From the NCBI GenBank assembly GCA_937924775.1, contig CALDUT010000009.1, positions 1-64,000 on the forward strand: 64,000 bases of DNA. The letters run 5' to 3'. The notes beneath the pieces were generated by a model. It saw only the letters and a list, made by a program, of their open reading frames with translations, searched no databases and was not told the origin of the DNA. This document shows, in pieces, positions 1 through 64,000 of the stretch (positions within the stretch are counted from its first letter, which is position 1; each line of letters opens with the position of its first letter). The position numbers and the translations under genes were made by a program. This DNA is from an uncultured Gemmata sp. (lineage in GTDB: Bacteria; Planctomycetota; Planctomycetia; Gemmatales; Gemmataceae).

Positions 1-1330
1 CCCCTGTAGAGGCGACGATAGCCAGGATGGCGGCTTTAAGTGGGGGCGGCAGTGTCGGCCAGGCGTCACAGATACGCTGCAAGTCGGGGTCAGTGATCCT
101 CCCTTCGCGGGCGGGCTTTTCGGAGCGGGTACGCCCGGCGGTACAACTCACGGCGGCTAGTGTCGTAACTTGCTTATCTGGCTGAGGTTTAGGACGCGAA
201 GTAACCGGAATTTCTATCCGCTGTTGCCACAATTCCCGCCGCAGTTGCGATGGGTCTGTGCCGGGGGGCAGCTCGAAGGCCGTTATCGCTCCCCGCAAAC
301 CCGAAACGGGGGAACTGGCCAGCTTCAGCCCGAGGCGATCCCCCAGAGTTCGTCGTGTGTAGTCCCCCAGTTCGGCCATGCGGCCGCGGATGGTGTCGAA
401 ACCATACTGGGCTTGGAAATCGATGGCGGTGGGGACGGTCAGCCACGGGCACAGATCCCGGGTGCCTTCGAATTCTAAGAAACGAATCCGCGGGGTGCTG
501 CCGTAAGCATCGCGGCTGTCAGGTCCGGCGGCGGATGTCGGTTCGCCAATCGGGTAGCGATCGGCATGATAACCCCAACTGACCTGCAGCGGTTGCAGCC
601 GATCTTCGTTCCCCGGACCGATGACGAGGAACCCTGCACCGGTGGGGGCGAGCAACCATTTGTGCCAGTTCCCCGCGTAGAAATCGGCGTTGACTTCCGA
701 CACATTCAGAGGAACGTAGACCGGGGCATGGGCCCCATCGACGACCGTGAGGACGCCACGCTGGCGGGCTTCGGCACACAGTTCCCGGGCCGGTAGCACC
801 ACACCGGTGGGCGAAAGCACATGGCTGAAGAAGAGCAAGCGGGTCCGGCGGTTCATGCCTCGCGTCGCCGCTTGGATGATCGCTTGAGGATCGGTCGTCA
901 TCGAATCCACGGCAAAAGTGCGGATTCGCAGCCCCTGGCGTTGCCCCACGCGCTGCCAGCACCAGACCATGGCCCCGTACTCCTGATCGCTCATGAGAAT
1001 TTCACCTGGGGCCGCTAAGCGTATCCCCGACGCCACGAGATTGATCGCGGCGGTCACATTGGCAGTGAAGACCAGCCGCTGCGGAATTGTGCCGAGAAAC
1101 GCGGCCGCGCGCTCCCGGGCCACCCATAATAGCGGCGGGGCTTGACGCAGGAAAAAATCGGTGGGACCTGCTGCCAGTTGAAGCCGCAACTGCGTGACGC
1201 GATCGAACACGGGCCGCGGCAGTGGGCCAAACGAACCGGTATTGAGCATCGTCACACGGGGGTCGAGCAGCATCTGTTGCCGGGCCGCGGACCAATCCGG
1301 TTTCTGTGTTTCGCTGTCCCGATGTGTCAT
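1..1330 (-). CDS. Class V aminotransferase (isopenicillin-N-epimerase-like) with an aberrant C-terminal tail, incomplete at the window edge
   Basis: An open minus-strand frame runs from ATG at 1330-1328 to the window edge without a stop, 443 codons so far. The protein opens MTHRDSETQKPDW and has the class V aminotransferase core: a TGSFGPLPRP segment, NVTAAINLV, the DGAHAP cofactor-aspartate motif, and NWHKWLLAPTGAGFL, whose Lys is the expected PLP Schiff-base residue. Family members act as PLP-dependent epimerases, desulfurases or lyases; the substrate cannot be told. Homology appears intact to about ERIEIPVTSR-like text (here QRIEIPVTSR, near position 195). The expected C-terminal strand and helix are then missing. 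Instead comes a polar linker and ITDPDLQRICDAWPTLPPPL, which resembles the C-terminal tail of planctomycete tyrosine recombinases (inference). It is therefore either a fusion produced by an insertion or deletion, or an unusual family member. Confidence 0.8.
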   Translation of the reverse strand, partial: MTHRDSETQKPDWSAARQQMLLDPRVTMLNTGSFGPLPRPVFDRVTQLRLQLAAGPTDFFLRQAPPLLWVARERAAAFLGTIPQRLVFTANVTAAINLVASGIRLAAPGEILMSDQEYGAMVWCWQRVGQRQGLRIRTFAVDSMTTDPQAIIQAATRGMNRRTRLLFFSHVLSPTGVVLPARELCAEARQRGVLTVVDGAHAPVYVPLNVSEVNADFYAGNWHKWLLAPTGAGFLVIGPGNEDRLQPLQVSWGYHADRYPIGEPTSAAGPDSRDAYGSTPRIRFLEFEGTRDLCPWLTVPTAIDFQAQYGFDTIRGRMAELGDYTRRTLGDRLGLKLASSPVSGLRGAITAFELPPGTDPSQLRRELWQQRIEIPVTSRPKPQPDKQVTTLAAVSCTAGRTRSEKPAREGRITDPDLQRICDAWPTLPPPLKAAILAIVASTG

Positions 1331-1511
1331 ACCTTCCCCTCGTCCCCCACCGCTTGATCGCCGGCGGAAGCTCCGCACCTGGCTACTTTACGAGGTGGGT
1401 CAGCATTCTGAAAAAAAACGCACTACCGAGATTGACACTCTCAGGAAGTGCCGGCATCGTTTTACAATAGAGAAAGTCGGGGGGGGTATGGTTTAGCCTC
1501 CGCGGTGAACT

Positions 1512-2124
1512 ATGGCCGGTGCGGAGAAGTCGAGACGACCCCGGAAAAGCCTACAAGCCGAGGCCGCGGCGGTCCGCTTCGTCGATCCCCCCATCGCGGG
1601 CCAACAGACCGCCACAACCGCCAGGGCCGCCTGAAGTCGAAATCGTCGCCGAGGCCATTCCCGCGCAACCACTCGAATTGGATGACGTGGTGGAACTGGA
1701 TGAAATCGTGGAACTGGACCCTGCGGAATTGGAAATTCTCGACGTCGAGCCACCCCCCCGGCCACAGGAATGGTCGAGGTGCCCCTCACCTTCGATCTGG
1801 AGGAACTCGAGCCCCCTGCGGCGGCCCCGGCAGTACCCCACACTTTCCTTCGGGATCAGCCGGGGCCTTCATCCCTGCCCCCCACCCCACCGACAACCGT
1901 CACCGCCGGTAACAGCTCAGCTCCCTCAACCACTGGGGCCGCAACCGCCCGCTCCCCCTCGGTCAGCTAAGCCTGCGGCAGCCTCACCCTGAGCTGCTGC
2001 ACCTGTCGGTGTACCGGTGGGCCAGGATGCTGCCTCGGAGCGTCAAGCGGAGGGTGCAGCGCCCGTGGCGCCAGCCGTGAACCCTAGGTTTTTGGAGCCG
2101 GAAACCGGGCCGATCCCGGAGTAG
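1512..2124 (+). pseudogene. Frameshifted remnant of an acidic, proline-rich protein
   Basis: No single frame is open, but coding-like text continues across frames. Frame 0 starts with ATG at 1512 (MAGAEKSRRPRKSLQ). Another frame carries the acidic segment VELDEIVELDPAELEILDVE around 1690-1750. Frame 0 resumes with MVEVPLTFDLEELEPP at 1770. A third switch leads to APAVNPRFLEPETGPIPE and a stop at 2124. The switches fall at or near C-runs (about 1583-1589 and 1752-1760), so these are either accumulated indels or homopolymer sequencing errors. Acidic/proline low-complexity regions of this type occur as linkers in planctomycete regulatory proteins. No domain is recognised. The stretch 2125-2289 up to the kinase stop shows nothing else. 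Confidence 0.45.
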
Positions 2125-2289
2125 GTTGTGCGTCGGCGACCGGCGGTTAAGCTCACATTCGTCGCCCCCGGGGGAAGGTCTCGGTTAGCATCGTCGGGAG
2201 AGATACTCGCCAGCCCCGAAGAGTGGTCAACATTCGGGTGTGGAGAAATTGCCGCAGGTGGACCTACTGGGAATCATGGACCGTTGGTG

Positions 2290-3534
2290 TTAGCAGCGAA
2301 AATACACCAGCACAGCGAAGATGAGAGCCACGAGGCCAAAGAGCAATCCCGCGATCATCCCGAGGATGGCGAGCTGGACCGTGCGTTGCGCCCGGGCGAG
2401 GATCAAGTTGGTGTTCAGGGCATCGGCCAATGGACGGGCTTCCAGCCGCGCCGTGCTTTCATGAACCGCGGCCACTGCCAAAGGGGGCAATCGCTCCGAC
2501 GGTTGCCCGTGACGATCCGGGACGCTGACAAAGGGCATCAGTGCCTGAATGACCTCTGCCGCGGTCTGGTAGCGGTCATTGGGGTTTTTGGCCAACATCA
2601 CTTCCACCACCCGCGACAGCTCTTCGGGAATGTCCGGACACAGCGTGTGGGCAGGAGTGACCGCGGACAGATGATGGGCCACCATTTTGGCCGCAGTACT
2701 GCCTGTGAAAGGCGGCTGCCCGGTGAGCAAGTGATAGAGCGTGGCCCCGAGGTTGTAGATATCCGAACGGTGATCGGCTTCGTCACCGCTGAGCTGTTCG
2801 GGAGCCACATAATCGGTGGTGCCCATCACGATGTCGGAGCTGCGTGGGAGCTTGCTGCTGGAATCTTCAAAGAACTGCGCCAAGCCCAGATCGAGAATCT
2901 TGACGAGACCATCGCGGCCCAGCAACAAGTTGGCCGGTTTGATGTCGCGGTGGGCCACACCTTTTTCGTGGGCGTGCTGCAGCCCCGCAGCGGCCTGGAC
3001 GATGTAACTGACCGCTTCGCCCACCGGTAAGCGGTGCTGTTTGCGGAGTTTGCGATCGAGAGTTTGCCCGTCGATGTATTCGAGAACCAAAAAATGCGTG
3101 CCCTGATCGCACGCCACATCGTAAGCGTGGACGATGTTGGGATGGTCCAGCGCCGCGGCAGCACGGGCTTCGTGGTAGAACCGCTCCACATTGGCGGGGT
3201 CGCGGGCTTGCCGGGGCGGGAGTACCTTGAGCGCAACTTTCCGCCGCAGCGTTGCATGTTCGGCAAGAAAGACCTGCCCCATACCGCCCGCCCCGATTTG
3301 ATTGAGAATCCGGTAAGGCCCCAGTTTGAAACCCCGGTGCTTGCCCTGCAGAATCATGCGGGCTTGAAAGGGTGTCAACAACCCGGCCTGAACCATGCGG
3401 GTCGCGGTGTCGGAAGCGGTCGACGGCAGCGGACCGGAGCGCGTCAGGAAACTGTTGAGAGCGTCGTCGTCGGCCAGTTCCGCGCGGCGAACGAGGGCGA
3501 TCACCGCGTCACCAGTTTGGGGTGGTACGGGCAT
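2290..3534 (-). CDS. Membrane-anchored Ser/Thr protein kinase
   Basis: A Hanks-type eukaryotic-like kinase of 414 residues from ATG at 3534 (MPVPPQTGDAV); an upstream in-frame start at 3618 exists, but the extension looks non-conserved and no clear ribosome-binding site favours either. An N-terminal alpha-helical segment of about 70 residues ending in FQARMILQGKHRGF is typical of planctomycete kinases. The kinase domain follows: glycine loop GAGGMGQVF, Lys in VALKVLPP, catalytic loop HRDIKPANLL, metal-binding DLGLAQ in place of DFG, and VAPEQ. The C-terminus is a single membrane span (GMIAGLLFGLVALIFAVLVYF), placing the kinase domain in the cytoplasm. There is no extracytoplasmic sensor, so the input is probably intracellular or via protein contact. 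Targets cannot be inferred. Confidence 0.93.
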   Translation of the reverse strand: MPVPPQTGDAVIALVRRAELADDDALNSFLTRSGPLPSTASDTATRMVQAGLLTPFQARMILQGKHRGFKLGPYRILNQIGAGGMGQVFLAEHATLRRKVALKVLPPRQARDPANVERFYHEARAAAALDHPNIVHAYDVACDQGTHFLVLEYIDGQTLDRKLRKQHRLPVGEAVSYIVQAAAGLQHAHEKGVAHRDIKPANLLLGRDGLVKILDLGLAQFFEDSSSKLPRSSDIVMGTTDYVAPEQLSGDEADHRSDIYNLGATLYHLLTGQPPFTGSTAAKMVAHHLSAVTPAHTLCPDIPEELSRVVEVMLAKNPNDRYQTAAEVIQALMPFVSVPDRHGQPSERLPPLAVAAVHESTARLEARPLADALNTNLILARAQRTVQLAILGMIAGLLFGLVALIFAVLVYFRC

Positions 3535-3927
3535 TCGCAGAACCCAAAGACGGAAACTTTCTCGTCGCGTTCTGTGGCCAATGGCAGACCGCTGAAGAGG
3601 ATATGAGCGGATCGTCACTTGGCCAGTCCGCTAAAATTCTCCCTCCATTATCCCTCAAAAGCCGCTCCAGAACTAGATTCCCCAGGGGATTTCCCTGAGA
3701 AAATCCTTCCCTTCAGGAAAGCCGCGGGCACACGAGTAACAACCGGCACCATAACTATCGCATTTCCTCCGGAAAATCGTTCTCTTCGCGAAGGGTGGAA
3801 ACACTGGGAGCAACGGCACGAGCAGACAACAAGGTCCGCTCCGTTGGACTCCATGCTATATCCGACGGTGGGATCGCCGTAAGTATGGGCGTTGCGGAAA
3901 CAAGATGACAGCGGCGAACCGCTCGCC
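3535..3927. other. Intergenic stretch upstream of the kinase, no gene recognised
   Basis: About 390 bases between the kinase start and the 3' end of bpt. ORFs here are short, overlap on both strands and have no recognisable motifs. It presumably holds the kinase promoter on the minus strand. I see no convincing promoter hexamers, terminator or repeat. Confidence 0.5.
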
Positions 3928-4641
3928 TCAAGTGCGATACGGCACCCACTGACCGCGAGGATTCAGCACTTCATTGGGCCGGAAGCGGGCTTTATACTCC
4001 AGCGACCGGCACTCCTCCACATAGTAACCCAGGTACACATACGGAAGCCGCCACTGCTGGGCGCGGTCAATCAGCGACAAAATGTTGAAAGTGCCCAACG
4101 ACCGCTTCCGCTCGTCCGGATCGTGGTAGAAGTAAATCGCGGACAGACTGTGGGACAACCGATCGACATAACCCACACCAACCAATTTGTCCCCAATGTA
4201 ATAACACCACTCCTGCGTGGGGAACGGGTTATCCACAAACGATTCGATATAGTCCGCCGGCTCCTTCGACTGATGTTCGGGCCAACCGACGCGATGCGAC
4301 TGGGCCTGATGGTAGCGGTCGTAAAGATCGAGTTTCACGTCGGTTACAGCTGGTTGGCCAATGACTAGCGTCACCACGCCCGCATTGGCGGCATAACAGC
4401 GCCGCTGCGAGCGATCAGGGCGAAAGGCGGACACCGGGATCCGCAGCGACAAGCACTTGGTGCAACTCGGGCAGGTGGGGCGAAACAGGACGTAACCGAA
4501 GCGTCGCCAACCGGCTAGCATCCGCGCTTCGTATTCCGCGGTAGCTAATTCTCCCACCAACTCATAGGTCAGCGACCAAGTCTCCTGCGGTAAATAGCCA
4601 CAGGGGCTGGGCGGTGAAGTCACAACGGCCAACGTACGCAT
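3928..4641 (-). CDS. bpt: Aspartate/glutamate leucyltransferase (bacterial Ate/Bpt family)
   Basis: Transfers Leu (or Arg) from charged tRNA to N-terminal Asp/Glu or related residues of proteins, marking them for N-degron proteolysis by ClpAP/ClpS-type systems (family knowledge). The N-terminal zinc/cofactor-binding Cys signature is visible: PCGYLP near residue 14 and CPSCTKCLSLRIPV about 45 residues later. The C-terminal acetyltransferase-like fold shows VGVGYVDRL, LSAIYFYHDP and YVYLGYYVEECRSLEYKARFRPNE, of which the YLGYYV and YKARF pieces are family hallmarks. About 237 residues, normal for the family. ATG at 4641 is used; an in-frame GTG at 4665 with GGGAG three bases upstream is an alternative. 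It is the last gene of a minus-strand run below mqnD. Confidence 0.93.
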   Translation of the reverse strand: MRTLAVVTSPPSPCGYLPQETWSLTYELVGELATAEYEARMLAGWRRFGYVLFRPTCPSCTKCLSLRIPVSAFRPDRSQRRCYAANAGVVTLVIGQPAVTDVKLDLYDRYHQAQSHRVGWPEHQSKEPADYIESFVDNPFPTQEWCYYIGDKLVGVGYVDRLSHSLSAIYFYHDPDERKRSLGTFNILSLIDRAQQWRLPYVYLGYYVEECRSLEYKARFRPNEVLNPRGQWVPYRT

Positions 4642-4778
4642 ACCATGCGACTCGAGTATTCGCACAAGCTCCCTTCTTCAGCATACCCAATCGCGATCCG
4701 GAAGGGAGAGTGCAGGATCACCGGTGAGACCCCGCGGCGAGGTGATATAGCGCGGTAGCTCGGCAGTGAACGGCCGGG

Positions 4779-5639
4779 TTACTCGACAAATTCCAATTGC
4801 ACGGGGTTGGGTATGATGCCCGCGCGGTGACCTTCATCGAGCAAACGCCGGATGGCGGCCCGGCCCCGGTCACCGTAATCGAGTGTCCAGTGGTTCACAT
4901 ACATGCCCACGAACCGATCGGCCAAATCCCGGTTCATGTCACGGGCGTACTGGAGGGCGTGCGCCAGGGCTTCCTCACGATGGTCTAATGCATATTCGAT
5001 GCTGGCCCGCAAAAGCCGGCTGATTTCTCGCATCGTAGCCAGCCCCAAATCCTTCCGCACCACATTCCCCCCCAACGGCAGCGGCAGCCCCGTCTTGTCT
5101 TGCCACCAGACACCCAAATCGGTGACAAGGTTCAGCCCCTGGTTGCGAAATGTCAGTTGGCCTTCGTGAATAATCAAACCGGCGTCGTACCGGCCACAGG
5201 CGACCGCGGGAATGATCTGGTCGAAGGGGACGACCTCGTAGGCCCAGCGCTGGCGGGCCTGCAGCGACTCCATGAACAGTTCGAGGGCCAGGTATGCCGT
5301 GGTGAGAGTGCCTGGGACCGCAATTTTCCGCCCCACAAGGTCTTTGGCCGCCAATTGCCGGCGGGCTACGATGATCGGTCCATACTGGTCGCCCATACTG
5401 CTGCCGGTCGGCAGCAGGGCGTACTTATCGAGCAAAAACGCATAAGCGTGAATACTGACAGCCGTGACTTCCAGTTCGCCGTGAAGGGCGCGGCGGTTGA
5501 GAGTTTCGATGTCTTGCAATTCGTGAACGAAGCGGAGGTTCCCGGTCGGAATTTTGTCATTGGCCAGGGCATGAAACATGAAGGCATCATCGGGATCGGG
5601 GCTGTGCCCGACGCGAATCACTTGCTGGGCTGTGGCCAT
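4779..5639 (-). CDS. mqnD: 1,4-dihydroxy-6-naphthoate synthase MqnD
   Basis: Futalosine-pathway enzyme that converts cyclic dehypoxanthine futalosine to 1,4-dihydroxy-6-naphthoate during menaquinone biosynthesis (family knowledge). It has a periplasmic-binding-protein-like fold without a signal peptide. Visible hallmarks are GHSPDPDDAFMFHAL at residues 11-25, the central GRYDAGLIIHEGQLTF, and DKTGLPLPLGGNVVRKDLG. Length 286 residues is typical. The start at 5639 (MATAQQVIRVG) is supported by GAGG six bases upstream (GAGGTTCATCATG). Its 5' end lies 47 bases below the ABC transporter ATPase, so these genes may be co-transcribed. Presence of MqnD implies the futalosine route rather than the classical Men pathway; no other mqn gene is in the window. 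Confidence 0.95.
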   Translation of the reverse strand: MATAQQVIRVGHSPDPDDAFMFHALANDKIPTGNLRFVHELQDIETLNRRALHGELEVTAVSIHAYAFLLDKYALLPTGSSMGDQYGPIIVARRQLAAKDLVGRKIAVPGTLTTAYLALELFMESLQARQRWAYEVVPFDQIIPAVACGRYDAGLIIHEGQLTFRNQGLNLVTDLGVWWQDKTGLPLPLGGNVVRKDLGLATMREISRLLRASIEYALDHREEALAHALQYARDMNRDLADRFVGMYVNHWTLDYGDRGRAAIRRLLDEGHRAGIIPNPVQLEFVE

Positions 5640-5686
5640 GATGAACCTCGTAATCCGGATAGTAAACCGGGGAACCAGAGCGCCTC

Positions 5687-6415
5687 CTACGCCCCCGCAC
5701 TGGCTGGGCCGCCAGGGGCGAAGGCTTCTTGGGCCGGCCCAGAAAAAATGACTTTCCCTTGCCTCAACACATGAACCACGTCCGCAATCGCCTTCACGGC
5801 GGCCACGTCGTGTGTGACGATCACCATCGCGACCTGGACCTGCGGATCGTCGGCCAGATCGTCGATAACGCGCATCACTTCCGCAGACATCTTCGGGTCC
5901 AACGCACTGGTCGGCTCGTCGAAGAGGATCGCTGCGGGGTTAACCGCAAGGGCCCGGGCGATGGCAACACGCTGCTGCTGGCCACCGGAAAGCTGGGCGG
6001 GCCGGGCGTGCAGCTTATCAGTCAGCCCGACGCGGTCGAGCCATTGCCTCGCCGTAGCTTCCGCTTCGTCGGCCGACCGGCCTAGGGCATACACCGGGCC
6101 GCTCATCACATTCTTCAACACACTCATATGCGGGAACAAATGAAACTGCTGGAAGACCATGCCCACGCGGCGGCGCAACAGCAGCAACGTGGCCTGGGAT
6201 GGCATCTCCCCGCCGACCAGTTTCAGATGCTCTCCGAACCGGATTTCGCCGCTGTGAAAGGATTCCAAACCGTTGATACACCGCAACAGGGTGCTTTTGC
6301 CACTGCCACTGGGGCCGACCAAGGCCGCGACCTCGCCGGGGCGGACTTGCAGCGACACACCATCGAGAACACGCAAAGCACCGTGGTATTTCACGAGATG
6401 GGAAATCACGATCAT
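5687..6415 (-). CDS. Polar amino-acid ABC transporter ATP-binding protein
   Basis: GlnQ/HisP-type ATPase of 242 residues that energises the importer encoded just upstream. Walker A is GPSGSGKST, the Q-loop region is [18 protein letters not shown] (typical of amino-acid importers), the signature is LSGGQQQRV, Walker B is [12 protein letters not shown], and the H-loop is VTHDV. The start ATG at 6415 overlaps the stop of the binding-protein/permease gene by four bases (ATGA), indicating translational coupling and a 1:1 functional pairing. The last 10-12 residues are Ala/Gly/Pro-rich and probably disordered. Substrate specificity cannot be told from the ATPase. Confidence 0.95.
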
Positions 6416-7947
6416 CGCGATTCCCCCCCGCTGCGGCTCAAGCGTTTTTCCAAAAATTGTGCCACCAGAGCCAAAGGATAGCTCATCAGGAGGTATAAAC
6501 CCGCGGTGAGGAAGGCCAATTCGATCACATACTCCCGATTGAAATTATAAAGCTCATTGTACTTTCGCGTCAATTCGGTGATCAGAATAACCGAACAGAC
6601 GGAGGTATCCTTGAAAAGCGCGATGAAATCATTCGTCACGGGGGGCAGGACAATGCGAAAGGCTTGGGGGATGATGACCACCCGCAGGGCCGTCCAGGGG
6701 CTCATTCCCAGGGCCAACGCCGCTTCCATCTGCCCGCGCGGGATGGCCAAAAGCCCGGCTCGGTAGTTCTCCGCCTCGTAAGCCGAGTAGTTGATCGCCA
6801 ACCCCACAATCCCCGCTTGTACCGGCGTGAAGTCCAATCCCGGGATCAATTTCGGCAGAAGATAATACACAAAATAGAGTTGTAATAACAACGGTGTTCC
6901 GCGTAGAAATTCCACATAAACACTACAGGGGAATCGGATGTACCAAGCCCCGTAAACACGGCCTAGCGCCACGATCATTCCCAGGATCATCGCGATGGGA
7001 AAGGACGTGAAGGACAAAAAGACCGTCATTCCCGCGGCCGATAACAATTCACCAAACAGCTGCCACACATCCGGTGCGGCTTCTTCGACGCTCTCCTCAG
7101 CGCTCGACTCCAGCGGCGGCGGCCACTCCGTGTGTTCGGCCCAGTGGAGCAAGCGCTCTTGATCCTCGTTCCACACGCCGTACTTCTCATAAATGGCTTT
7201 GAGAGCCCCGGTGCGGATGCCTTTGGTGATCGCTTGGTTGAGCTGTTCGCGCAGTTCGTGATCGCCGGGGCGGGTGAGAATGACGTAGAACCCCGATTTC
7301 CGCGGCTCATCGGCCACCATCAGGGTCCGACTGCGCCTCACATAAAAACGGGCGGCAGGCGTATCCTGAACGGTGGCATCGAGCCGTTTCTGCTCCACCA
7401 GGCCCATCACGGTGGCCACGTCGGGATTGATCTTCAGGTCGATGGTATCGCGAAAGGCCCGGCTTTGCATGTACTCATGGGCCACAGAACCGCCTAGGAC
7501 ACCCACCGTGTGTGGAGTACCGTCAGGCTTCCGCCGCATCAAATCCCCCCATCCGGTGAAAGTTGCGGCGTGGTCTTTGTGAATAATCAACGCGAGCCGG
7601 TAAATGTAGTACGGCCGGGTCGCAGGATATTGCTTTTGCAAATCGGCACGGAGTTCGTAACCGTTGAGTACAATGTCAATGCCGCTTTCCCCCGGGGCTT
7701 TGTCGAGCAGCTCAGGCAACTTGTCCCAATCGCCGGTGACCATTTTGCTCGTACGCCCCAGTTCCCGGGCCAGATACTCGGCCAGTTCCACTTCAAAACC
7801 GACGAAACGGCCCTGCTCGTCCTTATAAACATACGGTCCGCCGCCGACGGGATCGGTGCCCCAGCGGAGTTCTTTTTTCTCTTGGGTCAAACCGGGCGAG
7901 CTAATGGCCAAAAGCAGCAGGTTCGTCAACAACCACTGGAATTTCAT
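6412..7947 (-). CDS. Fused amino-acid ABC transporter substrate-binding protein and permease
   Basis: A 511-residue GlnH-GlnP type fusion. Residues 1-20 form a signal peptide or first span (MKFQWLLTNLLLLAISSPGL). Residues about 25-275 form a family-3 solute-binding domain (WGTDPVGGGPYVYKDEQGRF, VGFEVELAEYLA, DIVLNGYELR). The permease domain from about 300 to the end has several membrane spans and an EAA-like loop for the ATPase (YRAGLLAIPRGQMEAALALG). The start at 7947 is chosen because GAGGAG lies seven bases upstream; the longer frame from 7977 would place a polar leader before the signal sequence. Fusion of binding protein to permease is known for some glutamine/arginine importers. The substrate is probably a polar amino acid. 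Confidence 0.93.
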   Translation of the reverse strand: MKFQWLLTNLLLLAISSPGLTQEKKELRWGTDPVGGGPYVYKDEQGRFVGFEVELAEYLARELGRTSKMVTGDWDKLPELLDKAPGESGIDIVLNGYELRADLQKQYPATRPYYIYRLALIIHKDHAATFTGWGDLMRRKPDGTPHTVGVLGGSVAHEYMQSRAFRDTIDLKINPDVATVMGLVEQKRLDATVQDTPAARFYVRRSRTLMVADEPRKSGFYVILTRPGDHELREQLNQAITKGIRTGALKAIYEKYGVWNEDQERLLHWAEHTEWPPPLESSAEESVEEAAPDVWQLFGELLSAAGMTVFLSFTSFPIAMILGMIVALGRVYGAWYIRFPCSVYVEFLRGTPLLLQLYFVYYLLPKLIPGLDFTPVQAGIVGLAINYSAYEAENYRAGLLAIPRGQMEAALALGMSPWTALRVVIIPQAFRIVLPPVTNDFIALFKDTSVCSVILITELTRKYNELYNFNREYVIELAFLTAGLYLLMSYPLALVAQFLEKRLSRSGGESR

Positions 7948-8183
7948 GGGCGAACTCCTCGTGTTTGCGGTGAGCAAAGTGTATTACTGGCACCTGAAGG
8001 GTACAGATGGGTTTCAGGCGTCAGTGAAATCTTCAGAACAGTGAACTTCGGCATAACGGAGTATTTCCCGGAAAATGCTTAACACGGTTCGCGTCGCGGG
8101 CATTTGCATGCCACAGTTGGGGAAAATGGCCGAGTACGTCCGGACGGCCCCGCACTTATGGTTGACTGGCCGGAAGACCCCCG

Positions 8184-9158
8184 ATGCACTTCCCAACACA
8201 AACACTCCCACCGGTGCCGGGTTATTCCCAGGAAGCCCGGCTGATCGCGACCCTGCAAGGGCACCATAGCCCAATCACTACACTGGCCTTCAGCCCAGAT
8301 CGCTGTTTGCTGGCCTCAGGCGATCGGGACGGCCCCGTGCGGATCTGGGCCATCGCCAGCCGCCGACCTGGCGAACGGGCCGTGATCCGCACACCAGGAG
8401 AGTGTTTTCAAGCGCTCGTCTTTTCACCCAACAGCCGCACCCTGGCCCTCGGTTCTGGCAGCGAAAGCGGGACAATCTGGCTGTTCGACGTTTCCGATAA
8501 AACGCCCAAAGAAATCGCCTTATTACGCGGAGCCAAGGGTTCCTTGAATGCCTTGGCGTTTTCGCCTGACGGGAAAACGATCGCCGGCGGTGGCGACGAT
8601 GCCACACTCCGGCTGTGGGAACCTGTTCCCGGTTTCCGCGGCGAACCCCGGACTCTGTTGCTGGGCCATGCCCGGCCGATCCGAGCTGTGGCCTTCGCCC
8701 CCGACGGCCGGTCGTTGGCCAGCGCCGCAGCCGATACGACCGTGCGGTTGTGGACCATTCATCGCATTCGCTCATCAGAACGGGCCATCCTGCCGCATCC
8801 GGGAGAGGTCACTTCCCTGATGTTCTCCACCGACGGAAACTCCCTGGTCACTGCGTGCCGCGATTCGGTCCTCCGCATCTGGGACCTAACGACTATTCCC
8901 CCCCGCATACGCACTGAGTGGAAAGACCCGACCGGGGCCCATCTGGTACTGTGGACGTCCGATGGCCAGACTCTCGTGAGTGCCGGCGGGAATCGCCGGG
9001 TCGTCAATTGGGATTGCCGCACCGGGCAGATCATCGCGGAATGGCAACTGCCGCAGGCCGTCGCCGTGGTCGCATTGACACACGACGGGCGTTATCTGGC
9101 CCGGGGTGACGCCGATGGCAGCATTGAATTGCTGCGTGTCGCGGAGAAACGCACCTGA
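8184..9158 (+). CDS. Cytoplasmic seven-repeat WD40 propeller protein
   Basis: 324 residues made almost entirely of WD40 blades. Seven repeats can be counted by recurring FSPD-type turns and WD/W-D ends: LAFSPDRCLLASGDRDGPVR, LVFSPNSRTLALGS, LAFSPDGKTIAGGGDDATLR, VAFAPDGRSLASAAADTTVR, LMFSTDGNSLVTACRDSVLR, LWTSDGQTLVSAGGN, and LTHDGRYLARGDADGSIE. Seven blades are enough for one closed propeller. There is no signal peptide or attached kinase domain. Such proteins act as protein-interaction scaffolds; the partner is unknown. The start is uncertain because no clear Shine-Dalgarno precedes ATG 8184. The HEAT-repeat gene follows on the same strand. The gap 7948-8183 holds only the divergent promoter region. 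Confidence 0.85.
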   Translation: MHFPTQTLPPVPGYSQEARLIATLQGHHSPITTLAFSPDRCLLASGDRDGPVRIWAIASRRPGERAVIRTPGECFQALVFSPNSRTLALGSGSESGTIWLFDVSDKTPKEIALLRGAKGSLNALAFSPDGKTIAGGGDDATLRLWEPVPGFRGEPRTLLLGHARPIRAVAFAPDGRSLASAAADTTVRLWTIHRIRSSERAILPHPGEVTSLMFSTDGNSLVTACRDSVLRIWDLTTIPPRIRTEWKDPTGAHLVLWTSDGQTLVSAGGNRRVVNWDCRTGQIIAEWQLPQAVAVVALTHDGRYLARGDADGSIELLRVAEKRT

Positions 9159-9266
9159 GCCGGCATTCCCGGAAACGTCACGCGGGATGACACAGGGGGT
9201 ATTCTTCGACTCGTGAACTTTCTCCCAACACTCAGGATCTTAGGTTATTCCGTTGGTTGTGATGGC

Positions 9267-10889
9267 ATGATTCCACACTGGTTGCGTTCACTCTCGGAGG
9301 GAGGGCCACTGAGCTGGGGCCTCAGTATGGCGTTGCTGTTTGGCCCGGCGATTCTGCTGGCCGTTGTAGGTAACCATCTCCAGCACACTGCGTTGTATGT
9401 CGGGGCCGGGGTGCAAGGGTTGTTCGCCCTGGCCTTCGTTCGCAGCTCTCCGGTGTGGCGACCACCGGTCAGCGCTTCGGTGATCGTGCTGTATATGATC
9501 GCGTTGGCCTGGTTGTGGCTGCCGACCCGGCATTCCCCAGATGCGATCGTTGGCATCGCGCAGGGGGTGTTGCTGATTCTCGCGGTGGGTCTGGCTGCCG
9601 GTCATCATTTGATGCGTACCGGGGCCGAACCGCTACGCCGGGCGAATAAGTGGTGCCGGCGTTTGGTCCAACGTCGCCGCTGGCCCGCCGCGCTGCTCGA
9701 TTGCCGTATGCTGCCGGAGGTGGTGGCCTTGCGGGAAGTCGTTTTCGACGAAGTTCGCCCGGTGTTGGCGTTGTTATCCGATCCGCGGCCGGAAATTCTC
9801 TGTTCAGCTTTGAGTGCTTTGGAATACCGCCCCCATTGGCAGCCGGCGGAAGCGGAACTCGTCATCCAAATCGCTCGGCAGAATCCTCACCCGGCGGTTC
9901 GCGCGGCTGCGGTGGCCGCGCTGGCCCATGTGGATAACGCTGACCACATCGCGGAATTGGCTCGGTTCTTACGGGATCCCACACCGGAAGTCCGCGCCGC
10001 CGCCGCCAAAGCCCTCCTGTGGAACGCAGACGCCAACTGGCCCTTTGCCCGCGACGGCGTTAAAGAGGCGCTCGCTGCGCCGGAATTGGCTCGTGAAGGC
10101 CCTTTGTTCACAACCGGCCATTTACCCGCCGCCGCGTTCGCCGATTTGGTAACCTGGGCCGAGGAACACGGGCCCCTGGCCCATCGCGCCATTCACACCC
10201 TCATCGAGCAATACCGCCGCGACCTTCTCGACGGCGAGCATCCCCAGTTGGGTAGCCAATTGGCGGCCCTGATGCTCGATTCCTCGGTATCGCCCGCATT
10301 GCGTGTCGAATTGGCCGCATTACTCCGCGATCATCACCTGCTCACGCCCGACCTACTCGACCGGTTGACGAACCTCGACCAACCCGGGCCGATTCGCCTT
10401 TTCGCTGCCGAACAAATGCTCCGACTCAACCCCAACGATCCCGACGGTGTCGATGTTTTGCGAGGCTTGGCCCGGCAGCCGAATCGGGAGATGGCCCTCG
10501 CGGTGGCGCAAGTGTTGCAAAACGTTCTGGGGATAGACCTCGGCTTGATCGACGACGAATTGCCGCCTCCCAACAGCAAACTCGCCGCGGAAATTGCCCG
10601 GCGGGTGTTGCTGTGGGCCAATGGGGCACCACCGGACGCCGTCCGTCCCACCCCGCCGCCGGCTCCAGGGTTGCGGGGCCCCCGCCTGGGACATGCCACC
10701 GGGACCACACCGCGGCCCTCGTACGCCACCATGCCCGCGATCCCACCCCTTTCACCCACACCACCCCCAGCCCAACTCGTCACCAACGATGACGATAACC
10801 TGGGCGAAGACAGCATTCACGAACCCGAACCTCGAGAGAAGTCCGACGATCCCTCAGCCCAGTCGCTCGGCGATTCCATCGGCTGGTGA
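9267..10889 (+). CDS. Membrane-anchored HEAT-repeat protein
   Basis: About 540 residues from ATG 9267 (MIPHWLRSLSEGG); an in-frame GTG at 9213 would add 18 residues, and no clear ribosome-binding site decides between them. The N-terminal 130 residues hold about four hydrophobic spans (LSMALLFGPAILLAVVG, YVGAGVQGLFALAFV, ASVIVLYMIALAWLWLP, VLLILAVGLAAGH). A basic linker then leads to alpha-solenoid HEAT-type repeats at about residues 160-420 (HPAVRAAAVAALAHV; PEVRAAAAKALLW; SPALRVELAALLRDH). The C-terminal 90 residues are Pro-rich with an acidic end and are probably disordered. HEAT repeats suggest a binding scaffold at the membrane. Function is unknown. Confidence 0.8.
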   Translation: MIPHWLRSLSEGGPLSWGLSMALLFGPAILLAVVGNHLQHTALYVGAGVQGLFALAFVRSSPVWRPPVSASVIVLYMIALAWLWLPTRHSPDAIVGIAQGVLLILAVGLAAGHHLMRTGAEPLRRANKWCRRLVQRRRWPAALLDCRMLPEVVALREVVFDEVRPVLALLSDPRPEILCSALSALEYRPHWQPAEAELVIQIARQNPHPAVRAAAVAALAHVDNADHIAELARFLRDPTPEVRAAAAKALLWNADANWPFARDGVKEALAAPELAREGPLFTTGHLPAAAFADLVTWAEEHGPLAHRAIHTLIEQYRRDLLDGEHPQLGSQLAALMLDSSVSPALRVELAALLRDHHLLTPDLLDRLTNLDQPGPIRLFAAEQMLRLNPNDPDGVDVLRGLARQPNREMALAVAQVLQNVLGIDLGLIDDELPPPNSKLAAEIARRVLLWANGAPPDAVRPTPPPAPGLRGPRLGHATGTTPRPSYATMPAIPPLSPTPPPAQLVTNDDDNLGEDSIHEPEPREKSDDPSAQSLGDSIGW

Positions 10890-10936
10890 GACGGCTTTGC
10901 TACCCGAATGGTACCCGGTCGGCCGCCCGGCTTCGC

Positions 10937-11704
10937 CTATCCTGCCGGGTGGGGTATCGGACGACCCATGGTTCGCAACAGCAGCTTCAAGTCCTCCCAT
11001 GTCTGCCGGCGGAGCATGTCGGTTTTATCATTGTCAATATCCTTGGGATGATGCGTACAAATCAGCGGCTTTCCGCGATATTGATGCACTACCCCACGCA
11101 GTTCCGCTAGCGGAACGTTTTTGTGAGTTAGCAATTTGGCCACAAAAGCCCCCAACGCCACGACATACTGAGGGGCAATCACGTCGAACTGCCGTTGGAA
11201 GTAATCCCGGCAGTTGAGGCACTCCGCATTGGTCGGGACGCGATTTTTCGGTGTGCGGCACTTGATAATGTTGAGCAGATACACTTGCTCCCGAGTGAAG
11301 CCACACGCGGCGATCATCCGATTCAGCCGCTGCCCTATGCGGCCGACAAAGGGTTCGCCGTGAGCGTCCTCCTCGGAGTCTGGAGCCACACCAACAAAAG
11401 CAATCGCAGCATCCAAAGGACCGGTCCCGAACACGGTTTGGGTCCGGCTGGCGAACAATTCACTGCAGCGGCTGCATGCCGCAACTTCTGTGGCGAGAGC
11501 CGCCAGGGCCACACGACGGGCTTCACGCGGGTCGGAAACTTCGTTCGTCACTGAATCATGTGGCCCGGTAGCATCGGCTGCCAGAACCGCCATCTCTGGG
11601 GTCAACGCTTCGGCTCGGGGAAGAAACAACACCCCCGCCGCCTGCAGCGATGCCAAGTGATGCCGCAACTGCCAGCACCAATCCTGTGGATTGTTCACAG
11701 CCAT
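10937..11704 (-). CDS. Uracil-DNA glycosylase, family 4-like (Fe-S) with altered active-site motif
   Basis: 255 residues. The core matches family 4/5 uracil-DNA glycosylases, which excise uracil from DNA: ACSRCSELFASRTQTVFGTG (first Cys pair of the 4Fe-4S site), GEPFVGRIGQRLNRMI, LLNIIKCRTPKNRVPTNAEC (third Cys and the conserved KCRPPxNR-like segment), ECLNCRDYFQRQ (fourth Cys) and THHPKDI in place of the usual HPA-type catalytic loop. The first motif reads GVAPDSEED where canonical members have GEAPGEDED-like text, so activity or specificity may differ. An N-terminal extension of about 75 residues precedes the domain, as in many type-4 enzymes. It is divergent from the helix-hairpin-helix gene at 11805, a possible DNA-repair pairing. 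Confidence 0.85.
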   Translation of the reverse strand: MAVNNPQDWCWQLRHHLASLQAAGVLFLPRAEALTPEMAVLAADATGPHDSVTNEVSDPREARRVALAALATEVAACSRCSELFASRTQTVFGTGPLDAAIAFVGVAPDSEEDAHGEPFVGRIGQRLNRMIAACGFTREQVYLLNIIKCRTPKNRVPTNAECLNCRDYFQRQFDVIAPQYVVALGAFVAKLLTHKNVPLAELRGVVHQYRGKPLICTHHPKDIDNDKTDMLRRQTWEDLKLLLRTMGRPIPHPAG

Positions 11705-11761
11705 CCGTCACACACACCTCTTGACCAGAAACGTATAAAAATTTTACCAACTCCTATTGTA

Positions 11762-11800
11762 TACATATGTACTATACTCTATAAAATGGCCAAGGAGGTG
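11762..11800 (+). promoter_or_regulatory. AT-rich promoter region and near-perfect Shine-Dalgarno for the HhH gene
   Basis: The 60 bases before 11805 are much richer in A/T than the surroundings. They contain a 10-bp palindrome TACATATGTA (11762-11771), a -10-like TATACT (11773-11778) and AAGGAGGTG (11792-11800), almost fully complementary to the 16S rRNA 3' end and four bases from the ATG. I cannot place a matching -35 box. The palindrome might be an operator (inference). Confidence 0.45.
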
Positions 11801-11804
11801 AAAA

Positions 11805-12080
11805 ATGGTTCAGAAAAATACCGAAATTGCCAAAAAACTTCGAGAACAGGCCAACACCCTGGTTCGTGCCGGCGGCAACCTCTATTGTGTACGGGCGTTT
11901 CGTTCCGCGGCTCTGGCGGTTATGGGCTTACCGGTGGCAGTGGCGGAGCTGCTCGCCACAGGGGGGGGTCGCGGCTTGGAGCGGGAATTGGAACGGATTC
12001 CGGGTATTGGCAAAAGTTTAGCCCATACCATCGCCAGCTATGCCCAAGGGGGCTCACCGAGTACCGGCATGGCCGCGTAG
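11805..12080 (+). CDS. Small helix-hairpin-helix protein resembling the PolX N-terminal domain
   Basis: 91 residues. The fold is that of the 8-kDa-type N-terminal region of family X DNA polymerases and related helix-hairpin-helix modules: KNTEIAKKLREQANTLVRAG, CVRAFRSAALAVMGLP, then ELERIPGIGKSLAHTIASYA, where IPGIGKS is the HhH hairpin that contacts the DNA backbone. No polymerase or PHP domain follows; the protein stops after a short Gly/Ser tail. The very strong Shine-Dalgarno at 11792 suggests efficient translation. It is divergently placed next to the uracil-DNA glycosylase. Likely a DNA-binding accessory factor; function otherwise unknown. Confidence 0.75.
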   Translation: MVQKNTEIAKKLREQANTLVRAGGNLYCVRAFRSAALAVMGLPVAVAELLATGGGRGLERELERIPGIGKSLAHTIASYAQGGSPSTGMAA

Positions 12081-12171
12081 AGCCTGTTTCTTGGGGATAC
12101 GAGACCTCCGAGAGTTGTTCGCGAACTCCGTGAAACCGGTAGACTGTATTCCCGGCCACGGTGTCGTCGGG

Positions 12172-13344
12172 TTATTCGCCGTGGCTGCCGTTGGGACTGG
12201 CCGTGGCCAAATGGGCGAAGCCCAGGTGCCGCTGTTGTTTGGCGAGATCGGCCCGGTTCTCGTTGAACTGTTCCATAGCCCACGCCCACTCCCAGCGGTG
12301 GGTATCGAGGTAGCGGAGAATGAGAAGGTTTTTCAGCTCTTCCACTTCCGCGAAGCTGTATCCGGCGGTTTGGGCGACAGCGACATCGAGATTGATCCCG
12401 GCTTTGAGGTCATCGTGCCAGCGGTCCATCAAGCGGCGGCGGAGGTGGGCATCGGGCAGGTGGAAGTGCAGAACCAGGTCGATACGGCCGGGGCGTTTGA
12501 AGGCCGGGTCGATCAACTCCAGCGAACAGTTGGTGGTGAAGACGTAGACCACGCCTTCGTTCACCTGAATGCCGTCGAGAGCGCTGAGGAAGACGGCTTG
12601 ATCGTCGGTTTCGCGAACGGTGTCGCGGTCACGCAGGGCGACGTCCATATCGTCGAAGAAGATGATGCCGCAGCGGTTGACGGTGAACAGATCGCGCACG
12701 GCCTGCACCGGATTGCACGAGCGGCGGGCCGCCTGGTAGGCATCGGGCGAAACGATTTGATATTCGTAGCCGTGACGTTGGCATTCTTCCCACAGCCAGC
12801 GGCAGGCACTGGTTTTGCCGTTGCCCGGTGGGCCGGTCAGCAAGAGTCCGCGTTTGGGACGGCCCCCGAGGTTTTTGATCCGTTTCAGATTGTCGCGTTC
12901 GAGGTAGCCAAGCGTGTTCTGCCGCAGTACTTCCAACTGTTCGTCGGGCAATACCGGAGGCAAGGCCGTACATGTTTGGGTCCGGCACAGTTTCAGCACT
13001 TTCCGGAATAGTTTCAGATAATCAGCCCGCGACACCACGAAGATGTCGTAGCCGTTCTGGTCGTAGCTTTGGTCGATATTCGCGATACAGCGAGCAAAAC
13101 GGATACCTTCGAGAGTGTACGGACGAATACCGAAGGTGGCATTGGGATAGAATTTCGACCGTGTCACCCACAGGCGGACCAGCGCCCCGCGAATGGGTAC
13201 CAGCGGACTGGGGATCGCGTTGGTCACCAGCGTATAGAGGTAACCCCCGGGGGTGAACGCCACCGGATCGATGAGGTTGGCCGCAGCCGCCGCTTCCTGC
13301 ACCAACAACTGGTGATCGGCGGAATAGGTTGAAAGGGGTGTCAT
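12172..13344 (-). CDS. AAA+ ATPase
   Basis: 390 residues. An N-terminal domain of about 165 residues has no recognised fold. An AAA+ core follows: Walker A GPPGNGKTS near residue 170-180, Walker B IIFFDDMD, sensor 1 VYVFTTNCSLELID, and arginine finger/pore-side segment PAFKRPGRIDLVL, which places it with classical AAA proteases/remodellers rather than STAND or helicase clades. The C-terminal lid has SFAEVEELKNLLILRY. There are no membrane spans or protease motifs. It is probably an oligomeric remodelling ATPase of unknown client. It converges with the HhH gene and is divergent from ispG. Confidence 0.85.
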   Translation of the reverse strand: MTPLSTYSADHQLLVQEAAAAANLIDPVAFTPGGYLYTLVTNAIPSPLVPIRGALVRLWVTRSKFYPNATFGIRPYTLEGIRFARCIANIDQSYDQNGYDIFVVSRADYLKLFRKVLKLCRTQTCTALPPVLPDEQLEVLRQNTLGYLERDNLKRIKNLGGRPKRGLLLTGPPGNGKTSACRWLWEECQRHGYEYQIVSPDAYQAARRSCNPVQAVRDLFTVNRCGIIFFDDMDVALRDRDTVRETDDQAVFLSALDGIQVNEGVVYVFTTNCSLELIDPAFKRPGRIDLVLHFHLPDAHLRRRLMDRWHDDLKAGINLDVAVAQTAGYSFAEVEELKNLLILRYLDTHRWEWAWAMEQFNENRADLAKQQRHLGFAHLATASPNGSHGE

Positions 13345-13500
13345 GGATAAAAGGTTATATCAACTCTGGAAATTGTAGAAAGTTGGACACACCCTGTAGT
13401 CGAGAGGTTCGCGGCCAGCACGTGGGCCTGGTGGTGTTGGGATTGCCGCGTTCGCGGTTGATGAAATAGCATGAGCGTAACTATTCCACGAGGATTCCCG

Positions 13501-14706
13501 ATGACCACGGCATCGCGTTTTGAGTATTCCGTGTTGGAGAAAGCTCCGAAAGTTCCCGGTAAGCCGCGGCATAAGACCCGGGAAGTGAAAGTCGGTAACC
13601 GTATCTTCGGCGGCAATAACCCCATTTGGGTGCAGTCGATGACTACGACCGACACTTACGACGTCGAAGCCACGGTGCGGCAAATTCATGCGCTGGAAGA
13701 AGCAGGCTGTGAACTGGTCCGCGTTACGGTGCCCAAACCAGAGGACGCCAACGCTCTCAGTGAAATTCGCAAACGCATTGGGATTCCGCTGATTTGCGAC
13801 ATACACTTCGATTACAAAATGGCACTGGCGGCTCTCGATCACCCTATTGACAAAATCCGCATCAACCCCGGCAACATTAACAAAGCCGGGGATACGTCTC
13901 ACGAACGCTTTCGTGCGGTGGTCCGCAAAGCGAAGCAAAAAGGCATTCCGATGCGGATCGGTGTGAACGCCGGCAGCCTCGAAACCGAAGTGACGCTCAA
14001 ATACGGCTTCCCGTGCCCGCCGGCGATGGTGGAAAGTGCCCTCCGCTACATCGAAATTGCCGAAAGCGAAGGCTACCACGACATCATTGTTTCCCTCAAA
14101 TCCAGCGATGTGCTGGTGGCGGTGGAAGCCTACCGCTTGTATGCCCAACTGTGCGATTACCCCACCCATATTGGCATCACGGAAGCAGGCAAACCGCCCT
14201 ATGCGGTCACCAAAAGTGCCGCCGGGCTGGCCCCGATTTTGCTCGATGGCATCGGCGATACCATCCGCGTCTCCCTGCTGGGCGATCCGGTGCCCGAAAT
14301 CGCCGCGGCTTTCGACATTCTCCAGGCTACGCAACGCCGCGTTCGCCGGCCGGAACTGATCGCCTGCCCAACCTGTGGCCGTCTGGCCATCGACTTGGAA
14401 AAAATCATCGCGGAACTGGAAGCCCGGCTCAGCGGCAAGAAACTGCCGGTGAAAATCAGTGTGCTGGGCTGTGTGGTCAACGGCCCCGGAGAAGCCCGCG
14501 AAGCCGACATCGGCATTGCCGCTGGCAACGGCCAGGGCATGATCTTCCGCAATGGCGAGATGATTCGCCGTGTGCCGGAGAGCGAAATCGTCGATGCGCT
14601 GATGGAAGAACTGGTGCGCTGGGAGGCCGAAAATGCCCACCGCCTCCCGAAAACCAGCGATGTGGAAGGCTTGGGCCGGCGGAAGCTCCCGGTTGTTGCC
14701 GGGTGA
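13501..14706 (+). CDS. ispG: 4-hydroxy-3-methylbut-2-en-1-yl diphosphate synthase IspG (GcpE)
   Basis: Penultimate enzyme of the MEP isoprenoid pathway, an Fe-S enzyme converting MEcPP to HMBPP. Hallmarks: GGNNPIWVQSMTTTDTYDV, ICDIHFDYKMALAA, DKIRINPGNI, GVNAGSLE, GITEAG, GDTIRVSLLGDP, and the cluster ligands CPTCGR and LGCVVNGPGEAREADIG. About 401 residues, the single-domain bacterial form without the large insert of plant enzymes. ATG 13501 is preferred over 13471 because GAGG lies seven bases upstream; the longer form adds only MSVTIPRGFP. The N-terminus has a basic extension (SVLEKAPKVPGKPRHKTREV) before the TIM barrel. A pair of strong hairpins follows the stop. Confidence 0.96.
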   Translation: MTTASRFEYSVLEKAPKVPGKPRHKTREVKVGNRIFGGNNPIWVQSMTTTDTYDVEATVRQIHALEEAGCELVRVTVPKPEDANALSEIRKRIGIPLICDIHFDYKMALAALDHPIDKIRINPGNINKAGDTSHERFRAVVRKAKQKGIPMRIGVNAGSLETEVTLKYGFPCPPAMVESALRYIEIAESEGYHDIIVSLKSSDVLVAVEAYRLYAQLCDYPTHIGITEAGKPPYAVTKSAAGLAPILLDGIGDTIRVSLLGDPVPEIAAAFDILQATQRRVRRPELIACPTCGRLAIDLEKIIAELEARLSGKKLPVKISVLGCVVNGPGEAREADIGIAAGNGQGMIFRNGEMIRRVPESEIVDALMEELVRWEAENAHRLPKTSDVEGLGRRKLPVVAG

Positions 14707-14738
14707 GACCCGCGATGGAAGGTTAATCCACCCCCACA

Positions 14739-14795
14739 CCCGGGGTGTTCGCCCCGGGGAAACTCTCGGACGCACACCCCGGGTGTGCGTCCGAG
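14739..14795. repeat. Two tandem GC-rich inverted repeats downstream of ispG
   Basis: Hairpin 1 has arms CCCGGGG (14739-14745) and CCCCGGG (14752-14758). Hairpin 2 has 14-bp arms CTCGGACGCACACC (14765-14778) and GGTGTGCGTCCGAG (14782-14795) around a 3-base loop. Both share an ACACCC/GGGTGT core. The position between the end of ispG and the converging small membrane-protein gene suits a bidirectional terminator, but there is no T-tract, so a REP-like intergenic repeat is equally possible. Confidence 0.6.
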
Positions 14796-14832
14796 GCCGC
14801 GGCAGTTGGCGCTACTCCGATGGCTCACCGGC

Positions 14833-15354
14833 TTATGGCTCCGTGAGAACCACCCTCACAATCACCAGCACAAGATAGGCCAGGATGGCTGCCACCAACA
14901 CCGTCGCAATCAGGCTGTACATCTTGTTGAGGGTCTTGAATCCGTCCATCAAGTGATGGATGTCGTTGCCCGTGGTGGCCACGATCTGACCAAACGACTC
15001 ACCCGCGGAGCGGGTCCACGCCCCCACACACACAAACACAATCCCCACCACCGTGACGTACCCGGTGATGATCCACCGTTCGCGCTGACCGATTTGGGCC
15101 AGTTGCTCGCGAACTTCCAACGGAATGGCTTCTTTATCAAGCTGGGTGAAGACAATCTGCGCCAGGAAGGCATTGATGAGATTCAACACCCCGAAAATCA
15201 GCAAGATCAAACCCACCAACTTCATCTTGCTGCCGAGGCTGCGAATCACAACATTCTGTTCCGCGGTGAACTCGTAGCCAGCACCTGCGGAAGGAGGGTT
15301 TGCTGCCGGGTTGCCATGGGAATCGTTCGCAGAAGACAGTGGGTCGCTTGTCAT
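14833..15354 (-). CDS. Small membrane protein of unknown function
   Basis: 173 residues with a polar, Gly/Pro/Asn-rich N-terminus (about 30 residues) and three predicted membrane spans: MKLVGLILLIFGVLNLINAF, WIITGYVTVVGIVFVCVGAW, and SLIATVLVAAILAYLVLVIV. A soluble loop with ATTGNDIHHLMDGFKTLNKMY lies between the second and third spans. The start at 15354 is supported by GAGG six bases upstream. No family is recognised. It converges on ispG across the paired hairpins. Confidence 0.75.
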   Translation of the reverse strand: MTSDPLSSANDSHGNPAANPPSAGAGYEFTAEQNVVIRSLGSKMKLVGLILLIFGVLNLINAFLAQIVFTQLDKEAIPLEVREQLAQIGQRERWIITGYVTVVGIVFVCVGAWTRSAGESFGQIVATTGNDIHHLMDGFKTLNKMYSLIATVLVAAILAYLVLVIVRVVLTEP

Positions 15355-15452
15355 GATGCACCTCAGGGTAGACCGGTTCGCCCGGTACGGTTATCCTCGC
15401 CCCCGGCGTGTATTCCCAGAGAAAAATTCGTGAATCGATCAAAAAATGGCTT

Positions 15453-15977
15453 TTATCGGCTCCGAATCGTCTCCAAGAGGGCTGTCAGGAACGCCGGAAG
15501 GTCGTCCGGGGTGCGGCTCGTGATGATGTTCCCGTCGATGACCACCTCCTGATCGACGTAAGTTCCGCCCGCGTTTTGCACATCGTCCTTGATCGAATGG
15601 AAGCAGGTGACGCGGCGCCCCTGGAGAGCGCTGGTGGAGCACAGAACCCACGGGCCGTGGCAAATCGCGGCGATGGGTTTGCCCTGAGCGTGCATGTCGC
15701 GGACCAGCCGGAGCATCGTCTCACTGCGGCGAATGTAATCGGGAGCGAATCCACCAGGAATCACTAGCGCAGCAAAGGCCTCGGCCTTGGCATCCGCAGC
15801 GGCCAACGTGCTTTTGGCCGGGTAACCAAGCTTGCTTGGATAGATTTTCCCCGCTTCGGGGCCGACCAGTTCTACCGTGCAACCGGCCTCGCGCAGCCGG
15901 TACACCGGATACCACACTTCCATTTCTTGATATTGCTGTTCCACCAATACCGCGACACGTTTCCCGGCTTCAGTCAT
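15453..15977 (-). CDS. DJ-1/PfpI family protein (type 1 glutamine amidotransferase-like)
   Basis: 174 residues, the normal size for PfpI-type proteins, which are annotated as intracellular proteases or protein/nucleotide deglycases; the exact activity of the family is debated. Visible motifs are VAVLVEQQYQEMEVWYP at the N-terminus, FAALVIPGGFAPDYIR, and the nucleophile elbow IAAICHGPWVL with the active-site Cys. SRTPDDLPAFLTALLE ends the fold and is characteristic of PfpI/YhbO members. AGGAG seven bases upstream supports ATG 15977. It is likely monocistronic. Confidence 0.93.
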   Translation of the reverse strand: MTEAGKRVAVLVEQQYQEMEVWYPVYRLREAGCTVELVGPEAGKIYPSKLGYPAKSTLAAADAKAEAFAALVIPGGFAPDYIRRSETMLRLVRDMHAQGKPIAAICHGPWVLCSTSALQGRRVTCFHSIKDDVQNAGGTYVDQEVVIDGNIITSRTPDDLPAFLTALLETIRSR

Positions 15978-16139
15978 GGTACAACTCCTGGGATAGGGTT
16001 CGCTTGTCGTAACGTAACCGCGACCCCCTTGAGGAAGGGAAACCTTTTGGAGAAACTTCCACTGGAGTTCGACTATTGGGCGGTGTGGACGCGTTCCCCC
16101 GTGGTAAAAAGCGCAACGACCGATGTTGTCGCGCGCGAC

Positions 16140-17225
16140 CTACTGCAGTTGTACGCGGACAAACCTTGGCCAGTAGAGTTCCGCGTTGTTTATGACCGGG
16201 GCCAACTCGAACGCATTAACGGCATACGAAATCACCAATTCGCGTTCACCGGCCAGTTGCGGATGGGCTTTGCCAGCGTAGGTGAACGTGGTTTTGTCGC
16301 GGCCCTCCGGACAACGATACAGCAGCACCGGCTCGCTCCACGGACCATCCGGTGTTGTGGCGAAACGGCCCACAATCCGATCCGACAAGCCGAATTCGGT
16401 ATACACCAACGCATACTGTTTCAACCCGCGGACATAGCTGACCGAAAACTCCGTCGCCAGCCCTTCGGCTTGCGCTGTGAGCTTTTGCACATTGGCTTTC
16501 CACTCCCCATCAGCGTGGAAGCGCCACGCGGTGAAATCGGTGAGTTTGTCGCGAGGTACGCGGGCGGTCAGGAGCCGACGCTGCGGGAAGAGTTTCCCCG
16601 GTGTCTCTTCGTAACCGTAAACATAGGCGTAGTCCCCAACGGTCAGCACCGCACTGCCAAAGGCGATTTTTCGCTCCGCGGTGGCCAGATCGGCAAAAGG
16701 CACCTTCGCGTAGGTGATTTTCCAGCGGCTCGGTTCCGCCATCGGGTTGCTGACAGTAGCCAACCACAGATCGACGCCGCGGAAACCAAATGCCCCGCCG
16801 GTGTCGGTCTTGGTCATCCGTGGCAAGAAAATGTACAGTTGATCGTTGGCAAAGTGCCCCGCAAACAACCAGAACCAACCCTGGCCGTCGGGGGGTGTGA
16901 ATCGGGCAACCGGCTCGTTTTTCGCGCCGTGGTGAATGTGGAAAGTGAGTTTCGCCTTGGCCCCCACGCCGTCCAGAACCGCCACGGAGTTATTCACCAA
17001 CGCGACCGGTTTCCGCTTCCCATCATGAATATGACCAACCCATGTGTCGCTGAATAGCCACACCGAGCGTGTATCGGAAAGTGGCACCGAGAATGCCCCA
17101 TCGGCCCCGATCCAACCCTCGCGGCGGCGGAACAAGGCATTGAGCCGCTCCTCCGGCTTAGCGTCAACCACACGCGGCCACTGCGGCGGAGCGGCAAAAG
17201 CTGCCAGAAGCAAAATCGTCGTCAT
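16140..17225 (-). CDS. Secreted beta-propeller protein (DUF4185/DUF5005-like)
   Basis: About 361 residues from ATG 17225. A short signal peptide (MTTILLLAAFAAPP) is followed by text typical of the five-bladed-propeller glycosidase-like secreted families: GWIGADGAFSVPLSDTRSVW then LFSDTWVG, FWLFAGHFANDQLYIFLP, GDYAYVYGYEETPGK, and SVSYVRGLKQYALVYTEFGL. These families resemble glycoside hydrolases of the GH43/68 superfamily but have no established enzyme activity. The start overlaps the stop of the methyltransferase gene by four bases (ATGA), so the two are translationally coupled. Assignment to DUF4185 or DUF5005 is by resemblance only. Confidence 0.75.
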   Translation of the reverse strand: MTTILLLAAFAAPPQWPRVVDAKPEERLNALFRRREGWIGADGAFSVPLSDTRSVWLFSDTWVGHIHDGKRKPVALVNNSVAVLDGVGAKAKLTFHIHHGAKNEPVARFTPPDGQGWFWLFAGHFANDQLYIFLPRMTKTDTGGAFGFRGVDLWLATVSNPMAEPSRWKITYAKVPFADLATAERKIAFGSAVLTVGDYAYVYGYEETPGKLFPQRRLLTARVPRDKLTDFTAWRFHADGEWKANVQKLTAQAEGLATEFSVSYVRGLKQYALVYTEFGLSDRIVGRFATTPDGPWSEPVLLYRCPEGRDKTTFTYAGKAHPQLAGERELVISYAVNAFELAPVINNAELYWPRFVRVQLQ

Positions 17226-17959
17226 TTCTTTTCTGCTTTCTTGGTGAAGAACACAACATGCTGCCACGGCAGTTCTTTGTACGTTTGGGTATGTTCCATC
17301 TCCGGGAATACGGCCATTTCCTTGAGAATTTGCCGTTCACTCATCTTGTGAACCAGTTTGATGGGCACTTTATCATCTTCCAGCCGAAACTCGACAAACA
17401 CCAAGCGGCCGCCAGGCTTGAGCGCTTCCACCAGCTTTTCCGTCATCTCGAAGGGGAACTCGAACTCGTGGTACACATCGACCATCAGAATGATATCGAT
17501 CTGACCCGCGGGCAGTTGGGGGTCGGTTGCCGTTCCGCGAACAGTCTCAATATTCGTGACTTTCTTCGCTTTCGCCTTCTTGGTGATCAAGTCGAGCATT
17601 TCTTGCTGAATGTCCGAAGCAATCACTTTCCCTTTAGCACCCACAAGCGGTGCCAGCCGGAAGGTGTGGTAACCGCTACCCGCCCCGACATCGGCCACAA
17701 TCATCCCTTCTTTGACTCCCAGCGCCGCGATCAACTTGTCGGGGGCTTCCTCATCAACGCGTTCCTGACGTTCTAACCAGCCGGCGGCCCCATAACCCAT
17801 AACGCGGGCAATTTCCCGGCCCATGTAGAACTTGCCGATACCGTTGGGGTCGTGATCGTCGCGGTATTCGTACTTCGGCCTCTCCCGCCGGGGCTTGTCG
17901 TCGGCCACCACAACTCCGCCGGCCACCAGCACCAATACCACCAAGAAACTGCGGTTCAT
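17222..17959 (-). CDS. Class I SAM-dependent methyltransferase with a signal peptide
   Basis: 245 residues. The first 20 (MNRSFLVVLVLVAGGVVVA) form a clear signal peptide, followed by a charged stretch (DDKPRRERPKYEYRDDHD) and a Rossmann methyltransferase: motif I VADVGAGSGYHTFRLAPLVG, VIASDIQQEMLD, IILMVDVYHEF, and LKPGGRLVFVEFRLED. The sequence resembles UbiE/ArsM-like methyltransferases. An exported SAM enzyme is odd because SAM is cytoplasmic; similar exported predictions exist in other bacteria, so the leader may instead anchor the enzyme. AGGAG lies upstream of ATG 17959. It is coupled to the propeller gene downstream; the substrate is unknown. Confidence 0.88.
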   Translation of the reverse strand: MNRSFLVVLVLVAGGVVVADDKPRRERPKYEYRDDHDPNGIGKFYMGREIARVMGYGAAGWLERQERVDEEAPDKLIAALGVKEGMIVADVGAGSGYHTFRLAPLVGAKGKVIASDIQQEMLDLITKKAKAKKVTNIETVRGTATDPQLPAGQIDIILMVDVYHEFEFPFEMTEKLVEALKPGGRLVFVEFRLEDDKVPIKLVHKMSERQILKEMAVFPEMEHTQTYKELPWQHVVFFTKKAEKK

Positions 17960-18036
17960 GCGTCATCTCCTGTGGGCGGAATCTGCTTCCGAATCCCTGC
18001 CCTTCATCCTAACCGGAAAAATTTCCATTTTCTGGG

Positions 18037-18067
18037 TTGACAATCACGCGGACATCGCTCATAGATA
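18037..18067 (+). promoter_or_regulatory. Possible sigma-70-type promoter ahead of the head cassette
   Basis: A perfect TTGACA (18037-18042) is followed 19 bases later by TAGATA (18062-18067) in a locally AT-rich stretch. The spacing is two bases longer than ideal and the -10 match is partial. It would read into 18242 and the portal operon. The rest of 17960-18241 holds the inverted repeat at 18136 and the divergent start of the methyltransferase. Confidence 0.3.
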
Positions 18068-18135
18068 TTACTGAACAGATTAACATAAATGTTCAGGTGG
18101 ATAAAAATGACAGACCGGGAAGCACGTCCCCCCCG

Positions 18136-18181
18136 CCGGGCGGAGTTATCGATAACAGCGGTGCCCGATAACTCCGCCCGG
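18136..18181. repeat. 16-bp perfect inverted repeat upstream of the head cassette
   Basis: Arms CCGGGCGGAGTTATCG (18136-18151) and CGATAACTCCGCCCGG (18166-18181) with a 14-base spacer. It lies between the divergent methyltransferase and head genes, 60 bases before the first cassette ORF. It could form a stable hairpin in the leader transcript, be an operator for a dimeric repressor, or mark an element end. No T-tract follows, so a simple terminator is less likely. Confidence 0.7.
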
Positions 18182-18241
18182 TCCTGTCCCCAGCCCGGGG
18201 CAAGGCGGGGGGATCCCAGCGAAACCCCAAAGGCGGTGATT

Positions 18242-18487
18242 ATGTCGCTTTGGCTGAGCTATACCTCCTACTCGATGTATTACGATGGTTCGGAAATGAC
18301 GAACGACGAAGTGGAATTCCTCTTAGCGATCGCGTCGTATCAGAAGCGGTTCGACCGCCGCTATCCCACCTGGTTGGAAGTGCTGCACATTCTCCGCTGT
18401 TTGGGCTATCGCAAAGTGGCGGAACCTGTGGCGGTTGAACAACCCCTTCCTCCAGACCGCGCGAAACTTCGTCCGGTGCACGATTGA
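18242..18487 (+). CDS. Small protein at the head of the capsid cassette, possible winged-helix type
   Basis: 81 residues (MSLWLSYTSYSMYYDGSEMT...). The segment VEFLLAIASYQKRFDRRYPT followed by WLEVLHILRCLGYRKV has the spacing of small winged-helix DNA-binding domains such as the LexA N-terminus (inference). Its position immediately before a portal gene is where a small terminase subunit or regulator would sit, but I cannot assign it to either. ATG 18242 is chosen because the longer frame from 18089 runs through the inverted repeat and looks non-coding. Confidence 0.6.
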   Translation: MSLWLSYTSYSMYYDGSEMTNDEVEFLLAIASYQKRFDRRYPTWLEVLHILRCLGYRKVAEPVAVEQPLPPDRAKLRPVHD

Positions 18488-18500
18488 AGTCGCAGCCAGG

Positions 18501-18728
18501 ATGAGCCGGTGGTGGCCTTTCTCTGCCGCCTGCTGGCTGACAATCGCTCCCCCCTCGGTCCAACCGGTGCGGGGCATGGGGGATTGTCTGTACACCCTGT
18601 GTGTCGCTTCGAAGTGGGCCGGTCTTCGGCCAAACCGCTTTGGAATCGCTGCCCGCCGCGGTGTGTGTGTGGCCCGCGGTGCTCTTGTGGGCATGATTGA
18701 CGTTCACACTGATGATGAGGAATTGTGA
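18501..18728 (+). CDS. Doubtful small ORF overlapping the portal start
   Basis: 75 codons (MSRWWPFSAACWLTIAPP...GMIDVHTDDEEL). Its TGA at 18726-18728 shares a base with the portal ATG, a TGATG arrangement typical of translational coupling. The amino-acid text is Cys/Trp-rich and unconvincing, and another frame is also open here. The interval 18488-18727 might be a leader only. Confidence 0.25.
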   Translation: MSRWWPFSAACWLTIAPPSVQPVRGMGDCLYTLCVASKWAGLRPNRFGIAARRGVCVARGALVGMIDVHTDDEEL

Positions 18729-19966
18729 TGTCGCTTTTCACACGTTGGTTCAAAGCCCTGAAGCCGGCTCCACCAAAGGTTGCACCGCCGCGCGTGGCGA
18801 GTGTGTTCACGCCGCCATATCCTACGGCGGGTTGGTGGCGGGACGATCCCACCGAGCAACTGCGCAATTACCGGTCGTGGGTCTATGCCGCGGTCAACGC
18901 GATTGCTCAGGAAGCGGCCCGGCACAAGCCATTTTTGTACCTCAACACCGGGCAAGCGGAGCATGAGCAAATCCCCCTGCCGCATACCCACCCATTATGC
19001 CGTCTGCTCGATCGCCCCAATCCGTGGCTGACGCCGTGGGAACTGTGGTACCTGACGATTGTTTACCTCGAACTGACGGGGAATTGCTTTTGGTACATCG
19101 CGTCGCAATCGGTCGGCACGGTGCGTCTGGGCACCCCCGGCGAAATATGGATTATCCCCACCCCGTGGGTGAAGATCATTCCCGATCGCACGCAGTTCGT
19201 GAAAGCCTATGAGGTGGCCGCGCCCGGTGTGCCCGCGGAAACCTTCCCCCCCGACGAAGTGATTCACCTGAAATACCCCAACCCACTCGACCCACACTAC
19301 GGCCTTTCGCCACTGCAAGCCAATGCCATCAGTGTCGATGCCAACACCGAATTGTTGCGTTCACGTTATCAAACCTTCGTCGCGGGGCAGCGACCCGGCA
19401 TGGTTCTCTACACCGAACAAACACTCCATGACACCACAGTGACACGCCTGGAAGAGAAGATCACTGCCAAGTTTGCCGGACGTGACAATTGGCATCGACC
19501 GCTGATTCTCGAACAAGGGCTGAAAGCCAGCCCGTGGACGCTCACGCCCGCAGAGATGGATTATCTCAATTCGTCAAAGATGACGCGGGATGAAATCCTC
19601 GCGGTGTTCCGCGTGCCGCCGCCGATCACTGGCATCGTCGAGAACATGGGACTCGGAGCCGACATCTGGTTTGGGGCCCGTGTCATGTTCTGCGAAGGCA
19701 CGATTCAACCGAAACTCGATCTGATCGGACAAACGCTCACACGCGACCTGGCCAGCCGCTACGGACCCGACGTAGGCGTGTACTTCCCTGATTGCTCGCC
19801 ACGCAATCTCGACCAACGTCGCAAGGACGACGAACTCGACGCTAAACTCGGCCTACGAACCTACAACGAAATTCGCAAAAGCCGGGGACTCCAACCCTTC
19901 CCCGATCCACGCTTCGACCAACCGATCTTGCCCAAGGAATTGTCCGGCGAAGTCAGTAGTCCATAG
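18728..19966 (+). CDS. Phage portal protein, HK97 family
   Basis: 412 residues. Portal proteins form the dodecameric ring at one capsid vertex through which DNA is packaged. Family marks: SWVYAAVNAIAQEAARHKPF near the N-terminus, LLDRPNPWLTPWELWYLTIV, GNCFWYI, VIHLKYPNPLDPHYGLSPLQ, and a C-terminal MTRDEILAVFRVPPPITGIV followed by LRTYNEIRKSRGLQPF. GAGG seven bases upstream supports ATG 18728. It appears full length and unbroken, unlike a decayed prophage gene. No terminase large subunit is encoded upstream, where it normally sits. The protease and capsid genes follow in the canonical order. Confidence 0.95.
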   Translation: MSLFTRWFKALKPAPPKVAPPRVASVFTPPYPTAGWWRDDPTEQLRNYRSWVYAAVNAIAQEAARHKPFLYLNTGQAEHEQIPLPHTHPLCRLLDRPNPWLTPWELWYLTIVYLELTGNCFWYIASQSVGTVRLGTPGEIWIIPTPWVKIIPDRTQFVKAYEVAAPGVPAETFPPDEVIHLKYPNPLDPHYGLSPLQANAISVDANTELLRSRYQTFVAGQRPGMVLYTEQTLHDTTVTRLEEKITAKFAGRDNWHRPLILEQGLKASPWTLTPAEMDYLNSSKMTRDEILAVFRVPPPITGIVENMGLGADIWFGARVMFCEGTIQPKLDLIGQTLTRDLASRYGPDVGVYFPDCSPRNLDQRRKDDELDAKLGLRTYNEIRKSRGLQPFPDPRFDQPILPKELSGEVSSP

Positions 19967-19979
19967 TCATCAGTGACGC

Positions 19980-20019
19980 TTTTCGAACATATATTCACTA
20001 GTGTTCTTTTGTTCGAAAA
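19980..20019. repeat. 10-bp inverted repeat in an AT-rich spacer between portal and protease
   Basis: Arms TTTTCGAACA (19980-19989) and TGTTCGAAAA (20010-20019) with a 20-base AT-rich spacer. It may be a weak terminator of the portal transcript or an operator for an internal promoter. The spacer is far lower in GC than its flanking genes. Confidence 0.5.
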
Positions 20020-20070
20020 CATAGTTCTCGTTTGTTTCTGCTTTCTCCAACCTGAGTTCAAGGAGTTGTT

Positions 20071-20700
20071 ATGAATCCCAGTATTCGGGCGGATCCAGCG
20101 ACACGCACCCTCAATGTCGATGCGACTACAATGCGTGTCCGTAGTGTCATTACCACGATTGACCCCGACCGGGCCGGCGATGTCGTAGTGCCTACCGGGT
20201 TGCACAATTTAGAGGAATTCCTGCTCAATCCGGTGGTGTTATGGGCCCACGACCGCCTGCGGGTGCCGCCGATTGGCGTCTGCGAATGGCTCGACGTGCA
20301 ACCACGACGCATCGTCGCAGAAACTCGCTTCGCCCAAGGCGTGCCATTTGCCGAAGACCTGTTCCGACTCTACGAGCAAAACGTACTTCGCGGATGGTCG
20401 ATTGGCTTTGTACCTCGGAAGGCCAGTCGGGTGCCACGAGGCAATGGCAGTACCTCGTTACGGGTCTTCGAGTGGGATTTGCTCGAATACTCCGCCGTGC
20501 CGATTCCCGAGAATCCCGGGGCATTGACTATCGCGATTCAGAAAGGATGGATTCGCGATCGCATGCTGCGTGATTGGCTGGTGCAAGTCCCTGATGACCG
20601 CGGTCGGCAGTGGTTTCGCGCCTTTGACGTGCTGAGTGATCTTGTCGCTGTATCCTCAGAGGTACGAATCCCGATTGAGCCAGAGTTTGATTGTACTTAG
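20071..20700 (+). CDS. HK97-family prohead protease
   Basis: 209 residues. These serine-type proteases (herpesvirus assemblin fold) cleave the delta domain of the capsid protein and themselves during prohead maturation. Visible elements: SVITTIDPDRAGDVVVPTGL, LLNPVVLWAHDR containing the catalytic His of the family, and the downstream FRLYEQNVLRGWSIGFVP with the GWSIGF motif that carries the nucleophile Ser. FEWDLLEYSAVPIPENPGA is the typical second conserved block. AAGGAG five bases upstream supports ATG 20071. It appears intact, so head maturation could still work. Confidence 0.93.
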   Translation: MNPSIRADPATRTLNVDATTMRVRSVITTIDPDRAGDVVVPTGLHNLEEFLLNPVVLWAHDRLRVPPIGVCEWLDVQPRRIVAETRFAQGVPFAEDLFRLYEQNVLRGWSIGFVPRKASRVPRGNGSTSLRVFEWDLLEYSAVPIPENPGALTIAIQKGWIRDRMLRDWLVQVPDDRGRQWFRAFDVLSDLVAVSSEVRIPIEPEFDCT

Positions 20701-20883
20701 GTTTGTTATGACGCAAGTCATTTGCGCTGTTGATTAGTGTTTCAACAAAACCGTGTGGACAATAGTTTGTGCAACATCACATTCTTTTGTCAACAAGCAT
20801 GTTTTAGCTCATGATAATTTTAGTTTGATTCACTCTGTGCGAGTTTGGTTATCCATTTTTTCGATTGCGAGGTTTCTGACCCT
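20701..20883 (+). promoter_or_regulatory. AT-rich leader before the major capsid gene
   Basis: About 180 bases with a strong drop in GC compared with both flanking genes, ending at the capsid ATG. It probably holds an independent promoter for the capsid gene, which needs higher expression than portal or protease. I could not fix -35 and -10 boxes. A GAGG lies 11 bases before the ATG. Confidence 0.35.
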
Positions 20884-22266
20884 ATGTCCACAACCAACAT
20901 GACACATGACAAATTCCAATCCCGAGATGAACTGGTCAGCTTCATCGAACAGCAAGCAACGTCCGCAGTGGAGAAGGCCGCGCGTGTCGAACGGCGGGTG
21001 CCGTGGGTCACAAGTGGCCCCGTGTATGCTGATTCGTGTGGTTATAGCGTGCTGAAGGCGGCGGCGTTTGCTCTGGGCTTTGTAGGTCCGGACCAGGCCA
21101 AGGAAGAAATTCACACACATCAGCAGTTACGGGATCTGTACGCCGGCTATGGTTTCTCTCCGCATCATGGGCAGCAATCGTTTTTGGTACCATTGGCCAG
21201 TGCGCACTTACCGGTGTTTGAACCGCACGGGCAACGGTTGCGTGACGAGTTGCACCAGAAGATGACCGCCAACGCCGCGAAGTTCGATCCAGACGAAGCC
21301 GCGTGGCTGTTACGCCGTACGGGTCAATCGCCACTGCGGACCAAAGCGCTGGGCACCACGCCCGATACCGCTGGTGGCACATTCGTTCCCCTGCCGATGT
21401 TGGGGGAATTGATCGACTTGCAGCGTAGCCTCGAAGTGTTTGCAACAGCCGGGGCCCGCGAAGTTGCTTTGCCGCCCAATGGCCGCATCCAATTCCCCAA
21501 GCTGACAGCGGCCAGCACCGCCTATTGGGTGGGGGAAGGTACTGCGATTACCGAGAGCCAACCCACGACCGGGAATCTGGATTTGCAAGCCAAGAAACTC
21601 GGGGTGTTCGTGAAACTCAACAACGAGCTGCTCCGGTTCGCGTCGCCGAGTGCAGAAGGTTTGGTCCGGCTTGACATGGCCCGAGCTGCGGCTCTGAAGG
21701 CCGATTTGGCGATGCTTGAAGGCACTGGTGGCACGCAAATCAAAGGGCTGATCACTTACAGCGACATTACCACGCACACCGCGAGTGTCACCGCGGCCGA
21801 CGGCAACACCTTCACTCCAGCCGATGTTGCGTTGATGGAAAGCAAACTGCCCGACGCGGTGGAAGCACCCACCGCTTGGGTGATGCGGAAAGCGATGTTC
21901 GCCGCCCTGATGAATCGCCGTGCAGATGCTGTCAGCGCCAACGACGGCCAGGGTACGTTCCTCTTCCGCGATAATCGTGGCCTCAGTGGCCCACCGGCGG
22001 AATTCTTCGGTACGCGAGTGGTCCGCTCGGCACAAGTTTCCGCCACACGCACCAAAGGGAGCAGTTCGAACCTCACCTACATTCTGCTGGGCTACTTCCC
22101 GGATTGGATCGTGGCCCGGATGGGGGTGATGGAATTTCTCGCTAGCGGTTTGGGCGATACCGCATTGCAGAACGACATGACGTATCTACGCGGCATTCAG
22201 CACATCGACGCAGGTCCGCGGCATGCCGCAAGCTTCGTCTTTTGCGATCAACTGGTGATCGGCTAG
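20884..22266 (+). CDS. Phage major capsid protein, HK97 fold
   Basis: 460 residues from ATG 20884 (MSTTNMTHDKFQSRDELV); the in-frame start at 20845 adds a non-conserved leader. The first ~140 residues are helical and charged, fitting a delta/scaffold domain removed by the protease. The mature HK97 fold then starts around LGTTPDTAGGTFVPLPMLGE, with the conserved VALPPNGRIQFPKLTAAST, AYWVGEGTAITESQPT, KKLGVFVKLNNELLRFASP and ALKADLAMLEGTGGTQIKGL. The length is larger than encapsulins, and the partnership with portal and protease marks it as a true capsid protein. Intact frame. Confidence 0.96.
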   Translation: MSTTNMTHDKFQSRDELVSFIEQQATSAVEKAARVERRVPWVTSGPVYADSCGYSVLKAAAFALGFVGPDQAKEEIHTHQQLRDLYAGYGFSPHHGQQSFLVPLASAHLPVFEPHGQRLRDELHQKMTANAAKFDPDEAAWLLRRTGQSPLRTKALGTTPDTAGGTFVPLPMLGELIDLQRSLEVFATAGAREVALPPNGRIQFPKLTAASTAYWVGEGTAITESQPTTGNLDLQAKKLGVFVKLNNELLRFASPSAEGLVRLDMARAAALKADLAMLEGTGGTQIKGLITYSDITTHTASVTAADGNTFTPADVALMESKLPDAVEAPTAWVMRKAMFAALMNRRADAVSANDGQGTFLFRDNRGLSGPPAEFFGTRVVRSAQVSATRTKGSSSNLTYILLGYFPDWIVARMGVMEFLASGLGDTALQNDMTYLRGIQHIDAGPRHAASFVFCDQLVIG

Positions 22267-22320
22267 GCAATCGCGTGCGGCTTTCTCGTTTTGCGTGAAT
22301 TCTTTGGGAGAACTCTATCG

Positions 22321-22695
22321 ATGGCCACTCACATCAACGATTTTGCTTCTGCTGTTGCTGTACATACGGCGGTACCTCCCTCGCCACGGATCAACCCCTT
22401 CAGCAGCAATGCGATTGATCTGATTTCGTCCGACGGCGATTGCTTCGCGATTCAGCAGGTCGGGTCGTTTGAAGAAGGCAACAGTTGGACGGGGCGGATT
22501 GAACAATCGACCGATGGCAGTTCGTGGTCGGAAATTCCCGGCGCGGTGTTCACCGCGGTGACGGCAGCGAACAACACGCAGGTGCTTCGTTTCCGACGAA
22601 CGGCTCGGTATGTGCGTTACTCCGCGACGGTGGAAGGCTCCAGTAACGAATTGATTCTCGCGGTGCTGATTGGTCAGCAACGCAAGAGCTTCTGA
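22321..22695 (+). CDS. Small beta-rich protein of the head cassette
   Basis: 124 residues from ATG 22321 (GGGAG nearby upstream). The pattern WTGRIEQSTDGSSWSEIPGA, FTAVTAANNTQVLRFRRTAR and YVRYSATVEGSSNELILAVL is that of beta-sandwich proteins encoded next to capsid genes in several siphophages, where small decoration or head-associated proteins sit (inference). A strong hairpin follows directly. Confidence 0.7.
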   Translation: MATHINDFASAVAVHTAVPPSPRINPFSSNAIDLISSDGDCFAIQQVGSFEEGNSWTGRIEQSTDGSSWSEIPGAVFTAVTAANNTQVLRFRRTARYVRYSATVEGSSNELILAVLIGQQRKSF

Positions 22696-22704
22696 ACATT
22701 CTCC

Positions 22705-22727
22705 AACCCCGCCACGGTGGCGGGGTT
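22705..22727 (+). terminator. Strong hairpin between the beta-rich protein and connector genes
   Basis: Arms AACCCCGCCA (22705-22714) and TGGCGGGGTT (22718-22727) with a CGG loop, followed by GTTCC. The stem is very stable but the T-tract is weak, so it may act as a partial terminator or attenuator, or as an mRNA-stabilising 3' structure for the capsid transcript. Confidence 0.6.
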
Positions 22728-22750
22728 GTTCCGCCTTGGGAGTACCCCCG

Positions 22751-23359
22751 ATGATCGATACGCTTGCGAACGTCAAAACGGCTCTCCAGATTTCCACGTC
22801 GGCAGACGACCTGCTACTCACTCGGCTGATGGCCGGGGCTGATGGCTTCATCACGCAGCATACCGGCCGCATTTTCACCGGTGGCACATTCACCGAAATT
22901 CACCCCGCGGCGCGAACGATGATCTTTTTGCGCAACTATCCGGTGGTGAGTGTGGCCAGTGTGAAGGTGGACCCAGCGCGCCAATTCGGCTCGGGAAGCG
23001 AGCGTGATCCGGATACCTACGTTCTGCATGCCGACCGTGGGTTGATTGAATCGCTTCTAGGTCCATTCTTGCCACCGCGTGGCGGTCGCCGCGACGATTG
23101 GCCCGGGGCATTGCAAGTGGTTTACACCACCGCTAGCAACGCCGTCCCCCCGGTGATCCAGGAAGCCTTCGCGCAACTGATTAGTCACTGGTACCGGCAG
23201 ATCAAAACTTTTGCTGATCAGGAGTATGAAATGCTGGTGGAACGCTGGGTAGAAACGGATGCGAAGATGTGGCCGTGGGGGCTTGCGAATGGGTTGAAAA
23301 TTCCGCTGGGGGTTCTCGACTTGCTCGCGACCTATCGCACACCGCCGACCGGATGGTGA
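22751..23359 (+). CDS. Phage head-tail connector (gp6/Phage_connect_1-like)
   Basis: About 202 residues from ATG 22751 (MIDTLANVKTALQIS). The N-terminal DDLLLTRLMAGADGFITQHT and the preceding helix match the first helices of head-tail connector proteins that dock on the portal ring. The C-terminal half (VPPVIQEAFAQLISHWYRQI) also fits. It is the last recognisable head gene. The expected next genes (head closure, tail terminator, tail tube, tape measure) are absent and bacterial genes resume. Confidence 0.85.
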   Translation: MIDTLANVKTALQISTSADDLLLTRLMAGADGFITQHTGRIFTGGTFTEIHPAARTMIFLRNYPVVSVASVKVDPARQFGSGSERDPDTYVLHADRGLIESLLGPFLPPRGGRRDDWPGALQVVYTTASNAVPPVIQEAFAQLISHWYRQIKTFADQEYEMLVERWVETDAKMWPWGLANGLKIPLGVLDLLATYRTPPTGW

Positions 23360-23449
23360 CGTACATTCGTCGCGGGGCTAGCCACGGGTTGCTTCGGGTA
23401 TAAAAAATAAATACTGGATTCGGTCGCCCGCGGTGTGGGAAGGGATGAA

Positions 23450-23935
23450 ATGCGTTGGCGAGGGCGTTTTTCACGGCGTTGGCTTCGCCAGGGGTTGGTG
23501 GCCGTCGTGGTTTTCGCCCAACTGATCGCCGCTACCGGCGCACCATTACCCACGCCACCGCGTGACGCGGCTCCAGCGACCGCCACTTCCCGTTCTCCAG
23601 CACCTCAAGCTCCCTTGTGTAGCGGGGGCAGTTCGTGTTGCTGTGCCACTTCCGGCGGTATTACTTGCGGTTGCTGTTGCTCGGTGAAAATCCATCGCGT
23701 GTCTGTCGAGATGAATAGCCACGACGGTGAGTTCCGCTGGGTGGGTGGCCTTCTTATGGCGAAGTGCCGCGGTGATGGACCGGGGGGGCTGTTGAAGGCG
23801 GAACTCGTCGCGGTGCTGCCGCCGGCGCCAGCAGTACCGAAAGCCCCACAGCCGCCGCGCTTCGTGTTCCCAACGGATTGGCAGGCCATGTCGTCGGTCC
23901 ATCGTCCGCCTACGCCGCCGCCCCGATTGTCCTGA
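23450..23935 (+). CDS. Secreted Cys-rich protein of unknown function
   Basis: 161 residues from ATG 23450 (GGAAGGG five bases upstream). A basic start and hydrophobic segment (RQGLVAVVVFAQLIAATGAP) form a signal peptide. A cysteine-dense region follows: CSGGSSCCCATSGGITCGCC plus another Cys, in which CCC clusters could bind metal or be disulfide-bonded. The C-terminal 60 residues are Pro-rich. No homology is recognised. It sits between the head cassette and the DUF1559 gene, with no obvious functional link to either. Confidence 0.65.
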   Translation: MRWRGRFSRRWLRQGLVAVVVFAQLIAATGAPLPTPPRDAAPATATSRSPAPQAPLCSGGSSCCCATSGGITCGCCCSVKIHRVSVEMNSHDGEFRWVGGLLMAKCRGDGPGGLLKAELVAVLPPAPAVPKAPQPPRFVFPTDWQAMSSVHRPPTPPPRLS

Positions 23936-24007
23936 GTTGTTCGGTTGTTGGTGTTGTGAGTCGGTTCGTGCGACCGCGCGTCGTGTTACGCGCTGATCGA
24001 GAGACCG

Positions 24008-25126
24008 ATGCGCACAAAACATTCCTTACTTCTCAGGGCTTACATCATGCTTCACTCCAAACGATGGGCGTTTACGCTGATTGAACTGCTCGTGGTGATT
24101 GCGATCATCGCGATTTTGATTGGTTTGCTGTTACCGGCGGTGCAAAAGGTGCGCGAAGCCGCGGCCCGCATGAGCTGTCAGAATAACCTCAAGCAACTCG
24201 GCCTGGCCATGCATAACTTCGAATCGGCCAACGGTGTATTGCCGAACTTTGAACTGACCCCGGGGGTGAATCAGATTTCTGGTAACTACTCGGTTCACGC
24301 GCGCTTGTTGCCGTTTGTGGAACAAGACAACCTGCAGCGGTTAATCGACTTCACCATCCCGATTCGAACCGGTTCTGGCGGTGCGTCGACGCTCAACCCA
24401 GTTGTCCGACCAGCCGCGCAAACCTTGGTGAAATTGTTCCTCTGCCCCAGTGATGGGCAAGACCCGGTTGTGGATTACGTCGAAGGTAATACGACGAATC
24501 GCTACGCGGGCACCAACTATGCGGTCAATCTCGCCTCGGGAGCCGGAGTCACTTACGACACCCGCGTTCCCACCGATGGCCTGTTCTGGATCAATTCGCG
24601 TGTCCGGTGGATGGACATTACCGACGGCACGAGTAACACGGTGTTGATGTCGGAATGGCTGCGCGGTAACAACATCACCACCCCCGGTACAACGCCGATC
24701 GATCCGCGGCGGCAAATGGGGGATTGTATCTGTTTTTGGGCCCATCAGGCGTTTCCCCCGAATCCGCCGGGGATTCGCAACGGGCCGCAAGGGCCAATTA
24801 TCAGCGATCCCAACCCGGCGACGTTTCTAACCGAATTGCAAAACGGGGGCGGTTTCCGCGGACGGTTTGTGGGTTCGCGCGGGCTGCGATGGATCAACGG
24901 CCGCGAATTCGACACCGGCTACACCGCCTGGCAAACGCCCAACAGCCGGCTACCGGATTGGTTCAGTTGTGGGTTCGGCTGGATGTCGGCCAGCAGCAAC
25001 CATGCCGGCGGTGTCAACGCCCTATGGTGCGATGGCTCGGTTCGGTTTGTGCGGGATAGCGTGACTTTGCCGGTATGGCGAGCCGCCCATACGCGAGCCG
25101 GGGGAGAAATTCCGGGCGATTTGTAA
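24008..25126 (+). CDS. DUF1559 domain protein with prepilin-type N-terminus
   Basis: 372 residues. Gene family massively expanded in planctomycetes. The type IV pilin-like N-terminus is clear: [20 protein letters not shown] with the prepilin peptidase site before FTLIE. The DUF1559 globular region follows ([40 protein letters not shown]) and the C-terminal H-X9-DG motif [12 protein letters not shown]. The product is presumably assembled by or secreted through a type II/IV pilus-like machinery and exposed at the cell surface. ATG 24008 has a weak GAGAG upstream; 24047 is an alternative giving a shorter leader. Confidence 0.93.
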
Positions 25127-25154
25127 ACCCCTGTCGAAGGATACAGCGGTTTTC

Positions 25155-25183
25155 GGCCTGCGACCGCCAACGGATCGCAGGCC
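25155..25183 (+). terminator. Hairpin after the DUF1559 gene
   Basis: Arms GGCCTGCGA (25155-25163) and TCGCAGGCC (25175-25183) with an 11-base loop, 29 bases after the stop. There is no T-tract. The position suits a terminator or 3' stabilising structure. Confidence 0.45.
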
Positions 25184-25311
25184 ACATCGTTATGCCAATG
25201 AATGAAGCGGGGAACCGAACGGCTGTCCGGTGCTGGACAAACGACCGCGTTGGCGGCTAAGGTGAATGAGCGAGTGTTTCTGCATGGCCCCGCTCAACCG
25301 GATTCCGCCGC

Positions 25312-25926
25312 GTGACCCGTGACGCCGTACCCGACTGGCCACCCGGCTCCCCCGACGAGGAAGCCGAAACGATCCGTGCCGCACAACGCGGTAATCGGGC
25401 GGCCTTTGCACAACTGGTGGAACGCTACTGGGATCGGCTGTACCGCTGGCTCTACCACCTGACCCGCAACCGCCACGCCGCGGAAGATCTCACCCAAGAG
25501 ACCTTCCTGCGGGCGCTGGCCGCGATTCATACCTTCCGACCCGGGAGCAACTTCCGCGCGTGGGTGTTCCGCATCGGCCACAATAACTTCGTGAATCAAA
25601 AACGAGCCGAACGACGGACCAAACACCAACTGCCTGAGGATGACGTCGTCCCGACGACGACCACCACCGAGCAGGATACCGAGACTCGCGAAGTGCTGGA
25701 AGTGGTCCAAAAGGCCGTTGCGGAACTGCCCGCCGACTTCCGCATCGCCCTGCAACTGCGGGTGGGCGAAGAACTCTCGTTCCGCGAAGTGGCACAGATT
25801 CTCGGCATCACCGAAGAGACGGCTCGCTGGCGTGTATTCAAAGCCCGCCAGAAATTGATGAAAATCCTGGCACCCGAAATGCTCCCGCCGGGGGCCGTTT
25901 CGAGCGAGAGCGAACCGGAAACGTAA
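25312..25926 (+). CDS. ECF-type RNA polymerase sigma factor
   Basis: 204 residues starting at GTG 25312. Region 2 is AAFAQLVERYWDRLYRWLYH with LTRNRHAAEDLTQETFLRAL and FRAWVFRIGHNNFVNQKR, which binds the -10 element and core polymerase. Region 4 is ELPADFRIALQLRVGEELSF followed by REVAQILGITEETARWRVFK, an HTH. A polar linker rich in Thr/Asp/Glu joins them. The gene is followed 47 bases later by a zinc-finger anti-sigma gene, the usual partner arrangement. The signal sensed is unknown. Confidence 0.95.
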   Translation: MTRDAVPDWPPGSPDEEAETIRAAQRGNRAAFAQLVERYWDRLYRWLYHLTRNRHAAEDLTQETFLRALAAIHTFRPGSNFRAWVFRIGHNNFVNQKRAERRTKHQLPEDDVVPTTTTTEQDTETREVLEVVQKAVAELPADFRIALQLRVGEELSFREVAQILGITEETARWRVFKARQKLMKILAPEMLPPGAVSSESEPET

Positions 25927-25973
25927 ACCACCGACGCCCTAGATAAGCAATAGCTGCAACCCCGAGCCGCACG

Positions 25974-26780
25974 ATGAATTGCCAAGCCGTTCAAAATCAG
26001 ATTCTCGCGCTACCCGACCCACGGGAACTCCCGGCGGCGCTGCGGCAACACGTTCTTCGCTGTGCGGCCTGCCAAACGTGGGCGCAGCAAGCCGCCCGAC
26101 TCGAATCTCTGGTGGCCCAACTGCCGGTGCCACCAGCCCCGGGCCAAAAGAAAGAGGCTCTGCTCGGCGAACTACGGCCTGCCGAATCGCTGATCCAACC
26201 CCCGGTGCGGCTTACGGCTCTCTATCGATCAGATCGCCGCACTGCGCGTTTCGTTCGCCGCAGCGCTCTTTCCATCGGCGGCCTCGCTGCGGCTGTTCTG
26301 CTGGCGGTGGCTCTCTATTCTGTTAGCCAACGCTCCAGCCGCAATCCACCCGAGGAGCTAGCCCGATCGGAAGATTACCCCCTTCTGCGCAAAATGGTGC
26401 TGGGGAACACCGCACTGGCCCGGGCCGATTCTCCTTCTCGCAAACTGGAGGTGCTTGCGCAAATGGCCGCCGACATCGCCACCGACACCCGCGGCATGGC
26501 TCGTATCGCCTCCGGGGATGAATTGAAGGAAATGGCCAGTTGGTATGAGAAAGTCGTCAAGGACGGCTTGGCTTCCCAAGCCCGGGAACTGCGTCAGCAA
26601 CCGGTGGGTATTCCCGAAGCTGAGAAAGTGAAGTTACTCGAATCGTATGCCACCTGGCTCCACACCGATGCTCGCATTACTGAGGAGTTGATGAATCAAG
26701 TGCCGCCCGAATCGCAACGAGCGTTGCGGCGGATTATGGAGGCCGCCCGCGAAGGTGAAAAAACACTGCGGGGGCAATGA
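25974..26780 (+). CDS. Membrane anti-sigma factor (zinc-finger, ZAS-like)
   Basis: 268 residues. The N-terminus carries Cys3 and HVLRCAACQTW, giving an H-x3-C-x2-C arrangement typical of zinc anti-sigma domains that hold an ECF factor inactive in the cytoplasm. A single membrane span follows at about residues 100-118 (ALSIGGLAAAVLLAVALYSV). The C-terminal ~150-residue extracytoplasmic domain is helical (LEVLAQMAADIATDTRGMAR) and probably the sensor. It pairs with the sigma factor upstream and overlaps the next gene by four bases. Confidence 0.85.
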   Translation: MNCQAVQNQILALPDPRELPAALRQHVLRCAACQTWAQQAARLESLVAQLPVPPAPGQKKEALLGELRPAESLIQPPVRLTALYRSDRRTARFVRRSALSIGGLAAAVLLAVALYSVSQRSSRNPPEELARSEDYPLLRKMVLGNTALARADSPSRKLEVLAQMAADIATDTRGMARIASGDELKEMASWYEKVVKDGLASQARELRQQPVGIPEAEKVKLLESYATWLHTDARITEELMNQVPPESQRALRRIMEAAREGEKTLRGQ

Positions 26781-27292
26781 CTATGACACGCACATTCTTC
26801 ACCCTGTTGCTACTCGCCACACTGGCCACATGGGCCGGCGCGCAAAAGCCGGGGACGGCCCCCGCTATGGTCGCCGAAGACCAGCTCCGTTTGCTGAAGG
26901 CCAATCGTTCATTGATCGGAGCCTTGGTGAGCGAAGGCGTTGAAATGGCCAAGGCTAGTCACTCGACAGCGGCCCGGGTCGAGCATGGCCGCCGGGTGTC
27001 GCGCTCACTGGTCAATGCGATTCTGCAAGCGGCCGAACGCGGCGACGCGGAGCGGGTTGCCGTGTTGACGAATCTCCTCCACGATTTCGTCCGCGATGGG
27101 CTGTCGCCGTTATTTCAAGACGCCAAAACCCGCATCGACCCGCAATCGCCAGAAGGCCAGCGGCTCGTCACGATTCACCAACAAGCCAGTGCTGACCTCA
27201 ACGAGCTGAAGACGACCCTCACCTCCGGAGCCTTTCGCGACCATCGCGGGGTCCAAGAGAGCCTGAAGCAACTCGAGACCCTGACACCGTAA
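26777..27292 (+). CDS. Secreted helical protein co-encoded with the sigma/anti-sigma pair
   Basis: 171 residues. A signal peptide (TFFTLLLLATLATWAGAQ) is followed by an all-helical domain without known motifs (LRLLKANRSLIGALVSEGVE, RVAVLTNLLHDFVRDGLSPL). It overlaps the anti-sigma stop by four bases (ATGA), so the three genes form one translationally coupled unit. A periplasmic regulator or target of the anti-sigma sensor domain is plausible (inference). Confidence 0.78.
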   Translation: MTMTRTFFTLLLLATLATWAGAQKPGTAPAMVAEDQLRLLKANRSLIGALVSEGVEMAKASHSTAARVEHGRRVSRSLVNAILQAAERGDAERVAVLTNLLHDFVRDGLSPLFQDAKTRIDPQSPEGQRLVTIHQQASADLNELKTTLTSGAFRDHRGVQESLKQLETLTP

Positions 27293-27383
27293 ATTGCAAG
27301 AAGTGATTCGATAAACTGATGCCCGAAGTAGTCCGGCTCAACTCGCCAAGTTGGCATCCTGCAAGGATTCAGAAAATCGCCAG

Positions 27384-27441
27384 GCCACCGATTTCAGCTG
27401 AACTACGCGATTCGGAGAATGGAGCAGCCACCGATTTCAGC
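27384..27441. repeat. Short direct repeat at the 3' end of the glycosyltransferase gene
   Basis: GCCACCGATTTCAGC occurs at 27384-27398 and again at 27427-27441, 43 bases apart. It lies in the gap after the sigma operon and just touches the 3' end of the minus-strand glycosyltransferase gene. Its meaning is unknown; it may be a remnant of a small duplication. Confidence 0.6.
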
Positions 27442-28444
27442 GGATGGGCACGAGATTCGCAAGAAATTGCCGCGTGCAATTCTCCCAGCTGTAGCGGGCT
27501 CCTTCCTCGGCACACGCCTGAGGATTACCGCGGTGCAAGGCTTGCTCGACGGCCACGGCAAGGTTGTTGTCGAGGGCACCAAGTTCGTCGCGGTGGATGA
27601 TGTCCATCGGTCCGGTGACTGGATAAGCCGCTACCGGCAAGCCGCTGGCCAGCGCTTCGATGACCACAATACCGAAGGTGTCGGTCCGACTGGGGAATAC
27701 GAATACATCGGCCGCAGCATAAACTTCCCCCAACGCCTCCCCTTTCCGGTAGCCGAGGAAGATAGCGTCCGGGTATTGGCGTTCCAGCGCGGCACGTGCG
27801 GGGCCATCCCCCACCACGAGCTTCGTGCCGGGGATTTTCAGTTTCAGAAAATCGTCGATACCTTTTTCATGGGACACCCGGCCGACGTAGAGCAGTATCG
27901 GTCGCGGATAAGGCGTGGCCACTCGGGGTCGTGGGCGGAAGATGCTCAAATCAACTCCGCGCGACCACCGGCGTACCGGCGGCGTGAATCCGCGGCTGAG
28001 CAGTTCCTTCTCCAAGCTGGGGGTGGCCACCATCATGCCCGAGGAGCGGGAATGGAACCACTTGAGGAAGGCGTAAGTCCCCGCTTCAGGCACATACGCG
28101 AGTTTCTTCAGATACTCGGGGAAGCGGGTATGGTAAGATGTGGTGAACCGCCACCCCATCCGGCGGCAAAACTGGCGAACCCACAACCCTAGCGGGCCCT
28201 CAGTGGAAATGTGAACGTGATCGGGCCGGAATCGCCAGATGCGCTGGTAGATTCGCCCCGGCCGCATCACACATAGAGGAATTTCGGGGTAAAACGGGAC
28301 CGGAAACTGTGAATAACCGGTCGGCTCGATCACTTCCACCGCATGCCCCCAGGCGCGGAGCAACTTCACGGTGGTATCGAGCGTGCGCACCACCCCGCTG
28401 ACCTGCGGGTGCCAAGCGTCGGTCGCGATGAGAATGCGTGCCAT
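27437..28444 (-). CDS. Glycosyltransferase family 4 (GT-B)
   Basis: 335 residues. It resembles GDP-mannose-dependent alpha-mannosyltransferases of the PimB/MgtA kind: ILIATDAWHPQVSGVVRTLD at the N-terminus, HISTEGPLGLWVRQFCRRMG, TTSYHTRFPEYLKKL, ILLYVGRVSHEKGIDDFL in the donor-binding half, and the GT4 E-x7-E motif DTFGIVVIEALASGLP. It is likely involved in glycolipid or cell-envelope glycan synthesis; acceptor unknown. There is no membrane span. It is divergent from the small basic protein gene with only 13 bases between the starts. Confidence 0.93.
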   Translation of the reverse strand: MARILIATDAWHPQVSGVVRTLDTTVKLLRAWGHAVEVIEPTGYSQFPVPFYPEIPLCVMRPGRIYQRIWRFRPDHVHISTEGPLGLWVRQFCRRMGWRFTTSYHTRFPEYLKKLAYVPEAGTYAFLKWFHSRSSGMMVATPSLEKELLSRGFTPPVRRWSRGVDLSIFRPRPRVATPYPRPILLYVGRVSHEKGIDDFLKLKIPGTKLVVGDGPARAALERQYPDAIFLGYRKGEALGEVYAAADVFVFPSRTDTFGIVVIEALASGLPVAAYPVTGPMDIIHRDELGALDNNLAVAVEQALHRGNPQACAEEGARYSWENCTRQFLANLVPIR

Positions 28445-28457
28445 TCAGGTGCATGAT

Positions 28458-28667
28458 ATGCCTGATCCGAATAAACGGAAAATGCGAGAATGGAAGCGGG
28501 CGATCAAGAAACGCGGCAACAAGCACCGTCGCCAGGAATTGAAACGATCCCTGGCCGAGAATCCGGAGCAAGCGGCAGACGCCGAAGAAAACCTCGGCCG
28601 TTACCGCTCCCAAAAACTGAATCAACTCGACCACGACCGCACCCGCCACCGGAACGAGGAAGCGTGA
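28458..28667 (+). CDS. Small highly basic protein of unknown function
   Basis: 69 residues beginning MPDPNKRKMREWKRAIKKRG. The first half is Lys/Arg-rich helix; the second half is acidic/polar (ENPEQAADAEENLGRYRS). Charge pattern and size suit a nucleic-acid or ribosome-associated protein (inference). ATG 28458 is chosen because the longer frame from 28371 is the antisense of the glycosyltransferase start. It shares a 13-base divergent intergenic region with the glycosyltransferase. Confidence 0.65.
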   Translation: MPDPNKRKMREWKRAIKKRGNKHRRQELKRSLAENPEQAADAEENLGRYRSQKLNQLDHDRTRHRNEEA

Positions 28668-28682
28668 GTTCTCCTCAACCGC

Positions 28683-29594
28683 TTACACACCGGTGTTTTC
28701 TTCGAGCTTGCCCAGTCGCCAGGCGCGGCGCTCACTGCTTCGCCACACGAGTTGTGCCGCGATGATCAAGACCGCGGTTGTGATCAACAACAACCCAGCC
28801 AGTTGCTCCGGGGGCCAGTCAGCTAATGGTCCGCGCAAGCGTTCCGGGACCGGCCCCATCAGCGCTCGCCGCATTCCTTCTAGCCAGTAGGTGGTCGGCA
28901 ATGCCAGACTGATCGGCTGAACCCAACGCGGCAACACCGAGAGAGGAAACACTACCCCGCTGAGCAAATAAACCAACCCCGCCACACCTTCGCTCAAGAA
29001 CATACCATTGCGGGACATATTCAAGCACGCCGCCGCCAACAGCATGCCGCACGCCCACAACATGCCGCAGCCGACCAGCAGATACACCACGAGCCATGGC
29101 CAATCGATCTGGCTGGCCCCCACTGCCTCACGGAGTTGGCCGAACAGCGTCAGGCCGACCGTCAGGTTCAGCACGCCACCGATGATTCCTTCGGCGGCTC
29201 GGGCGGCACCGCGGCCCAGAAAGTACGTCTGGAAATGGGCCGGTGAAATGTAAATGTATTTCAGCATGCGGTAATGCTCGCGATCGCGTACCACCGCGTA
29301 GCTGAGGCCAAACATGACGCTGCCAACCAACCCATAGCAGGCATTGGAAACGTACATGTAGGGTAGAAACTCCGGAGCCAGCCCGGTGCGGCCCAGCCCA
29401 CCCACCGCTCCGGTCCGCGCGGCTTGATCGACCGCGTAGAACATGCACACCAGCATGAGCGAACCGCATACCGGCTTCACGAGGATGTACAGCGTGAATA
29501 AGCCCGGGCTGGCCCAGTTGGTTTCCAACTGCCAGCCCAGCCATGCGGCCAGCCGCAGCGTGCGGAAATGTTGCTGCAAGGTGGTCATTGTCAT
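28683..29594 (-). CDS. ABC-2 type transporter permease
   Basis: 303 residues with about six membrane spans (FTLYILVKPVCGSLMLVCMF, YGLVGSVMFGLSYAVV, WLVVYLLVGCGMLWACGMLL, GLVYLLSGVVFPLSVLPRWV, LAGLLLITTAVLIIAAQLVW). The LLSGVVFPLSVLPRWVQPIS region is the ABC-2 signature seen in daunorubicin/capsule-export permeases. No ABC ATPase gene is adjacent, so its partner must be encoded elsewhere. The substrate is unknown; envelope glycan, lipid or drug export are family possibilities. Confidence 0.88.
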   Translation of the reverse strand: MTMTTLQQHFRTLRLAAWLGWQLETNWASPGLFTLYILVKPVCGSLMLVCMFYAVDQAARTGAVGGLGRTGLAPEFLPYMYVSNACYGLVGSVMFGLSYAVVRDREHYRMLKYIYISPAHFQTYFLGRGAARAAEGIIGGVLNLTVGLTLFGQLREAVGASQIDWPWLVVYLLVGCGMLWACGMLLAAACLNMSRNGMFLSEGVAGLVYLLSGVVFPLSVLPRWVQPISLALPTTYWLEGMRRALMGPVPERLRGPLADWPPEQLAGLLLITTAVLIIAAQLVWRSSERRAWRLGKLEENTGV

Positions 29595-29624
29595 CGCTTT
29601 GCGCCACGCTTCCGTAGGTCTAGG

Positions 29625-31556
29625 CTAGCGGATTTCACCGCTGTGGCCGGGAATCTTGCCCACCGGTTCGGCCCGGCCTCCCAGGTGCTTGGCGAGAAAC
29701 TGCTCGGTGATCGCGAAGAAGTGCAAACGGTTCTCCGGACGGGCGAAACCATGCCCTTCATCGGGGTAAACGACATACTCCACCGGCTTGCCCGCTTTCC
29801 GCATGGCTTCGACGATCTGATCGCTCTCCGCGACTTTCACCCGCGGATCGTTCTTCCCTTGCCCGATCAAAAGCGGTTTGGTGATCTTGTCGGCTTTGAA
29901 TAACGGGGAGCGTTCTTTGAGAAATTCCTCGTCTTTTTCGATGTCGCCGACGCGTTTGGCAAAGAGAGCTTTCAACGGGGCCCAATACGGTGGAATGGTT
30001 TTCAGAAGGGTGATGATGTTACTGGGGCCCACAATATCGACGCCGCAGGCGAATTCCTCCGGCGTGAAGGCCAGACCCACGAGGGCGGCGTAGCCACCGT
30101 AGCTCCCGCCCATAATCGCGACTCTCTTCGGATCGGCGATGCCTTCGTTGACCAGCCAGTTTTTGGCGTCGATGAGGTCTTGATGCATCTTGCCGCCCCA
30201 TTCTTTGTTGCCGGCGTTGAGAAATTCCTTGCCATAGCCGCTGGAGCCGCGGAAGTTCACCTGCAACACTGCATAGCCGCGGTTGGCGAGGAACTGTACC
30301 AGCGGGTTGAAGCCCCAAGTATCGCGGGCCCACGGACCGCCGTGAACCAATAGTACTGCCGGCAGGTTCTTCGGCTCCAGTCCGACCGGTTTGGTGAGAT
30401 AACCGTGGATAACGAGGCCATCCTGGGCTTTGTAACGAATGGGTTCCATCCGCGCCAGTTGCAGCTTTTGCAACTTAGAATTGTTGACAAAGAGGAACTC
30501 AGCTTTTTTGGTGGTGCGGTCGTAAAGATAGTACGACGCGGGACCATCGTCAGTATTGTACGCAACGATCCATTTCGAGTTGTCGGTGGTTTGGCTGGTA
30601 ATACTGAAGTCGCCGCGGGTCACGTGCGCCAGGGCCTCGAAGTCGGCCTTCACGCTGTCGTCGAGGATTTTCCATTCGGTACGGGCTTTGGTGAAGGCCA
30701 CGACCAAGGGAATCCGTTGGATGCTATCCAACACCAAACCGCTGACGTCGTAATGGGGGTCTTCCGCGAGAACTTTTTCCTGGTTGGTGGAAAGATCGAG
30801 TTGGGTGAGGCGAATGGTGTTGGCGTCGTGATTGCCAAGAACGTAGAGAATGTGGCGATCCCGCCCGAAGCCGACCGCCTGGCCTTGCTCTTCGGGGGTC
30901 CAGCTTTTAATGGTTTTCCATTCCGCCCCGGGTTGTTCCCGCACCAGCAGATCGTAACCACCGGTTTTGAGATTGATCGCGGTGGCCGCCCGGACTTGGA
31001 ATTCGGCATCAGTTGTCCAGCCGACGATGTTACCGGGGTTCTCGGTGTCGAGTTTCTCCGCCCCGGTGGACAAGGTGATGCGGTGCATGTCGAAGACTTG
31101 CTTATTGCGTTTGTTCAGCCCCACCAGAATCGTATCGGGGTGTTTATCGTCGAGATCGACCCCTTGCACGCGGACACCGTCGAAGGGGGTCAGATCGCGG
31201 GTTTTGCCCGTGGCCAGTTCGCTGGCGTAAAGGTGGAAGTTTTCATCCCCCCCTTGATCTTGCAGATATAGCAGGTGCTTGCCGTCGTAAGCCCAAAAGT
31301 ATTGGCGGATGCCACGTTTTTCGTCGCTGGTGATTTTCCGGGCTTCACCACCGCCGACCGGCTTCACCCACACTTGCAGAACGTTTTTCTCGTCCGGGGC
31401 CAGATACGCGATGTGGCGGCCATCGGGGGCAATCTGCACCCCGGCCTTATCCGGATTGCCAAATAGGACTTCCCGCGGAATCAGGGGCGGCAACTCGGCA
31501 GATGCGGTCGCGGGCAGCATCACATAGGCCCCCACGAGGAACGCAAGGCGAATCAT
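29625..31556 (-). CDS. Secreted S9-family prolyl oligopeptidase-like peptidase
   Basis: About 643 residues from ATG 31556, supported by GAGGAG eight bases upstream. A signal peptide (MIRLAFLVGAYVMLPATASA) is followed by a TolB/propeller-like N-terminal half (IAPDGRHIAYLAPDEKNVLQ, GIRQYFWAYDGKHLLYLQDQ). The C-terminal alpha/beta-hydrolase domain has LLVHGGPWARDTWGFNPLVQ, the nucleophile elbow MGGSYGGYAAL (Ser about residue 484), and the late catalytic His in YPDEGHGFARPENRL. It hydrolyses peptides or dipeptides in the periplasm (family knowledge). Longer upstream frames are spurious. Divergent from the SDR gene. Confidence 0.95.
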   Translation of the reverse strand: MIRLAFLVGAYVMLPATASAELPPLIPREVLFGNPDKAGVQIAPDGRHIAYLAPDEKNVLQVWVKPVGGGEARKITSDEKRGIRQYFWAYDGKHLLYLQDQGGDENFHLYASELATGKTRDLTPFDGVRVQGVDLDDKHPDTILVGLNKRNKQVFDMHRITLSTGAEKLDTENPGNIVGWTTDAEFQVRAATAINLKTGGYDLLVREQPGAEWKTIKSWTPEEQGQAVGFGRDRHILYVLGNHDANTIRLTQLDLSTNQEKVLAEDPHYDVSGLVLDSIQRIPLVVAFTKARTEWKILDDSVKADFEALAHVTRGDFSITSQTTDNSKWIVAYNTDDGPASYYLYDRTTKKAEFLFVNNSKLQKLQLARMEPIRYKAQDGLVIHGYLTKPVGLEPKNLPAVLLVHGGPWARDTWGFNPLVQFLANRGYAVLQVNFRGSSGYGKEFLNAGNKEWGGKMHQDLIDAKNWLVNEGIADPKRVAIMGGSYGGYAALVGLAFTPEEFACGVDIVGPSNIITLLKTIPPYWAPLKALFAKRVGDIEKDEEFLKERSPLFKADKITKPLLIGQGKNDPRVKVAESDQIVEAMRKAGKPVEYVVYPDEGHGFARPENRLHFFAITEQFLAKHLGGRAEPVGKIPGHSGEIR

Positions 31557-31711
31557 GAGTGAAACTCCTCTTCTCGGAAGAACAATGCAGACATTGTAGA
31601 AGGTCGATCTATCCTGACGGTGTCTTGCCTCCATGTGGTCGCTTTCGCACAACATCTGCTGCCGCGGCGGTTGAATCAGCGTATTTTCGATCCTCGCGTG
31701 GAACTTGCCCC

Positions 31712-32734
31712 ATGCCCCATACCGTGTTGGTGACCGGTGCAACCGGTTTTGTCGGTTCTCACGTTGCTGAAGCTCTTGTTCGACGCGGCGACACCGTCCG
31801 CACGCTGGCCCGTCCTGGAAGTGACACGGCGTTCGTGGAATCGCTCGGTGTGACTGTCGTCCGCGGGGATCTGACGGACCCCCAGGCTCTGAACGAGTCG
31901 ATCGACGGCTGCAATGTCGTGGTTCATTGTGCCGCGAAAGTGGGCGATTGGGGACCGGTCGATGACTACCGCCAGGTGAACGTCGAGGGGCTACGGCATC
32001 TTCTCGACGCGACTCTGGGCCAGCCGCTGCACCGCTTTGTTCACGTCAGTACACTGGGGGTGTATGAAGCCCGCCACCACTATGCCACCGACGAAACTGA
32101 ACCGTTGCCCACTCACCATATCGACGGCTACACCCAGTCCAAGGTCGAAGCGGAACGACTGGTGTTACAATATCACCGCAAGCAGAAAGTTCCGGTGGTG
32201 GTGCTACGGCCCGGTTTCGTCTATGGTCCGCGCGATCGCACCGTCTTGCCGCGTCTTGTCGAGCGGCTGCAGGAGCGCAGTGTCATCTACATCGCCCAAG
32301 GCCGCTACGCGCTGAATACTACATTCGTCGGTAACTTCGCCGACGCGGTGTTGCTGGCGATCGACACACCGGCGGAACAATGCGTAGGCGAAGTCTTCAA
32401 CATCACCGATGGGGAATTCGTCAGCAAACGGATGTTCTTTGAAACGGTGGCCGATGGTCTGGGCTTGAAGCGACCGCGAAGTTTTCCCCCCGTGCCGGTC
32501 TGGCTGGCTCGGATCATGGCCAACTGGCGGGAAAGTGTGTTCCGCCGCAAGAACAAACCCTATCCGCCGCGGATCACGCAGGCACAGCTCAAATTCGCCG
32601 GGCTGAACCTCGATTTCTCGATCGCCAAAGCCCGTACCAAACTCGGCTACTCCCCCCGCGTCCACTTCGCCGAAGGCATGAAACAGGCTCTCGACTGGTA
32701 CCAGAGCCACCGAACGACCTCCCATTCCTCGTAA
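31712..32734 (+). CDS. NAD-dependent epimerase/dehydratase (extended SDR)
   Basis: 340 residues from ATG 31712. N-terminal Rossmann motif VLVTGATGFVGSHVAEALVR, then LTDPQALNESIDGCNVVVHC, active-site YTQSKVEAERLV (YxxxK), and VLRPGFVYGPRDRTVLPRLV. The C-terminal half matches 3-beta-hydroxysteroid-dehydrogenase/isomerase-like or dihydroflavonol-reductase-like extended SDRs. Substrate could be a nucleotide sugar, sterol or terpenoid intermediate. It ends 12 bases before the convergent VanZ-like gene. Confidence 0.93.
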   Translation: MPHTVLVTGATGFVGSHVAEALVRRGDTVRTLARPGSDTAFVESLGVTVVRGDLTDPQALNESIDGCNVVVHCAAKVGDWGPVDDYRQVNVEGLRHLLDATLGQPLHRFVHVSTLGVYEARHHYATDETEPLPTHHIDGYTQSKVEAERLVLQYHRKQKVPVVVLRPGFVYGPRDRTVLPRLVERLQERSVIYIAQGRYALNTTFVGNFADAVLLAIDTPAEQCVGEVFNITDGEFVSKRMFFETVADGLGLKRPRSFPPVPVWLARIMANWRESVFRRKNKPYPPRITQAQLKFAGLNLDFSIAKARTKLGYSPRVHFAEGMKQALDWYQSHRTTSHSS

Positions 32735-32746
32735 GACACCGTGCGC

Positions 32747-33136
32747 TTAGGGGTTCCCAGGATGCGAGGGACGCATCGGCCGGGGCGGCCCCAGACGGTA
32801 CAACCACGCCCCCACGCCCATGCCCAACCAGTCGATGAAGACATCCACGATGGAGCCCGTTCGCCCCGGGATAAACGTTTGCCCCATCTCGGTCGCCACG
32901 CCGTGCAGGGCCAGTAGCCCCACCAGGAAGCACCGCCCAAACGCAGGCAACGGTAAGCTCATCGCCAACAGCATCAAAATGGCATAAACCGCCAGGTGCA
33001 AGCCCTTGGCCAACAGAAAACGAGCGACATCCGAAAGTTCCTGCGTAATGCGCGCAGGGACTGGGATCGGTTCGAGCAGTTTCCAAGTCCATAAAGCCAA
33101 GATGAGGAGAAACAGCAGCCCGCGGCTTGCCACCAT
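32747..33136 (-). CDS. VanZ-like membrane protein
   Basis: 129 residues, four hydrophobic segments (LLFLLILALWTWKLL, GLHLAVYAILMLLAMSLPL, CFLVGLLALHGVATEMGQ, DWLGMGVGAWLYRLG). The GHLxxY-like KGLHLAVYAIL and RTGSIVDVFIDWLGMGVG are the VanZ hallmarks. VanZ confers low-level teicoplanin resistance in enterococci, but most chromosomal members have no defined role. The C-terminal PRPMRPSHPGNP tail is polar. Confidence 0.9.
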   Translation of the reverse strand: MVASRGLLFLLILALWTWKLLEPIPVPARITQELSDVARFLLAKGLHLAVYAILMLLAMSLPLPAFGRCFLVGLLALHGVATEMGQTFIPGRTGSIVDVFIDWLGMGVGAWLYRLGPPRPMRPSHPGNP

Positions 33137-33206
33137 TCCACGCCCTCCTGGTGTTAGGATGGAAAACCGACGCCATCCTCACATTGGCCCCACCCACGGC
33201 ACCGCG

Positions 33207-34277
33207 TCAGGGTCGCGGAAGGCTCAGTTCGCGGAGCTTCGTCTTGAGGTATTTGGCTCGGGCGGCGTTGCGTTCCTCGCCATCGAGCGGATGACCGGCC
33301 AGCTTCTGGAGGTGGGCAGCCTGGGTGTGGATGAACAGTTGGTTGACAGCGGTCACGGGGATACTGTCGATCAGGTGCAGGTGAATGCCCAGCCGCACCG
33401 CAGAAAGCAACTCCATCGTCTCTTCCGCGGTGATCATCGTGGCACTGCTGAGCGTACCGATCGCCCGGGCGACGCGATCCTGTTCCGCTTGTTTGCGTTC
33501 TTTGAGCAGGACCTGCCGGGCCTGCCGCTCGTACTGCAAAATGGTGATGATGACTTCGCGAATTTCGCTGAGAATTTTCGTTTCACTTTTGCCCAGGGTC
33601 ACATGATTGGAAATCTGGTAGAGATCACCAAACGCCCGGCTACCTTCGCCATGCAAGCCGCGGACCGCCAGATTGATCTTCTGGAGGGCCCGGAAGACCT
33701 TGTCGATCTGTTTGGTCAGGCCGAGAGCCGGGAGGTGTAGCATGACACTGGCCCGCATGCCGGTGCCGACGTTGGTTGGGCAGGCCGTCAGATAGCCGAA
33801 TTGGATATGGAAGGCGTAGCTGAGGCGGGTTTCGAGGGCATCGTCAAGTTGATCGATGTCGTGCCAGGCTTCATCGAGGGCAAAGCCGCTGCGGAGAACC
33901 TGCAGGCGGAGGTGGTCTTCTTCATTGACCATCACGCTGGCGGTTTCGGTAGGATCGAAGGCGACGCCGCGGGGGCCTTCGAGGCCCCCAGCCAGTTCCC
34001 GGCTGATCAGTTGCCGCTCGACGAGGAATTGCCGGTCGAGATGGCTCAGTTGGGGGATATCGACGTATTCCAGCGGGTGGGCCGGCGGGGCGTGAGTGAT
34101 CGCTTCTTTGACGCGAGCGACCACGTCGGCTTTGTGCGCGGAGGTGGCCCGGGTGGCGAAGGGCAAATGGGCCAGATTGCGGGCCAGGCGAATTCGGGTG
34201 GAAATCACCACGTCCGACTCCGGGCCGGTGCCCCGCAGCCATTCGCCCAGGTTCGGTAACAGACTATCCAGATTCAT
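33207..34277 (-). CDS. mcsB: Protein-arginine kinase McsB
   Basis: 356 residues, the phosphagen-kinase fold that phosphorylates Arg residues of proteins and, in Bacillus, tags them for ClpCP. Family marks: VVISTRIRLARNLAHLPFAT, QYLVxRxLI-like FLVERQLISRELAG, VMVNEEDHLRLQVL, LDDALETRLSYAFHIQFGYL, ACPTNVGTGMRASVMLHLP with the reactive-loop Cys. The downstream genes on the same strand, transcribed first, are two McsA-like adaptors, so the order is mcsA-like 2, mcsA-like 1, mcsB. No ctsR or clpC lies in the window. Confidence 0.96.
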   Translation of the reverse strand: MNLDSLLPNLGEWLRGTGPESDVVISTRIRLARNLAHLPFATRATSAHKADVVARVKEAITHAPPAHPLEYVDIPQLSHLDRQFLVERQLISRELAGGLEGPRGVAFDPTETASVMVNEEDHLRLQVLRSGFALDEAWHDIDQLDDALETRLSYAFHIQFGYLTACPTNVGTGMRASVMLHLPALGLTKQIDKVFRALQKINLAVRGLHGEGSRAFGDLYQISNHVTLGKSETKILSEIREVIITILQYERQARQVLLKERKQAEQDRVARAIGTLSSATMITAEETMELLSAVRLGIHLHLIDSIPVTAVNQLFIHTQAAHLQKLAGHPLDGEERNAARAKYLKTKLRELSLPRP

Positions 34278-34351
34278 ACAGGGGTCCTATGGGCCAGTTC
34301 CCGGTTCTCCCCGGCTACCGTCGGTGGTCCTGCGGGTCTGAACCGGCGGCA

Positions 34352-34831
34352 CTATTTTTCCAATTGCCGAATGAGGTCGCGCAGACGGGCAGCTTCTTCG
34401 TATTCTTCTTTGACAACGGCCTGTTGCATTTGTCGTTTCAACTCCCGTAGCCGGATGGCGCGCGGCGTTTTGCCAGCATGGTGCAGCGACCGGTGAATGC
34501 GTTCCAACAGCGGTTCGAGGGCGGAGCGAAGGGCTTCGTAGTCGTTGGGGCAGCCGAAGCGGCCTACGGCTTTGAATTCGCTCAACGACAGCCCGCAGAT
34601 TTCGCAGCCCCAAGGAACCGGGGTTTCCTCCTCCGCTTCCGTGGCGGCCGGAAAGGGATTCATGAGCAATTTCAGCAGGGCTTTGAGGTCCAACTGTTGT
34701 TGCGCCGGCGGTTCGGGAATAAGTTTCCGCTCGCGAGCGCAGCGTTCGCACAGATGCAGCTCGCGTTTCTTTTTGTTCACGATATCCGTTAAGTGAACGG
34801 TGGCCGGGTTATCGCAAATTTGGCACTTCAC
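34352..34831 (-). CDS. McsA-like adaptor with UvrB/UvrC (UVR) motif, copy 1
   Basis: 159 residues. The N-terminal zinc pair MKCQICDNPATVHLTDI and LCERCARE, a middle pair WGCEICGLSLSEFKAVGRFG, and a C-terminal UVR motif EYEEAARLRDLIRQLE match McsA, the activator of McsB (family knowledge). Adjacent to mcsB in the same orientation, 74 bases upstream of its start. A related gene lies directly upstream, so the pair looks like a tandem duplication. Confidence 0.93.
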   Translation of the reverse strand: MKCQICDNPATVHLTDIVNKKKRELHLCERCARERKLIPEPPAQQQLDLKALLKLLMNPFPAATEAEEETPVPWGCEICGLSLSEFKAVGRFGCPNDYEALRSALEPLLERIHRSLHHAGKTPRAIRLRELKRQMQQAVVKEEYEEAARLRDLIRQLEK

Positions 34832-34882
34832 CCTCGACCTCCGGTCGGCTTTCGTTGGATCGATCCATCGGCGCCGTGGCGG

Positions 34883-35365
34883 CTAACTGTTTTCCAGTTC
34901 CTTGATGCGGTCGCGGACACGAGCGGCTTCCTCGTAGTTCTCTTCGGTCACCAGCTGTTGTAAGCGGCGGCGCAGAGTGACCAACTCCACCTGCGCACCC
35001 TGCGAGCGCGGCAGCCGGCGGGGCGTTTTCCCCAGATGACGCACATCGCCATGAATGCTCTCCAAAAGCGGCAGTAGTTCCGCTTTGAAGGCTTCGTAAT
35101 CGTTGGCACAGCCGAAACGGCCGTGATTGCGGAATTCGATGTAGCTGATGCCGCAGACATCGCAAACCGGGCCGGGGAGGCTGGCTTCCAGTTCCTCCCC
35201 GCTATCGGCCGCGGCCGCCGTTTTGGCCACAGCCGACTTCTTCTGCGGCTCCAGCAGGTATTTTTTAGCGCACTCTTCACACAAGTGAACTTCTTCGTAC
35301 CGGTCTTCGCCGAGTACTTCGGTAATGTGCAACGTGGCTTGCTTCGGACACCGTTGGCACTTCAT
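34883..35365 (-). CDS. McsA-like adaptor with UvrB/UvrC (UVR) motif, copy 2
   Basis: 160 residues from ATG 35365. Same architecture as the neighbouring copy: MKCQRCPKQATLHITEVLGE, LCEECAKKYL, a second Cys pair PVCDVCGISYIEFRNHGRFG, CANDYEAFK, and a C-terminal ENYEEAARVRDRIKELE. The middle linker contains an Ala/Asp/Glu-rich spacer (AVAKTAAAADSGEELEA) that differs from copy 1. The longer frame from 35440 adds a Cys-rich leader that looks spurious; GAAGGGG lies upstream of 35365. The two copies share the same Cys spacing, indicating duplication and divergence. Confidence 0.9.
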   Translation of the reverse strand: MKCQRCPKQATLHITEVLGEDRYEEVHLCEECAKKYLLEPQKKSAVAKTAAAADSGEELEASLPGPVCDVCGISYIEFRNHGRFGCANDYEAFKAELLPLLESIHGDVRHLGKTPRRLPRSQGAQVELVTLRRRLQQLVTEENYEEAARVRDRIKELENS

Positions 35366-35540
35366 TTCCAACCCCTTCTTCCCGCACTGCGACCCCTCGC
35401 ACCCGAAGCAGCAAGCTGCTTGACGATATTTTACCACCACTTTCCGTCGGTGTCATTGTCAGCCCCCAGAAGCCAACCTCCCTGGGCGTTGGCGGAATCC
35501 ACCCCCATTTCACAGAGCCGGCCGCTGGCGTTACCGCCGC

Positions 35541-36596
35541 CTACAGCGCTATCGTCCGGCCGGTTTTGGCACTTTCATAAATCGCACAAATCAGATCGAC
35601 GGCCCGTTTCCCTTCGCGGCCATCGACCTTGGGCGGGCGGTTGGTCTGGACAGCTTCGATGAAATCCGCCAACTGCCGCCGGTGCCCTTCATGGCTGATC
35701 GCTTTGGGATCAGCTGCTCCGCCGCTGGCTCCGACGCGTGAGGCAAAGCGTTGTTTGATCTTCTCATCCTCCTCAGTTTCTGGGGTGAAGTCCCAGCGAA
35801 TCACGTCTTCTTGCTCAATAACCGCCGAACCACGATCACCATGAACCGCGATGGTCTTGGGGTAACCCGGATGAACGCTGGTGGTCGCTTGAATCACCCC
35901 CAGAGCCCCGTTTTTGAAGCGAATGCACGCGACCGCGGTATCTTCCACCTCGATCCGCTCGTGGGCCAGTGTCGCGGTGAAACCGCTGACGTGCGTGGCT
36001 TCGCCCATCATCCACAGCAGCAGATCGACACTATGAATCGCCTGATTCATGAGGGCTCCGCCGCCGTCGAGGGCCTGGGTACCTTTCCAGCCGCCTTCGT
36101 CGTAGTACGCCTGGCTGCGCCACCATTTGCAGGTGGTTTCCCCCAGGGTCAGCCGGCCGAACTTGCCCGCGTCGACCGCGGCTTTGAGTACCATGCTGCT
36201 ATCGGCGAAGCGGGAGGGGAAGATCGTGCAGAGCTGCACCTTGGCTTGAGCGCAGGCGTCGATGATCTCTTGGCAGCGGGGACCAGTGATTTCCAGCGGC
36301 TTCTCGACCACCACATGCTTGCCGGCCTGAGCAGCGACCAGGGCCGGTTCCCGGTGTGCGCCGCTGGGCGTGGTGATGATGACCGCATCAACGTCCGGAG
36401 CACGCACCGCTTCGTCGGTGGTGCGGAAGATCGGAACAGCCGGCAAACCGGTTTCCTGAATCAATTTCTGGGCATTGTCGCCCGAGCGGCTCACCAGGGC
36501 CACGACCCGGGCCGCAGGGATCTCTTGCAGTGCCCGCACATGAAACCGGGCAATCATGCCACAACCGACAATGCAAAATCCCAGTGGTTCGGCCAT
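35541..36596 (-). CDS. Gfo/Idh/MocA family oxidoreductase
   Basis: 351 residues from ATG 36596, with GGGAG five bases upstream. Rossmann N-terminus FCIVGCGMIARFHVRALQEI, VDAVIITTPSGAHREPALVA, and the cofactor/catalytic HVVVEKPLEI, then the alpha/beta substrate domain (GGGALMNQAIHSVDLLLWMM). NAD(P)-dependent, usually acting on sugars, inositols or related polyols. No transporter or sugar gene adjoins to suggest the substrate. Divergent from the hybrid kinase. Confidence 0.94.
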   Translation of the reverse strand: MAEPLGFCIVGCGMIARFHVRALQEIPAARVVALVSRSGDNAQKLIQETGLPAVPIFRTTDEAVRAPDVDAVIITTPSGAHREPALVAAQAGKHVVVEKPLEITGPRCQEIIDACAQAKVQLCTIFPSRFADSSMVLKAAVDAGKFGRLTLGETTCKWWRSQAYYDEGGWKGTQALDGGGALMNQAIHSVDLLLWMMGEATHVSGFTATLAHERIEVEDTAVACIRFKNGALGVIQATTSVHPGYPKTIAVHGDRGSAVIEQEDVIRWDFTPETEEDEKIKQRFASRVGASGGAADPKAISHEGHRRQLADFIEAVQTNRPPKVDGREGKRAVDLICAIYESAKTGRTIAL

Positions 36597-36971
36597 GGTG
36601 ACTCCCATCAGAAGATACCGGAGGTCATTCTCGTCACGCCCGGTCGCGGGTGAAGGCATTCCAACGTTCGGTCATGGACCGAACTGGGCGTCTGGGGGAG
36701 ATTCTAGTAATGCCTGGCTGTTTCTGGTCAGTTCGCGCGTGCGGAAACAGCCGAACCGCGCAACGGGGGCGAACCCCGCCACTCTTGGCCGCGACGGGTT
36801 GGTTCTGGCGGTCTGGTAGTTGTCTTATAAGCAAAAAGCCGCTGGGCACAACCATCTGCGGTCGTGCGTCAGCATGTCAACGGAAGCTGCAAACGCATTC
36901 CAATCGCCGCCGGGGTGGAATACACTATTTCCACGCGTTTGTTCATGATCCCAGGGAGTAGGAACCACAGG
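36597..36971. other. Divergent intergenic region with two inverted repeats
   Basis: 375 bases between the oxidoreductase and the hybrid kinase, no gene recognised. Two hairpins are visible: GTTCGGTC (36666-36673) with GACCGAAC (36677-36684), and GGCTGTTTC (36716-36724) with GAAACAGCC (36744-36752). It presumably carries both promoters. Confidence 0.55.
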
Positions 36972-39900
36972 ATGGCTACAGCCCCCGGAGTACCAACCAG
37001 CGATCGCGCCCCCGTTCTCGTTGTCGGTATTGGCGCTTCGGCTGGCGGTTTGGAAGCCCTCGAACGGCTCTTTGAAGCCACCCCCACAACCACCGGTTTG
37101 GCGTTCGTTGTCATTCAGCATCTATCGCCGGACTTCAAAAGCCTCACCGACGACATTCTGGCCCGGCGAACCCGTATTCCCATTCGTGTGGTCGAAGACG
37201 GCATGCCGGTACAACGCGACACCATCTATCTGTTGCCACCCAAAAAGGACATGATCATCAGTGGCGGCCGACTGCTGCTGACCGACAAAGACCCAACGCA
37301 AACCGTCGCGTTGCCGATCGATCATTTTTTGCGGTCGCTGGCCCATGATGTCGGCGATCGGGCGGTGGCGGTCATTCTGTCAGGGACTGGCAGCGATGGT
37401 TCGCGTGGTGTTCGCGACATTCACGACGCCCACGGCCTGGTGATCGTTCAAGATTTGGAAACCGCCAAGTTCGATGGCATGCCCCGCAGTGCCTTGGATA
37501 CCGGGGTGGTCGATCTGGTGTTGCCCCCCGAGGCTATTCCGGAAGCCCTCATCGCTCATTCGCGTGTGCCGCATCGGCCCACGGTGCCCGAACCGCCACC
37601 GCCTACCGGCGTGGATGCCGTCTTTCAACTGCTCCGCGACGCCTACGGAATCGACTTTTCCTATTACAAACCAGAAACCGTGAGCCGGCGACTCGAACGC
37701 CGCTTGGGTCTCAGCGACAATTCCAGTTTGGACGAATACATCCAACGGCTCTCCACCGACCCGGCCGAACTCAACCTGCTGTACAAAGACCTGATGATCG
37801 GCGTGACGCGGTTTTTCCGCGATGAAGACGCCTTCGAACGGCTGGGGCGTGATTGCCTGCCGCCGTTGATCAACCGTTTGTCGGCGGGGGAAGAATTCCG
37901 TGTCTGGGTGGCCGGCTGTGCCACCGGGGAAGAAGCCTACTCGTTGGCCATTCTCATCCGCGAAGCGCTGGATACCATCAATCGACCGATCAATATCAAA
38001 ATCTTCGCCACCGATGCGCACCGGGCCTCACTCGATACGGCGGGTATTGGGCTCTATCCGGAGTCAGCCCTGGCCGCGGTCAGCCCCGAGCGGATCAATC
38101 GCTTCTTCACCCGCGTTTCCGGCGGTTATCAGGTGACCGCGGATTTGCGGAAAATGGTGGTCTTTGCTCAGCACAACGTACTGAAGGATGCCCCGTTCAC
38201 CCGCTTGGATTTGGTCAGTTGCCGGAATCTGCTGATTTACTTCCAGCCGCAGGCGCAAAAGCGGGTGTTGTCGTTGTTTCACTTTGCTCTGAAAACCGGG
38301 GGGCTGTTGTTTTTGGGCCCCAGTGAAACCACCGGCGAGATCAGCGATGAGTTTGAGGCCGTCGATTCGCGCTGGCGGATTTACCGGAAGCGCCGCGATG
38401 TCCGCTTGGTGACCGATCTTCGCCCGCCGGCGGCTACCAGTCTGCGGCCGATCAGCCCGCCTCACACAACCGGGCCTGATCCCCACTTGGCCATCGCGTA
38501 CGATGCCTTGCTCGACGAATTCATGCCCCCGGCGCTGTTGGTTTCCGAACGCGGGGATCTGGTGCAATCCTTCTCCGGGGCCAGCCGTTTTCTGAAGTTC
38601 CGCGATGGCCGTATGACCTCGGAGATTCTGGAAATTGTCGATCCCGAGCTGCGCACCGCACTGACGGGTGCCCTGCCCCGGGCTTTCAAGGACCTCACCG
38701 AAGTGACGTACAAAGGGCTGCGACTGTTCCCCCCAGAAGGCGAACGCGAAGTCAACGTCACTGTTCGCCCTGTGCGCAACCGCAAAGCGGGGGTAACCCA
38801 TGCCTTGGTACTGCTGCAAGAAGTCGGCCAGCCGCGGGAAAACCGCGAACCGCCGCGAGAAATCGACCTCGGCCAAGCCTCCCGCGAACAAATCCTGGCC
38901 CTGGAGAACGAACTGCGGCACACCCGCGAAAATCTTCAGGCCATGATCGAAGAGATGGAAACCAGCAATGAAGAATTACAAGCCACCAACCAAGAACTGA
39001 CCGCGGCCAACGAGGAATTACAAAGCACCAACGAAGAATTGCACTCGGTTAACGAAGAACTGTACACCGTCAACGGCGAGTACCAACGCAAAATCGCGGA
39101 ATTGTCGCAACTGTCCGCAGATTTGGATAATCTGCTCTTCAGTACCGAGGTACACACGATCTTCCTCGATCGGAACCTCTGTTTGCGGAAGTTCACACCG
39201 AAAATCGCGGAAACCTTCCACCTGTTACCGCAAGATATCGGCCGCCGCATCGATCACTTCACTTATACAATCGATCACCCCGGGTTAGTGGCCGACCTGC
39301 AACAGGTCCTCCAGAACCCCGTGCCCATCGAACGGCAAGTGCGGGACCGCCACGGCCGGTGGTTCTTGCTCCGCTGCCTGCCCTACCGCGCCGGGCTGAC
39401 CATTGACGGCGTAGTTCTCACCCTCATTGATATTTCTGAAGTCAAGAAAGCCGAAGCCGAGTCACGCCGCAAAGATGAACAACTAGCTGGTATTCTCAAT
39501 CACTCCCCCAATTGGGTGTTCATCAAAGACCTCTCCGGCCGGTATATGATCGTGGGCGAGGCGTTTCGCAAAGCCGTGGGCCAAGACCCGGTCGGCAAAA
39601 CCGCCTTCGATCTCTTTACCCCCAATGTGGCCCGCGCTCTGACGGCGGGCGACGATCGCGTCATTACCCAAGAAACCGACGACCAAACCGAGGTCATCAT
39701 TCCGCTGGCCGATGGGCCCCATGTGTTCTTGGCAACAAAATTCCCAGTCCGCGACGAAACCGGTCGTGTGGTTGCCATCGGCGGTATCAAAACTGACATC
39801 ACCCCGATTCGCCGTGCCGAACAGTTGGCCCAGGAAGCCGTGGCGCAACGCGAACGCTTCCTGGCAATGCTCTCGCATGAATTGCGCAATCCGCTGGCAG

Positions 39901-41030
39901 CCATTCTCAACACGGTGGAACTTGCTCGGCGTTCGACCGCCCCAGGAACGGATGCCGACCAGTGGATCGGCATCATCGCCCGTCGCGCTCGGCACATGTC
40001 GCGCCTGATCGACGATCTGCTCGAAGTCGCCCGTTTCACTCATAACAAGGTCGAACTGCGCTGCCAGGTGATCGACCTAGCCACTCTGGTGCCTGATGTG
40101 TTGGAAGAAGTGCGCGGCCTTTTCGACGAAGCGCAGGTGCAGTTGCACTACACCCCGCCGCCACAGCCGGTTTGGGTGGATGGCGACCCCGACCGGCTTG
40201 AACAAGTGCAAGTGAACCTGCTCCGCAATGCAGCCAAATACACCCCCGCCGGTGGGCAGGTATGGCTCACGGTGGCGCAAGAAGAGAACGAAGCCGTCAT
40301 CCGTGTGCGCGATACCGGAGTCGGGCTGATCCCGGCCATGCTGCAAAGAATCTTCGAACCGTTTGTCCAAGCCGATGAAACGCTCGATCGCGCCGGAGGC
40401 GGAATTGGCGTGGGCCTGACGTTGGTTCGCTGGATCATCGAGCTGCACGGCGGCAAGGTGGAAGCCACCAGCGAAGGCACCAACCGCGGCAGCGAATTCA
40501 TCGTTCGTCTCCCGCTGGCCCGGCCTCCCGCAAGCCTGCCCCCAGCTTCCAGCGTCACCTCCAGCAACGAACCGTCGCTCTCCAATGGCACTCCCAATGA
40601 CACGCCCAACGGCACCGCCACTCACACCCCCACCCTACGGATCATCGTTGTGGAAGATGATCCCGACATTCGACGCTCGCTGGTGGAATTGCTCCAGCTT
40701 GACGGATACGCTGTGCGCGCCTGTGGCGACGCCTTCGAATGCTTAACCGCACTCGATGCCGAACGGTTCGATATCGCGCTCATCGACATCGGCTTACCCC
40801 AAATGAGCGGCTACGAACTGGCCCGGCGCATTCTCAACCGGCCCAAAATCGCCCCCTACATGATCGCACTGACTGGCTACGGCCGCCCCGAAGATCAACA
40901 GGCCATGATCGCCGTGGGATTCAACGATTACCTCATCAAACCGTTCCAACCTGACGAACTCACAAAACGCCTGCACGCCGCCACCGAAGCGCTACGCTTG
41001 CGAACGGCACCGCCAGCGGCGAAAGACTGA
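36972..41030 (+). CDS. CheB-CheR-PAS hybrid histidine kinase with receiver domain
   Basis: 1352 residues from ATG 36972. Domain order: CheB methylesterase (about 13-200; VVGIGASAGGLEALERLF, VVIQHLSPDFKS, SGTGSDGSRGV for the Ser-His-Asp triad); CheR methyltransferase (about 215-490; SAM site FRVWVAGCATGEEAYSLAIL, LVSCRNLLIYF); a long coiled coil (about 636-720) of NEELQATNQEL-type repeats; PAS_10-like and PAS domains (about 725-945); HisKA with phospho-acceptor His in LSHELRNPLAAIL (about 966); HATPase (about 1070-1183; VNLLRNAAKYTPAGG, GGGIGVGLTLVRWI); a Ser/Thr/Pro-rich linker; and a C-terminal receiver with Asp in ALIDIGLPQMSG. All catalytic motifs appear present. It may couple methylation-type adaptation to phosphorelay without chemoreceptors nearby. 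Confidence 0.96.
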   Translation: MATAPGVPTSDRAPVLVVGIGASAGGLEALERLFEATPTTTGLAFVVIQHLSPDFKSLTDDILARRTRIPIRVVEDGMPVQRDTIYLLPPKKDMIISGGRLLLTDKDPTQTVALPIDHFLRSLAHDVGDRAVAVILSGTGSDGSRGVRDIHDAHGLVIVQDLETAKFDGMPRSALDTGVVDLVLPPEAIPEALIAHSRVPHRPTVPEPPPPTGVDAVFQLLRDAYGIDFSYYKPETVSRRLERRLGLSDNSSLDEYIQRLSTDPAELNLLYKDLMIGVTRFFRDEDAFERLGRDCLPPLINRLSAGEEFRVWVAGCATGEEAYSLAILIREALDTINRPINIKIFATDAHRASLDTAGIGLYPESALAAVSPERINRFFTRVSGGYQVTADLRKMVVFAQHNVLKDAPFTRLDLVSCRNLLIYFQPQAQKRVLSLFHFALKTGGLLFLGPSETTGEISDEFEAVDSRWRIYRKRRDVRLVTDLRPPAATSLRPISPPHTTGPDPHLAIAYDALLDEFMPPALLVSERGDLVQSFSGASRFLKFRDGRMTSEILEIVDPELRTALTGALPRAFKDLTEVTYKGLRLFPPEGEREVNVTVRPVRNRKAGVTHALVLLQEVGQPRENREPPREIDLGQASREQILALENELRHTRENLQAMIEEMETSNEELQATNQELTAANEELQSTNEELHSVNEELYTVNGEYQRKIAELSQLSADLDNLLFSTEVHTIFLDRNLCLRKFTPKIAETFHLLPQDIGRRIDHFTYTIDHPGLVADLQQVLQNPVPIERQVRDRHGRWFLLRCLPYRAGLTIDGVVLTLIDISEVKKAEAESRRKDEQLAGILNHSPNWVFIKDLSGRYMIVGEAFRKAVGQDPVGKTAFDLFTPNVARALTAGDDRVITQETDDQTEVIIPLADGPHVFLATKFPVRDETGRVVAIGGIKTDITPIRRAEQLAQEAVAQRERFLAMLSHELRNPLAAILNTVELARRSTAPGTDADQWIGIIARRARHMSRLIDDLLEVARFTHNKVELRCQVIDLATLVPDVLEEVRGLFDEAQVQLHYTPPPQPVWVDGDPDRLEQVQVNLLRNAAKYTPAGGQVWLTVAQEENEAVIRVRDTGVGLIPAMLQRIFEPFVQADETLDRAGGGIGVGLTLVRWIIELHGGKVEATSEGTNRGSEFIVRLPLARPPASLPPASSVTSSNEPSLSNGTPNDTPNGTATHTPTLRIIVVEDDPDIRRSLVELLQLDGYAVRACGDAFECLTALDAERFDIALIDIGLPQMSGYELARRILNRPKIAPYMIALTGYGRPEDQQAMIAVGFNDYLIKPFQPDELTKRLHAATEALRLRTAPPAAKD

Positions 41031-41054
41031 TGCCGGCCATGGGAAGAAGCTTCC

Positions 41055-41426
41055 GTGAATGTCTTTTCGCTTTCAACTAACGCCACCCTTGGCAGGAGTC
41101 GTCGGCGACACCCAGAAGAGACGATCGCAGATCTCGCCGCCTTCAGTGAGCGTGAACTTGGACGCGATAACCTTTTTCTTTTCGTCGACACGGATCGATC
41201 GCAAGTGTTATCGTCTTCCAAAAAACGTGAATCTGGCCGAAGTCCTGCGTCGCACTGGGGCCTGGCAGTCGCGACTCGTCGGATTTTCACCTTGGAGCTT
41301 GATGGAACGGAACTTTTTGGAACTTTCAGCCACCCTCTTCACTCTCCCGCGGGGAATGTCTATTTTTGGCGAAGTGTTCCACGTGGAACGTCGGCGATGG
41401 TTAGAATGTCACGCCGAAAGGCTTGA
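41055..41426 (+). pseudogene. Possible decayed fragment resembling Eco57I-type methylases
   Basis: The frame reads LAAFSERELGRDNLFLFVDT, DRSQVL, KKRESGRSPASH and RIFTLELDG, which recalls the block before the methylase domain of Eco57I/type IIG-like enzymes (family members read FVDTDxxQ followed by a WVKRExGR-like motif). The match is short and weak, the catalytic domain is absent, and a competing frame is open. Recorded as a possible fragment only. Confidence 0.2.
41375..41390. promoter_or_regulatory. parS-like ParB-binding site
   Basis: TGTTCCACGTGGAACG contains a perfect 14-bp palindrome GTTCCACGTGGAAC (41376-41389). It matches the conserved bacterial centromere parS (consensus TGTTNCACGTGNAACA) at 15 of 16 positions, differing only at the last base, and its palindromic core is the form described in pseudomonads. 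ParB binds such sites near oriC to organise and segregate the chromosome. It sits in a gap with no confident gene. I found no second CACGTG with this flank, and no parA or parB in the window. Confidence 0.75.
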
Positions 41427-41563
41427 AGATATTGAACATAAGAATACTTATCGTATGTTCGCAATTTTCAGGCCTGGCAGAAATTGGCCAAAACTGGCCA
41501 TTGCGACTATACAAAAATAGACAAAAATAGACACCGGAGTTTGGCGAGTTCTGGAGAGAGGAA

Positions 41564-42385
41564 TCATATCGGGATGCAGTTAGGATGGTCCACCGCGTCG
41601 GCGGCGGTGTCGCCCCACCAGGCCAGGGGATCGACACGGTAGTATGCGGCGAGCAATTCGTAAATCGCTGGGTACAGTGCCTTCAAATCGCGTGGACGGC
41701 AGTAGAACGCCTCGGTGGCATCGGCGAAGAATTCGGCTTCACTCTCCGCGGCAGGGGGGGTGAAAAAGGTTGGCTCGTGCTGTTCGCGTATGGCCCGGCG
41801 GTGATCGGCGAACGCGACCGCCAGAACGTACTTCCAACGGGTTTCGAGGTCGCGCCGACCCAAGGGTGGTGTGCCGAGAGCTAAACCATCCACAAAATCG
41901 AGTTGATGGGCAAACTCGTGAACGACGACATTGAAGCCGGCCTGTGGGTCCCGCCCTTCTTGGAGTACCTCATCCCACGCGAGCAATACCGGTCCGCGAT
42001 CGACCGCCTGCCCAGCGTGGGGAATGTCAGACAGGAAATCGTCTTCCCAGTCGTCGCCGGCCACCGGGGTGCGGAACTCCGTGGGGAAAACGACCACCTG
42101 TTTAACCCGCGGAAAGTAGCCGCGATCGGCCCCCAACAACAATAACGCCGCTTGGGCCGCGATGGTGACCATCATTTCTTCAGTTACACGGAGAAGCCCG
42201 CCGCGGGCCAGCCATAGCTTTTCTGCAATTAAAATCCGGGTGAGGTCCCGCAGCCGAGCTTGTTCCGGCGGGGTCAACCGGGGATAGTGGCCCACATTGC
42301 GTTCCAAATGCGGTACCCACCATACGGGAAACGGTTCGGCCAGCAGTTTCTGTCGTCGTCGCTGGCGCCACCACGAGAAGAACAT
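41564..42385 (-). CDS. mtfA: MtfA-like zinc-dependent peptidase
   Basis: 273 residues from ATG 42385. The catalytic VVHEFAHQLDFVDG carries the HExxH zinc motif with the downstream Glu region SEAEFFADATEAFYCRP. MtfA of E. coli is a cytoplasmic aminopeptidase that binds Mlc and regulates the glucose PTS; in planctomycetes lacking that system the target is unknown. Start choice at 42385 (MFFSWWRQRRRQKLL) over 42406 is tentative. It runs parallel to rsmD, which lies upstream on the minus strand. Confidence 0.92.
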   Translation of the reverse strand: MFFSWWRQRRRQKLLAEPFPVWWVPHLERNVGHYPRLTPPEQARLRDLTRILIAEKLWLARGGLLRVTEEMMVTIAAQAALLLLGADRGYFPRVKQVVVFPTEFRTPVAGDDWEDDFLSDIPHAGQAVDRGPVLLAWDEVLQEGRDPQAGFNVVVHEFAHQLDFVDGLALGTPPLGRRDLETRWKYVLAVAFADHRRAIREQHEPTFFTPPAAESEAEFFADATEAFYCRPRDLKALYPAIYELLAAYYRVDPLAWWGDTAADAVDHPNCIPI

Positions 42386-42518
42386 GCGGCTATTGTACAG
42401 GGTCACAATCCTGCCACGGGGAGTTGACAGGTCTGCTCCTAGCGTGGGGCCACCGGCGCGTTTGGCCTTCTCAGCGCGTCATGCATGCAGACACAGCTTT
42501 AACGAAAGCTCCGGGCCA

Positions 42519-43133
42519 CTAGGTGGGTTCGGCGGAAGAACCAGAAGCGGCCTTCGCTGGCTCCCCTGTGACGCGGATCAAAAGCAGATTGCGGCCATAA
42601 GTGCGGACATCCCACAGATCGGGTTCCGGAAGGCGTTCCAGTGGGAAGCCTTCCTCGGCTTGGATCGTGAGAACGGATTCCGCGGGGACTTTGTGAAGAA
42701 GTTCACGAACCAGCGCGAGGAATTCCTCGGCCTTATCGCTCAGATCGGGAAATGGCGGGCTGAGAAAGAGGTTGACCGGTTCCGCAGGGGGGAGCCAGCG
42801 TTGCGCCCAACGGTAGGCATCGGCTCTGAGAACGTGGGTTTGGTCGGCAATTTGAAACGCGACGGCGTATTTCTGAATGTCAGCGACTTGCCGGGGATCA
42901 TTCTCGATGAACCGAGCCGCCTTAGCTCCCCGGCTGATCGCTTCCATCCCTACCACGCCGGTGCCGGCGAAAATGTCGTAGAATTCGCGATCTGGAATCG
43001 CGTTGCCCAGAATGCTAAAGAACGCTTCGCGGACCATCTGGGGCGTGGGCCGCATCCCCGGATGGACGACCACCGTCAGTTTGCGACCGCGGAGCGAACC
43101 GGCCACGATGCGAATTTGTGTTTTCTCGGCCAT
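42519..43133 (-). CDS. rsmD: 16S rRNA (guanine(966)-N2)-methyltransferase RsmD
   Basis: 204 residues. RsmD methylates G966 of 16S rRNA. Hallmarks: IRIVAGSLRGRKLTVV at the start, MRPTPQMVREAFFSILGNAI, YDIFAGTGVVGMEAISRGA (motif I), ARFIENDPRQVADIQKYAV, and the catalytic motif LFLSPPFPDL, i.e. SPPF in place of the usual DPPY, still within the (D/N/S)PP(Y/F/W) class. A short Ala/Ser tail (PAKAASGSSAEPT) follows. The gap 43134-43418 to the next gene shows no other gene. Confidence 0.93.
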   Translation of the reverse strand: MAEKTQIRIVAGSLRGRKLTVVVHPGMRPTPQMVREAFFSILGNAIPDREFYDIFAGTGVVGMEAISRGAKAARFIENDPRQVADIQKYAVAFQIADQTHVLRADAYRWAQRWLPPAEPVNLFLSPPFPDLSDKAEEFLALVRELLHKVPAESVLTIQAEEGFPLERLPEPDLWDVRTYGRNLLLIRVTGEPAKAASGSSAEPT

Positions 43134-43418
43134 CGTTGAATTCCACCGCTCAGTTGGGCCATCTTGCGGCCAAGCCCCCGTTGGCCGCTTTTGTTCACTA
43201 TCGGAATCTTGCCGAACCGCTACAAGCCCTCAGGGTGAAGAAATGAGAACGGCTCGCCGACGGCTGGTCGGCTTGCGCCACGACACTTCCCCGGCCAACA
43301 ATAGCTCAGACGCCGGGAGCCGCGGAGTTTCCTCGCCAACCGGCCTTTTCCCCGTTGCCGACACACGCTATAAGCAGAGGTCACGGAACGGGTGTATCGC
43401 AGATCGGGAGGTGGTCTT

Positions 43419-44249
43419 ATGCGTACGGCCGGGTGGATTCTCATGGCCCTGCTGATCGGCGCGACTCTGGGGGTGGCCCAACAACCTGTACCGGCTCAAC
43501 CCGCCTCGCCGGTGCCGTTGCCAACCAGCTCCGCCGATCCCAAACTCGAGGCCCATTTGCTCGAGTGGGAAAAGAAAATGGCGAATGTGGTCAACTTCCA
43601 CACACACCTTGAACTCAAACGCACCGACGCCCTGTTCAAGAAAGACACCCAATACACCGGTTCGGTGCTGTGCATGAAGCCCAAATACGCGATTCTCCGC
43701 ATCGACCGCATCAACGCCGATGGCAAGAAGGACCCGCTCGACTACGAAGCCTATATCTGCGATGGCAAAGCCATCTACGCGTACAACGGTGTTCAAAAAA
43801 CGGTCACCGAAATCCCGATTCCGCACAATCAGCACGGCGTCGATAACCTTATGCTCGATTTTCTGGCGGGGATGAAAGCCAAGGACATCAAAGAACGCTT
43901 CGACATCACCCTGTTTAAGACCGACGAAAACTACATCTATCTCGACATCAAGCCGCGACGGCCCGCCGATCAACGGGAGTTCCAGCACCTGCGCATGGCC
44001 CTGTTTGGCCCGGGGCCCCGCACTGCGGCTGTAGCGTATCTGCCGGCGCAGGTGTATTTGCTGAAGCCCAACGGTGATTCGGAGCTGTGGACCTTAAGTG
44101 AACAGAAAGTGGATGTTCCGAATATCACCCCGGAGGTTTTCAAGTTCAGCAAGGTTCCAGAGGGGTGGAAGTTTCAGCAAGCTCCGCCGCAGCCAGGCCC
44201 GGGGGTTCCCCCACCCGGCGGGGCAGTCCGCCCCAATGGCCAACGCTGA
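43419..44249 (+). CDS. Secreted TIGR03009-type planctomycete protein
   Basis: 276 residues from ATG 43419 (GGGAGG upstream). A signal peptide (MRTAGWILMALLIGATLGVAQQ) is followed by a lipoprotein-localisation-like beta fold: KMANVVNFHTHLELKRTDAL, YTGSVLCMKPKYAILRIDRI, AYICDGKAIYAYNGVQKTVT, and the C-terminal GWKFQQAPPQPGPGVPPPGG. TIGR03009 is restricted to planctomycetes; its function is unknown, perhaps a LolA/LppX-like lipid or envelope carrier. A clear intrinsic terminator follows. Confidence 0.85.
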   Translation: MRTAGWILMALLIGATLGVAQQPVPAQPASPVPLPTSSADPKLEAHLLEWEKKMANVVNFHTHLELKRTDALFKKDTQYTGSVLCMKPKYAILRIDRINADGKKDPLDYEAYICDGKAIYAYNGVQKTVTEIPIPHNQHGVDNLMLDFLAGMKAKDIKERFDITLFKTDENYIYLDIKPRRPADQREFQHLRMALFGPGPRTAAVAYLPAQVYLLKPNGDSELWTLSEQKVDVPNITPEVFKFSKVPEGWKFQQAPPQPGPGVPPPGGAVRPNGQR

Positions 44250-44271
44250 CAAGAATATCCCATCAACACCT

Positions 44272-44303
44272 AACCCGCGCCCCCGGCGCGGGTTTCGTTT
44301 TTT
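44272..44303 (+). terminator. Intrinsic terminator after the TIGR03009 gene
   Basis: Arms AACCCGCGCC (44272-44281) and GGCGCGGGTT (44285-44294) with a 3-base loop, followed by TCGTTTTTT. It lies 22 bases beyond the stop. Confidence 0.85.
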
Positions 44304-44432
44304 CCAGCATTTCCGAGTGTTTCTCATTCCACTTTCACTCCTAACGCGTAACGATCTCAGTAGCCTACCGGTTGCGCGTGCGACCGGCTGCGGTGTCCGA
44401 TTCAACCTCTCTCTCCTCCAAGGAGGACTCGC

Positions 44433-45245
44433 ATGCGTGTGATCCGTTGCTTCGTGGCGGCCCTGCTCGCCGCCGGGATGGTGACTCTGGTTTCTGCTCA
44501 GCCGGGGCCAGGCGGCTTCGGCGGCTTCGGCGGCATTGACGTGACGACCGCCGTCTTGACCAACACAGCCTTGCAGGAAGAAATCAAGGTATCCGACGAC
44601 CAGAAGGAAAAATTCAAACCCCTGACCGACAAACAAGCGGAGTTCGCCAGAGAACTCCGCGATGCCTTCGGCGGTGGCGGTAAGTTCGACAAGGAAAAAT
44701 TCGCCGAAATCAACGAAAAGCGAACGAAACTCAACGAAGAAATCCGCAAAGCCGTGGAGGAAACCCTCACCGCCGAACAGAAGAAACGCCTCAAACAAAT
44801 CAGCATTCAAGTGTTGAGCTTCAATGTGTTCAACGACCCCGAGGCCAAAGGCGGTGGCGGCTTTGGCAAAGGCGGCGGTGGTTTCGGCTTCCGGCCCAGC
44901 GGGGCGCAGCGTGAATTGATGAAAGAAGTCCACAGTGCCTTGAATCTGACCGATTCCCAAAAGAACACTATCAAGGAACTCACCGCAGAGTTCAACAAGA
45001 CCAGTGGGGAAATCCGCCGCGAAGCCGGCATTGGTTTCGGCTTCGGCAAGGGCAAACAACAACAACCCGACCCGGAAAAAGTCGCCGAAGCCAACAAGAA
45101 GATCGAAAAACTCCGCAGTGAAACCTGGGCCAAGATCGAAGACGCCCTCGACGACAGTCAGAAGAAAGCGTGGAAGGAGTTGGTTGGTGAGCCGTTCGAC
45201 ATCAGCAAACTGACGCCGCGTCAACCCCGCCGCGAACGCGATTGA
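44433..45245 (+). CDS. Secreted Spy/LTXXQ-like helical protein, copy 1
   Basis: 270 residues with a signal peptide (MRVIRCFVAALLAAGMVTLVSAQ) and GGAGGA upstream of ATG 44433. Two helical modules rich in Lys/Glu are joined by a Gly-rich linker (AKGGGGFGKGGGGFGFRPSG). Each module contains LTXXQ-like motifs: VSDDQKEKFKPL, LTAEQKKRLKQI, LTDSQKNTIKEL, LDDSQKKAWKEL. These resemble the periplasmic chaperones Spy and CpxP, a resemblance by motif only. A paralogue follows 230 bases downstream. Confidence 0.8.
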   Translation: MRVIRCFVAALLAAGMVTLVSAQPGPGGFGGFGGIDVTTAVLTNTALQEEIKVSDDQKEKFKPLTDKQAEFARELRDAFGGGGKFDKEKFAEINEKRTKLNEEIRKAVEETLTAEQKKRLKQISIQVLSFNVFNDPEAKGGGGFGKGGGGFGFRPSGAQRELMKEVHSALNLTDSQKNTIKELTAEFNKTSGEIRREAGIGFGFGKGKQQQPDPEKVAEANKKIEKLRSETWAKIEDALDDSQKKAWKELVGEPFDISKLTPRQPRRERD

Positions 45246-45260
45246 GCCGTTCGCCGCTGG

Positions 45261-45310
45261 CGTCACGCGATTGTAACAACGGTGGCGATTTCGTCACACG
45301 ATTGTAACAA
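45261..45310. repeat. Tandem 19-bp direct repeats between the Spy-like paralogues
   Basis: CGTCACGCGATTGTAACAA (45261-45279) and CGTCACACGATTGTAACAA (45292-45310) differ at one base. CGCTGGCG/CGGTGGCG motifs recur between and after them. The array lies between the gene stop and the terminator at 45320, so it is transcribed in the 3' region of copy 1. It could be a remnant of a small tandem duplication or a regulator-binding array. Confidence 0.6.
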
Positions 45311-45319
45311 GCGACGGTC

Positions 45320-45358
45320 CACCGCTGGCGATTTCCCGTCGCTGGCGGTGTTTTTTTT
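45320..45358 (+). terminator. Intrinsic terminator after Spy-like copy 1
   Basis: A 12-bp stem (45320-45331 with 45339-45350; two G-U pairs) encloses TTTCCCG and is followed by eight Ts (45351-45358). A classical rho-independent terminator. Confidence 0.9.
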
Positions 45359-45472
45359 CATTTTCTCATTCCTATTTCACGCGTTGTGCGTAACGATGGC
45401 TGCAGCGGTACCCGTTGGTCGGGTGTCGGTACAACGGTCCTATCCCTATCCTTGCTATTCCGAGGAACTCGC

Positions 45473-46249
45473 ATGCGTGCCCTTCGGTGTTTCGTCGCGG
45501 CTCTGCTCGCCGCCGGTATGGTCAGTGTGGTTGCGGCTCAGCCGGGCGGCTTCAATTTCGGCGGCTTCGGTGGTGACCTGAGCCTGATGGTTCTGAGCAA
45601 CAAAGACCTTCAGGAAGAATTGAAAGTGACCGAGGAGCAAAAAGAGAAGTTCAAAGTCGCTTCGGAAAAACAAAGCGAAATGATGAAAGAATGGCGTGAA
45701 GCTTTCGGTGGCGGCAAGTTCAATCGCGAAAAATTCGAAGAAATACGGGAAAAAGGCGAAAAGATCAATGCGGAGATCAAGAAAATCCTCGACGAAACCC
45801 TCACGGCCGAACAGAAGAAACGCCTCAAACAAATCACCATTCAACAAATGGGCTTTGCGGTGTTCAATGATCCAGAAGCCAAAGGCGGTGGCGGTTTTGG
45901 TAAAGGCGGATTCGGTTTCCCCCTGGGCGAAGCTCAAAAAGCCATCATGAAAGAAGTCCAGGACGCGCTGAAACTCAACGATTCGCAAAAGAGCAGCATC
46001 AAAGGCATCAATGCCGATTTCACCAAAGAAAGCCGGGCGATCTTCCAGGACGTGTTCAGGGGGGGATTCGACCAGGAGAAGATGGCCGAAGTCACTAAGA
46101 AAATCGAGAAACTGCGCAAGGAGATGTGGACCCAGGTGGAAGAACTACTCGACGACGACCAAAAGAAAACGTGGAAGGATTTGGTTGGTGAGCCGTTCGA
46201 TACCAGTAAGCTGATGCCGCAATTCAACTTCCCCAGACAACGCGACTGA
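45473..46249 (+). CDS. Secreted Spy/LTXXQ-like helical protein, copy 2
   Basis: 258 residues from ATG 45473 (GAGGA upstream). The signal peptide is nearly identical to copy 1 (MRALRCFVAALLAAGMVSVVAAQ). The same two-module plan is kept: VTEEQKEKFKVA, LTAEQKKRLKQITIQQMGFA, linker AKGGGGFGKGGFGFPLGEAQ, LNDSQKSSIKGI, LDDDQKKTWKDLVGEPFDTS. Parts of the DNA are also near-identical, for instance around the LTAEQKKRLKQI codons, indicating recent tandem duplication. Separated from copy 1 by its own terminator and repeats, so expressed independently. Confidence 0.8.
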   Translation: MRALRCFVAALLAAGMVSVVAAQPGGFNFGGFGGDLSLMVLSNKDLQEELKVTEEQKEKFKVASEKQSEMMKEWREAFGGGKFNREKFEEIREKGEKINAEIKKILDETLTAEQKKRLKQITIQQMGFAVFNDPEAKGGGGFGKGGFGFPLGEAQKAIMKEVQDALKLNDSQKSSIKGINADFTKESRAIFQDVFRGGFDQEKMAEVTKKIEKLRKEMWTQVEELLDDDQKKTWKDLVGEPFDTSKLMPQFNFPRQRD

Positions 46250-46464
46250 TCCGGATGCAACGCGGAACCTTCACCCAAGCCTTAGCCAGGGTGAGAGTAA
46301 CTGGCGCCTTGGTCGGCCCGTGAAAACCCGGGCCGGGGGCGTTTCTGTCGGGGGCTGCGGGGGGCGTTGTCTTGGGGTCGGTGTTCGGCTCCGGTTGGCT
46401 TCTGACGCCAAACCGCGGGCGGGGCAGCCGAGCCGCCATTGACCCTCTTTGGACCCAACCGGTG

Positions 46465-46571
46465 GCAGCGGAACCGTTCACACCCATTTCACCAAAACGC
46501 TGAGATGATCGTTATTTATTGGGAGTTTTCGCCTCGCAGCGGAACCGTTCACACCCATTTCACCAAAACGC
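46465..46571. repeat. 36-bp direct repeat duplicating the 3' end of the dehydrogenase gene
   Basis: A 36-base identical sequence starting GCAGCGGAACCGTTCACACC occurs at 46465-46500 and 46536-46571 (period 71). The second copy spans the stop and last codons of the minus-strand dehydrogenase (encoding VLVKWV then stop); the first lies beyond the gene and would encode the same ending. It fits a small local duplication or a slip event after a rearrangement. The remaining 46250-46464 shows no gene. Confidence 0.85.
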
Positions 46572-47583
46572 CGAGGTAGTGATCTTTGTCGTTCAGCAGC
46601 CCGTCGTAGGCGGTGCCGAGTTGTTCTGGGGTGATGGTGTGGGTGATCAGCCCGGCGAGGGTGAGCCGGTCGGCGGCCAGTTGCCGCAGGAGCCACTTTT
46701 GCGCTTTGTCGATGTTCCAGGCTCCGGCGAGGCGGGTGTGGGCCGGTTCGAAGAGCATGTTGCCGTGCGCTCCGGTCACTTCGAGGTAGCGGCGGTGCAG
46801 GTCGTCGTAGAAGTTCACCTCGCGGGCCTGGCCCCGGGGGCTGCCGACGACGACGACCTGCCCGGCGTCGCAGGCGAGGCTCATCGCGGTGGGCAGGGCA
46901 TCGGGCACGCCGGTAGCGTCGGCGACGATTTCCGCCCCGCGCGTTCCCAAACAGTCCGCGAGTTGCTGTTTCACATCGCCGCGGCTGGGATCAATGACAT
47001 GATCGGCCCCCGCGGCGCAGGCAGCGTTTCGTCGCATCGTCACTGCGTCGATTCCCACTACCGGGCTGGCTCCCGCGGCCAGCAGGCAGCGGAGCGCGAA
47101 TTGACCGATGATGCCTAACCCCAGCACCGCGGCACTGCGGCCCAGCGTGATCCCGGCGCGGATCGCGGCCCCAAGGCCGTAGCGGGCGATGCAGGCGACC
47201 GCGGCTTTCTCGCAGCTTAAGTGATTGGGCAGCTTCCAGATACGGCAACGCTCGTGGCCCAGCGTCAGCAATTCCGCGGAGGCATGATTACCAGGAAAAC
47301 TGACGCGATCGCCTTCCACAAATCCCCCGGGGAAGTCCCGGCCCACTTTCAGCACACGCCCGGCGGCGGAATAACCGCTGCGGAAGGGGAACTTCCAATC
47401 GGGCATCCCCGGATCTTTGAGCCATTGGTGGGTGCCGGTATAGACGGCCAGTTCCGTTCCGGCGCTGATGGCCGAATATTCAGCCGCTACCAAAATCTGG
47501 TCCGGGGCGGGGTCGGGAAGTTCGACCTGGCGAACTTCGGTACAAAAGGGTTCCCGGATAATCGCTTGGCGTGCGCAAACCAT
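46549..47583 (-). CDS. Zinc-type medium-chain dehydrogenase (MDR superfamily)
   Basis: 344 residues from ATG 47583; the larger open frame to 48267 only mirrors the FG-GAP gene. N-terminal GroES-like domain (EVRQVELPDPAPDQILVAAE, SAISAGTELAVYTG, FPFRSGYSAAGRVLKVG) and Rossmann domain GLGIIGQFALRCLLAAGASP followed by VVGIDA. The segment ISAGTE replaces the usual catalytic ICGTD-type Cys, as in BchC-like and related sub-families, so catalytic zinc may be absent. It ends VLVKWV inside the direct repeat. Its product likely oxidises an alcohol or sugar; substrate unknown. Divergent from the FG-GAP gene. Confidence 0.9.
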   Translation of the reverse strand: MVCARQAIIREPFCTEVRQVELPDPAPDQILVAAEYSAISAGTELAVYTGTHQWLKDPGMPDWKFPFRSGYSAAGRVLKVGRDFPGGFVEGDRVSFPGNHASAELLTLGHERCRIWKLPNHLSCEKAAVACIARYGLGAAIRAGITLGRSAAVLGLGIIGQFALRCLLAAGASPVVGIDAVTMRRNAACAAGADHVIDPSRGDVKQQLADCLGTRGAEIVADATGVPDALPTAMSLACDAGQVVVVGSPRGQAREVNFYDDLHRRYLEVTGAHGNMLFEPAHTRLAGAWNIDKAQKWLLRQLAADRLTLAGLITHTITPEQLGTAYDGLLNDKDHYLGVLVKWV

Positions 47584-47718
47584 AACTCCCTCGGCATCTT
47601 TAGAAACAGTCTGCAGGCGAATTGTAGATGCGAAAACCGCCGGGGCGATGTTTTTCGCAGGATCGATACCGTACAATCGTCCGAAAACGGGGTAGGATTC
47701 ACCCGCAGGAGGAGCATC

Positions 47719-49488
47719 ATGACCGGTCTTCGTCGGGTGGCCGCGGTCAGCGGCTTGCTGGTGGCGGCCGCCGTGGTGGTCGCACAACCCCAAGGGAACA
47801 ACCCGCCGGTGGTGCAGTTCAAGCAGTTCGGAACAACCCCCGAACAGTTTCAGCAATCGGCCCTCAGCCGCTGGACCGGGCAGCTTCTGCTCGATCTGGA
47901 GCATGTGAAAACCGACATTGGAATGGCGCGACTGTCCCTCCCGGTGCGAACGGCGATCAATGCTCAGATCGAAAAGGCCCTTCGCCAAACGCTCGAACTC
48001 GATCAACTCATTCGCCGCGGGGGCAACCGCCAGCAACTGTTTGGAGCCTTCGCCGAGGTCGAACGGGCGATGACGCAACTGGCCACAACAATCCATCAGA
48101 ATCCGGCAGCCCGGGCAGCCACGGCCGCCTCCTTGGGCCGCGCCGATACCGCCTATCAGCAACTCGCGGTGGCGCTGGGGAGCGGCGATAACGACCCGGC
48201 CCGCAGCCAACGCCGGCTCCTTCGGCTGGGCGATACCCTCGACGACACGACGGAAGAATTGCGTCAACTCGTGGGCGAGTTGATCGGCGGGACCGACCGA
48301 ACCTTGGAACGCACCCTCGGTTTGTACGCCCGCGAAGCCCGGCTGTTATCCCGGCGGGTGCGGGATCAAGACGACACGGTGATGATCCAACGCACCTATG
48401 CGGCCATGGGCGAACGCTGGGCGCAAGCCCTAGGCTTGCTCACCCGCTTGCGGCAACTGCCTGCGCCGATCCAAACCCAGGCGGCGCGGATCGATGGCCT
48501 GCATCGCCGACTGGGCCAGATGCTGAATCTGCCGCCATACCCGCCGGGGGTGTCCCCCCCTCCGTGGGGGCCTGTGAAGTCGTTTGCCTTTGCCGTGGGG
48601 GCCGATCGGGGGGCGCAGCCGCGGGTGACTGTCTACGCGGATGAACGCGGCACCGTCGCCTACAACTTTTTCGCCTACGACGTGAAATTTGATGGGGGCG
48701 TCCGAGTCGATATGGCCGATCTCAACGGCGATGGTATCCCCGAGTTGATTGTCGCCCCCGGACCTGCAACCACCCCAGTAGCACTCCCGGTGCAGGTGTA
48801 CGATGGCCGCGATCTCAATTTGCTGGTGGAATTCGTTCCGTTTACCAACTGGAAAGGCGGGCTGTTCGTCGCCGGAACGAATCTCCAACGCGACGGCCGG
48901 GCCATTCTGGCCGTCAATGCCGAAGGGACCCAGCATGTGAAGGTCTTCGATCTCGCCCAGGGCAAGGAGATTGATAGCTTCTTCGTCCATGACCCCAAAG
49001 TGACCGGAGGCGTGCGGATTGCGTGGGGGGATGTGAACGCCGACGGAACACCGGACCTCGTCACGGTCAATGGCCCGGGTAACATGCCCACCGTGGTGAA
49101 GATTTTCAATGGCCGCAACCGCGATGTTCTCGCCGAATTCCCAGTGATCGACAACAAATACCGCGGTGGGGCCTACGTCGCGGCAGACGACCTGACTGGG
49201 GATGGCCAGGCCAACCCCGTGGTCGGGCTCGACGCCGGTAACCCGCCCATAGTCCGCATCTTCGATCTTCGCGGTCGGGTGCTGGCCGAATGGCTGGCCT
49301 ACGACGAGCGCTTCCGCGGCGGCGTTCGTGTCGGAGTGACGGCGAACTATCAGGTGGTGACCGCGCCAGGCAGCGGCATGAAGAACAGCCCGGTTCGCAT
49401 CTTCAACACCGGCCGGCTGAAGGATCGCCCGATCGAATTCGTCCCCTTCAGCGGCTTTGATGGAGGGCTTTATGTGGGTGGGAAGTGA
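47719..49488 (+). CDS. Secreted FG-GAP/VCBS-repeat protein
   Basis: 589 residues from ATG 47719 (AGGAGGA upstream). A signal peptide (LRRVAAVSGLLVAAAVVVAQ) precedes a helical region of about 250 residues (LDLEHVKTDIGMARLSLPVR, ALRQTLELDQLIRRGGN). The C-terminal half has FG-GAP-type calcium-binding repeats: MADLNGDGIPELIVAPGP, AWGDVNADGTPDLVTVNGPG, ADDLTGDGQANPVVGLDAG. Such domains are integrin-alpha-like propellers found on planctomycete surface proteins. Followed 50 bases later by the PQQ-type gene, probably the same operon. Confidence 0.87.
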   Translation: MTGLRRVAAVSGLLVAAAVVVAQPQGNNPPVVQFKQFGTTPEQFQQSALSRWTGQLLLDLEHVKTDIGMARLSLPVRTAINAQIEKALRQTLELDQLIRRGGNRQQLFGAFAEVERAMTQLATTIHQNPAARAATAASLGRADTAYQQLAVALGSGDNDPARSQRRLLRLGDTLDDTTEELRQLVGELIGGTDRTLERTLGLYAREARLLSRRVRDQDDTVMIQRTYAAMGERWAQALGLLTRLRQLPAPIQTQAARIDGLHRRLGQMLNLPPYPPGVSPPPWGPVKSFAFAVGADRGAQPRVTVYADERGTVAYNFFAYDVKFDGGVRVDMADLNGDGIPELIVAPGPATTPVALPVQVYDGRDLNLLVEFVPFTNWKGGLFVAGTNLQRDGRAILAVNAEGTQHVKVFDLAQGKEIDSFFVHDPKVTGGVRIAWGDVNADGTPDLVTVNGPGNMPTVVKIFNGRNRDVLAEFPVIDNKYRGGAYVAADDLTGDGQANPVVGLDAGNPPIVRIFDLRGRVLAEWLAYDERFRGGVRVGVTANYQVVTAPGSGMKNSPVRIFNTGRLKDRPIEFVPFSGFDGGLYVGGK

Positions 49489-49537
49489 CCGGTGCGGCGA
49501 TGGGAACCGTTGTTGTGTGCGTGTAGGAGTCTGTGCG

Positions 49538-50836
49538 ATGCGGCCAGCAATCATGACATTGTTAATTACCTTTGTGCTATTAGCACCCGCTCGCGGTGGG
49601 GACTGGCCAACGTTTCTTGGCCCCACACAAAACGGGGTTTCCCCAGAAAAAGGCATTCTCGCCCCCTGGCCGAAAAGCGGCTTGAAGAAAGTCTGGGAAT
49701 GCGAACTGGGTTTGGGTTATGCCGCTCCGGTCATCAGCCAAGGCCGGCTTTTCCATGCCGACCGCTTCGGCGACAACATCCGCCTGACGGCCCGCGACGC
49801 CGCGACTGGTCGCTTCTTGTGGAAATACGAATACCCCACCCACTACGAAGATCGCTACGGCTACGATCCGGGCCCGCGGGCTTGCCCCGTGGTCGATGGG
49901 GACCGCGTGTATATCCACGGCCCCGATGGCGTTCTGTGTTGCGTCAATGCCACCACCGGCAAGGAAATCTGGAAGGTGGATACCCACGCGAAATTCTTCT
50001 TCCACCAGAATTTCTTCGGGGCGGGGAGCGTGCCGGTCGTTGATGGCGATCTGCTGATTCTCCCGGTGGGGGGCAGCGACAAGGGACCGCGGCCCATCGA
50101 CTTCCGCGAGGTGAAATCCAACGGGACAGCCCTGGTGGCCTTCGACAAGAAAACCGGTGCTGTCAAATACACCGCTGGCTACGAACTGGCAAGCTATGCC
50201 AGCCCCATCATCACCACCATCAACGGCCAGAAAATGGGCCTGTACTTCGCCCGCGGCGGGCTGCTCGGCTTCGATCCGCAAACCGGCACCACGGCCTTCC
50301 ACTATAAATGGCGAGCGAAAATCGAAGAAAGCGTCAATGCCAGCAACCCGGTGGTGGTGGGTAACACAGTGCTATTGACCGAGTGCTACGGCCCTGGGGC
50401 CGCCTATCTCGACCTCAGCAGCGGTAAACCCCAGGAAATTTGGACCGACGCGGAGAAAGACCGCTTCGATAAGTCGCTGATGTGTCACTGGAACACGCCG
50501 ATTCACGTCAATGGTTTTGTGTATGGTTCTAGCGGCCGACATACCGAAGATGCCGACATTCGCTGTATCGAACTGAAAACCGGCGAAGTCCAATGGCGGC
50601 AACGCCGCACCAAACGCTGCAGCCTGACACTGATCGATGGTCATTTCATCAGTTTGAGCGAATACGGCGAACTGGCTCTCATCAAGGTGAACCCCAACAA
50701 GTACGAGGAGATTTCCAAGTATGAAGTGCCGGGTCTGGAGTATCCCTGTTGGGCCGCCCCGGTGATCAGCAATGGCCTGCTCTACGTCCGGGGCGACGGC
50801 AAGCTGCTCGCCCTGGAACTGATTCCCCGCCCGTGA
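49538..50836 (+). CDS. Secreted PQQ-type beta-propeller repeat protein
   Basis: 432 residues from ATG 49538 (TAGGAG upstream). A signal peptide (RPAIMTLLITFVLLAPARGG) and DWPTFLGPTQNGVSPEKGIL, the stereotyped opening of planctomycete PQQ-like propellers. Repeats carry the blade pattern APVISQGRLFHADRFGDNIR, VVDGDRVYIHGPDGVLCCVN and TGKEIWKVDTHAKF. No cytochrome c or dehydrogenase active-site motif is evident, so it may be a structural propeller rather than a quinoprotein enzyme. Convergent with another PQQ-type gene on the other side of a hairpin. Confidence 0.88.
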   Translation: MRPAIMTLLITFVLLAPARGGDWPTFLGPTQNGVSPEKGILAPWPKSGLKKVWECELGLGYAAPVISQGRLFHADRFGDNIRLTARDAATGRFLWKYEYPTHYEDRYGYDPGPRACPVVDGDRVYIHGPDGVLCCVNATTGKEIWKVDTHAKFFFHQNFFGAGSVPVVDGDLLILPVGGSDKGPRPIDFREVKSNGTALVAFDKKTGAVKYTAGYELASYASPIITTINGQKMGLYFARGGLLGFDPQTGTTAFHYKWRAKIEESVNASNPVVVGNTVLLTECYGPGAAYLDLSSGKPQEIWTDAEKDRFDKSLMCHWNTPIHVNGFVYGSSGRHTEDADIRCIELKTGEVQWRQRRTKRCSLTLIDGHFISLSEYGELALIKVNPNKYEEISKYEVPGLEYPCWAAPVISNGLLYVRGDGKLLALELIPRP

Positions 50837-50887
50837 CGGACAGCGGGCAAAAACGCCACAAGTATTGGCTATACATCGACTTATCGC

Positions 50888-50917
50888 GGAAGTGCCATAG
50901 CAGACAGTGGCACTTCC
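50888..50917. terminator. Bidirectional hairpin between convergent propeller genes
   Basis: Arms GGAAGTGCCA (50888-50897) and TGGCACTTCC (50908-50917) with a 10-base loop. It lies between two converging stops, which suits a terminator in both directions, though no T-tract is present. Confidence 0.55.
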
Positions 50918-50945
50918 CGCCCCGGCAACCCCACCGGTTGGCGAC

Positions 50946-52202
50946 TCACTTGGGGCTGATACACCATAGGTGCTTGTAAGTGCGGAGGAACCATTCCCCG
51001 TCGGAAGGGACGATCGACGCCCGCATGATAGCTCCGTCGAGCTTATTGACAGCGATTTCCTCGTAGTCGTTGGGGTTGGCCGCGAAGACGAAGGTTTCAG
51101 CCCGTTGGCTGGTCAGGTACAGTTTCCCCTCGGCATGGACGAGGCTACTCCACGAGCCACCAGGAATAGGTTTATCCCACCGTTGTTTACCGGTTTTCAG
51201 TTCAATACAGGCTACCCCCGGTTCGTTCACCACATAAACGTGATCGCCGATGATCACCCCCGACCCGATGCGCTGGGGGTTTTTGGGTATTCGGAAAAGC
51301 CGGTGCGAATCGGTGATGTCGCCGCGGCCGCCGGTTTTCAGGGCGATAGCGGCTCCGTTGTAGCCCGCGGCCGCGAACACATACTTCTCGCTGACCAACG
51401 GCGAGCTGTAGGTGAGCCGATCTTTACCGCCTTCTTTCTCCAGTCCTCGGCTGCTCCACAGTTCTTCGCCGGTGGCCGGGTCGTAGCCCTTCACTTGCCC
51501 CGGCCCACTCATCACCAACTCCGTCCGCGAGCCGGTGTTGGCCACGACCGGGGTACTCCAGGTGCCGAAGTCGTTGGCCCCCGTGTACTCGCCGCTGCGC
51601 CACACCTCGCGGCCATCGGTTTTCTTCAGCGCCACCAGAAACGACTTCGTATGAGGACCGAAATTGTGAATGACCAGATCGCCATGAATCACCGGGGACG
51701 CGGCACTGCCCCAGATGTGATCGCAGGGGCCGAAGTCCTTCTTCCATAGTTCGTTACCGGCGAAATCGTAGCAGTACATGCCGGCCGAACCGTAAAAGAC
51801 GACGACCCGCTCGCCGTCGGTCACCGGGGAAGCCGCGCAGTAGGTGTTAGTCTTGTGAATGGTTTCAGCGCCGTCGAAAACCACCGTTTTTTCCCAAAGT
51901 TTCGTACCATCTTGGCGGCTCAAGCAGTACAGGGAGCGTTTTTTGCCGTTTTCGGTGGCCTGTGTGAGGAAAATTTTGTCGCCCCAGACAATAGGCGTGG
52001 AATTGCCCGCGTCGGGCAGGGCGATGGTCCACTTGACGTTTTCTGTGGCCGACCATTTGGTGGGCAGATTCTTCTCGCGGCAATGGCCCTGACCGGTGGG
52101 TCCACGCCACGCCGGCCACGGATCGGCGCGAGCCACGGTGGCCAGCAGGACCAAAAGAGAGGAGCAAAGCGTGACAGTCGCGGCACGGTGGAAGGACAGC
52201 AT
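50946..52202 (-). CDS. Secreted PQQ-type beta-propeller repeat protein
   Basis: 418 residues. Signal peptide (ATVTLCSSLLVLLATVARAD) then PWPAWRGPTGQGHCREKNLP, the family opening, and propeller blades: IALPDAGNSTPIVWGDKIFL, TLVIHNFGPHTKSFLVALKK-like text, TPVVANTGSRTELVMSGPGQ, GVACIELKTGKQRWDKPIPG. GGGAG upstream supports ATG 52202. It is a distant paralogue of the gene at 49538 and faces it. Enzymatic function unproven. Confidence 0.88.
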   Translation of the reverse strand: MLSFHRAATVTLCSSLLVLLATVARADPWPAWRGPTGQGHCREKNLPTKWSATENVKWTIALPDAGNSTPIVWGDKIFLTQATENGKKRSLYCLSRQDGTKLWEKTVVFDGAETIHKTNTYCAASPVTDGERVVVFYGSAGMYCYDFAGNELWKKDFGPCDHIWGSAASPVIHGDLVIHNFGPHTKSFLVALKKTDGREVWRSGEYTGANDFGTWSTPVVANTGSRTELVMSGPGQVKGYDPATGEELWSSRGLEKEGGKDRLTYSSPLVSEKYVFAAAGYNGAAIALKTGGRGDITDSHRLFRIPKNPQRIGSGVIIGDHVYVVNEPGVACIELKTGKQRWDKPIPGGSWSSLVHAEGKLYLTSQRAETFVFAANPNDYEEIAVNKLDGAIMRASIVPSDGEWFLRTYKHLWCISPK

Positions 52203-52275
52203 GGATTCGAACTCCCAAGCGAGAAAGGCAAAAGGATATTATCCCACGCCGTTGTAGAATGTCGCCAGGAGGTTC

Positions 52276-53526
52276 ATGATGATGCCGTGGGCTGCGGATG
52301 CCGTGCCGCTATTGCACGGCGTACGGGTACTCGATGCCAGCCGCGTGTTGGCCGGGCCCTTCTGTGGGCAATTGCTGGCCGATTTGGGGGCCACGGTGAT
52401 CAAGTTGGAACGCCCCGGCGGGGGGGACGATACCCGTGGCTGGGGGCCGCCGTATGTTCCTGGTTTCAACGATCTGTCCGCATATTTCCTGTCGTGCAAT
52501 CGCGGCAAACAATCGCTCACCCTCGATATCGCTACACCGGAGGGGCACGACCTGTTTCACCGGTTGTTGGCACAATGCGATGTGTTGATCGAGAATTTTC
52601 GCACCGACAGTGCGGAGAAACTGGGGCTGACGCCGCCGGAGCTGTTGGCCAAGCATCCCCATTTGGTCGTGTGTTCCATATCCGGTTTTGGCCGCACCGG
52701 GCCGATGAAGGACATTCCCGGATACGATTTCGCTATTCAAGCCTTGAGCGGGTTGATGAGTATTACAGGCCCGCCAGAGGGTCCGCCGTACAAGGTGGGC
52801 GTCGCGGTCGCCGATATTCTTACGGGTCTTTATGCGTCTTATAGCATTCTGGCTGCGTTGCACGCTCGCGCCCGCACGGGGCACGGCTACGCGATCGACC
52901 TGGCCCTCCTCGATTGCGCTTTAGCAGCGCAAGTCAATGTGGCGCAAGCCTTTCTAACAGAAGCTGCCAGTGGGCAGAAACCCCTCGACGAGTGTGTTCC
53001 CCCGCGGCAGGGCAATGCTCACCTGCAAATCGTGCCCTATCAGCTCTTTGCCACTGCCGATGGTTGGTTGGTGGTGAATGTCGGCAACGACAGCCAATGG
53101 CGGGCCTTCTGTACCGCGGCAGAAGCCGACGAACTTGGCCACGATCCACGGTACGCGACCAACCGCAGCCGGGTCGAGCGGCGAGCCGAACTCGTACCCC
53201 AAGTGGAAGCGATCTTGAAGCGGTTTTCCACCGCGGAATGGGTTCGGCGGCTTTCCGCCGCGAATGTGCCGCACGCGGAAGTCCGCACTTATGCCGAGGT
53301 CTTCCGCGATCCTCAGACACTCGCCCGCGGGATGAAGTGGACGGTTCGCGATCCCGCCGGTCGCCCGGTCGATCTGATCGGCAATCCGATCCACCTGCAC
53401 GGGGCCCCCGCTGCGTCCCCCCGAATGCCGCCGCGGTTGGGCGAACAAACGGAGGTCATTCTCACTCAGGTTTTGGGACTGACTGCGGACACTATCAGCC
53501 AGTTACGGCAAAAAGGAATTGTCTAG
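52276..53526 (+). CDS. CaiB/BaiF family (class III) CoA-transferase
   Basis: 416 residues. Transfers CoA between carboxylic acids such as formyl-CoA/oxalate, carnitine or bile-acid derivatives. Family hallmarks: GVRVLDASRVLAGPFCGQLL, DLGATVIKLERPGGGDDTRG, the catalytic Asp in IPGYDFAIQALSGLMSITGP, and GHGYAIDLALLDCALAAQV. A further AEVRTYAEVFRDPQTLARGM segment is typical of the C-terminal domain. AGGAGG just upstream supports ATG 52276. Substrate unknown; no partner decarboxylase or acyl-CoA gene adjoins. Confidence 0.94.
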   Translation: MMMPWAADAVPLLHGVRVLDASRVLAGPFCGQLLADLGATVIKLERPGGGDDTRGWGPPYVPGFNDLSAYFLSCNRGKQSLTLDIATPEGHDLFHRLLAQCDVLIENFRTDSAEKLGLTPPELLAKHPHLVVCSISGFGRTGPMKDIPGYDFAIQALSGLMSITGPPEGPPYKVGVAVADILTGLYASYSILAALHARARTGHGYAIDLALLDCALAAQVNVAQAFLTEAASGQKPLDECVPPRQGNAHLQIVPYQLFATADGWLVVNVGNDSQWRAFCTAAEADELGHDPRYATNRSRVERRAELVPQVEAILKRFSTAEWVRRLSAANVPHAEVRTYAEVFRDPQTLARGMKWTVRDPAGRPVDLIGNPIHLHGAPAASPRMPPRLGEQTEVILTQVLGLTADTISQLRQKGIV

Positions 53527-53734
53527 CTCAACCAGGCCCCTGAGTGTACAGAATTTGTACAGGCGATCACAAGAACCCGCTTCAGGGCATGGCCGATGCC
53601 GTTGTCCCAGCCGCTGCGGCATCGGCACCGGCGACTCGACAGAAACCGCGGCCCGGGCGGATTCTGGATGACACACCTAGCGCCGCTTTCTTAGAATTCT
53701 CGGCACGCAAACTTTTCTTGTTGGAGTTGCTGCG

Positions 53735-54922
53735 ATGCCAACGAATGCCCCTCTCAATCGGAAACTGCGTATGGGCCTGATCGGTGGCGGCCAAGGTGCC
53801 TTCATCGGCCGCGTTCACGCCACCGCGGCTATTCTCGACAACCGGGCGGTCCTGGTCGCCGGGGCGTTGTCGAGTGATCCGAAGAAGGCCAAGGATTCGG
53901 CCCCGGATTACGACATTCCTCCGGATCGGGCCTACGGTTCATACAAAGAAATGGCCGAAGCGGAGGTGAAGCGGGCTGACAAAGTCGATTTTGTCTCCAT
54001 CGCCACACCCAATCACACCCACTTCGAGATCGCCAAAACCTTCGCGGAAGCCGGTTTCAACGTGATCTGCGATAAACCTCTCACGTTCAACCTGGCGCAA
54101 GCTGAAGAGCTGTTGCAGGTGGTGGAAAAAACCGGGGTGGTGTTCGCAGTCACGCACAACTACACCGGCTATCCGTTGGTGCGGCAAGCCCGCGACATGG
54201 TCCTCAATGGGGAATTGGGTGAGATCAATGCCATTCGTTCCAACTACATTCAAGGTTGGCTCCGCACCCGATTGGAAGCGCAGGATCAGAAGCAGGCGAA
54301 ATGGCGAACCGACCCCCAGCAAAGCGGGGCCGCCGGCTGTTTTGGCGACATCGGCACGCATGCATACAATCTGGCCCGCTACATCACCGGGCTTTTGCCC
54401 CAAGAATTGTCGTGTTCGCTGAAGATTTTCGAAAGTGGCCGGGCCCTCGATGATTACGGGGTGGCCCTGGTCCGCTTCGACAATGGGGCGTTGGCCACGG
54501 TGACGGCCAGCCAAATCTCGCATGGTCGCGAGAATGATCTTTTCATTGAAGTGGACGGCACGAAAGCTGCGGTCGAATGGCATCAGGAGGAGCCCAACAA
54601 GCTGATTGTGCGGAAAAACGGCGAGCCTCACAAAATCTACACCCGCAACGGGGGGCCGTACCTCAGCCCGATGGCAACAGCTTCCAGCCGCTTGCCCAGT
54701 GGCCACCCCGAGGCCTTCTTCGAAGCCTTCGCCAACATCTACACCACGGCCTACGATGCGATAGTGAAACGCGCCTGCGGTGAGAAGTTCGAGACGGTCA
54801 ACACGATCTACCCGAATATCTACGATGGCGTGGAAGGGATGCTCTTCATCACCCGCTGCGTGGAAAGTAGCCAACAGAACGGGGCCTGGGTGCCGTTCCG
54901 CCACCCGAAAAGCCGCCGGTGA
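53735..54922 (+). CDS. Gfo/Idh/MocA family oxidoreductase
   Basis: 395 residues. Rossmann motif [40 protein letters not shown] and the cofactor-binding [10 protein letters not shown], with DKP in place of the usual EKP; then [20 protein letters not shown]. Variant glycine motif GGGQGAFIG and the C-terminal extension with [20 protein letters not shown] match the subgroup common in planctomycetes, often involved in sugar or inositol metabolism. The region 53527-53734 before it holds only a leader with TTGGAG upstream of the ATG. Confidence 0.92.
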
Positions 54923-55009
54923 GATGCTGCCGGTGACCGGAATGGACCCCAGTCGGGCCAGTCACGCCGGGGGGGGGCGGCCGGGAATGTTGTCACGGCG
55001 AGTTTGCTC

Positions 55010-56713
55010 ATGGATGAATTAGTCCACAATCCGTTTTACCAGTTCGCGGCCATTCTCGCCCTGGCCAGCGCCGCTGGGGCCGTAGGGCTGTTACTCCGGC
55101 AGCCGCTCATTGTGATGTTCATCGGGGTGGGGGTCGGGGTTGGCCCGGCGGGGCTGGGCCTCACCCACACCGGGGAAGGGATCGACCTTCTGGCCCGGAT
55201 GGGCATTGCGGTGTTGCTGTTTTTGGTCGGTTTGCGTCTCGATTTACATGTGATTCGCAGTATGGGGTCGGTGGCGCTGGCCACCGGCTTGGGCCAGGTC
55301 ATTTTCACCTCGATTGTGGGCTTCCTGATCGGGTTGGGGCTGGGGCTGGAGGTTGTGCCGGCCGTGTATGTTGCGGTCGCTCTGACCTTCTCCAGCACCA
55401 TCATCATTGTCAAACTATTGTCGGACAAACGGGAAATCGACTCGCTGCATGGCCGTATCGCGGTGGGCTTTCTCATCGTGCAGGACTTGGTGGTGGTCGT
55501 GGTGATGATTGCCCTGTCGGCATTTGGTGCGGCCGGCGAAACCCGCAATCCCATTCTCAACGGTGTCTTACTCACCATCAAAGGGGTGGGTTTCCTCACG
55601 GGAGTCGCCCTGCTGATGCGATACATCCTACCGACCTTGGCCCGGTGGGTGGCCCGATCGCAGGAACTGCTGATTCTCTTTGCTGTGGCGTGGGCGATGC
55701 TTTTGGCCAGTGTGGGCGATGCCCTCGGCTTCAGCAAGGAAGTGGGGGCCTTTCTGGCCGGCGTGTCCTTGGCCTCCACGCCGTTTCGCGAGGCCATCGG
55801 CGGGCGCCTGGTCAGTCTCCGCGACTTCCTGTTGCTGTTCTTTTTTATCGAATTGGGGGCCGGATTGGATCTGACGCTGATCGGGGAGCAATCCGTCGAT
55901 GCCGTGGTGTTGTCGCTCTTTGTGTTGATCGGCAACCCGCTCATTGTGATGGCGATTATGGGCTACATGGGTTACCGGAAGCGAACGGGCTTTCTCGCCG
56001 GCCTGACCGTGGCGCAGATCAGCGAATTTTCGCTGATTCTGAGTGCCTTGGGGGTGAAATTGGGCCACATCAGCCCGCCGACGATGGGGCTGATCACACT
56101 CGTCGGGTTGATCACGATTGGCTTATCAACGTACATGATTTTGTATTCGCACCGGCTCTATGAGTGGTTGGCCCGGTGGTTATCCGTGTTTGAACGCCAG
56201 GTTCCCCACCGGGAACAGGGCGACGAATCACCCCCGGTGGCGGTCGACTTCATTCTCATTGGCCTGGGTCGCTATGGGAACAACATGGCCCGGGCCTTAC
56301 GGCAACGCGGAGCGAGTGTTTTGGGTGTGGATTTCGACCCGCAGGTGATCGCCACCTGGCACAAGCACAAGCACTGGGCCCAATACGGGGATGCCGACGA
56401 CCCCGAACTGGCCGCATCACTCCCGTTGGCACACACCCGCTTCGTGGTATGTACCGCGCCGCGGCTGGAAACGAACTTATCGGTGTTTCGGGCCGTAAAA
56501 GAGCATGGATACACTGGGAAAATCGCCCTGACGGCCCATCATGCCCACGATGCCGAAGTCTTAAAAGAACTGGGAGCCGACCTTCTCCTGATGCCGTTTG
56601 TCGATGCGGCCAACGCCGCCGCGGACGTGTTACTGGCCCTCGCACCGCCGCCGACAACGACCGCTCCCTCCGCTTCGCCCTCCCCACCCGTCCCGGCCGG
56701 AGCCAACCCATGA
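55010..56713 (+). CDS. CPA2-type cation/proton antiporter with RCK domain
   Basis: About 567 residues from ATG 55010; a TTG at 55004 is an alternative. The membrane half has about 12 spans (IVMFIGVGVGVGPAGLG, GIAVLLFLVGLRLDLHVI, FSSTIIIVKLLSDKREIDSL, LLLFFFIELGAGLDLTLI). The C-terminal RCK_N Rossmann domain starts DFILIGLGRYGNNMARALRQ and RGASVLGVDFDPQ, which binds nucleotides and gates transport in KefB/KefC-like systems. It is probably a potassium or sodium/proton antiporter. The stop overlaps the universal stress gene by four bases. Confidence 0.94.
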   Translation: MDELVHNPFYQFAAILALASAAGAVGLLLRQPLIVMFIGVGVGVGPAGLGLTHTGEGIDLLARMGIAVLLFLVGLRLDLHVIRSMGSVALATGLGQVIFTSIVGFLIGLGLGLEVVPAVYVAVALTFSSTIIIVKLLSDKREIDSLHGRIAVGFLIVQDLVVVVVMIALSAFGAAGETRNPILNGVLLTIKGVGFLTGVALLMRYILPTLARWVARSQELLILFAVAWAMLLASVGDALGFSKEVGAFLAGVSLASTPFREAIGGRLVSLRDFLLLFFFIELGAGLDLTLIGEQSVDAVVLSLFVLIGNPLIVMAIMGYMGYRKRTGFLAGLTVAQISEFSLILSALGVKLGHISPPTMGLITLVGLITIGLSTYMILYSHRLYEWLARWLSVFERQVPHREQGDESPPVAVDFILIGLGRYGNNMARALRQRGASVLGVDFDPQVIATWHKHKHWAQYGDADDPELAASLPLAHTRFVVCTAPRLETNLSVFRAVKEHGYTGKIALTAHHAHDAEVLKELGADLLLMPFVDAANAAADVLLALAPPPTTTAPSASPSPPVPAGANP

Positions 56714-57624
56714 CGCTGCACGCGATCGTCGTTCCTCTCGATGGCTCGCCTTTTGGTGAATTCGCCCTGCCGTATGCTCTCAGTTTGGCCCGGCGTGCCG
56801 GGGCGACCATCACCCTCGCCCACGTCTACCAATGGCCCGACACCACCGAACGCAGCCTGGTCACGGCCCTCCGCGATGAGCAACAAGCCGTCGAGAAAGC
56901 CCGCAACTACCTTGCCGATGTGGCGCAGCGGCTGCACGTGATCGCCCCGGATATCGGCATTACGCCCGTGTTGCTCCAAGGCCGGATTGTCGAAGCCCTC
57001 AGCGAGCATCTGGCGGCGACCATGCCCAGCCTGGTTGTCCTCACCACCCACGGCCGCGGGCCGCTCAGCCGCTTCTGGTTGGGGAGCGTGGCCACCGATT
57101 TGATCCAACGCAGCCCCGTCCCGCTTCTGCTGGTGCGTCCCGATGAGAACCCGCCGGATTGGACCGCGGACCTGGCCCCGCGGCGCATTCTCATCCCGCT
57201 CGATGGCTCACCCTTCAGTGAACAGATCCTCCCCTGGGCCATCGCCATCGGTACCCTGACCCAGGCCACCTACCGGTTGCTCGAAGTGGTCCCCCCGGCC
57301 GTGCCGGTCGGCGGTGATGGGTTGAGCATATATTCCCCCCCCAACCCCGCGGTGGTTCAGGAATGGATCCACGAGGCCCAGACCTATCTCCATTCGGTCC
57401 GGTCGCGTTATCCTGCGCTGCACACCGCGGAGACGCATGTCGCACCAGGTTGGCCCACCGCCACCACGATTCTGACCGAGGCGGACGATCACCGGATCGA
57501 TCTGATCGCGTTGGCCACCCACGGTCGCAGCGGGATTGTGAAATTCCTCCTGGGCAGCGTGGCTGATAAGATTGTCCGGGGGGCCCGCGTCCCGGTCCTG
57601 CTCAGCCGCCCCCGCACGAGTTGA
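56710..57624 (+). CDS. Tandem universal stress protein (two UspA domains)
   Basis: 304 residues: two Usp domains in series. Domain 1 (about 1-145) has AIVVPLDGSPFGEFALPYAL and the ATP-binding TTHGRGPLSRFWLGSVATDL. Domain 2 (about 158-300) has RILIPLDGSPFSEQILPWAI and ATHGRSGIVKFLLGSVADKI. The G-2x-G-9x-G(S/T)-like nucleotide motif is kept in both. Overlaps the antiporter gene by ATGA, so it is translationally coupled and may gate or report on ion transport. A cytoplasmic protein. Confidence 0.95.
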   Translation: MTLHAIVVPLDGSPFGEFALPYALSLARRAGATITLAHVYQWPDTTERSLVTALRDEQQAVEKARNYLADVAQRLHVIAPDIGITPVLLQGRIVEALSEHLAATMPSLVVLTTHGRGPLSRFWLGSVATDLIQRSPVPLLLVRPDENPPDWTADLAPRRILIPLDGSPFSEQILPWAIAIGTLTQATYRLLEVVPPAVPVGGDGLSIYSPPNPAVVQEWIHEAQTYLHSVRSRYPALHTAETHVAPGWPTATTILTEADDHRIDLIALATHGRSGIVKFLLGSVADKIVRGARVPVLLSRPRTS

Positions 57625-57662
57625 TCCTATGCCATCGGCTCTCATACACTTGCGATCATCTG

Positions 57663-57684
57663 AACACCAGCTCTTTCTGGTGTT
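57663..57684 (+). terminator. Hairpin between the universal stress and P-type ATPase genes
   Basis: Arms AACACCAG (57663-57670) and CTGGTGTT (57677-57684) with a CTCTTT loop. No T-tract, so termination is probably partial. Confidence 0.4.
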
Positions 57685-57778
57685 GTTCATCTCCAATAGC
57701 GGCGGGTGGTGACCGACGACCGCTTTCGGTTGGGCGTAACGGTTCCAACATCCCGACACCTTCACCCACGGATGAATC

Positions 57779-60475
57779 ATGGCGGAGAATGCTTCATCAC
57801 CCGCATGGCATGCGCTGACACCCGAGCAGGTCGCGGCGGAATGGAAAGTCGATCTAGCGCAGGGGTTGTCGCCGGAGGAGGCGGCCCGCCGCTTGGCCGA
57901 ATATGGCCGCAACGAAATCGCGCGGCCAAGCCGGCACGGCCTGTTGATCACCTTCCTGCTGCAGTTTCATCAGCCCCTGATTTACATCCTTTTGGCCGCG
58001 ACCGTCGTCACACTCTTCATGAAAGAGTACATCGATGCCGCGGTCATCTTCGGCGTCGTTTTGGTCAATGCGATCGTCGGCACGCTGCAAGAACACCGGG
58101 CGGCCAAGGCGATTGATGCTCTGGCCAAGGCGATGATCGCCACCGCCACCGTGCGTCGCGGCGGGCAGGTGGTGCGGTTGCCGTCGCCGGAGTTGGTTCC
58201 CGGCGATGTGGTGTTGCTGCAAAGCGGCGATCAGGTGCCGGCGGATGTTCGGCTTGTGCGGGTCAAAGACCTGCGCGTGTCCGAAGCGGCTCTGACCGGC
58301 GAATCGGTGCCGATCGAAAAAGCCGTCGAAGAAATGCCGGCGGAAACCCCGCTGGCCGACCGCAAGAATCTCGCCTTCGCCACGGCTTTGGTCACCTATG
58401 GTCAAGCCACCGGGATTGTGGTAGCCACCGGCGACCGGACCGAAGTCGGCAAAATCCAGCGTCTGATCAGCACCGCGGACGAACTGGCCACCCCTCTGAC
58501 CCGGGAAATCGCCCACTTCAGCAAGTGGCTGATGTACGTCATTCTCGGGATTGCCGCCTTCACCTTCGTCGTCGGCTTGTTGCACCAAACCGACGTCATC
58601 CTGCTTTTCCACTCCGCGGTGGCACTGGCCGTCGCCATGATCCCCGAAGGACTGCCCGCCGCGGTGACCGTGGTGCTAGCCATGGGCGTGCGGCGGATGG
58701 CTGCTCGCCATGCGATAATTCGCAAACTGCCCGCGGTCGAGGCGTTGGGCAGTACCTCGATCATCTGTTCTGATAAAACCGGTACCCTCACCGAAAACCA
58801 GATGACGGTCCAAAAAATCTGGGCCGGGGGCCGCCTCTTCAGCGTCAGCGGCACCGGTTATGCCCCCGAGGGCACCCTCCACGCCGACGACGCCCAAACC
58901 GACGACATCACTCCTGCACTGGAATGCCTCCGCTGCGGTGTGCTGTGCAACGATAGCCGCCTGGTGCAAAAAAACGACCGCTGGGAAATCGATGGCGACC
59001 CCACCGAGGGGGCCCTGATTGTCGCGGCTCGCAAAGCTGGCCTGGACGAAGCGAAACTGGCCGCCGAACTGCCACGGATCGACGCAGTGCCGTTCGAATC
59101 GGAACATCAGTACATGGCCACCCTTCACGATGCCGGGGAAGAATGGCCGCGCATCGTATACCTCAAAGGTTCGGTCGAAAAGACCCTCGAACGCTGTACC
59201 GGCATCAATCCCCACGAGGTTCATGCCGTGGCTGAAGAAATGGGGGCGCTGGGCCTGCGGGTGCTGGCGTTCGCCCAAAAGGAACTTCCGCCGACTCAAT
59301 CGACCCTCTCCCACGACGACGTCCAGACCGGCCTGACCTTCCTGGGCCTGCAAGGGATGATCGACCCGCCACGGACCGAAGCTATTCACGCCATCCGGGA
59401 ATGCCACCGCGCGGGGATTCGCGTCAAAATGATCACCGGCGACCATGCCACCACCGCCGCCGCGATCGCCGCCCAGTTGGGCTTGGGCCACCCCGACGGC
59501 ATCGACGGCCACCCCCCGGTCGTTACCGGTAAACAGCTCGAGGCGATTCCTGATGAGAAGCTCCCGGCAGCGGCTGTGGCCGCCAGCGTCTTTGCCCGCG
59601 TGACGCCCGAACAGAAATTGCGGCTGGTGAAGGCCTTACAGACCGATGGTAGCGTGGTGGCCATGACCGGCGACGGGGTCAACGATGCCCCGGCCCTCAA
59701 ACAAGCCGATATTGGCGTCGCCATGGGCATTACCGGCACCGAAGTGGCCAAGGAAGCCGCGGATATGGTCCTGACCGACGATAACTTCGCCTCCATTGTG
59801 GCCGCCGTCGAAGAAGGACGCGGGGTGTTCGATAATCTCACCAAGTTCATCGTCTGGACACTGCCCACCAACCTCGGTCAGGGGTTGGTGATTCTCGTTG
59901 CGGTCATGCTGGGGGTCACCCTCCCAATGCTCCCAGTGCAGGTCCTGTGGGTCAACATGGCCACAGCAATTTTCCTCGGGATGACCCTGACGTTCGAACC
60001 CAAGGAACCTGGGCTGATGGATCGTCCCCCCCGCGATCCGAAACAATCGTTTATCACTCCTGAGTTGCTCCGGCGCATGGTGTTGGTCGGTTTGGCCATG
60101 CTCGCCGGCGCTTTTGGCCTGTTCACCTACGAAACCGAATACGGAACGTGGGCCGGCACCGACCAGGGGCTGACCGTGGGGCGAACCGTCGCCGTCAGCG
60201 TCTTTATCCTGGTGCAATCTGCCTATCTGCTCAATTGCCGGCGTTTGCGGCAATCAGTATTCGGTGAGGGTTTCTGGAACAACCCGTGGGTGTTCGCCGG
60301 GATCGCCACCATGGTGCTGACGCAGTTATTCATCGTGTATGTCCCGGTGTTGAACATCGCCTTCCACACTGCGCCGATGCCCCTGGAGGCGTGGTTGCGA
60401 GTGTTGGCGGTGGCCGCGGGGGTGTTCCTCCTGGTAGAAATCGAGACATGGCTGGTGAACCGCTACCAGCTGTAA
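57779..60475 (+). CDS. P-type cation-transporting ATPase (P2/Ca-type)
   Basis: 898 residues. N-terminal cation-ATPase segment (WHALTPEQVAAEWKVDLAQG, LSPEEAARRLAEYGRNEI), actuator motif TGES in SEAALTGESVPIEKAV, transmembrane PEGLP in IPEGLPAAVTVVLAMG (typical of Ca/Mn or P2-type pumps), phosphorylated Asp332 in CSDKTGTLTENQM, nucleotide domain KGSVEKTLERC, and hinge TGDGVNDAPALKQADIG. Ten membrane spans are expected. It most likely exports calcium or a similar divalent cation, or is a proton-type relative; the ion cannot be fixed. Follows the antiporter/stress genes on the same strand. Confidence 0.95.
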   Translation: MAENASSPAWHALTPEQVAAEWKVDLAQGLSPEEAARRLAEYGRNEIARPSRHGLLITFLLQFHQPLIYILLAATVVTLFMKEYIDAAVIFGVVLVNAIVGTLQEHRAAKAIDALAKAMIATATVRRGGQVVRLPSPELVPGDVVLLQSGDQVPADVRLVRVKDLRVSEAALTGESVPIEKAVEEMPAETPLADRKNLAFATALVTYGQATGIVVATGDRTEVGKIQRLISTADELATPLTREIAHFSKWLMYVILGIAAFTFVVGLLHQTDVILLFHSAVALAVAMIPEGLPAAVTVVLAMGVRRMAARHAIIRKLPAVEALGSTSIICSDKTGTLTENQMTVQKIWAGGRLFSVSGTGYAPEGTLHADDAQTDDITPALECLRCGVLCNDSRLVQKNDRWEIDGDPTEGALIVAARKAGLDEAKLAAELPRIDAVPFESEHQYMATLHDAGEEWPRIVYLKGSVEKTLERCTGINPHEVHAVAEEMGALGLRVLAFAQKELPPTQSTLSHDDVQTGLTFLGLQGMIDPPRTEAIHAIRECHRAGIRVKMITGDHATTAAAIAAQLGLGHPDGIDGHPPVVTGKQLEAIPDEKLPAAAVAASVFARVTPEQKLRLVKALQTDGSVVAMTGDGVNDAPALKQADIGVAMGITGTEVAKEAADMVLTDDNFASIVAAVEEGRGVFDNLTKFIVWTLPTNLGQGLVILVAVMLGVTLPMLPVQVLWVNMATAIFLGMTLTFEPKEPGLMDRPPRDPKQSFITPELLRRMVLVGLAMLAGAFGLFTYETEYGTWAGTDQGLTVGRTVAVSVFILVQSAYLLNCRRLRQSVFGEGFWNNPWVFAGIATMVLTQLFIVYVPVLNIAFHTAPMPLEAWLRVLAVAAGVFLLVEIETWLVNRYQL

Positions 60476-60515
60476 GCCCCGCAGAACGTCGCGGGCGAGC
60501 CACGGGGGCGGCCTG

Positions 60516-60536
60516 AACCCCAACGGGTGGGGTTTT
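60516..60536. terminator. Bidirectional hairpin after the P-type ATPase
   Basis: Arms AACCCCA (60516-60522) and TGGGGTT (60528-60534) with ACGGG loop, followed by TT. It lies between the ATPase stop and the converging gene at 60587. Confidence 0.5.
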
Positions 60537-60586
60537 CCCCACGCTCCGCTAACGGAACCCTCCCCACGGCGCCCCAGGGTTAGCAG

Positions 60587-62299
60587 CTACTTCTTGAGCG
60601 GTTGGGATGTTTTCACCCGTACCAGCAGTTTGAAGCCGCTGGTGTGGCCCTGGACGAAAAGTTCGACCTGTTCGGCCGGCTCCAAAATCTGGGTGAGCGT
60701 GCTGAATGTTTCCACAAGCGAAGATTCCGCGTCTGGGGAACTGAGGCCGGCCCATGTGAGGAATTTCACAAAGTCCGACCGGTGGGCGGTCAGATACTGC
60801 CGCAACGCGGGGGCATGAGCGCGGGCGAGTACGACTTCCCCCGCGGGTTTCGTGTCCGCCGTGGGCGGGAGAAACGCCTGGATCGCGGCGGGGGACGTGG
60901 CGAGGAGCAAATACTGCCCCTTCACCGCAAAGCACGGCTGCACCCCCGCGGGCAACCCTGCGCCGCTCAGTGAGGTGATCGTCACCCCGTCGTGGGTGTC
61001 TTCGCGTAATTCGAGCTGATCGGTGTGTTGGGCGTTGTAGGTGATACGGGCGGTCTGGAAGCCGTATTCCAACGCTTGCAAGAGCGATTTCTTCACCGTG
61101 GCGGCGTTCTCCCCCTCGGCCGCGATGCGAACGGCCCCAATCCATACCGGGAGTTTGGCCCCGGAGGCGGGCGGCAGCGCCCACAGTCCCCAATCAGGGC
61201 CCAGCGATTCTAGCACCAGTGGCAGTTTGTCTTTCCCGACAAGCGGCCCGAATGTCTGTTCCAGCGCTTCGCGGAGCGTTTTGCCGTTGTCGGTGGGCAG
61301 AGGACCCAGGAAATCGAGGACATCGCGGGCGGAGAGCCGGCCGGCGCAGGCGAACAGAGCGTTGTTGGGAATCGCTCGCCACAGAGCCGAGGGGGTGCGA
61401 TCGCCGATCAGCCACCTGGCAGCCGCGGCGGGGAGTTTCTCACGGTGAAATTGGACGGCAAGGCCAAATTCCACCCCGTGGTCCACCGTCAGATAGGCGG
61501 CGATACTTTCGGCAGCACTCCAGAGCGTGGCGAATTGGTTCAGTACGGGGCGTTCGTCGGCCTTAGCGTTTTGGAGTATCGAGGCCAGTTCTCCATCGAG
61601 CGCCCGGGGGTTTAATAGCAGAATGGCCGCCGCATCGGCGACGCCGAGTTTTGTGAGGCGGCGGAGCAACTCCGGGGGTTGATCAGCGGAGGGTTGAGGG
61701 GCCCGGTCAAGAGCGGCTGTGAGGTCGGCTTCCGCCTGTGTGAAGAGAAAGACTCCCTCGACGAAGGCGTAAAAGTCGGATGGCCGCTCGTGGCGTCGGC
61801 GTTCGAAGTAGGGGCGGTTGCCGTGGCGGCGTTCGACCACCCCTTGGATTTCTTTGGCCTGGATTTGGGCGTCGTTGAGTTTGCCCATCATTTGGGCGAG
61901 CAATTCCGGCTTACGTGGACGCAGCAGGAGTACGGAGCGTTCACTGTCGGGCTTCTCGGGCAGCGCCGGGTTGTACGCGAAGACCACAGCATCGCCGATG
62001 ATGTCGTGGAAGAACTGTTGTGGGGTAACTTCCAGCGTCGCCAGAGTGGACCCGAGCGTGTCGCGGAGGGTGGCCAGCGGACCGGCGGTGAGCCATTGTT
62101 TGCCTAATGCGGTGGAGGGGAACGCTTCGGCAAAAGGCGATGTCAGAATGGCGGTGGAGTGTGCGCGGAAGTTCTGGAGTACCGCGACGAGGGCAAAGTC
62201 CGGGGGAGCGAGCCGCAAAGCCTCATCGCGAGGGGCGGCGGTCAATGGTGAGGCGCTGAGGCCGGCGAGAACGAGCGTGAGGTTCCAACGAGCTTTCAT
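60587..62299 (-). CDS. Large secreted protein of unknown function
   Basis: About 570 residues from ATG 62299 (MKARWNLTLVLAGLSASPLTAAP is a signal peptide); the longer frame to 62413 adds a Pro/Gly leader. The mature part is rich in Ala, Leu and Asp and begins DEALRLAPPDFALVAVLQNF. Recurring FVEGVFLFTQAEADLTAALD and FAVKGQYLLLATSPAAIQAF segments resemble DUF3352-like proteins, but the match is by eye only. The sigma/anti-sigma pair is upstream on the same strand, so it may belong to that regulon or operon. Confidence 0.7.
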   Translation of the reverse strand: MKARWNLTLVLAGLSASPLTAAPRDEALRLAPPDFALVAVLQNFRAHSTAILTSPFAEAFPSTALGKQWLTAGPLATLRDTLGSTLATLEVTPQQFFHDIIGDAVVFAYNPALPEKPDSERSVLLLRPRKPELLAQMMGKLNDAQIQAKEIQGVVERRHGNRPYFERRRHERPSDFYAFVEGVFLFTQAEADLTAALDRAPQPSADQPPELLRRLTKLGVADAAAILLLNPRALDGELASILQNAKADERPVLNQFATLWSAAESIAAYLTVDHGVEFGLAVQFHREKLPAAAARWLIGDRTPSALWRAIPNNALFACAGRLSARDVLDFLGPLPTDNGKTLREALEQTFGPLVGKDKLPLVLESLGPDWGLWALPPASGAKLPVWIGAVRIAAEGENAATVKKSLLQALEYGFQTARITYNAQHTDQLELREDTHDGVTITSLSGAGLPAGVQPCFAVKGQYLLLATSPAAIQAFLPPTADTKPAGEVVLARAHAPALRQYLTAHRSDFVKFLTWAGLSSPDAESSLVETFSTLTQILEPAEQVELFVQGHTSGFKLLVRVKTSQPLKK

Positions 62300-62409
62300 G
62301 GCACAGGACCCGGGAGTTCCACACCCTGGCCGAGAGGCTGCGGCAGGGCCGCCCGGGGGTGGTGGGGATGTCTGGTTGCAACCACGTGCCGCTGGTGGCG
62401 GTTGGCGTT

Positions 62410-63177
62410 TCAAGAATTCGGTTTTACACTGCTGAGGTCGCGGAGAAAGCGGTGGAAGGCTTTCTCCGCCGTGCCGGTGATCGGTTCGAGCCCTGTCCGG
62501 GCGACAGTGGGCAGTTCCACGAGGGTTTTCCGGGCTGGTTCGAGGGTTTGGTTCATCGGGTCGGGCCTCGCGGCCGGTTTGGTGAACGGGGCGGCCAGGA
62601 CCTCGATGAGCTTCGGGGCGACCGTCACCGATTCGGCCAGTGGTTTGGGGGTTTCCCAGAGGCTTTCACTGGCTTTGGCCCACTGTTCGCTCAACCGCAC
62701 CGGTTCGGGTGGTGTGGGCGGAGGAATCGCCGAAGCTGGCGGCCCCGGCGGCCCAGCTATCGGGGGTGGGGCGGATTGCTGAGCCACTTCCGCGTTATTG
62801 GGGACAGCCGGTCCATGGAGGAAAACGCCCACGGCCCACAAAACAGCCGCCGCTAAGGCGAGGCTGCCGGCGGCGGTGGCCCACCGTAGCCGCAAGCGGG
62901 CGCGGCGATCGGCGTTCACGCGCGCAAGGATTTGTTCCGTGAGGTACTTGGGGAAGGTCGTCGTTGCCCTGGGGCTGTCGGTCAGGGTGATGGTGAGCAG
63001 CTGAGCGGCCTGAATCCGTTCGCGGCACGCCGGGCAAGCCGGGAGATGGGGATCGTTATCTAACGTGGCCCAATTGGCTTCACCATCAAGAACACGTTGG
63101 AGCGTCTCGAGGGTGGCCCGGCATGCGGCCGCTGGCCCATCGAAACTGTTGTGGGGACAACGGTGTGCGTGCGCCAT
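62410..63177 (-). CDS. Membrane anti-sigma factor (zf-HC2-like)
   Basis: 255 residues from ATG 63177 (MAHAHRCPHNSFDG). N-terminal zinc-binding pattern H...CPACRERIQ, then a membrane span (WATAAGSLALAAAVLWAVGV). The extracytoplasmic part is Pro/Ala-rich (PPPIAGPPGPPASAIPPPTP) followed by a helical C-terminus. The longer frame to 63540 overlaps the sigma gene and is spurious. It starts 15 bases after the sigma stop, so the two are coupled. Confidence 0.82.
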   Translation of the reverse strand: MAHAHRCPHNSFDGPAAACRATLETLQRVLDGEANWATLDNDPHLPACPACRERIQAAQLLTITLTDSPRATTTFPKYLTEQILARVNADRRARLRLRWATAAGSLALAAAVLWAVGVFLHGPAVPNNAEVAQQSAPPPIAGPPGPPASAIPPPTPPEPVRLSEQWAKASESLWETPKPLAESVTVAPKLIEVLAAPFTKPAARPDPMNQTLEPARKTLVELPTVARTGLEPITGTAEKAFHRFLRDLSSVKPNS

Positions 63178-63191
63178 GGTAGTGTGTGCGG

Positions 63192-63749
63192 TTAGTGGCT
63201 GTGGGGTTGCCCGTTGGTGGGGATGAACCCGCGTTGGCGGAGTCGTTCCACAATTTCGAGCCGGGCCCGGTGCAACCACGTTTTGATGGTACCTACGGGT
63301 CGTTCCACCGCGGCGGCAATTTCGTCGTAGGATTGGCCGAACTCGTGGAACAGGATGAAGACGTCGCGGTAATCCGGACGCAGTGCCTCGACCGCCGCCC
63401 GGATTTCGCGGGCCACTTCGGCAGCGTCGTCTGCGGGGCGGTGGTCGGCGGTTTCGTGCAGGTAGTCCGCCAATTCTGGCAGTTTGTCCCGCTGGCCGAT
63501 CCAAGTGCGGCACCGGTTGATGGCGATGCCGACAATCCACGGCCGCAGTGGGCGGGTACTATCCCACCGCTTCAAACTGCGGAAGACGCGCAGAAACACC
63601 TCCTGCGTGACATCTTCGGCGTCGTGTTGGTGGCTGAGCAGCCGGCGGCAGATCGCAAAAACTTCTGCCTGAAAGCGTTCGACCAATTCGCGATAAGCCG
63701 CTCGGTCGCCCTGCAAGCACCGGTTCACCAGCGCGGCGTCAGCGGTCAC
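63192..63749 (-). CDS. ECF-type RNA polymerase sigma factor
   Basis: 185 residues starting at GTG 63749. Region 2: AVFAICRRLLSHQHDAEDVT-type text (FAICRRLLSHQHDAEDVTQE, VFLRVFRSL) and RPWIVGIAINRCRTWI; region 4: ALRPDYRDVFILFHEFGQSY, IAAAVERPVGTIKTWLHRAR (HTH). The pair with the zf anti-sigma gene downstream is the normal arrangement. Target regulon unknown; the large secreted gene at 60587 is a candidate. Confidence 0.94.
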   Translation of the reverse strand: MTADAALVNRCLQGDRAAYRELVERFQAEVFAICRRLLSHQHDAEDVTQEVFLRVFRSLKRWDSTRPLRPWIVGIAINRCRTWIGQRDKLPELADYLHETADHRPADDAAEVAREIRAAVEALRPDYRDVFILFHEFGQSYDEIAAAVERPVGTIKTWLHRARLEIVERLRQRGFIPTNGQPHSH

Positions 63750-63796
63750 AATTCATCCTCACTATGCGGATATACTCTTTCCGCGGGGGTGGAGTT

Positions 63797-63913
63797 TCAA
63801 AAATACTTTTCGCCCGGCGGCCGGACTCCTTCGCTGCCGAAGTGCTTTTTCTTGGAAATTTCCGGCGGCCGGTTCCAGAACACGAGGAGGGTGGCCTTGT
63901 GGAGGTCCGTCAT
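63797..63913 (-). CDS. Doubtful 38-residue ORF near the window edge
   Basis: MTDLHKATLLVFWNRPPEIS followed by KKKHFGSEGVRPPGEKYF and stop. The frame stays open upstream for 14 further codons to a stop. The composition is protein-like, but the ribosome-binding site is weak, so it could be part of a frameshifted gene or a leader. The rest of 63750-64000 holds the sigma-factor upstream region and nothing else recognised. Confidence 0.25.
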   Translation of the reverse strand: MTDLHKATLLVFWNRPPEISKKKHFGSEGVRPPGEKYF

Positions 63914-64000
63914 TTTCTCAAATTTCCGCTCCTTGGCTGGCTCTGCTGTTCAACCGCTGCCGGCGGTGGTCGCGATAGCCCATCGCCGGAGTGTACAATC

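What the first reader, a model, noticed from the sequence alone, without database searches (positions are those of the whole stretch)
18242..23359. Minimal HK97-type head cassette with no terminase, tail, lysis or integrase
Portal, prohead protease, major capsid protein, a small beta-rich protein and a head-tail connector are intact and in canonical order, flanked directly by ordinary bacterial genes. Decayed prophages normally show broken frames; here every head gene is open. This could be a domesticated capsid, a gene-transfer-agent-like particle, or a satellite that borrows terminase and tails. Seen: gene order, intact motifs, missing partners. Known: HK97 head modules need terminase to package. 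Inference: domestication.
Basis: partly seen in the sequence, partly recalled or inferred. Interest (0 to 1): 0.78.

Follow-up and report, generated by a model that had tools for sequence, protein, structure and literature searches.

The report
Inherited virus-head genes without motor
A family of freshwater and soil bacteria has inherited, through its own family tree, a working-looking set of five virus-shell genes but no DNA-packing motor that we could find and no tail, so these bacteria probably make a virus-derived particle for a purpose of their own that nobody has described.

Summary
Five intact head genes lie at 18725-23359: portal, S78 protease, HK97-type major capsid protein (MCP), a jelly-roll protein and a phrog_442 connector. 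No phage genes flank them. The 18242 ORF is not part of the set: cassette-free relatives keep it in place.

The cassette is a family trait. 35 of 95 Gemmataceae genomes carry it (portal 66-92% identical). In the home genus, and partly in other genera, it sits between a methyltransferase gene and a sigma-factor gene. All 32 carriers on an rpoB tree fall in one 45-genome clade. The cassette tree matches the rpoB tree (19 of 24 splits), and dN/dS is about 0.02-0.15 for portal, protease and MCP. Four cassette-free genus members have a clean empty site. This indicates one old acquisition, vertical descent under purifying selection, and repeated loss.

The own genome has one portal, no tape-measure match and no terminase by four models. 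A satellite, decayed prophage or self-sufficient gene transfer agent is therefore unlikely. The best reading is a domesticated, tail-less head particle. That it works without packaging DNA is inference.

Two unasked findings: basal Gemmataceae carry a different tail-less head cassette, usually with terminase, never together with this one; and serine-integrase prophages repeatedly interrupt the cassette's protease and capsid genes.

The parts
18728..19966 (+). portal protein (412 aa; alternative start GTG 18725)
   Evidence: PF04860 4e-52, phrog_2662 3e-61; 33 full orthologues at 66-92% identity in Gemmataceae; 123 of 413 positions invariant in 44 sequences
20071..20700 (+). prohead (S78) protease, 209 aa
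   Evidence: PF04586, phrog_80 9e-17; motifs NPVVLWAH, GWSIGF and EWDLLEYSAVP with invariant H, S and D/E in 42 sequences
20884..22266 (+). HK97-type major capsid protein, 460 aa, with a conserved N-terminal region of about 150 aa before the shell domain
   Evidence: PF05065 5e-34, phrog_10 2.5e-39; profile match to solved capsid chain 8gta_A E=7e-11; no premature stop in 41 homologues, 154 invariant positions
22321..22695 (+). small beta protein, predicted jelly roll; probable capsid decoration or cement protein
   Evidence: phrog_5707; AlphaFold2 mean pLDDT 85; best viral fold match V5YTA7 of Pseudomonas phage PPpW-3 E=2.5e-9, TM 0.8; weaker match 3j4u_H, a jelly-roll capsid component of a Bordetella phage; homologue directly after the MCP in planctomycete phages
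22751..23359 (+). head-tail connector/adaptor (phrog_442), 202 aa
   Evidence: PF05135 4.5e-6, phrog_442 5e-21
18242..18487 (+). 81-aa host gene (orfA), directly upstream; not part of the head cassette
   Evidence: retained at the same place in cassette-free G002, G008, G010, G013, G017; no Pfam or PHROG match
17222..17959 (-). upstream flank: methyltransferase gene
   Evidence: PF13847; same neighbour in most same-genus carriers and in G025, G057, G069, G076, G086
23435..25126 (+). downstream flank: 166-aa protein and DUF1559 protein, host genes
   Evidence: PF07596; also present at the empty sites
25312..25926 (+). downstream flank: sigma-factor gene that marks the locus
   Evidence: adjacent to the connector end of the cassette in other genera too (G037, G025, G057, G049, G077) and present at the empty sites

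Best explanation
This is a domesticated phage head module that was acquired once in an ancestor of crown Gemmataceae and has since been inherited with the chromosome under purifying selection. It most likely builds a tail-less HK97-type particle: MCP precursors assemble with the portal and the protease inside, the protease trims the precursors and matures the shell, the jelly-roll protein decorates it, and the connector closes the portal. With no matching terminase found, the particle is most likely not filled by a phage motor and serves the host as a proteinaceous compartment or released particle of unknown cargo. Shown: gene content, order, intact frames and catalytic motifs, single origin, vertical descent, purifying selection, and no terminase match with four models. 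Inferred: that a particle forms, that it holds no motor-packaged DNA, and its use.
For: Orthologues in 35 of 95 Gemmataceae genomes; the next portals are only about 30% identical. The five genes keep their order in the carriers and viral-labelled contigs that span them, although the beta gene was not recognised in several genera. All 32 carriers fall in one 45-genome rpoB clade, support 99. Cassette and rpoB trees share 19 of 24 splits, against at most 3 in shuffles, with no strongly supported cassette-side conflict; distances correlate, r=0.91. Pairwise dN/dS 0.02-0.05 for MCP and 0.04-0.15 for portal and protease. Protease catalytic motif positions invariant; the few stops seen are natural C-terminal ends. 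No terminase in the own genome by PF03354, PF03237, PF05876; the one weak phrog_2 hit is RecD2. One portal only, no tape-measure match.
Against: No expression, particle or knock-out data. MCP structure prediction failed (mean pLDDT 34), so assembly competence rests on sequence. Portal and connector are best known as DNA-path parts; their conservation could point to DNA passage. A terminase of a type that the profiles miss could exist: the phrog_15/38-type terminase of a prophage in G015 was missed by all three Pfam scans. Several lineages lost the cassette, so it is dispensable.
Confidence: 0.6

Rival explanations
1. A gene transfer agent in reduced form: the cassette makes heads that are filled with host DNA by a terminase or other motor encoded elsewhere and released without a tail or with unrecognised tail genes.
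For: Portal and connector, the DNA path, are conserved. Alphaproteobacterial GTAs are likewise vertically inherited phage head modules (PMC7947584, PMC10883770). Basal Gemmataceae carry a different head cassette that does include terminase genes.
Against: No terminase by four models in the own genome; none by three Pfam models in single-contig G019 and most other carriers searched; no tape-measure match in the own genome. The nearest phage relative has a phrog_2-type terminase, a type the phrog_2 scan would be expected to find.
Confidence: 0.2
2. An anti-phage device: cassette MCP, portal or protease co-assemble with or process the proteins of infecting related phages and poison their assembly, as endogenous retroviral Gag proteins do in mammals.
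For: Phages with 44-53% identical MCP exist. Serine-integrase prophages interrupt the protease or MCP gene in several lineages. Crown-clade carriers appear to hold fewer other portals than non-carriers, but this is confounded with genome size and assembly quality.
Against: The portals of those phages are only 23-28% identical, so mixed portals are unlikely. Insertion into conserved coding motifs is ordinary for large serine integrases. No direct test was possible.
Confidence: 0.15
3. A decaying prophage or a satellite that borrows terminase and tail from helper phages.
For: All genes are phage-derived. Limnoglobus roseus (G067) has a clearly decaying copy.
Against: Open frames and low dN/dS across many species, a fixed locus shared within the genus, congruence with rpoB, and no integrase, replication or regulatory genes.
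Confidence: 0.04

Closest known systems
Encapsulins (HK97-fold nanocompartments)
   Same: HK97-fold shell proteins of probable viral origin, vertically kept in bacteria, no terminase or tail (PMC8987985, PMC8346489)
   Different: Encapsulins are standalone shell genes with cargo enzymes. Here the shell gene is a Phage_capsid-family MCP with a long N-terminal region and retains portal, protease, decoration and connector genes; the encapsulin profile match is not significant (E=0.065)
Gene transfer agents (RcGTA-like)
   Same: Domesticated phage head genes, vertically inherited under purifying selection
   Different: GTAs have terminase and tail genes and package host DNA (PMC7947584, PMC8987985); neither was found here
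Capsid-encoding phage satellites (cf-PICI type; from memory)
   Same: A small set of phage head genes without a tail
   Different: Satellites are mobile and carry packaging genes; this cassette sits at a fixed locus, follows the host tree and has no mobility or packaging gene
Bt075 of the Bacillus thuringiensis israelensis parasporal body (PMC10669011)
   Same: A bacterial structure that uses a protein derived from an HK97-like major capsid protein without virion formation
   Different: Single plasmid gene; no portal, protease or connector reported in that abstract
Head module of planctomycete prophages and phages (L152, L233, L235, L239)
   Same: Same core order portal-protease-MCP, in part with beta and connector genes, homologous proteins (MCP 41-53%)
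   Different: These generally carry terminase, and L152 also has a MuF-like minor head gene and further genes that the cassette lacks

Membership tests
Domesticated phage element (viriform-like) | vertical inheritance with the host at a stable locus | tested here: met
   synteny within the genus, single clade, tree congruence 19 of 24 splits
Domesticated phage element (viriform-like) | purifying selection on structural genes | tested here: met
   pairwise dN/dS 0.02-0.15 for portal, protease and MCP
Domesticated phage element (viriform-like) | a demonstrated function for the host | not testable with these tools
   no expression or phenotype data
Gene transfer agent | large terminase for packaging host DNA | tested here: not met
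   PF03354, PF03237, PF05876 negative in the own genome and in G019; phrog_2 hits in these two are RecD2 and PhoH. Caveat: a phrog_15/38-type terminase can escape these scans
Gene transfer agent | tail or injection apparatus | tested here: not met
   no tail gene in or next to the cassette; tape-measure PF10145 absent in the own genome; other tail families not scanned genome-wide
Gene transfer agent | particles with DNase-protected host DNA | not testable with these tools
   needs wet laboratory
Encapsulin | encapsulin-family shell protein | tested here: not met
   PF04454 E=0.065, below cut-off; PF05065 5e-34 instead
Encapsulin | dedicated cargo enzyme beside the shell gene | tested here: not met
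   the flanking genes stay in place without the cassette; none is specific to the cassette
Phage satellite (PICI type) | mobility: integrase, variable location, distribution unlike the host tree | tested here: not met
   no integrase; fixed locus in the genus; host-congruent tree
Intact or decayed prophage | a larger phage module around it, or broken frames | tested here: not met
   host genes directly on both sides; frames open

The most novel reading that the evidence does not exclude
Gemmataceae maintain one head-like particle per lineage as a normal cell component. Crown lineages use a portal-bearing HK97 shell whose terminase has been discarded, so the particle is loaded by a new, non-phage route or with a non-DNA cargo, while basal lineages use a second, independently acquired cassette that mostly still has its terminase. 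The two never occur together because they do the same job.
Probability: 0.3. Interest if true: 0.9.

Novelty: new variant of a known kind. Interest (0 to 1): 0.76.

Why it matters
Known domesticated capsids are either bare shells (encapsulins) or complete DNA-injecting particles (gene transfer agents). A vertically inherited head with portal, protease and connector but no detectable packaging motor and no tail lies between the two. It offers a defined set of five genes, in named isolates and MAGs, in which to ask what a portal-bearing capsid is good for without a phage, and how encapsulin-like shells could arise. In practice, such cassettes are now counted as viruses: the 11 IMG/VR 'viral' contigs found by the portal search are this cassette, one of them with a prophage inserted in it.

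Tried and rejected
(1) MCP structure prediction with 22 close homologues failed (pLDDT 34), so no fold claim is made for it. (2) IQ-TREE codon-model omega could not be read from the output; pairwise Nei-Gojobori values were used. IQ-TREE gene trees failed or timed out; FastTree was used, so no AU test. (3) A first rpoB tree was spoilt by antisense reading frames in some high-GC genomes and was replaced. (4) Weak phrog_2 'terminase' hits in G000 and G019 turned out to be RecD2 and PhoH. (5) The apparent 'stops' in some portals and proteases lie in the last residues of the alignment and are natural ends. (6) orfA was considered as a small terminase or regulator of the cassette and rejected, because it persists without the cassette. 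(7) The dN/dS value for the MCP of the second cassette type (1.9) contradicts 92% protein identity and is treated as an alignment artefact. (9) Seven literature searches found no description of such a cassette; open-licence papers only.

Full report
OBSERVATION. The window is the start of contig C9 (195.7 kb) of a 4.79-Mb genome, 97% complete. At 18725-23359 five genes follow one another: portal, S78 prohead protease, HK97-type MCP, a small beta protein and a phrog_442 connector, each with profile support. G+C (57%) and third-position G+C (60-68%) are close to those of neighbouring host genes, so the cassette is ameliorated. The flanking genes are host genes on both sides, and there is no tRNA in the window.

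DISTRIBUTION. A search of 149 relatives with the portal found 33 full orthologues at 66-92% identity (the window's own included), one internally deleted copy, and then a sharp drop to about 30%. The MCP search over all 95 family genomes gave the same set plus one more carrier, 35 in all. Of 392 genomes spread over the phylum only one other had a good MCP match, at 38%. Named records include Gemmata, Fimbriiglobus, Limnoglobus and Gemmataceae bacterium CJuql4. Several of the records are MAGs with doubtful labels (one is called Bacteroidales), so the names are indicative.

LOCUS. In the home genus the order is methyltransferase (opposite strand), orfA, cassette, then in most members the sigma-factor gene and its neighbours; in other genera orfA and/or the sigma-factor gene are often still adjacent. 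Four cassette-free genus members (G002, G008, G010, G013) have the same flanking genes with orfA and nothing of the cassette between orfA and the downstream genes. These lie inside the carrier clade on the rpoB tree, so this is loss, and it shows that orfA is not part of the cassette. G049 and G019 carry the cassette away from their closest methyltransferase homologue, so the chromosome was rearranged there.

HISTORY. On a 70-genome rpoB tree all 32 carriers fall in one 45-genome clade with support 99; presence needs 11 changes, against 23 for shuffled labels. One gain and about ten losses is the simplest reading; some 'losses' may be incomplete MAGs. The cassette tree (portal+protease+MCP, 27 genomes) shares 19 of 24 splits with the rpoB tree (at most 3 in shuffles) and has no strongly supported split against it. 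Pairwise distances correlate at r=0.91. Pairwise dN/dS is 0.02-0.05 for MCP, 0.04-0.15 for portal and protease, 0.04-0.26 for connector and 0.07-0.26 for the beta protein, with one pair at 0.70. Apart from interrupted or decaying copies (G067, G049, G015, G016 and one viral contig), the aligned genes have no premature stops.

WHAT IS MISSING. No terminase was found in the own genome with PF03354, PF03237 or PF05876. The phrog_2 profile gives one weak match, which is RecD2. Most other carriers, single-contig G019 among them, are also negative with the three Pfam models; some carriers have terminases that belong to ordinary prophages. One limit is known: the terminase of the prophage in G015 (phrog_15/38 type) escaped all three Pfam scans. 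The nearest phage relative read in full (a G026 prophage, L152) has a phrog_979/phrog_2-type terminase directly before the portal, then portal, a MuF-like minor head gene, protease, MCP, beta protein and connector. The type that the cassette would be expected to need is thus the type that was looked for. The tape-measure profile PF10145 is also negative in the own genome; other tail families were not scanned genome-wide.

THE PARTS. The protease keeps its His, Ser and acidic motif positions in 42 sequences; portal and MCP have 123 and 154 invariant positions. The beta protein is predicted as a beta sandwich (pLDDT 85). Its best viral fold match is a small protein of phage PPpW-3, in whose genome small genes of that size follow the MCP gene, and a jelly-roll component of a Bordetella phage capsid is among the PDB matches at moderate TM-score (0.52). 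A decoration role is likely but not shown.

MECHANISM. What the sequence supports is a complete recipe for a head: shell, portal, maturation protease, decoration and portal closure. What it does not support is filling by a phage motor or injection by a tail. The most likely product is therefore a tail-less, protease-matured particle with a portal vertex and no motor-packaged DNA. Its cargo and use are unknown. The strongest counter-argument is the conservation of portal and connector, which in phages form the DNA path.

A SECOND CASSETTE. Many basal Gemmataceae that lack this cassette hold one other portal. Those read here belong to a second, compact cassette: terminase, portal, protease, MCP, connector, a ParB-like gene and, where read (for example G045, G046, G026), an ATPase-like gene and a small-terminase-like gene, with no tail or integrase recognised in the genes scanned, flanked by host-type genes (partly by eye). 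A portal search over 95 genomes finds it at 43-100% identity in about 31 genomes and in none of the 35 carriers of the first cassette (0 of 35 against about 31 of 60, Fisher p about 1e-8, not corrected for ancestry). G026, which lies in the crown clade but lacks the first cassette, has the second. In G041, G044 and G047 the second cassette has no terminase beside the portal either. The two portal groups are separate clades with phages between them, though the deep branching is weakly resolved, so independent acquisition is likely. Vertical descent of the second type is only partly supported (5 of 10 splits shared with rpoB once a two-copy genome is left out, with two supported conflicts). It may be a gene-transfer-agent-like element; this needs its own study.

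INTERRUPTIONS. Elements with large serine integrases (phrog_95) sit inside the MCP gene at codons of about 253-260 in G049 and in an IMG/VR contig that shows both halves, and at the catalytic-His motif of the protease gene in G015; the MCP gene of Limnoglobus roseus is also split next to an integrase fragment. These lineages have lost or suspended the cassette.

VERDICT. A real, conserved, domesticated head cassette: new as an assembly of parts, related to known kinds of capsid domestication. The family-level facts are well supported; the function is open.

Noticed in passing
L316-L335 (reference L319:1338-12587); genomes such as G081, G072, G045, G046, G026: A second, probably independently acquired tail-less head cassette in basal Gemmataceae (terminase, portal, protease, MCP, connector, ParB-like, with ATPase-like and small-terminase-like genes where read), in about 31 of 95 genomes and never together with the window's cassette.
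   Followed up: partly
L050:8777-10474 with L143, L234/L236, L064, L062, L049/L144: Cassette genes are repeatedly interrupted by elements with large serine integrases: MCP codons of about 253-260 in several lineages, and the catalytic-His motif of the protease gene in G015.
   Followed up: partly
L062 and L150-L151 (G067, Limnoglobus roseus); L051 and L146 (G055): The MCP gene is also broken at codons of about 416-423 in both genomes; in Limnoglobus the pieces lie about 90 kb apart and the portal has an internal deletion.
   Followed up: no
L317, L321, L331 (G041, G044, G047): In these genomes the second cassette type also lacks a terminase beside the portal, a possible parallel loss; the rest of these genomes was not searched for terminase.
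   Followed up: no
crown Gemmataceae genomes: Carriers seem to hold fewer other phage portals than cassette-free crown relatives, but the latter are larger and better assembled genomes; the cause is open.
   Followed up: no
L145 (G079:C316): A second, more diverged set of protease (partial), MCP, beta and connector genes beside a sigma-factor gene in the same MAG; a duplicate or a contaminating contig.
   Followed up: no
L032-L042, L227-L231: IMG/VR lists many contigs of this host cassette as viral; several carry the flanking host genes (L037, L042, L230).
   Followed up: partly
L314 (G513): A more distant planctomycete carries a 38% MCP with a 27% portal nearby; prophage or another cassette was not decided.
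   Followed up: no
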